Below, one piece after another: positions 1-25,950 of a stretch of DNA of 25,950 nt. Numbering within the stretch: position 1 is the stretch's first letter; each line of letters begins with the position of its first letter. The notes beneath the pieces are model-generated. The model was given only the letters and a program-made list of their open reading frames with translations, did no database searches and was not told where the DNA came from. This DNA is from a virus. The stretch is from positions 1 to 25,950 of IMG/VR virus record IMGVR_UViG_3300021356_000146; one strand, written 5' to 3'. The position numbers and the translations under genes are program-made.

Positions 1-2952
1 GAACCAAGATTCACTGATGAGGAAATGGCAGAGGTGGATAGGCTTCAGAGTGATCCTACCTCTGAGTATTACTACAATGACCCTGATGAAAGTTTTATGG
101 AAAGGTTAAAAAGAAAGCTTGCTCCGTATGGAGAAGACTTCAAGGGTTTTGTGGAATATCTTTTTACTCCTAGTAGACACTTTGGTACAGGTCAATACAA
201 CGAAGGTGGTATGGCAGAACAGATGGAGATGTTTGGTTACACTGCTGAAGGAGCACAGCAGGAAGCTGACAAGTTTGTAGAGGAAGCAGGAGATTTAGAA
301 ACTGATATATCTAAGGCTGCATCCTTTGTCGTTCCATTCTATGACTCAGGTGTGAACATAGCAAACGTTGCACAAGAGTACATGAAACCTGAACAGGAAC
401 GTGACTACGAGTATATAAAAGATCAGTTTAGAGAAGCAGGTCAGAGTGCTGCCATAGAAGGTGGTCTACTTCTTATGGGTGGTGTTGCAGGTAAATACGG
501 AGCCAAAGGTATCAAGGCTCTAGCTGATAAAGTAAAACAATACGAGATAGATCCTACAGCAATGTCAGCATTTGGTACAGGAGCTATCAGGAAAAAACCT
601 ACCATTAAAGAAGGTGTTCCCACTATAGAGGCAGCAGGTCTTACAGACGAAGCTATTGATGCTTGGCGTAGTAAGAATGAGACACCTAAAGAATTTAGAG
701 ATTCTCTAAAAGGTAGAAATCCTGAATTACAAGCTCAAGCAAAACGTTTAGGCATAGCACAAAAGTTTGAACAGGGTGTTGGGGGTAGAGTTGCTTCTGG
801 TATTTCTAATGTTGTAAGAGATACATATCGAAAACTAGCTGACGAATTAAGACCAATACGTAAAGTAAATAAAGTTCCTAAACCTGCTACCAATAAAGAA
901 ATTGTTAGTGCTCTTAACAGCCGACAAAGAACAAGCCCTATTATAGGTTTAAATGATGTTATACCAGAAAAAGATATTGTTGATGTAAGATTAAATATAC
1001 CTGCTTATACTGACTATGATGTATGGGTTCCAACAATTAGACATGATGGAAAAGAAAAGTATAAAGCTGCTGTAAGAATACAAAATGTAAAATTTATACA
1101 GCCTGATTCTGGTCCTGTAAGAAAAGCACAAGGAGTTGCTGAAGGTAGAGAAAAGAGTCCATTTGCTGTTATGACAGGTGAGTATGTTGAAGGTACTGAT
1201 AATGAAATTTTCGACATGGCAAAAGAAGTTTTTGATAGTGATGAGTGGACACAAGTAGGGTATGACCCAATAAAAAGAGGTTTCTTTTATGACAGAGAGA
1301 CTGGACAAGCAATCCTAGAAGCAGATGAAGTAATTCAGGTAGGGCATTTGGTCTTAGCAAAAAACGCAAAGAAGACAGACCCAGATGTTTTGCCTTTTAA
1401 TAAAGGCGGTGCAGTAATGGACGATCAAATGGAAATGGCATTCATGCAAGAGGGTGGAATAGCAGATGATGGTCTGGACGTAGACCCAGTATCAGGAAAC
1501 GAAGTACCACCTGGCTCTCTTGCAGAGGAAGTACGAGATGATATTCCTGCACAACTCTCTGAGGGTGAGTATGTTGTTCCTGCTGATGTTGTAAGATACT
1601 ACGGTGTCAAGTTCTTTGAAGATCTAAGAGATCAAGCTAAACGTGGGTTAGCTGAGATGGAAGCCAATGGACGCATAGGTGGAGAGCCTGTACCTGAAGG
1701 TGGTCCTGTAAATGATCAGGAACTATCTGAGCAAGAAATGGCTGCTATCAGAGAAGTAATGGGTATGGCTGAAGGTGGTACTATACAAAACCCTTACCTA
1801 CAGCAACAACAAATGTATAGCCAACCTGCGCCACAGGCTATAGGAAACACCATTGGATATTCAGGTGGTGGTCAAGTTCAAGGTTATCAAGCAGGTAATC
1901 CAGTTGTTTCAACCCCTGTTTCTTCTCAACCTGATGCTCCCTCTTACGCACAAAATACTTTTAATCCTATGCAGTATGGTCTTGGATTTAGCTTTATGGG
2001 TGGTCAGCCACAACAACAACCGCCAGTTGCAGATAATCCTAATGTCCCTGAAGTCCTGACTCTCTATGGTCCTAACGGAGAGATAAGAACATTTAACATG
2101 CCTCTCAGTGAAGCAGATGCTGCAGAAGTAGCTCGACTAAAAGAGTTAGGATACTCAGAAACAAAGGCTGTAACAACTACTTCTGTTACAGGAGGAGGTG
2201 GTGGAGGTAGTTCAAGACCACCAGTAGAAACAGATCCTAACAAGTGGATGAAAGATTTTGACTACACTGATATGGGTAATCTAGGATCACAGACATCTGA
2301 TATGTTAAAGAAATCTCCAGTGGGTAGTGTTATAGGGGCATTTATGAATGGTACTACTGCTGCTCAAGCTGCTGCTAACATTATTATTTTAGAAAATAAT
2401 GGTGGTGATCCAGAAGAAGTAGCTAGATTAAAAAGCCAGTACCAACAATTTATTAAAGACTCTAAACTGGGTTACATGCCAAAAGGTTTAATAAATGGTG
2501 ATAGACTCGCAAAAGATATTGTGGAAAATAACATAGATGTAGCTTTATTTGAGGACTCTACTGATCCTTTTGGTAATAGGATATTTAAAGAAGGAACAGA
2601 CGATTTTGAAAAGTTTGTTAAAAAAGTTGGACCTAAAGGTAGAGGTGCAAAAGGAATACAAGATACCATAGCAGCAACAAGTGCACCACCACCTAGACCT
2701 GCTCCAACAGGAACTGGTGTTTCAATTACCCCTCCTACTGATACTAAAAGAAAATCTTTAGATGTTAGAAAAGCAGAAGCACAAACTAGAATAGATGCAA
2801 AAAAACGTAGAGATAAAAGAAAGAAATCAGTTACAAAAGCTAAATCTATTAGCAAAGATGTAAAAGGAAAGGGAGCAAAAGCTGTAAGTGCTACACAAAA
2901 AGCAGGTCCGTTTAATAAAGGTGGACTAATGAATAAAAAGGGCGACAAGTAA
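1..2952 (+). CDS. Large glycine-motif structural protein, 5'-partial, with polyvalent-protein-like domain
   Basis: The frame is open from base 1. The first in-frame ATG (25) has no spaced Shine-Dalgarno sequence, so the true start is probably upstream. Residues are numbered here from that ATG (975 aa). Seen: a Gly/Ala-rich hydrophobic stretch at 141-162; a compact region at about 317-447 with DVWVPTIRH, EWTQVGYDP, FFYDRETG and ADEVIQVGHLVLAKN; a segment at 507-536 with LSEGEYVVPADVVRYYG; a Gln/Pro/Gly-rich low-complexity part at 590-670; a Gly6 linker near 723; and a Lys-rich tail. Short 'GG' motifs recur (NEGGMAEQ, NKGGAVMDD, QEGGIADD, AEGGTIQ, NKGGLMNK). From memory, the 317-447 region resembles domains of phage polyvalent proteins that are co-injected with DNA, and the SEGEYVVPADVVRYYG type is common in marine phages. 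Its place before the scaffold gene suggests a virion or head-associated protein. No enzymatic role can be assigned. Confidence 0.6.
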   Translation, partial: EPRFTDEEMAEVDRLQSDPTSEYYYNDPDESFMERLKRKLAPYGEDFKGFVEYLFTPSRHFGTGQYNEGGMAEQMEMFGYTAEGAQQEADKFVEEAGDLETDISKAASFVVPFYDSGVNIANVAQEYMKPEQERDYEYIKDQFREAGQSAAIEGGLLLMGGVAGKYGAKGIKALADKVKQYEIDPTAMSAFGTGAIRKKPTIKEGVPTIEAAGLTDEAIDAWRSKNETPKEFRDSLKGRNPELQAQAKRLGIAQKFEQGVGGRVASGISNVVRDTYRKLADELRPIRKVNKVPKPATNKEIVSALNSRQRTSPIIGLNDVIPEKDIVDVRLNIPAYTDYDVWVPTIRHDGKEKYKAAVRIQNVKFIQPDSGPVRKAQGVAEGREKSPFAVMTGEYVEGTDNEIFDMAKEVFDSDEWTQVGYDPIKRGFFYDRETGQAILEADEVIQVGHLVLAKNAKKTDPDVLPFNKGGAVMDDQMEMAFMQEGGIADDGLDVDPVSGNEVPPGSLAEEVRDDIPAQLSEGEYVVPADVVRYYGVKFFEDLRDQAKRGLAEMEANGRIGGEPVPEGGPVNDQELSEQEMAAIREVMGMAEGGTIQNPYLQQQQMYSQPAPQAIGNTIGYSGGGQVQGYQAGNPVVSTPVSSQPDAPSYAQNTFNPMQYGLGFSFMGGQPQQQPPVADNPNVPEVLTLYGPNGEIRTFNMPLSEADAAEVARLKELGYSETKAVTTTSVTGGGGGGSSRPPVETDPNKWMKDFDYTDMGNLGSQTSDMLKKSPVGSVIGAFMNGTTAAQAAANIIILENNGGDPEEVARLKSQYQQFIKDSKLGYMPKGLINGDRLAKDIVENNIDVALFEDSTDPFGNRIFKEGTDDFEKFVKKVGPKGRGAKGIQDTIAATSAPPPRPAPTGTGVSITPPTDTKRKSLDVRKAEAQTRIDAKKRRDKRKKSVTKAKSISKDVKGKGAKAVSATQKAGPFNKGGLMNKKGDK

Positions 2953-2971
2953 ATAATAACTATAAGGCTAC

Positions 2972-2988
2972 CCAGGAATGGTTCCTGG
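2972..2988 (+). promoter_or_regulatory. Perfect 7-bp hairpin upstream of scaffold gene
   Basis: CCAGGAA (2972-2978) and TTCCTGG (2982-2988) are perfect inverted repeats around a 3-nt loop. They lie in the 60-nt gap between two genes. No T-run follows, so this is not a standard intrinsic terminator. An RNA-processing or mRNA-stability stem is more likely. The scaffold Shine-Dalgarno sequence AAAGGAG (2998-3004) lies just downstream. Confidence 0.5.
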
Positions 2989-3012
2989 CCCCAACATAAA
3001 GGAGAACTTTAA

Positions 3013-3957
3013 ATGCCTGAATTAACTGAAATGGAAAAACCAAAGACTGCAGGTTATGTAGATCGTGGATACAACCACTCTAGAAAACAAAAACGTATGG
3101 AAGAAGAAGAGGCAGAGATTGCCCGACTAGAAGCAGAGGCTCGTGGTGAAGAAGTTACTGAGAGTGAATCCAGTGGCGAAGATACTGAGAACACCGAAGT
3201 ACAAGCAACAGACGATTCCAAACAAGAAGAAACCGAAGAGGAAACCGAAGCACAGGAAAACGATAGTAGCCTGAGTGCTGAAGAGAAATCTTTTAAGAAA
3301 CGTTATGGTGACTTGCGTAGACATATGCAAGACAAAGAGAAAGAGTGGAACGAAAAGTTTGAAGCTCTACAAGCCAGAAGTGAACGTGAAGGTATTATTC
3401 CTCCTAAGTCTGATGAAGACATAGATGCTTGGTCAAGGAAGTATCCAGACGTTGCAGGTATTGTAGAAACCATAGCAGCTAAAAAAGCTCAAGAGATGTT
3501 CAGTAAAGCTGAGTCACGTCTACAAGAGTTAGACGAAGCTCACCTTGAAGCAGAAAGAGTAAAAGCAGAAAACGCTATTCGTAAGTCTCATGAAGACTTT
3601 GACGAATTAAGAGAATCAGATCAGTTTCACGACTGGGCAAATGACCAACCTAAATGGGTTAAGGATGCACTCTACGAAAACATGGATGATCCTGGCTCAG
3701 TTATTCGTGTGATTGATCTATACAAGATTGACAACGGTATGACCGTTGCAGCTAAGAAACAATCTAAGAAAGCTGCAGCATCTACTGTTGCAAAAGGAAC
3801 TCGTGCTTCTATTGATGTAGAAGGTGTACAGGGATCTATTAAAGAGTCTGATGTAGCCAAGATGTCAAATAAGGAGTTTGAGGAAATGCAGGACAAAATA
3901 AACGAAGCGATGCGTAAAGGCAAGTTTATTTACGATGTTTCGGGTTCTGCAAGATAA
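3013..3957 (+). CDS. Capsid assembly scaffolding protein
   Basis: This 314-residue, highly charged protein lies directly before the major capsid gene, the T7 gp9/gp10 arrangement. Residues 29-93 are strongly acidic, with long Glu/Asp runs. Residues 94-190 are charged and helix-forming, with probable coiled coil. A conserved-looking segment at 193-239 contains HEDFDELRESDQFHDWAN, QPKWVKDALYEN and IDLYKID. The C-terminus is basic and helical (279-306), as expected for the coat-binding end of scaffolds. No transmembrane segment or catalytic motif is visible. The start is supported by AAAGGAG eight bases upstream. From memory, this type of sequence is regularly annotated as scaffold in marine podoviruses. 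It should act transiently inside the procapsid. Confidence 0.8.
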   Translation: MPELTEMEKPKTAGYVDRGYNHSRKQKRMEEEEAEIARLEAEARGEEVTESESSGEDTENTEVQATDDSKQEETEEETEAQENDSSLSAEEKSFKKRYGDLRRHMQDKEKEWNEKFEALQARSEREGIIPPKSDEDIDAWSRKYPDVAGIVETIAAKKAQEMFSKAESRLQELDEAHLEAERVKAENAIRKSHEDFDELRESDQFHDWANDQPKWVKDALYENMDDPGSVIRVIDLYKIDNGMTVAAKKQSKKAAASTVAKGTRASIDVEGVQGSIKESDVAKMSNKEFEEMQDKINEAMRKGKFIYDVSGSAR

Positions 3958-3961
3958 TTAG

Positions 3962-3989
3962 TTGACATATTTAAAGTCATCTATATAAC
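3962..3989 (+). promoter_or_regulatory. Sigma70-type promoter for the capsid gene
   Basis: A perfect -35 hexamer TTGACA (3962-3967) is followed after 16 bases by TATAAC (3984-3989), five of six matches to TATAAT. It starts four bases after the scaffold stop codon, in the only long intergenic gap of the window. Predicted transcription starts near 3995-3997, exactly at the foot of the stem-loop 3994-4038. No phage-type single-subunit polymerase promoter was recognised. Confidence 0.6.
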
Positions 3990-3993
3990 TACG

Positions 3994-4038
3994 AGTATCT
4001 GACTTGAAGCCTCCGTAAGGACTACCTTCAAAGATACT
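3994..4038 (+). ncRNA. Bulged long stem-loop in the capsid-gene leader
   Basis: The left arms AGTATCT (3994-4000) and TTGAAG (4004-4009), separated by a 3-nt bulge, pair with the continuous right arm CTTCAA-AGATACT (4026-4038). An inner CCT/AGG mini-stem lies at 4010-4020. That gives 13 outer base pairs plus 3 inner. TTTT begins at 4038, so a weak intrinsic terminator for the scaffold transcript is the alternative. Placed at the predicted 5' end of the promoter 3962-3989, it more probably stabilises the capsid mRNA. Confidence 0.55.
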
Positions 4039-4087
4039 TTTCATTAAAAGTCTAAACTACAAAGAACTACCTGGACAAGTATAGGCC

Positions 4088-4122
4088 CAGTGGTATTTGG
4101 TAGCGCAACCTAATACTAACTG
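4088..4122 (+). ncRNA. Second leader stem-loop, upstream of capsid gene
   Basis: CAGT (4088-4091) pairs with ACTG (4119-4122), GTATT (4093-4097) with AATAC (4112-4116), and GGT (4099-4101) with ACC (4108-4110), with one T-T mismatch and a small internal loop. The hexaloop is AGCGCA. It lies about 60 bases before the capsid Shine-Dalgarno sequence and leaves that site free. The role is unknown: leader stability or regulation are both possible. Confidence 0.45.
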
Positions 4123-4184
4123 CACCCTAGAAAACGTACAGCCTCTTTCAGATGTTTAAGCTTTCTTCATAAGCCAAATATCAT

Positions 4185-4189
4185 GGAGG
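4185..4189 (+). promoter_or_regulatory. Shine-Dalgarno site that fixes the capsid start
   Basis: GGAGG lies eight bases before ATG 4198. It overlaps the codons that follow an in-frame ATG at 4183, which has no ribosome site of its own. Translation should therefore begin at 4198, not 4183. Confidence 0.85.
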
Positions 4190-4197
4190 ATTTAACT

Positions 4198-5271
4198 ATG
4201 GCTTTTCAAACCGCATCGGGTTACGGTAATTTACCTAACGGTAATTTTAGTTCCGTAATCTACTCCAAGAAAGTACAACTTGCTTTCCGCAAGAGTACTG
4301 TCGTAGGAGACATCACTAACTCTGATTATTTTGGGGAGATTTCTGCCCAAGGTGATACAGTGAAAATTATCAAGGAGCCAGAAATTTCTGTGAACGCCTA
4401 TGCTAGGGGTACACAGGTTTCAGCACAAGACCTTGATGACGAAGACTTCTCTCTAGTTGTCGATAAAGCAAACTACTACGCTTTTAAAATTGACGATATA
4501 GAAGAAGCGCATAGTCATGCGAATTTCATGCAGCTTGCAACTGATCGTGCAGCATATCGTTTGGCTGATCAGCATGACCAAGAAGTTCTTGGTTATCTAT
4601 CAGGTTACAAACAGTCTGCTTTACACTCAAATGCAGGTGCAGTGAATGACGTAGTAAACGGAACTAAAGCAGTTTCAACTGCAGGTTCTGACGAATTGTT
4701 GACATCAATGAAACTCCGCAAGGACTCATTTGGCAACATCACAACTGGCTCTGCAGGAGATCACTCAATTCCTGTAGCAGCACGTCTACCAGGTGCAACA
4801 GCACTACCAACAGCAACTGTTTCTCCTGCAATGATCGTAGCTCGTATGGCTCGTTTGTTGGATCAACAGCAAGTTGATACACAAGGTAGATGGCTCGTTG
4901 TAGACCCTGTGTTCATGGAAATATTAGCTGACGAAGATTCACGTCTGTTAAATTCTGACTATGGACAGTCTGGTGCTCTACGTAACGGTCTAGTACTGAA
5001 CAACCTACATGGCTTCAGAATCTATAGTTCTTCAAACCTTCCTGCAGTAGGAACAGGCCCAGGAACTACAGGCTCTGCAAACCAAAACAGTAACTTTGGT
5101 GTTATTGTTGCAGGTCATGACTCAGCAGTAGCAACTGCAGAGCAGATCAGTAAGACTGAAACATATCGTGATCCAGATAGCTTTGCTGACATTGTTAGAG
5201 GAATGCACCTATATGGTCGCAAGATTCTACGTCCAGAAGCAATCGTCACTGCTAAATATAACGCAGCTTAA
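4198..5271 (+). CDS. Major capsid protein (T7-like, HK97-fold family)
   Basis: This 357-residue protein is called from the ATG preceded by GGAGG at optimal distance; the upstream ATG at 4183 is inside that ribosome site. Seen: an N-terminal NFSSVIYSKKVQLAFRKSTV segment; a central region with VVDKANYYAFKIDDIEEAHS followed by a helix rich in Ala/Gln/Asp, like the spine-helix region of T7 gp10-type coat proteins; then RWLVVDPVFMEILADE and a C-terminal GMHLYGRKILRPEAIV strand region. Size, position directly after the scaffold and the strong translation signals agree with the most abundant virion protein. It should form the icosahedral shell. The 240-base leader with promoter and stem-loops suggests extra transcription of this gene. 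No protease or decoration domain is fused to it. Confidence 0.88.
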   Translation: MAFQTASGYGNLPNGNFSSVIYSKKVQLAFRKSTVVGDITNSDYFGEISAQGDTVKIIKEPEISVNAYARGTQVSAQDLDDEDFSLVVDKANYYAFKIDDIEEAHSHANFMQLATDRAAYRLADQHDQEVLGYLSGYKQSALHSNAGAVNDVVNGTKAVSTAGSDELLTSMKLRKDSFGNITTGSAGDHSIPVAARLPGATALPTATVSPAMIVARMARLLDQQQVDTQGRWLVVDPVFMEILADEDSRLLNSDYGQSGALRNGLVLNNLHGFRIYSSSNLPAVGTGPGTTGSANQNSNFGVIVAGHDSAVATAEQISKTETYRDPDSFADIVRGMHLYGRKILRPEAIVTAKYNAA

Positions 5272-5285
5272 AGGGAGATTGACTT

Positions 5286-5819
5286 ATGGCTACTTATGAT
5301 ATGACAGCAAAAGCAACTACTGGCGTAAACTCCGACAGTATTGCTGAAGCACGATCACGATTCCAATCAAATGGCATGTACATGCGTGAGGCTGTACTTG
5401 ACTTTGATAAGATGACTGCCGCAGGTTGGACTGCTGCTAACGGTGACATCTTTCAACTACTAGAAATTCCTGCTGACACTATGGTAATGTTTGCAGGTGC
5501 TTATGTTGAAGCTGCTGTTGATGGCACATCTCCAACTGTTGACATTGACTTTGCCGCAGGTGATGACATTGTTGACGGTGGTGACGTTTCATCTACTGGT
5601 TGGTTGGCATCAGGAACTAACGGTCAAGCAATGGTTCTTGGCACAGGTGCTGCCTCTACATTTACACAGCACGTAACAACTACAGACACAATTGACGTTA
5701 AATTGATTGCTGCTTCTGCAGACGTTACATCTGGACGCATTCGTGTTGTCGCAGGTTGTGTAGACACAGGTATATCTGGTCGAGTACGAGCAACCGAAGT
5801 GTCTCGTGACCAAGTATAA
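5286..5819 (+). CDS. Small capsid-associated protein (candidate decoration/minor head protein)
   Basis: This 177-residue protein is made directly after the major capsid protein, 14 bases downstream, with AAGGGAG eight bases before the start. It is rich in Ala, Thr, Asp and Gly, with alternating beta-strand-like segments (DTMVMFAGAYVEAAVDG; TIDVKLIAASADVTSGRIRV). There is no signal peptide, membrane segment or catalytic motif. It lies between the coat gene and the terminator and so belongs to the capsid transcription unit. That suggests near-stoichiometric production and a role on or in the head. A beta-rich decoration protein is the best guess. The family is not recognised by name, and a head-fibre or tail accessory protein is also possible. 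Confidence 0.5.
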   Translation: MATYDMTAKATTGVNSDSIAEARSRFQSNGMYMREAVLDFDKMTAAGWTAANGDIFQLLEIPADTMVMFAGAYVEAAVDGTSPTVDIDFAAGDDIVDGGDVSSTGWLASGTNGQAMVLGTGAASTFTQHVTTTDTIDVKLIAASADVTSGRIRVVAGCVDTGISGRVRATEVSRDQV

Positions 5820-5826
5820 ATACTTT

Positions 5827-5850
5827 AAGGGGCAGGGCGACTTGCCCCTT
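5827..5850 (+). terminator. Strong GC-rich hairpin terminator after the capsid unit
   Basis: AAGGGGCA (5827-5834) and TGCCCCTT (5843-5850) form an 8-bp perfect stem, extendable by flanking TTAA/TTTAA with one bulged T and by a G-U pair inside. The stem is followed only by TTTAACCTT, so the U-tract is weak and partial read-through is likely. The site, directly after the capsid unit, matches where T7 has its major terminator. Confidence 0.7.
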
Positions 5851-5874
5851 TAACCTTATCTAAGGGATTTTTTT

Positions 5875-6603
5875 ATGGCAACTTATGTAACACTCGTAAA
5901 TCAACTTTTAAGACGTTTAAATGAAGTTACACTAGATACTGCAGGTGAAGGGTTTCCTACAGTACGTAACGTTCAAGCACTTGCTAAAGATGCTATTAAT
6001 AACTCCATTAGAAATATAATACAAACAGGACAAGAGTTTCCTTTTCTTAAAACAACATACACAGAAACGTTAGCAGCAGGAACAAGACAGTATTCTTTTC
6101 CTGCTGATTATTCTAGTGCTGACTGGCAAACATTTTACATTAAAAAGCTAACATCTGTTGATAACACCCCAATGCACTTACCGTCTATAACGTATGATGA
6201 ATACATTCAAAGATATAGACATTTTGATGATACAGGAGATGCAACAGGTATATCTGCTCCTACCCTCGTTTACCAAACTAACGAAGAAAAGTTTGGGGTT
6301 ACTCCTATTCCTGATAACTCATACGAGATAGAGTATGTGTACTACAAGTTTCCTACTGATCTATCTTCTTTTAATGACACTTGTCTTATCCCAGATAGAT
6401 TTAATCATGTAGTTATTGATGGCTCTATGATGTACATGATGAGATTTAGATCTAATGAACAGAGTGCTGCGATGCATCAACAAAATTTTGAAGATGGTAT
6501 AAAAATGATGCGAAGAGTTCTTATAGATGAACATCTCAGAGTAAGATCAACTGTCGTTGATAGAATTAACTCTTCTAATCAGGTGTTGGGTAGAGTACTG
6601 TAA
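5875..6603 (+). CDS. Head-tail adaptor / tail tubular protein A-like
   Basis: This 242-residue protein begins with a helical region (LVNQLLRRLNEVTLDTAGEG, then a helix to about residue 50). A beta-rich middle follows, with AGTRQYSFPADYSSADW, LTSVDNTPMHLPSITYDEYI and EEKFGVTPIPDNSYEIEYVY. A helical C-terminal part (residues 177-240) ends it. This helix-beta-helix layout and length fit the podovirus adaptor ring below the portal (T7 gp11, P22 gp4 and the SU10-type adaptor families). The start has AAGGGA seven bases upstream, beyond the terminator. Its stop overlaps the next start in TAATG, so it is translationally coupled to the nozzle candidate, as expected for T7 genes 11/12-type partners. 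Exact family membership is from memory. Confidence 0.7.
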   Translation: MATYVTLVNQLLRRLNEVTLDTAGEGFPTVRNVQALAKDAINNSIRNIIQTGQEFPFLKTTYTETLAAGTRQYSFPADYSSADWQTFYIKKLTSVDNTPMHLPSITYDEYIQRYRHFDDTGDATGISAPTLVYQTNEEKFGVTPIPDNSYEIEYVYYKFPTDLSSFNDTCLIPDRFNHVVIDGSMMYMMRFRSNEQSAAMHQQNFEDGIKMMRRVLIDEHLRVRSTVVDRINSSNQVLGRVL

Positions 6604-6605
6604 TG
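6601..6605 (+). promoter_or_regulatory. TAATG stop/start overlap
   Basis: The stop codon TAA of the adaptor gene shares its last base with the ATG of the next gene. No separate strong ribosome site is visible just upstream, so re-initiation coupling is likely and would keep adaptor and nozzle levels linked. Confidence 0.75.
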
Positions 6606-8153
6606 GCTGACAATCTAGCTTCCTTTAAAGTTTTCTGTCAAGGAGGACTAAATACTAGTAGGGATGTGTTGTCTCAAGGTGAAACACAACCTGGATCAGC
6701 CATATCTTTAATTAACTATGAACCTGCTGTTACTGGTGGCTACAGAAAAATAAATGGTTTTAGTAATGATTATGGTACAGTTACAGGCACAGGAAGTGTA
6801 CTAGGTGTTTGTGTAGCTAACGGTATTAATGATGGTATTCTAGCTTGTCGTACACCTTCTAGTGGTAATAACTATTTACACAAATGGAATACTAGTACAA
6901 GTTCATGGGATGCAGTAACTACTTCTGGTTCACCTACAATGTCTGGTGTAACAAAAGTTAGATTTACAAGATACAATTTTTCTGCTCCAAAAGTAATATT
7001 AACAGATGGTATAAATCCTGCTGCAACTTATGATGGCACAACCTACACACAACTAACTCACTCTAGTGCTCCCACAGATCCTAAATACTCTGCTGTATTT
7101 AAAAATTCTATATTTTTAGCAGGAGATCCTGCTGAAGATCATAATGTTTATATTAGTGCTCCTGAGGATGAAACAAGATATGATCTTGATGCAGGTGGTG
7201 GAGTTATAAATGTAGGTTTTCCTGTTATAGCAATAAAACCTTTTAGAGATGCTCTTTATGTTTTTGGTACAAATAATATAAAAAAGTTTGTACATAACCC
7301 TTCAGGGGGTTTATTTCCACTTTTTGATCTTCAAGACGTAACAAGTAATTTAGGATGTCTAGCTACAGACAGCGTTATAGAAATCGGTGGAGACTTATTA
7401 TTTTTATCACAAGATGGTTTGCGCCCAATATCAGGTACAGATAAAATTGGTGACGTTAATCTTGAGACTGTATCAAAAGACATACAATCCATTTTTACAG
7501 ACATTGTGTTTGATATAGACCTTGAAGGTCTTAACGCTGTAGTAATAAGACAAAAATCACAGTTTAGATACTTTTTTGCAGGTGCAGATAGTCAGGGTAT
7601 TATAGGTGGTTACAGGTTAACTCCTAACGGATTGAAGTTTGAGTATGGTCAAATGCTAGGGCTTGTTGCTACTTGTGCAGACAGTGGTTATATAGGGCAA
7701 AACGAATTTGTAATTCATGGTGATAGTTCAGGAAAGGTTCATCGACAAGAACAGGGTAATGACTTTGATGGTACAGACATTTTCAGTTTATTTCAAACTC
7801 CTTTCTTTCACATGCAAGACCCAGAACAACGTAAAGTATTTTATACAATAGCTACCTATTTACGTTCTGAAGGTGACAACACAATTATTATGTCGGCTGT
7901 TTATGATTATGAGGATGTAGATACGCTCAACCCAACAAACTTTAATCTAACAACAGAAGGTGCAGCAGCATACTATAATGAAGCAACGTATAACAGTACC
8001 GCAATATTTGATGGTAATCCATCACCAGTACAACGCACTAATATATCAGGATCTGGTAAATCAGCATCTTTAAAATTCGTTACTAATGATTCCAGTGCAT
8101 CACACAGTATACAAGGTCTAGTGATTACATTTGGAGTAGGAGACAGGTTATAA
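6603..8153 (+). CDS. Tail nozzle / tail tubular protein B-like (propeller-type)
   Basis: This 516-residue, almost all-beta protein opens with FKVFCQGGLNTSRDVL, SLINYEPAVTGGYRKINGF and then repeated strand-turn units (KVILTDGINPAATYDGTTYT; NSIFLAGDPAEDHNVYISAP; FRDALYVFGTNNIKKFVHNP; GGDLLFLSQDGLRPISGT). The opening, in which source-term entries are listed and then a 'GYRKINGF' motif follows, is typical of propeller proteins at the tail tip, such as P22 gp10-type stabilisation and SU10-type nozzle proteins. There is no signal peptide or membrane segment. Coupling by TAATG to the adaptor gene and position before the fibre gene fit a tail-tip role, where it would close the DNA channel and carry fibres. 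The assignment is by layout and position; the sequence is too diverged for certainty. Confidence 0.6.
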   Translation: MADNLASFKVFCQGGLNTSRDVLSQGETQPGSAISLINYEPAVTGGYRKINGFSNDYGTVTGTGSVLGVCVANGINDGILACRTPSSGNNYLHKWNTSTSSWDAVTTSGSPTMSGVTKVRFTRYNFSAPKVILTDGINPAATYDGTTYTQLTHSSAPTDPKYSAVFKNSIFLAGDPAEDHNVYISAPEDETRYDLDAGGGVINVGFPVIAIKPFRDALYVFGTNNIKKFVHNPSGGLFPLFDLQDVTSNLGCLATDSVIEIGGDLLFLSQDGLRPISGTDKIGDVNLETVSKDIQSIFTDIVFDIDLEGLNAVVIRQKSQFRYFFAGADSQGIIGGYRLTPNGLKFEYGQMLGLVATCADSGYIGQNEFVIHGDSSGKVHRQEQGNDFDGTDIFSLFQTPFFHMQDPEQRKVFYTIATYLRSEGDNTIIMSAVYDYEDVDTLNPTNFNLTTEGAAAYYNEATYNSTAIFDGNPSPVQRTNISGSGKSASLKFVTNDSSASHSIQGLVITFGVGDRL

Positions 8154-8154
8154 A

Positions 8155-11100
8155 ATGGCAGGTTATTCAAGACAATCAGCAGCAGACATTATTGCTAATG
8201 CGGTTATTAAAGCTGCACCAGTAAACGCAGAATACAATGCAATACGAGATGCGTTTGCTTTCTCAGGTGGACACAAGCATGATGGTAGTTCTACAGAAGG
8301 TGCATATGTACCTCTCATAGCTGACACTGATGCGCTAAACAAAGTTGTAATAGATACAACAAACAATCGTATTGGTTTCTTCAGTGAGGTATCATCTGCT
8401 GCAGTAGAGCAGTTACGTATACAGGATGGTGCTATCGTTCCTGTAACTGACGATGATGTAGACCTTGGTGCATCAGGAGCAGAGTTTAAAGATTTATATG
8501 TAGACGGTATAGGTTATATAGATACTGTACAGATACATGAAAATGCAACTATTACTGGTAATCTTACTGTAAACGGAAACACTACTCTTGGTGATGCAGC
8601 TACAGATACTGTTACTGTAACTGCTGATGTTGCTTCTCCTCTTATTCCTTCTGCTGATGATACACATGATCTTGGTGCTGTAGGCTCTGAGTGGCGTAAC
8701 TTATATGTTGATGGTACAGGAAATATAGACAGTCTTGTAGCTGATACTGCAGATATTAATGGTGGTACAATTGATGGTGCAGCTATTGGTGGTAACAGTG
8801 CTTCTACAGGTAGTTTTACTACAATAGGTTCTTCTGGTTTAGCTACATTAAACTCACTTACAGTAACAGGTGCTACTGCTCTTAATGGTGGTCTTACTAT
8901 GGACACCGATAAATTTACTGTGGCAGACACAAGTGGTAACACTGCAATAGCAGGTACGTTAGATGTTACAGGTCAAACAACTGTTGCCAACTTTACAGCT
9001 ACAGGAACCACTGTATTACCTGCTACGTCTTTTGGAGATAACAATATTACTAATGTAGGTGATATTGCATTAGATAGTATTAGTGCAGATGGTAGTACAA
9101 TTACTATTACAGGTAACACTACTTTTGCTGATGGCTCTTTTAATTTTGATATAGCTTCTCATGATGGCACAAATGGTCTTGCTCTTGGTGGTACTGTAGT
9201 AACAGCCAGTGCAGCAGAGTTAAATATTATGGACGGTGTAACGTCTACTACTGCTGAAATAAATATTCTAGACGGAGATACTTCAGCAACCTCAACAACT
9301 GTAGCAGATGCAGATCGTGTTGTACTAAATGATAATGGTACAATGGTACAAGTTGCTGTTACAGATCTTGCTGCATATTTTGATGATGAAATTACAGCGA
9401 TGCCAAACCTTGTTACTACAGGTGCTCTTAACTCTGGCTCTATTACATCTGGTTTTGGTACTATTGACAATGGCTCTAGCACAATTACCACTACAGGAAA
9501 TATTACTGGTGGTAATATTATTATTAGTGATGGGGGTAACATAGGTTCTTCTAGTGATACAGATGCAATAGCCATCGCTTCTAGTGGTAATGTTACTATG
9601 AGTCAAAATTTAACTGTTACAGGAGATTTAACAGTTAATGGTTCTACTACAACTATTAGTACAACTAACACAACAATTGAAGATGCTCTCATAGAACTAG
9701 GTACAGGTACAACAGGTACTCCTGCAAATGATGCAGGTATTGTTATTGAACGTGGTGATAGTGATAATGCATTTATTGGTTTTGATGAGTCTGCAGATAA
9801 ATTTATTGTAGGCACAGGATCATTTACAGGTGCATCTACTGGCGATCTTACTATTAGTACAGGAACTCTTGTAGCTAATGTAGAAGGTGCTCTTACAGGA
9901 AATTCTTCAACTGCTACTGCATTGGCAACTGCTAGAACAATTGCAGGTCAATCTTTTGACGGTACCGCTAATATAAGTATTGCACCTACAGATTTAACAA
10001 ATGTAACTGCAACTGCCACTGAAATAAATGTTATGGATGGTGATACCTCTGCTACCTCCACAACACTTGCTGATGCTGACAGAGTTGTTGTTAATGATGC
10101 AGGAACTATGAAGCAAGTAGCTCTTACTGACTTTGAGACTTATTTTGAATCTGCATTAGATACACTTAGTAACGTAACAACAGTTGGTGCTCTTAACAGT
10201 GGTAGCATAACAAGTGGCTTTGGAGCTATAGATAATGGCTCAAGCAATATTACTACGTCAGGTACTATACAATTTGGTAATTTATCAGATGGCACAGTGT
10301 CAGTTACTGATATTGCAGATGAGGATGACTTTAGTAGTAATAGTGCAACTAAACTTGCAACCCAACAGTCTATTAAAGCTTACGTAGACAGTACAGCAGG
10401 TCAAGCTAATAACGTTACAGGTCTTACGGCTACAGGTGCAGAGCTTAACGCTGTAGCAGATGTATCAGCAATTACTATTGACACAAGCACAGCAATTGCA
10501 GCAGATGATGGTATTGCAGTATATGACACGTCTGGTTCGTCTATAGGTTACTTTGATGTAGATTTACTTGATACATACTTTTCAGGCACTACAAAAACAC
10601 TAACAAACAAAACTATTACAAGTCCTGTCGTAACTGGGCTACATCTTAATGACTCAGGATTTACTGTAGAAGGTTCCAGTGCAGACGCAAACGAAACTAC
10701 AGTTACTTTTACTAACCCAACTGCAGACAGAACAATTACTATACCAGATGCTAGTGGTACTGTGGCTTTAATTGATAGTAACGGACAATTAAAAGTAGAA
10801 GCTAGTGGAGCAAACGCACCAAGTTTGTATTTAAACAATGATGCTAGTGGAGTAAGCGGTTTTAGAATACAACCTTTAAACACCTTTGATATATGGCGTA
10901 TAGATTTCGATGCTCTTGATACGGATGTGCTGTCAGGCGCAAACGTATATGTTGACAATGAGGTTACCTTTTCTTTTTCTGCACCTACTATTGGCCCATT
11001 TATTCACTACGGTGATGTGCAACTTGCAGCTGGCGGTGATTTAATCTTTGAGGGTGCAACTAACAATTCATTTGAAACTACATTAACAGTGGCAGACCCA

Positions 11101-11208
11101 ACTGCTGATAGGACAATTACTTTACCTGATGATACAGGCACTGTAGCTTTAACAAAAGATGTAGCCTCAACAGGAAAAGCTATTGCTATGGCAATGGTAT
11201 TTGGATAA
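8155..11208 (+). CDS. Large repetitive tail fibre protein
   Basis: This 1017-residue protein is dominated by Thr, Ser, Asp, Gly and Ala in short beta repeats, typical of trimeric fibres. The N-terminus (residues 1-50) has a helical attachment-like segment and SGGHKHDGSS. Two copies of a module ending in LYVDG lie at about 98-118 and 168-188 (DLGASGAEFKDLYVDG; DLGAVGSEWRNLYVDG). Long TxTGxLTVNG-type stretches follow. A 77-residue segment at 366-442 is repeated at 621-697. Two copies of PTADRTITxPDxxGTVAL lie near 855-872 and 982-999. The C-terminus is GKAIAMAMVFG, and no intramolecular chaperone or peptidase motif was recognised. It starts one base after the nozzle stop with AGGAGA 11 bases upstream. 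It should be the main adsorption fibre or the stalk that carries the downstream adhesins. Confidence 0.8.
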   Translation: MAGYSRQSAADIIANAVIKAAPVNAEYNAIRDAFAFSGGHKHDGSSTEGAYVPLIADTDALNKVVIDTTNNRIGFFSEVSSAAVEQLRIQDGAIVPVTDDDVDLGASGAEFKDLYVDGIGYIDTVQIHENATITGNLTVNGNTTLGDAATDTVTVTADVASPLIPSADDTHDLGAVGSEWRNLYVDGTGNIDSLVADTADINGGTIDGAAIGGNSASTGSFTTIGSSGLATLNSLTVTGATALNGGLTMDTDKFTVADTSGNTAIAGTLDVTGQTTVANFTATGTTVLPATSFGDNNITNVGDIALDSISADGSTITITGNTTFADGSFNFDIASHDGTNGLALGGTVVTASAAELNIMDGVTSTTAEINILDGDTSATSTTVADADRVVLNDNGTMVQVAVTDLAAYFDDEITAMPNLVTTGALNSGSITSGFGTIDNGSSTITTTGNITGGNIIISDGGNIGSSSDTDAIAIASSGNVTMSQNLTVTGDLTVNGSTTTISTTNTTIEDALIELGTGTTGTPANDAGIVIERGDSDNAFIGFDESADKFIVGTGSFTGASTGDLTISTGTLVANVEGALTGNSSTATALATARTIAGQSFDGTANISIAPTDLTNVTATATEINVMDGDTSATSTTLADADRVVVNDAGTMKQVALTDFETYFESALDTLSNVTTVGALNSGSITSGFGAIDNGSSNITTSGTIQFGNLSDGTVSVTDIADEDDFSSNSATKLATQQSIKAYVDSTAGQANNVTGLTATGAELNAVADVSAITIDTSTAIAADDGIAVYDTSGSSIGYFDVDLLDTYFSGTTKTLTNKTITSPVVTGLHLNDSGFTVEGSSADANETTVTFTNPTADRTITIPDASGTVALIDSNGQLKVEASGANAPSLYLNNDASGVSGFRIQPLNTFDIWRIDFDALDTDVLSGANVYVDNEVTFSFSAPTIGPFIHYGDVQLAAGGDLIFEGATNNSFETTLTVADPTADRTITLPDDTGTVALTKDVASTGKAIAMAMVFG
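9250..9480 (+). repeat. Fibre internal repeat, copy 1 (77 residues)
   Basis: Encodes fibre residues 366-442 (from AEINILDGDTSATSTT to GFGTIDNGSS). It aligns without a gap to residues 621-697, exactly 255 residues later. Confidence 0.8.
10015..10245 (+). repeat. Fibre internal repeat, copy 2 (77 residues)
   Basis: Encodes fibre residues 621-697 (from TEINVMDGDTSATSTT to GFGAIDNGSS). Many residues are identical to copy 1 at 9250-9480, and the offset is constant at 765 bases, so this is a segmental duplication within the fibre. Confidence 0.8.
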
Positions 11209-11223
11209 TAAAGGAGTTATTAA

Positions 11224-11586
11224 ATGGCAAATCCAAATGTAGTCGCAGTAAGTAGTATTCAAGCCAAAACAGTGCTAGATGCTGATGTTGCTGCAAGCGC
11301 AGTTAGTTTATTAACGTGTGCATCAGATAAATTATGTAAAATTAATTCGTTAATTATAGCTAACATAGATGGTACTAATGCTGCTGATATAGATGTATAT
11401 ATTACACGATCAAGTGTAGACTACTACATAGCTAAAGGTATTACAGTTGCAGCAGGAAGTACCCTACTTCCTATTGATAAGAATATGGGATTATACTTAA
11501 ATGAAAGCGACATACTAAAAATACAAGCAAGTGCAGCAGGAGACTTGTCTGCTGTTCTTTCATATGAAGAGATTGATGACGCTTAA
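11224..11586 (+). CDS. Small beta-rich fibre-region protein, unknown
   Basis: This 120-residue protein has an excellent ribosome site (AAGGAG, seven bases upstream). The sequence alternates short strands: TVLDADVAASAVSLLTCASD, KLCKINSLIIANIDGTNAAD, IDVYITRSSVDYYIAKGITV and LNESDILKIQASAAG. There is no signal peptide, membrane segment or catalytic motif. The pattern suggests a single small beta-sandwich, a type often seen near marine phage fibre genes. Its position between the fibre and the first propeller protein suggests a connector, cap or accessory tail subunit. Function and family are not established. Confidence 0.5.
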   Translation: MANPNVVAVSSIQAKTVLDADVAASAVSLLTCASDKLCKINSLIIANIDGTNAADIDVYITRSSVDYYIAKGITVAAGSTLLPIDKNMGLYLNESDILKIQASAAGDLSAVLSYEEIDDA

Positions 11587-11600
11587 TAGAAAGTAGCTTA

Positions 11601-13076
11601 ATGAAATCTTTCGGTAACATTGCTAAAGATGGTCAGGTCAGGGCAGTCGCTTCTGGTGCTTTGACTGACGGCACTCCTGTTATTGTAAACTCTGATGGGA
11701 CTGTGAGTGTAGTTAGCTCTACAGGAACTAATGTAACACAAGCAGTAGGATCTGCAACAGTTTTTGAAAGTGCTACTACAGAAGCAGGGGCAGGTGTTTT
11801 TGATAGTTCTAACAATAAGGTTGTGCTTTCCTATAGAGATGAAGGTAATAGTAACTATGGTACAGCAATAGTTGGAACCATTGATGATACAACAATTACT
11901 TTTGGTAGTCCTGTTGTTTTTCAAACAGCCGATACTGCTGCAAATTTTCCGATAGCAGGTGTTTTTGATAGTTCTAACAATAAAGTTGTTTTTGCATATC
12001 AACAAGGTTCATCAGATGGTAAAGCTGTTGTTGGTACTGTGTCAGGTACTTCTATAAGCTTTGGAACTCCTGTTAACTTTCACTCGTCTAGATCATTTGA
12101 TGTATGTGCTGCTTTTGACAGCACTAATAATAAAGTAGTGATTGGTTTCAGGAGTAATTCCCAGTCAGAATATGGTCGAGCTATAGTTGGTACAGTATCA
12201 GGAACATCAATAAGTTTTGGCACATCAGTCGTTTTTAATACTGCATACTCTGGTAACATAAGTTGTTGTTTTAGTCCTGATGCTTCCAAAGTCGTTTTTG
12301 CTTACAGGGATGAAGGTGCTTCTAATTATGGGAAAGCCATTGTTGGTACAGTTTCTGGAACGTCTATTTCTTATGGCTCAGAGGCTACATTTTTATCTTC
12401 TAGTTGTGAGGGAACTACAAGTTCTTATGATACAGATAGTGATAAAGTAATTATTGGTTATAAGAAAGTAGTTAGTGGTACTAATAAAGTATTCGGGGCA
12501 GTTGTTGGAACAATTTCAGGCACAAGTATTAGTTTTGGAAGTAATACAGATACATCAACAAAAATGAATTTTGAGCAGTTTAGCTCTACTTTTGATACTT
12601 CTGCAAATAAAACTGTTTTTGTTTTAAATGATGAAAGTTCCCCACAAAAAGTACTTGCTTTTTTAGGAACTGTGTCGGGAACTTCAATTACTTTAAGTAG
12701 TTCTATTGCAATAAGTGATAGTGCGGTAACAGGCGATCATCCTTCTGTTGTATTTGATAGTAATAAATTACGAAATGTTATTACTTATGGTGATAGCAGT
12801 AATTCAAATCATGGAACGGCTAATGTTTTAAGAAATTCTTATGCTGCACCTAACCTCACCTCAGAAAACTTCATAGGTTTTTCAGATGGTGCATTTGCAG
12901 ACACCGATAACGCAGCAATAAACACAACAAACACAATTGACAGAAACCAAAGCAGCCTTACAGCAGGGCAAACATATTTTGTGCAAACGGATGGCACACT
13001 AGGATTAACAGCAGACGATCCCTCAGTAACAGCAGGGACTGCTATATCAGCTACGGAATTAATAGTGAAAGGTTAA
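11601..13076 (+). CDS. Seven-blade propeller protein 1 (candidate receptor-binding protein)
   Basis: 491 residues. Residues 13-40 form the front half of a carrier domain (VASGALTDGTPVIVNSDG). Residues 46-415 hold seven blade repeats whose [FY]-[DS]-x-NKVV-type cores start at about 66, 121, 171, 223, 275, 330 and 384, a spacing of 50-55. Most blades end with VGTVSGTSISFGT. Residues 418-491 form the back half of the carrier (LTSENFIGFSDG, SLTAGQTYFVQTDG, AGTAISATELIVKG). There is no signal peptide or membrane part. The blades resemble BNR/sialidase-type propeller strands, but no sialidase catalytic set is evident, so binding rather than hydrolysis is inferred. It is the first of three paralogues. 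The ribosome site is weak (AGAAAG), which may lower its expression. Confidence 0.7.
   Translation: MKSFGNIAKDGQVRAVASGALTDGTPVIVNSDGTVSVVSSTGTNVTQAVGSATVFESATTEAGAGVFDSSNNKVVLSYRDEGNSNYGTAIVGTIDDTTITFGSPVVFQTADTAANFPIAGVFDSSNNKVVFAYQQGSSDGKAVVGTVSGTSISFGTPVNFHSSRSFDVCAAFDSTNNKVVIGFRSNSQSEYGRAIVGTVSGTSISFGTSVVFNTAYSGNISCCFSPDASKVVFAYRDEGASNYGKAIVGTVSGTSISYGSEATFLSSSCEGTTSSYDTDSDKVIIGYKKVVSGTNKVFGAVVGTISGTSISFGSNTDTSTKMNFEQFSSTFDTSANKTVFVLNDESSPQKVLAFLGTVSGTSITLSSSIAISDSAVTGDHPSVVFDSNKLRNVITYGDSSNSNHGTANVLRNSYAAPNLTSENFIGFSDGAFADTDNAAINTTNTIDRNQSSLTAGQTYFVQTDGTLGLTADDPSVTAGTAISATELIVKG
11736..12845 (+). repeat. Propeller blade array, 7 units (protein 1)
   Basis: Seven diverged repeats of about 52 codons. 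The recurrent DNA encodes VGTVSGTSISFG in each unit, with drifted synonymous sites. The count of seven is by reading the [FY]D...KVV core motifs. Confidence 0.75.
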
Positions 13077-13079
13077 AGA

Positions 13080-13355
13080 ATGAAAACTATCGTAGAAACA
13101 TCAACTAAATTAAGTAAATTTTTGTTAGAAGATAATGTTGAAATAGTATCAACTACTACAGAAATTACGGTTGGAAACCCAGACGCAAGCAACCCTGCCT
13201 TTATAGTTGCTTGTCACTCAAGCCAAGACACCACAATTTATGAAAATGTAACCAATGCACCTGAAGATTGGATAGGCAACAAGTATACCTTTGACGGTAC
13301 AACTTGGACAGCTAACCCTGATTGGGTAGAACCTTCAGAGGATGACGGAGAGTAA
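13080..13355 (+). CDS. Small acidic protein between propeller genes, unknown
   Basis: This 91-residue protein starts three bases after the first propeller gene stops. Its ribosome site (GAAAGG, seven bases upstream) lies inside the end of that gene. The N-terminal half looks beta-rich (KLSKFLLEDNVEIVSTTTEI). The C-terminal half has IYENVTNAPEDWIGNKYTFD followed by GTTWTANPDWVEPSEDDG, a Trp-rich, acidic end. There is no signal or membrane segment. From memory, proteins with PEDWxGNKYxFDGTTWTxNPDW endings occur beside fibre genes in marine phages, without known function. The conserved Trp-rich tail could be a docking peptide for a fibre or propeller protein (inference). Confidence 0.55.
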   Translation: MKTIVETSTKLSKFLLEDNVEIVSTTTEITVGNPDASNPAFIVACHSSQDTTIYENVTNAPEDWIGNKYTFDGTTWTANPDWVEPSEDDGE

Positions 13356-13363
13356 TAATAATA

Positions 13364-14815
13364 ATGCTGCGTGTTATAGGCAACGATCAGAATTTACCAA
13401 GACAGGAGCACGCTGTAGCTAGTGGTGCTTTAACGAATGGTAAACCTGTTATTGTAAATGCAAATGGAACTGTCTCTACTGTATCTTCAAATACAGTAAC
13501 ACAGTCATTTACTACTCCTGTTGTGTATGAAAGTGGTAATACTTCTTCACATGCTGCATGTTACGATACTACTAACGACAAAGTGGTTGTAGCTTATGAT
13601 GATGAAGACAATAGTAATTATGGAACTGCTATTGTTGGAACAGTTTCTTCAGGTAGTATTACCTTTGGGTCAGCGGCTGTATTTGAACAAGCAAGTGTTG
13701 ATTATGTTGCATGTGACTTTGATGCCAATACAGGTAAAGTTGTTATAGCATATAGAGACGGTGGTAACTCTAATTATTGTACCGCTATTGTTGGTACTGT
13801 GTCAGGTACTTCTATTAGCTTTGGTACACCACAGGTTGTTGAAACTACTTCTTCATTTTACATAAATGTTATTCAAGATTCTACTAATAACAAAACAGTA
13901 ATAGCTTGGCAGACATCATCAGCCACGAGAGCTAGAGTAGGTACAATAAGTGGGACAAGTATATCCTTTGGTACTGCTGTAACAGTAAAATCAGAAACTA
14001 GTCCCTCTTACTTAGCAAGTTGTTTTGATAGTACAAACAGTCAAATCTTACTTTCGTGGAGAGATGCTTCACAGGATGGAAGAGCAAGTAGAGGGACTGT
14101 TTCAGATACTTCTATCAGTTTTAGTGGTGAGGGAGAATGGGAGTCTGGTTCAGTACACACTAATCAGGGTATGGCCCATGACCCTGTCAATCAAAAAACT
14201 GCAATATTTTTTCGTGATAGTGGTAATTCTAACTATGGCTCTGGAATAGTAGTCACTAATACTGGAAGTGGTTCTCTAACTTTCGGTTCAAAAGTTGTGT
14301 TTAATGAAGGCGCATCCTACAATATTAATGCGGTATATGACTCTACTTCTGGTAAAATCCTAGTTGTATATCGTGATGGTGGTAACTCAAGTCATGGAAC
14401 TTTTATAACTTCAACTATTTCTGGCACTTCTATAAGTTTTGATTCAGAAACTGTTTTTGAAGCTGCCACTTCTCTTGATTTTGGTGTGGCTGATGTAGCT
14501 GACGAGGGTGTTATATTTATTGGTTATAAAGATAACGGTAATATTGGTAAGGGTACTGCTACGCTAGTCACAGTAGGTTATACTGATGAAAATCTTACTT
14601 CAGAAAACTATATTGGCATAGCTCGTAGTGGTGTAGCAGACACAGCAAAGGCTATCATAGATACACAAGGTGCAATAGCTGACAACCTATCTGGGCTAAC
14701 GGCAGGGCAAAGCTACTACGTTCAGAATGATGGTACATTAGGCACAACGGCTGATGATCCTAGCGTCTTTGCAGGAACGGCTGTGTCAGCAACACAATTA
14801 ATAGTGAAAGGGTAA
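13364..14815 (+). CDS. Seven-blade propeller protein 2 (candidate receptor-binding protein)
   Basis: 483 residues, paralogous to the preceding propeller gene over its full length. The carrier front half lies at 16-42 (AVASGALTNGKPVIVNANG). Seven blade repeats lie at 45-407, with cores near 67, 119, 171, 221, 272, 325 and 377; the last is degenerate (DEGVIFIGYKDNG). The carrier back half lies at 410-483 (LTSENYIGIARSG, GLTAGQSYYVQNDG, AGTAVSATQLIVKG). Blade loops differ strongly from protein 1 while the termini stay similar, which suggests selection for diversity at the binding face. The ribosome site GGAGAG lies 11 bases upstream, within the preceding gene's end. It lies two bases before the third propeller gene, so all three are probably co-transcribed. 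Confidence 0.7.
   Translation: MLRVIGNDQNLPRQEHAVASGALTNGKPVIVNANGTVSTVSSNTVTQSFTTPVVYESGNTSSHAACYDTTNDKVVVAYDDEDNSNYGTAIVGTVSSGSITFGSAAVFEQASVDYVACDFDANTGKVVIAYRDGGNSNYCTAIVGTVSGTSISFGTPQVVETTSSFYINVIQDSTNNKTVIAWQTSSATRARVGTISGTSISFGTAVTVKSETSPSYLASCFDSTNSQILLSWRDASQDGRASRGTVSDTSISFSGEGEWESGSVHTNQGMAHDPVNQKTAIFFRDSGNSNYGSGIVVTNTGSGSLTFGSKVVFNEGASYNINAVYDSTSGKILVVYRDGGNSSHGTFITSTISGTSISFDSETVFEAATSLDFGVADVADEGVIFIGYKDNGNIGKGTATLVTVGYTDENLTSENYIGIARSGVADTAKAIIDTQGAIADNLSGLTAGQSYYVQNDGTLGTTADDPSVFAGTAVSATQLIVKG
13496..14584 (+). repeat. Propeller blade array, 7 units (protein 2)
   Basis: Seven repeats of about 52 codons. Units 2, 5 and 6 keep the strongest RDxGNSxxG motif; units 3, 4 and 7 are shortened or degenerate. 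Confidence 0.75.
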
Positions 14816-14817
14816 CT

Positions 14818-17421
14818 ATGCTAAAACGTATAGGTGCTGAAGAAAGTGGTGAGTTTAAAGCAGTAGCTAGTGGCGCATTAGCAAGTGGTAAACCTGTTAT
14901 TATTAATGCCGATGGGACTGTGTCTGTAATTTCACAGAGTAGCGGAACTCAAGCAGCAGGTACGAAAGTAGCAATAACTTCTAATAACTCATATCAAATA
15001 TCAGGTCGAGCTTATGACACTGCAAATGACAAAGTAGTTTTTGTATATACTGACCTAGGTAATAGTAGTTATGGTACGGCTGTTGTTGGTACAGTAAATG
15101 GCTCAGATAATTCTATAAGTTTAGGTACACCTGTTGCATTTAATGCAGGTACAACTTACTATTCTTCTTGTGCCTATGACGAATCAAACGGTAAAATTGT
15201 AATAGCCTATCAAGATGCAGGGGATAGTAATAAAGGAAAGGCTATTGTAGGTACAGTAAGTGGTACATCTATAAGCTTTGGAACTGAAGTAGAGTTTTCA
15301 GCTTCTATTACAGGTTACACTGCTACTTTTTACCATCCAGTTCAGCAAAGTATTGTAATTGCCTATGAAGCAAGTGCTTCAAAACTTATTGCAGGAACTG
15401 TTAGTGGAACTTCAATTAGTTTTGGTTCAGTCGCAACTCTTACAGGCAATAATATGGAGTGGCCTAGTTTTGCTTATGACTCTGATAATGATAAACTTAT
15501 TCTTTCTTTTGAAGGTTCGAGTAATTATGGTTATGTTGGCGCTGTTACAGTTAGTGGCACTACTGTTACTATGAATCAAACAGTTATATTTAATAATGCT
15601 AGTACTCAACACACGTCTGCTATTTACGATAAAAATGCTCAAAAATTTGTAATATTTTATACAGATCAGACCAACTCAAACTATGGGAGTTACGTTACAG
15701 CTACTGTGTCAGGTACAACTACAACTGTTAGTGGAGAAACTGTTCATAATACTGCTGCAACTTATTATAGTAATGCTGCTTATCACGAAGAAGCTAAAAA
15801 AGTATTTGTTGCATACAGAGATGCTAGTGATGGCGGTGAATATAAATTTGGCACAGTAGCTTCTGGCGCTTTAAGTGCTGACAGTATTACTTTTGATACT
15901 GCTGCACAGTTTTCAAGTGGTGTACCTACTTGGTTTTATAACGCAGCGACTTACGATCCAGATCAAAAGAAAGTTGTTCTTGGTTACAGAGATCCTGACT
16001 CTGGGAATACGAATGTTGCGCTTATTGTTTTTGATGCAACGTATACAGCAACTAGCCTCACCTCAGAAAACTACATTGGTATGTCAAGAGGAACTGCTTT
16101 TCAAACAGGAAATGCTCCAAGCGTTGGGACAAGTGTTGCTTTTAATAGTGCATCAACTAGATATACAACAGCAGCTTATGATTCTAACGCACAAAAAGTT
16201 GTAATAGCATATAGAGACGGTGGCAACTCTAACAAAGGAAATTGTGTTGTTGGCACAGTAGATCCTTCAGACAACTCAATAACGTTTGGTTCAGAGATTA
16301 ATTTTGAAAATGCTAATACTCAATATACGAGAATAGTGTATGACTCCAATGCTCAAAAAGTGGTTATAGTATATAGGGATGGTGATAATAGTGACTATGG
16401 AACAGCAATAGTTGGAACGGTTAGTGGTACTTCTATTTCGTTTGGGACTGCGGCTGTTTTTAACACTGCAAACACAAGTGAGACTGATGTTACTTATGAT
16501 TCAGACGCCCAGAAAATTGTAGTTATTTATGCTGATTCCGCAGATTCTGGTAAAGGCACAGCCAAGGTAGGAACTGTTAGTGGTACTTCAATTAGTTTTG
16601 GCTCTGCTACACAATTTAGTAGTAACAACTTTCAAGATTATATAGGAGCTACGTATGATGAAAATGCTCAAAAAGTGGTTATTGCTTGTAGAGATACCAC
16701 TAACAGTTTCTACGGTACGGCTGTAGTTGGAACTGTTTCTGGTACTTCAATTAGTTTTGGTACACCTGTTGTATATAATCAAGGCACTTCTGAAGACAAC
16801 AAACCTGTTTATGATCCTAGCTCACAAAAAGTTGTAATATTTTATAGAGACGGTGGTAATAGTGACTATGGAACAGCCATTGTAGGAACTGTTAGTGGCA
16901 CTTCTATTTCGTTTGGAACGGAAGTTGTATTTAACGAAGCAAACACCGATACACAAAGATCAGCAGTATATGACTCTAGCGCACAAAAGGTTGTAACGGC
17001 ATATAGGGATGCAGCAGATAGTTTCGCAAATAGTTATATGATTTCTGGAAAAGTAAGTGGTACTTCAATTACTTTTGATTCTGAGACTTCTTTTCATAGT
17101 GGGCGTGGTCAAGAAATAGGATTAGCTTACGATTCTGGTAATGAAAGGGTTGTTATATCTTTCAGAGATAGCACCAACTCTAGTCATGGAAAAGCTGCCG
17201 TTGGTACTACAAACACTATAGCAACTACTAGAAGCGAAATAGCAGATGGCGGCAATGCCTCAATGGACATCATAGGCTCTGTGTCAGATAACCAGATCGG
17301 TCTTACCGCAGGGCAACAATACTTTGTACAGACAGACGGAACGATAGGCACAACAGCAGATAGTCCAAGTGTACTGGCAGGGACTGCTATTTCAGCAACT
17401 GAGTTATTAGTAAAAACTTGA
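14818..17421 (+). CDS. Double seven-blade propeller protein 3 (candidate receptor-binding protein)
   Basis: 867 residues. The carrier front half lies at 13-40 (AVASGALASGKPVIINADG). Propeller 1 (about 43-405) has seven cores at about 66, 120, 171, 220, 269, 321 and 379. Then comes the carrier segment LTSENYIGMSRG at 414-425. Propeller 2 (about 432-805) has seven cores at about 454, 508, 560, 613, 665, 718 and 771, strikingly regular at 52-54 residues. The remaining carrier back half lies at 806-867 (EIADGG, GLTAGQQYFVQTDG, AGTAISATELLVKT). Propeller 2 blades are much more alike than those of propeller 1 and use YDSNAQKVVI repeatedly, suggesting recent expansion or homogenisation. The ribosome site is GAAAGGG five bases before the ATG. 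A binding role on the tail is inferred; no enzyme motif was seen. Confidence 0.7.
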   Translation: MLKRIGAEESGEFKAVASGALASGKPVIINADGTVSVISQSSGTQAAGTKVAITSNNSYQISGRAYDTANDKVVFVYTDLGNSSYGTAVVGTVNGSDNSISLGTPVAFNAGTTYYSSCAYDESNGKIVIAYQDAGDSNKGKAIVGTVSGTSISFGTEVEFSASITGYTATFYHPVQQSIVIAYEASASKLIAGTVSGTSISFGSVATLTGNNMEWPSFAYDSDNDKLILSFEGSSNYGYVGAVTVSGTTVTMNQTVIFNNASTQHTSAIYDKNAQKFVIFYTDQTNSNYGSYVTATVSGTTTTVSGETVHNTAATYYSNAAYHEEAKKVFVAYRDASDGGEYKFGTVASGALSADSITFDTAAQFSSGVPTWFYNAATYDPDQKKVVLGYRDPDSGNTNVALIVFDATYTATSLTSENYIGMSRGTAFQTGNAPSVGTSVAFNSASTRYTTAAYDSNAQKVVIAYRDGGNSNKGNCVVGTVDPSDNSITFGSEINFENANTQYTRIVYDSNAQKVVIVYRDGDNSDYGTAIVGTVSGTSISFGTAAVFNTANTSETDVTYDSDAQKIVVIYADSADSGKGTAKVGTVSGTSISFGSATQFSSNNFQDYIGATYDENAQKVVIACRDTTNSFYGTAVVGTVSGTSISFGTPVVYNQGTSEDNKPVYDPSSQKVVIFYRDGGNSDYGTAIVGTVSGTSISFGTEVVFNEANTDTQRSAVYDSSAQKVVTAYRDAADSFANSYMISGKVSGTSITFDSETSFHSGRGQEIGLAYDSGNERVVISFRDSTNSSHGKAAVGTTNTIATTRSEIADGGNASMDIIGSVSDNQIGLTAGQQYFVQTDGTIGTTADSPSVLAGTAISATELLVKT
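14944..16032 (+). repeat. Propeller blade array 1 of protein 3, 7 units
   Basis: Seven diverged blades (AYDTANDKVVF, AYDESNGKIVI, FYHPVQQSIVI, AYDSDNDKLIL, IYDKNAQKFVI, AYHEEAKKVFV, TYDPDQKKVVL). Spacing is irregular, 49-58 residues. Confidence 0.75.
16111..17232 (+). repeat. Propeller blade array 2 of protein 3, 7 near-regular units
   Basis: Seven blades with cores AYDSNAQKVVI, VYDSNAQKVVI, TYDSDAQKIVV, TYDENAQKVVI, VYDPSSQKVVI, VYDSSAQKVVT and AYDSGNERVVI. Spacing is constant at 52-54 residues, and VGTVSGTSISFG recurs at almost every unit end. Confidence 0.8.
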
Positions 17422-17434
17422 CATTTAAAGGTAA

Positions 17435-17701
17435 ATGAGTTTAACTATGAGTGATATTAAATTATCTCCAGAAGAAGTAGAAGGTATGCTAGATCGTGCA
17501 GCTAGGCGTGGTGCTAAAGAGGCATTGCGTTCTATTGGTTTACTTGATGATGATGCACAAAGAGACATTACAGAAATGAGAAGTTTACTGGAGGCTTGGA
17601 GAGATACTCGTAGATCTATCTGGTCAACTGTAGTTAAATTAACCACTGTCGCATTGCTAACATTTATTGCAGGTGCAGTGTGGATGACAATGGGTAAGTA
17701 A
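17435..17701 (+). CDS. Small single-TM protein, possible holin
   Basis: 88 residues. A charged, helical N-terminal part (residues 8-62: LSPEEVEGMLDRAARRGAKE, RSLLEAWRDTRRSI) is followed by one hydrophobic segment at about 64-85 (TVVKLTTVALLTFIAGAVWM) and a short Lys end. This is a C-tail-anchored or type-III-holin-like layout. From memory it resembles small DUF6127-like phage proteins. It lies just before the internal virion genes, and a muramidase-like gene lies further downstream, so a role in lysis or in membrane contact during ejection is possible. The start is uncertain: ATG 17435 has AAGG only three bases upstream, and ATG 17447 (84 residues) would have GAG seven bases upstream. Confidence 0.55.
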   Translation: MSLTMSDIKLSPEEVEGMLDRAARRGAKEALRSIGLLDDDAQRDITEMRSLLEAWRDTRRSIWSTVVKLTTVALLTFIAGAVWMTMGK

Positions 17702-17711
17702 GGAATAAGGT

Positions 17712-20700
17712 ATGGTAGAAGTCACAGACGTATATGGTGTTACACGTAACTATGATAGGGCTGATGCACGAGATAAGGCACGTCAAACAGAAAGAGACAA
17801 GGCTCTACTAGAGGCTGCTCAGTCTGGAGATTTTTCTGCTGTAACTGCTAATGTAGATCCTAGGGATAGGCGAGATGTAATTAATCAAGCCAAGGCAATA
17901 CAGAAAAAGTTTAATGCTCTACAAGGCGTTACTACTGGTAACTATAGTGGTGCTAGTAAAAATTCTCCTATGTTGTATGGTACTAACACAGATTATAATA
18001 GAACTCTTGGTAGTGGTTCTCCTGATACAGCTACAGGGGGTACTACCTCTTCTAGAAAAGGCTATGCTGTTTATGATAGTTTTACGGATGAAGAGGGTAA
18101 TCAGTACGTAGCTGTAGCAGGTAAAAACTCTAGCTTTATTGAAAAGATAAGTGCTGATGGAACTGTTGAAAGAATAGCTAAACCGCCTAGAAAAAGAGGT
18201 AAAAGAAATACTAATGTAAACAGAGTTCTTGGAGCTTTTGAGGATTTAAAAGCAACACTAGATTCAAGAACACCTGATGTAGATAATGATGTAGATGATG
18301 ATGTTACAAAACCTATAAATCCTTATATAGATAATTTAACAGATACTAGTATTACTGATGATACAGCAGTAGGAGATTCTGTTCGACAAGATACATCAAG
18401 TGTCCCTGATACAGAGATGCCTCGTGATCCTTTTGTACCCTCAGCTCCTTCCACAGATGTCCTAGAGTTAGGGCCAGGAGAAGTTGCTCCTATTGATCCC
18501 AATATGCCTCAAACTGTTGTACAAGATGTTGGACCTATTACCTATCAAGATGTACCTACTTCAACAGGAACACCTGCAGGACAAGTAGACCCTTCAACAG
18601 GAACACCTGCAGGACAAGTAGACCCTTCAACAGGAACATTCTCTACACCAACACAGACAGGAGGTCTATCTGCTGTACCTCAACAAGTAACATACAAAAC
18701 ACACTATGCAGGTACTGCAGGTGCGGTTCCTCAAACTTTAGTTACAACTCAACCAGGAACAGGGCAAACAATAACTACTGGTTATCAAACAGTTTATTAC
18801 GTAAATGACTTAGGACAACGTATTCCTATTACTGAGTTTAATGGTAAACCCACTACATACGTACCACCAGGGTTTTACAAAGAAGGAACTAAAAAAGAAG
18901 GTACTGATGTGACTGGAACTACTACCCCTACATTTGGATCTCAAGGTGATCCTAATGTGCAAGTTCAATTGCCAAGAAACCCTGACATAGCAATGTTTGA
19001 AGGTGGAGACGTTACACTAGCTAAAAAGTTTTTAGGGTTTGACGGTCCTCCTCAACAGCTTGATAACTTCTTACAAGCTAACCCTTCTGCTGCTGCACGT
19101 ATGGGTAAGTACCGACAAGCTATGATGAACATGAGTGGTATGCGTATGGGTGCTGCAGAAGGTACGTCAGTACCAGATGCTACTACTACTACTACTACTC
19201 CACCTGCAGATACTACTACTACTCCACCTGCAAATCCTCTAGCTGAACAGAGTGCTAATTTAGTTGGTCAAACTATGCAACCCATACAAGCACCCACAAG
19301 TATGATAACTCCTGGTGCTGAAGAGTTTATACCAGTAGATGCAGGTATGACTACACCTATTGCTCCTATGGCTGAAGCTGCTACTGTAGGGGAGGTAGCA
19401 CAAGCAGAGATGCCTACAACTATGGGTACTGCTACTGCTGATGTTACTGCTGTGTCTCCTGGGGTACAGGCTGAGACAGATAAACTTACAGCAGCCCAGG
19501 GTGAGGTCTCAAATATAATAACGGCTGCTCAACAAGAAACAAGTTCTGTTTCAGATTTAGAAGCTGCACAAGGGGAAGCTATAAAAGTAGATGCACCTGA
19601 TGCTAGAGAAATACAGGAAGGTGAATTAGTATCAGGTGCTGCTGATGCTACTAAAGCTGCTGCATTTACTGAAGCAATACAAGCTGCAGAAGCTACACCC
19701 TCTAAACAAGCTACTGTTGCAGGTCAGTTAGAAGGACTCATGAACCAGTTTGAGGGTGGTAATACACCTCCTTGGGCTGCAGGATCAATGAGACAAGCTA
19801 TGGCTAAACTGGCTGCTCGTGGACTAGGTGCATCTAGTACCGCAGGACAGGCTATCATACAAGCTGCTATGGAAGCTGCACTACCCATTGCTCAGATGGA
19901 TGCTCAAACTCAAGCAAGTTTTGAATCACAGAACTTGTCCAACAGACAGCAACGTGCAATGCTTGCTGCAGAGCAACGTGCTAAGTTTATAGGTCAAGAG
20001 TTTGATCAAGAGTTTCAATCTCGTGTGATTAACGCCTCTAAGATTTCTGACATAGCTAACATGAACTTTACTGCTGAACAGCAGATAGCTCTAGAGGATG
20101 CTCGTGCAGCAAACACTATGGAGTTGGCTAATCTATCTAACTCACAAGCTATGGTTATGGCAGAGGCTGCAGCACTAGCTAACCTTGATATGGCTAACCT
20201 GTCAAACAGACAACAGACTGCTGTACAAAATGCTCAGAACTTTTTGCAGATGGATTTAGCTAACTTGTCTAACAGACAACAGACAGAAATGTTTAAATCT
20301 CAGCAAAACATACAGGCTTTGTTTACTGATGCTGCTGCAGAAAATGCTACAGCACAGTTTAACGCAGCTAACGAAAATCAAGTAAATCAATTCTTTGCTA
20401 GTCTGTCTAATCAAACATCACAGTTTAATGCTACACAGCAGAATGCTATGAATCAGTTTAACGTAAACAGTGTTAATTCTTTACGTGAGTTTAACTCTGG
20501 GTTACAACAGCAACGTGATTTATTTAACGCACAGAATGGTTTAGTGATAGCACAGGCTAATGCTCAGTGGAGACAGAATGTAGCAACTATCAACAACGCC
20601 ACTCAAAATGAAAGCAACATGGCTTTTGCTCAAACTATAAATGCTTTAACAGCTACTAACCTTGATGCAATATGGCAAAGAGAAAGAGATATATTGTCGA

Positions 20701-20876
20701 TGGCTTTCCAAGTATCAGAGGGTAACGCTGACAGAGCTAACAGTATTATACTTCAGAAGATGGCAGGAGATAATAATATAGATGTTGCGGAGCTACAGGC
20801 TAAGATAGGTGCTGCTCAATCAAAAGGTGATTTTCTTGCTGAAATGTTTAAGAAAATTATACCTTTACCAATTTAA
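17712..20876 (+). CDS. Large internal virion/ejection protein candidate with hendecad coil
   Basis: 1054 residues. The N-terminus (1-70) is charged and helical. A small beta part (116-156) contains YAVYDSFTDEEGNQYVAVAG. Residues 185-430 are acidic and Pro/Thr-rich, with two copies of STGTPAGQVDP. Then come GGDVTLAKKFLGFDGP (431-446), a Thr/Pro low-complexity run near 491-507 and an Ala/Glu-rich helical part (590-735). Residues 742-972 form 21 consecutive 11-residue repeats, and the C-terminus (980-1054) is helical. There is no signal peptide, transmembrane segment or enzyme motif. Size, helical repeats and the following muramidase gene fit an internal core/ejection protein (the role of T7 gp14-gp16), although the sequences are not recognisably related. 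A tail-associated structural protein is the alternative. The start has AGGA seven bases upstream, overlapping the previous stop. Confidence 0.55.
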   Translation: MVEVTDVYGVTRNYDRADARDKARQTERDKALLEAAQSGDFSAVTANVDPRDRRDVINQAKAIQKKFNALQGVTTGNYSGASKNSPMLYGTNTDYNRTLGSGSPDTATGGTTSSRKGYAVYDSFTDEEGNQYVAVAGKNSSFIEKISADGTVERIAKPPRKRGKRNTNVNRVLGAFEDLKATLDSRTPDVDNDVDDDVTKPINPYIDNLTDTSITDDTAVGDSVRQDTSSVPDTEMPRDPFVPSAPSTDVLELGPGEVAPIDPNMPQTVVQDVGPITYQDVPTSTGTPAGQVDPSTGTPAGQVDPSTGTFSTPTQTGGLSAVPQQVTYKTHYAGTAGAVPQTLVTTQPGTGQTITTGYQTVYYVNDLGQRIPITEFNGKPTTYVPPGFYKEGTKKEGTDVTGTTTPTFGSQGDPNVQVQLPRNPDIAMFEGGDVTLAKKFLGFDGPPQQLDNFLQANPSAAARMGKYRQAMMNMSGMRMGAAEGTSVPDATTTTTTPPADTTTTPPANPLAEQSANLVGQTMQPIQAPTSMITPGAEEFIPVDAGMTTPIAPMAEAATVGEVAQAEMPTTMGTATADVTAVSPGVQAETDKLTAAQGEVSNIITAAQQETSSVSDLEAAQGEAIKVDAPDAREIQEGELVSGAADATKAAAFTEAIQAAEATPSKQATVAGQLEGLMNQFEGGNTPPWAAGSMRQAMAKLAARGLGASSTAGQAIIQAAMEAALPIAQMDAQTQASFESQNLSNRQQRAMLAAEQRAKFIGQEFDQEFQSRVINASKISDIANMNFTAEQQIALEDARAANTMELANLSNSQAMVMAEAAALANLDMANLSNRQQTAVQNAQNFLQMDLANLSNRQQTEMFKSQQNIQALFTDAAAENATAQFNAANENQVNQFFASLSNQTSQFNATQQNAMNQFNVNSVNSLREFNSGLQQQRDLFNAQNGLVIAQANAQWRQNVATINNATQNESNMAFAQTINALTATNLDAIWQRERDILSMAFQVSEGNADRANSIILQKMAGDNNIDVAELQAKIGAAQSKGDFLAEMFKKIIPLPI
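18561..18638 (+). repeat. 33-bp perfect tandem repeat (2.4 copies)
   Basis: Unit 18561-18593 is repeated identically at 18594-18626 and begins again (12 bases) to 18638. It encodes STGTPAGQVDP in tandem. The identity of synonymous sites shows a recent duplication. It stays in frame. Confidence 0.9.
19935..20627 (+). repeat. 21 consecutive hendecad (11-residue) coding repeats
   Basis: Residues 742-972 of the encoded protein divide into 21 units of 11 residues without a break. LSN motifs fall at 742, 808, 830 and 852 (spacings 66, 22, 22). Units from 874 to 961 end in FN, FF, FN, FN, FN, FN, AN and IN. This pattern is the signature of right-handed coiled coil or extended amphipathic helix. Confidence 0.85.
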
Positions 20877-20890
20877 ACTAGGGATACGAC

Positions 20891-21796
20891 ATGTTAACAC
20901 CTGAACAAGATAAAAGAAGAAAAAGAAGATTAGCTGAACAGTATAATCCTGAATTAAGTTTAGGAGAGCCTGGTGAAAAACGCAGATCAAAAGGAGGTCT
21001 TGCAGAAAGAACTACAATCGCTAGTGCTGAAGAGGTTAAAGAAGGTGTAAGGAGAATGCAAAATGATTCTAAAAAAACATCAAAGGACAGTGGGTCTGAC
21101 GATAACCTTGCTTTTGCAGGGGGTTGGGGGCAGATACTAGGAGAGGTTTTTGCTAGTGAAAATGAATCTCCTGAGTTAAAAGAAACTAGAGCTAGTTTAT
21201 CTGGTGGTGTTCCTGATTATTACAAAGGTATTGACATAAATGCTGCCTTTGATTCTAAAGAAGATCAGGATAATAGAAGTAAAGAGCTAGACCAAAACAG
21301 AGCAGCCAGTGAAAATCTTCCATCTTTTATTTTTCAAGGATCTAAATTTAGAGAAGCTTTATCTGATGTGGAGGCAGAAAGTTACAGAACTCTTTTTGGA
21401 AATGCTCAAGAAAAAAATACACCTTTTAAAGATGTAGATATAACTACTATGCCTATGAAAGACATATTTAAACTAGTAGAAAAGAATGGTAAATTTCATA
21501 AGTTTAATCTTGCAAAAGGTAAAGACACTACAGCCATTGGAAAATATCAAATGGTAGGTGCTACTATTAGAGATTTAAAAGACAGAAATATTTTAGAAAA
21601 AATAGGTATAGATGATGATACTTTGTTTAATGAAAACACTCAAGATAAGATAGCAATATACCTAGCAGAAAGAAGAGTAAAACCATCTTATTCCATGTCT
21701 AAAGCAAGAAAAGAAATGAGAAATGAGTGGCAAGGTTTTGAAAGACTTAGTGATAAAGAATTAGATGAAATTATTAACGAGATTCGTGGAGCTTAA
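20891..21796 (+). CDS. Virion-associated muramidase-like peptidoglycan hydrolase
   Basis: 301 residues. The N-terminal 150 are charged and low in order, with a KGGLAER motif at 34-40. A lysozyme-like domain follows from about 150 to 262: DVEAESYRTLFGNAQEKN, DITTMPMKDIF, DTTAIGKYQMVGATIRDL and ENTQDKIAIYLAERR. The order 'E-x-E-x-Y-x-x-L-F-G', then 'GKYQ-V', then 'Q-D-x-I-A-x-x-L' matches small phage muramidases and transglycosylases from memory; Glu161 or Glu163 is the likely catalytic acid. A helical tail ends the protein (268-300). It lacks a signal peptide. Placement between presumed ejection genes favours a virion enzyme that cuts the wall during DNA entry, as T7 gp16 does. The small TM gene at 17435 leaves an endolysin role possible. 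Confidence 0.62.
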   Translation: MLTPEQDKRRKRRLAEQYNPELSLGEPGEKRRSKGGLAERTTIASAEEVKEGVRRMQNDSKKTSKDSGSDDNLAFAGGWGQILGEVFASENESPELKETRASLSGGVPDYYKGIDINAAFDSKEDQDNRSKELDQNRAASENLPSFIFQGSKFREALSDVEAESYRTLFGNAQEKNTPFKDVDITTMPMKDIFKLVEKNGKFHKFNLAKGKDTTAIGKYQMVGATIRDLKDRNILEKIGIDDDTLFNENTQDKIAIYLAERRVKPSYSMSKARKEMRNEWQGFERLSDKELDEIINEIRGA

Positions 21797-21799
21797 AAT

Positions 21800-22309
21800 A
21801 TGTCAGAGGCACTTAGAGCAGCGATACCAGGACAGTCTTTAACAGACACACCTAAGAACTATCCTTGGGAAAGACCTGCAGAAATAGCAGACCCTAACGA
21901 TGCTGTAAAATATCACATAGATAGGGTTTCAGAAGAGGACGTTATAGACAACGTGTTGGATGCCCTTGAGTTTGGAGTCCCTGCTAAAACACTTTCTGAG
22001 GCAATGATGTCAGGGGCAGTGGCTTCAGGTATCCACACCATAGACGTAAGTCTTATCATTGAACCTATTGTCAGAGACTTTATTATGAAAGCTGCTGATA
22101 TGGCAGGTATCGAATACAAAGAAATGTTTGAGCCTGATAAACCAAGTATGGCTGAACGTGTTTCTATATTTGCAGATGCAGTTGAAGCAACACCTGAAGC
22201 AGAGATGGACAAGGGTTACGAAGTTTTAAAAGAAGCTTCTGAGTCTATGCAGGAAGAACCAGTAGAAGAAACAACAGAAGAAAAACCTAAAGGTTTGATG
22301 GCGAGGTAG
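21800..22309 (+). CDS. Conserved-type phage structural-region protein, unknown
   Basis: 169 residues, three bases after the muramidase-like gene, with GGAG eight bases upstream. The N-terminus carries IPGQSLTDTPKNYPWERP. A helical middle follows (EDVIDNVLDALEFGVPAKTL; GIHTIDVSLIIEPIVRDFIM), then an acidic, disordered C-terminal tail ending PKGLMAR. No transmembrane helix is long enough to be convincing. From memory, PGQSLTxxPxNxPWERP proteins occur widely in marine phages near virion genes and have no known function. The hydrophobic helices and acidic tail suggest an adaptor or internal virion component. Confidence 0.55.
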   Translation: MSEALRAAIPGQSLTDTPKNYPWERPAEIADPNDAVKYHIDRVSEEDVIDNVLDALEFGVPAKTLSEAMMSGAVASGIHTIDVSLIIEPIVRDFIMKAADMAGIEYKEMFEPDKPSMAERVSIFADAVEATPEAEMDKGYEVLKEASESMQEEPVEETTEEKPKGLMAR

Positions 22310-22314
22310 TATAG

Positions 22315-23250
22315 ATGGTAACAGGATCAGTAATGGCAGGTGCTTTCTTTGGTAATCTAGCAGATACCATGAAAGAAAATAGAGAGTACCTAAAAGCAAA
22401 ACAGGGTATGCTTCAAGACTATATGTTGAAAGCAGGTTTTGAAGAAAGAGCTAAACTAAAAGAAGCTAGAGCAGAAAGAGCAAAGCTTTTAAATCAAGCA
22501 ACAGACCTTGGTCTTACTGAGGAAGCTTCAGCAATATTATATTCTACTGGTCAGCTACAGAGCACTGTATCTTATTTGAAAAAGATAGAAGAGTCTGAAG
22601 ATCCCGATAAAAAGATAAACAAAACAGGGCTAACAAGATTTAGTGAGGTTCTTGTAGAAAGTGTACCTGAAGAAAAACTAGGTGCAGCTATGAAGTACGC
22701 TTTTAGTTTAGGAGCAGCAGAAGACCCTAGCTCTGATAAACTAGTAGAAGCCATACATGCTACATCACTTGATGAATATGATGAAGCCATATCTGCATTT
22801 ATGAAAACACCTCAGACTACTAGTGCAGTAGCTCCAAACATAAGTGTCTTTGATATTAACAAAAGAGCTTTAATAGACTACGATCCTGCAGATATAAAAG
22901 CAGCTAGAGAATTGATAGATGCTAACTTAAAAACACAACTTGAAACAACAACAAATCCTAACACTGGTCAATTACAATATACAAACCCAGATGCTGCAGG
23001 TGAAATTTTAAACAACGCAGTGGATTTTTACATCAGTGAAATGTCTGAACCATTAAAGTCAAGAAGTGGGGCTGAAGTTATTAAAGATATTTTTAACAGA
23101 GTAGATACTCTGACTGAAGATCCTCAACTAAGTCTGAGACAAATTGCAGAAAACTTTAAAACATTTGAGATTCTTCCTCTTCAAGGACCAATGCCTTTAT
23201 CTCCTGACACTACTGAAGAAACAATTATTAATGAAGAGATAGAAATTTAA
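22315..23250 (+). CDS. Helical internal virion protein candidate
   Basis: 311 residues. It begins with a Gly/Ala-rich hydrophobic segment (SVMAGAFFGNLADTM, residues 4-18). A long charged helix follows (19-60; ENREYLKAKQGMLQDYMLKA and AKLKEARAERAKLL), then mixed helical parts to residue 285 and an acidic end. It starts six bases after the preceding stop, with GAGG eight bases upstream. An amphipathic or hydrophobic N-terminus followed by a coil, inside this gene set, fits a small ejection protein that inserts in a membrane (role of T7 gp14). This is inference from layout and context. The family name is not recognised, and a tail-associated protein remains possible. Confidence 0.5.
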   Translation: MVTGSVMAGAFFGNLADTMKENREYLKAKQGMLQDYMLKAGFEERAKLKEARAERAKLLNQATDLGLTEEASAILYSTGQLQSTVSYLKKIEESEDPDKKINKTGLTRFSEVLVESVPEEKLGAAMKYAFSLGAAEDPSSDKLVEAIHATSLDEYDEAISAFMKTPQTTSAVAPNISVFDINKRALIDYDPADIKAARELIDANLKTQLETTTNPNTGQLQYTNPDAAGEILNNAVDFYISEMSEPLKSRSGAEVIKDIFNRVDTLTEDPQLSLRQIAENFKTFEILPLQGPMPLSPDTTEETIINEEIEI

Positions 23251-25950
23251 ATGAGCACTTACGTACAAAAAGCGCCTGACTCTAGTTTTATTGATCTCGT
23301 TGAGGATGACGATTTCAAAAGAGACTTAGTTAGATTTTTTAGTGGTGGTAGATATAAATATACTAAAGACCAAATAAAAGAAATGGGTTTTGAAAATCTT
23401 ACTAAAGATTTTATAGAACACATGAGAGCACAATCAGTCAACGAAGTTACCGCCACAAAAGATTTAAACTATGTTCGCAACAAAGACTTCAGCTACAAGG
23501 GTAAACAAGCTTTTGGTAGACTAACCCAGGCGTGGGATAATTCTAAAGACGCAGGTACAGGTTTTTTTGATGGTCTTGGAGACTTTGCAGAGGGTGTTAT
23601 TACTGCACCATCTACTTACTTGGGGTTTGCTAGTTTTGGTCTTGGAAAAGTTGGGGCTAAAGTAGCATCTAAAGGTGTTCAGTTAGCTGTCAGAGCAGGT
23701 CTGAAAGAAACTCTAAAAAAGAATGTAGTTAAGTCTTCTATTGCAAGGCAGTCTGTAAAAGATGCAGGTACAGGTGCAGTAACTGGTGCTGCTGTCTCTG
23801 GGTTTCAGGGTAAACAACAAGGTGAAACTAGAGAAGAACTTGGGGTAGGTCCAGAATACACAACAAAAGATTTAATCTTTGACTCTACTGTGGGTGCTGT
23901 AACTGAAGGAACTTTTGGTGCAGCCACAGGTTACATCTCTGGTGTTGTGGGTAGAGGTAGAGCTAAAAAAGTAGACGATGTAATGTTGGAGAGAAACACT
24001 ACATTTAAACAACAAGCAGAAGAGGCTGCTAAAAAATCTCTTGGGGCTATAAAAGCTGCTTCAGATGCTGAGAAGAAACAAGCTATGAATATTGTAGCTG
24101 ATGTAGAAGATATACTGTCTGCTCGTGCAGGAGTAAAAGGTGCTAAGATAAAAGCCAGATTAGATCCTGAACGTGTAGCCAAGGGTAGAGCTATCCTCAA
24201 CGCAATGTCAGATCCAAAAGCAAACCCAGAGTTTAGTTCTGGTCTTTCAGTGCAAACAATGAGAAGTATTGCTGCTGCTAGTATAGACCTCATGAGAGAG
24301 TTGAAGCTAGATACAAAGAGTGGTGACATCAGGATTACTGAAGCTATAGCTAACAAGTTGAGAGATGGAGAAGGCCAGGAAGTATTTACAATACTCAAGG
24401 ATGTAAAAGATAAGTATGGTCTTTCCAAAGATGAGTTCTCTATGATCTATTTATCTGAGGTATCAAGAGCAGGTCAAACACTAGGGTTTCAAAGTGCCAT
24501 AAAACGTGGTGCTAAGATAGATATGGATAAAGCATCTGATATAGATGTTCTGTTTTCTAAGGGTGCTTCATCTATCAGCAGTCAAGATGCACAGGAAATA
24601 TCTGCAGCAGCAGTTAGAAATTCTAAGGGTGGTGTTTACAAGTTCTTGCAGGATTTAGACACCATGAGAATATCTTTTATGACTTCTCAACCTGCCACTA
24701 CAATGCGTAACTTGACCAACGTAGGTATCCTCATTGGAACAGATATGGTAGACCAAGTTAACAAGGCTATCTACAAAGGACTTACTGGTGACGCATCTCA
24801 AATAAAAACTTTTATACCTAACATGACATCAGTTATTAGAGGTCTTTCTTTTAACAATACAGAAGCAAAGATACTAAGACAGATTATGTTAGAGGAAATG
24901 CCAGAGCAGTCTATGCGCTTGTATAACCAAGCCATGAGGATTGAGGTTGGTATGGAAAGCAGTGGAGCTTTAGCCAAGATAGGTAGATTCGTGAACATGG
25001 CTAACACTCTCTCTGATTCTGTTTTTAAAGAGGGTATATTTTACGGAAATTTAGATAGACAGTTTAGAGACAAGGGTATGTCGATGTCTGACTGGTTAAG
25101 ATCTAACACTAAGTTAGAAGACCTACCAGAAGGAATAGATCTAAACCTTGCTGTTGATGAAGCAAACAGACTTACCATGCAGAGAGACTTTAGAGGTGCT
25201 GACTCTGTACTAGCAAGCACAACAAGAGGGTTAGTAAACTTAAATAGAAAGGCTCCTTTTTTAATATCAGCAGGTATGGGTATTCCATTTCCAAGATACT
25301 TAGGTAATCACTTACAGATGGTGTCTGATTATGCTCCTCTAGTTGGTGAGATATTACACCGTTCTAAACTTACACATGGTCCAGGAGATACTCCCAGTGT
25401 AAGGAGTATGATAGATCTTAGAACATGGGATGCAACCAGGTCTGCTAGGCAAACCACTGGAGCTATGATGTTGTTTGCAGGGTATCAGATAGCTAAAGAT
25501 AGAGATGGTGAGGTTGATTACGGATCAATAAAGAATGAGCTAGGAGCACAAGAGGATCTTAAACCCTTATTGGGTGCTGCCATGTTCCATATGTATCTAG
25601 GTGATCAAGCCTGGAGATATGAGAATGGTCTTCCAACATCTTTTGAAGATTTAGAAAAATTACAGAAAGATGCTCAAGATGTCTTTGGTGGCATACCAGA
25701 ATTTTCTTTTGATCTTGGTATTCCTATAGATATAATGTCAGCCGTTCAAAAAGGAAAAGTCACACCAGATTTAGAAAAAAGATTTGGAGATTTCTTTGCT
25801 ACGTTTACGATGCCAGGTGCGATAGCTAGAGACTTGATAGGACAGGCAGACTATGATCAAGCAGGTAATCCTTACACCAGAGAACTAGCACTCACAGATG
25901 ATGTTAAGCTAGACTACAGTGGTTCTGAGATGACTAACAGAGCACTGAGG
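23251..25950 (+). CDS. Very large internal virion/ejection protein, 3'-partial
   Basis: The frame is open for 900 codons from ATG 23251 to the right edge with no stop; the start directly follows the previous TAA and has only a weak AGAG-type ribosome site. Seen: a charged N-terminus (1-105); a Gly/Ala-rich, membrane-active-looking region at about 112-190 (EGVITAPSTYLGFASFGLGK, GTGAVTGAAVSGFQG) and 220-235; a long helical region (240-460); a segment around 475 with MTSQPATTMRNLTNVGILIG; further helices; and APFLISAGMGIPFPRYLGNH near 667-686. Length, glycine-zipper segments and place at the end of the ejection block fit the giant internal protein of podoviruses (positional counterpart of T7 gp16). 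No catalytic motif was found in the visible part; the muramidase function appears to be a separate gene at 20891. Confidence 0.6.
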   Translation, partial: MSTYVQKAPDSSFIDLVEDDDFKRDLVRFFSGGRYKYTKDQIKEMGFENLTKDFIEHMRAQSVNEVTATKDLNYVRNKDFSYKGKQAFGRLTQAWDNSKDAGTGFFDGLGDFAEGVITAPSTYLGFASFGLGKVGAKVASKGVQLAVRAGLKETLKKNVVKSSIARQSVKDAGTGAVTGAAVSGFQGKQQGETREELGVGPEYTTKDLIFDSTVGAVTEGTFGAATGYISGVVGRGRAKKVDDVMLERNTTFKQQAEEAAKKSLGAIKAASDAEKKQAMNIVADVEDILSARAGVKGAKIKARLDPERVAKGRAILNAMSDPKANPEFSSGLSVQTMRSIAAASIDLMRELKLDTKSGDIRITEAIANKLRDGEGQEVFTILKDVKDKYGLSKDEFSMIYLSEVSRAGQTLGFQSAIKRGAKIDMDKASDIDVLFSKGASSISSQDAQEISAAAVRNSKGGVYKFLQDLDTMRISFMTSQPATTMRNLTNVGILIGTDMVDQVNKAIYKGLTGDASQIKTFIPNMTSVIRGLSFNNTEAKILRQIMLEEMPEQSMRLYNQAMRIEVGMESSGALAKIGRFVNMANTLSDSVFKEGIFYGNLDRQFRDKGMSMSDWLRSNTKLEDLPEGIDLNLAVDEANRLTMQRDFRGADSVLASTTRGLVNLNRKAPFLISAGMGIPFPRYLGNHLQMVSDYAPLVGEILHRSKLTHGPGDTPSVRSMIDLRTWDATRSARQTTGAMMLFAGYQIAKDRDGEVDYGSIKNELGAQEDLKPLLGAAMFHMYLGDQAWRYENGLPTSFEDLEKLQKDAQDVFGGIPEFSFDLGIPIDIMSAVQKGKVTPDLEKRFGDFFATFTMPGAIARDLIGQADYDQAGNPYTRELALTDDVKLDYSGSEMTNRALR

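Follow-up and report, generated by a model that had tools for sequence, protein, structure and literature searches.

How a phage can change its host specificity and still keep an intact virion has long been asked, and domain shuffling in phage fibers is general knowledge. Propellers are on record in phage receptor-binding proteins, and so are decoration folds that take part in adhesion. A propeller is the candidate receptor-binding module of the phi11 receptor-binding protein, PRD1 P2 and PhiKZ gp131C (PMC4901313), and the head fiber of phi29, gp8.5, joins a decoration-fold (beta-tulip) base to a projecting adhesion element (PMC7602432). The nozzle protein of SU10 has a seven-bladed propeller with nested insertions (PMC9509320). 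Cement or decoration proteins are represented by PF22758 (E217 gp24, Pam3 gp6), by PF09956 (formerly DUF2190) and by beta-tulip proteins such as lambda gpD. Lentibacter phage ICBM2 encodes a cultured-phage homologue of the proteins described here, gp49, with carrier halves around a propeller and a gene in the tail-fiber region beside chaperone genes; the interval holding gp49 was described as variable and tail-fiber encoding in the paper on the ICBM2 group (PMC6775973).

The two-propeller gene and its paralogues

The window analyzed here is a stretch of marine phage DNA of 25,950 nucleotides (positions 1 to 25,950 of IMG/VR record IMGVR_UViG_3300021356_000146) containing three propeller genes, P0001, P0002 and P0003 (Table 1). 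A preliminary description had proposed that all three proteins share a carrier, and alignment bore out both its front half (VASGAL..G.PVI.N..GTVS) and its back half (LTSEN[FY]IG..LTAGQ..AGTA..SAT.L[IL]VK). Blades were counted with a 52-residue profile made from the window and two relatives, giving 7 in P0001, 7 in P0002 and 7 + 7 = 14 in P0003. Profile alignment placed propeller 1 of P0003 between the carrier halves, as in the paralogues, and propeller 2, as had been claimed, begins right after LTSENYIGMSRGTA and stops right before EIADGG. The order in P0003 is front strands, seven-bladed propeller, LTSENYIG strand, seven-bladed propeller and remaining strands.

Table 1. Features of the propeller locus (limits of the P0003 inserts are those of the profile alignment, plus or minus a few residues)
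Feature	Position in window	Strand	Residues	Basis or remark
Tail-fiber protein, module start	8155-11208	+		76% identity with CRP-9 gp47 ("putative tail fiber protein") over the first 141 aa
120-aa structural-like protein, upstream of P0001	11224-11586	+		homologue of HMO-2011 / CRP-9 "putative structural protein"
P0001, carrier and one propeller in S1	11601-13076; insert 11724-12851	+		blade profile, profile alignment
91-aa protein between P0001 and P0002	13080-13355	+		35% identity (1e-13) with ICBM2 gp48, whose annotation reads "tail assembly chaperone"
P0002, carrier and one propeller in S1	13364-14815; insert 13493-14590	+		propeller-less allele, L098 2998-3348
P0003 carrier front half, strands to GKPVIINADGTVS	14818-14934	+	1-39	
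P0003 propeller 1, 7 blades, socket S1	14935-16047	+	40-410	blade matches; AF2 pLDDT mostly 70-94
P0003 carrier middle strand (SLTSENYIGMSRGTAF)	16048-16098	+	411-427	conservation in two-propeller proteins
P0003 propeller 2, 7 blades, socket S2	16099-17241	+	428-808	blade matches; AF2 pLDDT about 90
P0003 carrier remaining strands (ADGGNASMDIIG..LTAGQQYFVQ..AGTAISATELLVKT)	17242-17418	+	809-867	

Each insert had seven repeats, with strands modeled by AF2 at pLDDT about 90, consistent with a seven-bladed beta-propeller of seven four-stranded blades. Foldseek matches of the P0003 model to PDB structures included two-propeller proteins, e.g., 1nr0. Scans of the full proteins against Pfam and PHROG gave no usable domain, and PDB sequence searches gave no match for P0003 and chance-level matches only for the carrier profile. 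One match of P0003, to Cyclophil_like2 (3.7e-11), was rejected as a repeat artifact with no single stretch passing. The two propellers of P0003 were 40.2% identical, against a median of 42.3% for random propeller pairs; as they are as unlike as random pairs, a recent local duplication is not indicated.

The gene directly after the propeller genes (17435-17701) encodes a DUF6127 protein 91% identical to CRP-1 gp36, and is kept where the genes before it vary.

Empty and filled sockets

The nearest relative, L002, was 83.5% identical over window positions 14590-16091 and 86.6% over 17299-17417. Its gene 3 (77.8% amino acid and 83.5% nucleotide identity to P0003) cleanly lacked propeller 2, the carrier running straight from LTSENYIGISKGGA to VADTKGATVDIIGA with no insert; the second propeller of L002 was found in its first gene, at a different site. 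The propeller-2 site was uninterrupted in the homologous stretch of P0001, as originally noted, and also in P0002 and L002 gene 3. For P0002, the empty counterpart was protein 2 of L098, an intact 117-aa carrier with no propeller; window positions 13346-13474 (83% nucleotide identity) and 14591-14815 (88%) matched stretches of L098 that lie 18 nt apart. A search for the uninterrupted domain in other phages had been suggested, and it was found as natural propeller-less proteins of about 117 to 127 aa in L098, L107 (2605-2958), L123 (367-732) and L117 (2938-3318), and behind an Mtd_N domain in L136 (2836-3306). An 80-aa frame in the protein-2 slot of L065 (9716-9955) was rejected as an empty carrier; it has lost the GxPVIVN hairpin as well as the propeller and looks like what a deletion left behind.

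A profile alignment of 271 non-redundant relatives was used to place every long insert. In L098 numbering, inserts lay at about 20 (S0), 33-46 (S1), 54-66 (S2), 74-78 (S3) and 97 (S4), and the AF2-predicted strands of L098 at 14-19, 28-31, 36-39, 50-54, 63-67, 84-87, 102-107 and 113-115, indicating that the inserts occupy inter-strand loops; the minority placements that overlap a strand (S1 at 37-39, S2 at 63 and 66) are within the few-residue uncertainty of the aligner. Inserts were found in S1 alone (181 proteins), S1 + S2 (32), S1 + S3 (16), S2 alone (6), S0 + S1 (4) and S1 + S4 (1), these counts being taken from well-aligned proteins and representing non-independent events, as sampling was seeded from P0003 and its relatives. 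The recurrence of the S1 + S2 arrangement in 32 non-redundant proteins indicates that the P0003 layout is not due to chance. Propeller-length inserts (n = 314) had a mean of 370 ± 9 aa. Proteins filled at S2 only, with an intact start and an empty S1, included L048, L143 and L078.

The S2-filled carriers shared a socket signature, YIGMS.G before the insert and RG[EQ]VA[DS]G after it, and the S2 flanks of P0003 were near, not identical to, the empty-site sequence. Identity of the middle strand to the consensus was 0.75 in two-propeller and 0.82 in single-propeller proteins, against 0.39 when shuffled.

Other domains also occupied the sockets. Three proteins with an S1 propeller had at S2 a domain of ~104 aa (CSFHG..HPLHFKDSGG..YYCTVHGNGMGN; L077 3-1748, L023 13417-15243 and L061 11156-12961), which gave no match in a Pfam search and which we read, from its sequence, as cupredoxin-like. 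Three more combined S1 with a repeat insert of ~240 to 269 aa at S3 that matched SGL and other propeller families in Pfam. This second repeat family (FN.DGTKMY..VYQYSLST, SGL/propeller-like) fills S3 or S4 (L004 5958-8174, L057 146-2410, L147 1617-3869 and L049 1-2235) and is seen, too, in stand-alone tail proteins of the cultured phages ICBM2 (gp51, L179) and CRP-9 (gp42, L181).

In L020 (2622-5174), a single ambiguous case, two consecutive propellers are separated only by GGKVKQISETS, possibly marking a further (sixth) socket in the front hairpin. The S1 insert of L117 1399-2700 is just 312 aa and is possibly a six-bladed propeller. In genome contigs, carrier genes were seen only in two MAG fragments, L183 and L184, filed as Euryarchaeota and Maricaulis MAGs, which are possibly phage contigs binned with a MAG.

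Three pairs of propellers were closely similar across different sockets: L144 S2 and L063 S1 (91.5% amino acid, 93.0% nucleotide identity; carriers 63.5% identical), L026 S2 and L006 S1 (89.6%, 88.6%; carriers 60.9%), and L011 S2 and L021 S1 (87.6%, 85.1%; carriers 55.7%). In these pairs the partner propeller within the same protein was only 40 to 46% identical, and the stretch of high identity stopped within about 20 to 45 nt of the propeller ends (about 20 nt for L144/L063). Similarity of 85 to 93% at the nucleotide level between propellers in different sockets and genes, on carriers only 56 to 64% identical, indicated that propellers move as cassettes; in a propeller tree, nearest neighbors often came from another socket. 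With five insertion positions, socket-to-socket transfer and non-propeller inserts, the case for a plug-in architecture is stronger than when it was first put forward.

Carrier fold, genomic setting and proposed role

The natural L098 carrier was modeled by AF2 (43 aligned sequences) with front and back strands in one model, at a pLDDT of 84.5 and a pTM of 0.75. In Foldseek searches of the PDB, its best matches were Adjutor 8saj_1 (E 4.8e-4, TM 0.70, whole-length) and cyanophage Pam3 8hdt_G (9.2e-4), followed by HFTV1, phiCD508, TW1, Sf11, the phi29 head-fiber base 6qyy, SHP and lambda gpD; the top matches were nearly all capsid decoration chains of phages or viruses. Profile matches were weak and recurrent: PF22758 was matched by 14 of 19 carriers (best, 1.1e-6) and PF09956 likewise by 14 of 19 (best, 2.6e-4), the natural uninterrupted L098 and L123 among them, at scores below the Pfam curated cut-off where bit scores were given (up to 21.7 against 24 bits for PF09956). 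By the L098 model and its matches, the carrier is predicted to be small and all-beta and to have the cement/decoration fold of phage capsids.

It had been proposed that the two carrier halves fold together. This held for the uninterrupted L098 domain, whereas in the full-length AF2 model of P0003 (23 relatives) both propellers were confident and the carrier pieces had pLDDT values below 50, so that this model was left out of the evidence on packing. The further proposal, that one small domain presents propellers from two loops, agrees with the S1 and S2 insert sites, while joint packing in P0003, by which both propellers would project from one folded chassis, is what we infer.

The coat and nozzle genes of the window were closest to those of Roseobacter phages CRP-9 and CRP-1 and of HMO-2011, in which the same interval is occupied by genes for tail fibers and tail structural proteins, not the same ones in each phage. 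The gene order was of the HMO-2011 type, with fiber and chaperone genes (the latter the ICBM2 gp48-like neighbor), and the propeller genes lay in this tail-fiber module, away from the coat gene. Carriers were also fused to fiber or attachment domains: Mtd_N was matched in L136 (8.8e-14), and L051, L146, L168, L172 and L153 had fiber-like N-terminal extensions. In L136, two Mtd_N genes are neighbors (2836-3306 and 3312-4871), the first with an empty carrier and the second longer and ending in a carrier back half.

Tail-fiber gene order, a chaperone-like neighbor and the stalk and Mtd_N fusions make distal adhesion the most likely role, and a distal receptor-binding function of P0003-type proteins is likely. 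By this context and these fusions, the propellers are putative "receptor-binding heads", as the preliminary description called them. P0003 and its paralogues are, we consider with fair confidence, modular tail-fiber (distal adhesion) proteins in which a cement-fold chassis offers its loops as sockets for exchangeable propellers, a reading based on the observed architecture, empty and filled sites, several sockets, movement of cassettes and the predicted fold of the empty chassis. The chassis would be the small all-beta domain, its inter-strand loops serving as sockets occupied by whole seven-bladed propellers or, less often, other domains; cassettes would enter or leave a socket, or be traded from one socket, paralogous gene or phage to another, which would be possible because loop insertion keeps the chassis fold intact. 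P0003 would thereby hold two unrelated propellers, at S1 and S2. The propellers would bind host-surface receptors, and their exchange may shift host specificity. A broader version is, in our judgment, slightly more likely than not: a general multi-socket display chassis, in which the cement fold was recruited to tail fibers, at least five exposed inter-strand loops each accept whole foreign domains, heads are shuffled between loops, genes and lineages, and two heads can be carried at once.

The carrier fold makes capsid decoration the main rival, as a protein with a cement-like fold could sit on the head instead of the tail. The carrier would then be a true cement protein on the head, its propellers acting as head fibers that stick the virion to cells or particles, as for phi29 gp8.5 and T4 Hoc. 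The fold matches are overwhelmingly to decoration proteins, the phi29 head-fiber base included, and some decoration proteins are known to take part in host adhesion (PMC7602432). Moreover, in 15 phage records PF09956 matched, below its cut-off, solely within long frames (488 to 885 aa), which agree with the propeller genes in size and position, and nothing else. This location is nevertheless unlikely, given that the genes are within the tail-fiber module rather than beside the coat gene, next to a relative of a tail assembly chaperone, that carriers are fused to fiber stalks and Mtd_N, and that in the BFVD viral models the carrier fold often lies within large proteins whose descriptions name a tail, collagen repeats or Mtd_N.

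On the same chassis, the propellers could be enzymes, e.g., glycan degrading, instead of binding heads. Several seven-bladed propellers are enzymes, and xyloglucan-degrading propeller proteins were among the many other Foldseek matches; with no convincing Pfam enzyme family match for P0003, however, this is improbable. Least probable of all is that the two-propeller carrier is unfolded, with LTSENYIG a mere linker and propeller 2 a tandem duplicate of propeller and linker, as the low pLDDT of the P0003 carrier pieces and a faint likeness of NTIATTRSEIADGG, after propeller 2, to the LTSENYIG..ADT stretch would allow, since by the L002 empty-site allele a propeller was cleanly gained or lost at a single point, the P0003 propellers are no closer than random pairs, the LTSENYIG strand is kept in two-propeller proteins, S2 is filled in proteins with an empty S1, and S2 also accepts the ~104-aa non-propeller domain.

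Relation to known systems

For proteins of this kind, the sequence directly displays alleles with no, one or two sockets filled, together with closely similar propellers in different sockets, so that the way in which domains are acquired can be followed step by step and put to the test. These alleles illustrate how phages may remodel their host-contacting parts, suggest reuse of a capsid-stabilizing fold in tail fibers, and point to a scaffold, evolved in nature, in which several loops can take large insertions. In the open-access text searched, neither a small multi-socket chassis with cassettes moving between sockets nor inserted propellers on decoration folds were found.

The uninterrupted carrier appears to have the same fold as the cement and decoration proteins, but differs from them in being broken by large domains at several loops, in its tail-fiber gene context and in matching their profiles below Pfam cut-offs. 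In phi29 gp8.5 the fiber is C-terminal to the base rather than inserted in a loop, and is a helical coil rather than a propeller. The phi11 receptor-binding protein, PRD1 P2 and PhiKZ gp131C have, as described (PMC4901313), one propeller per chain and no interchangeable multi-socket chassis. The nesting is reversed in the SU10 nozzle protein, where domains are inserted into the propeller and the protein is a nozzle, not an adhesin. ICBM2 gp49, annotated as hypothetical, differs from P0003 in having a single, divergent propeller between its carrier halves.
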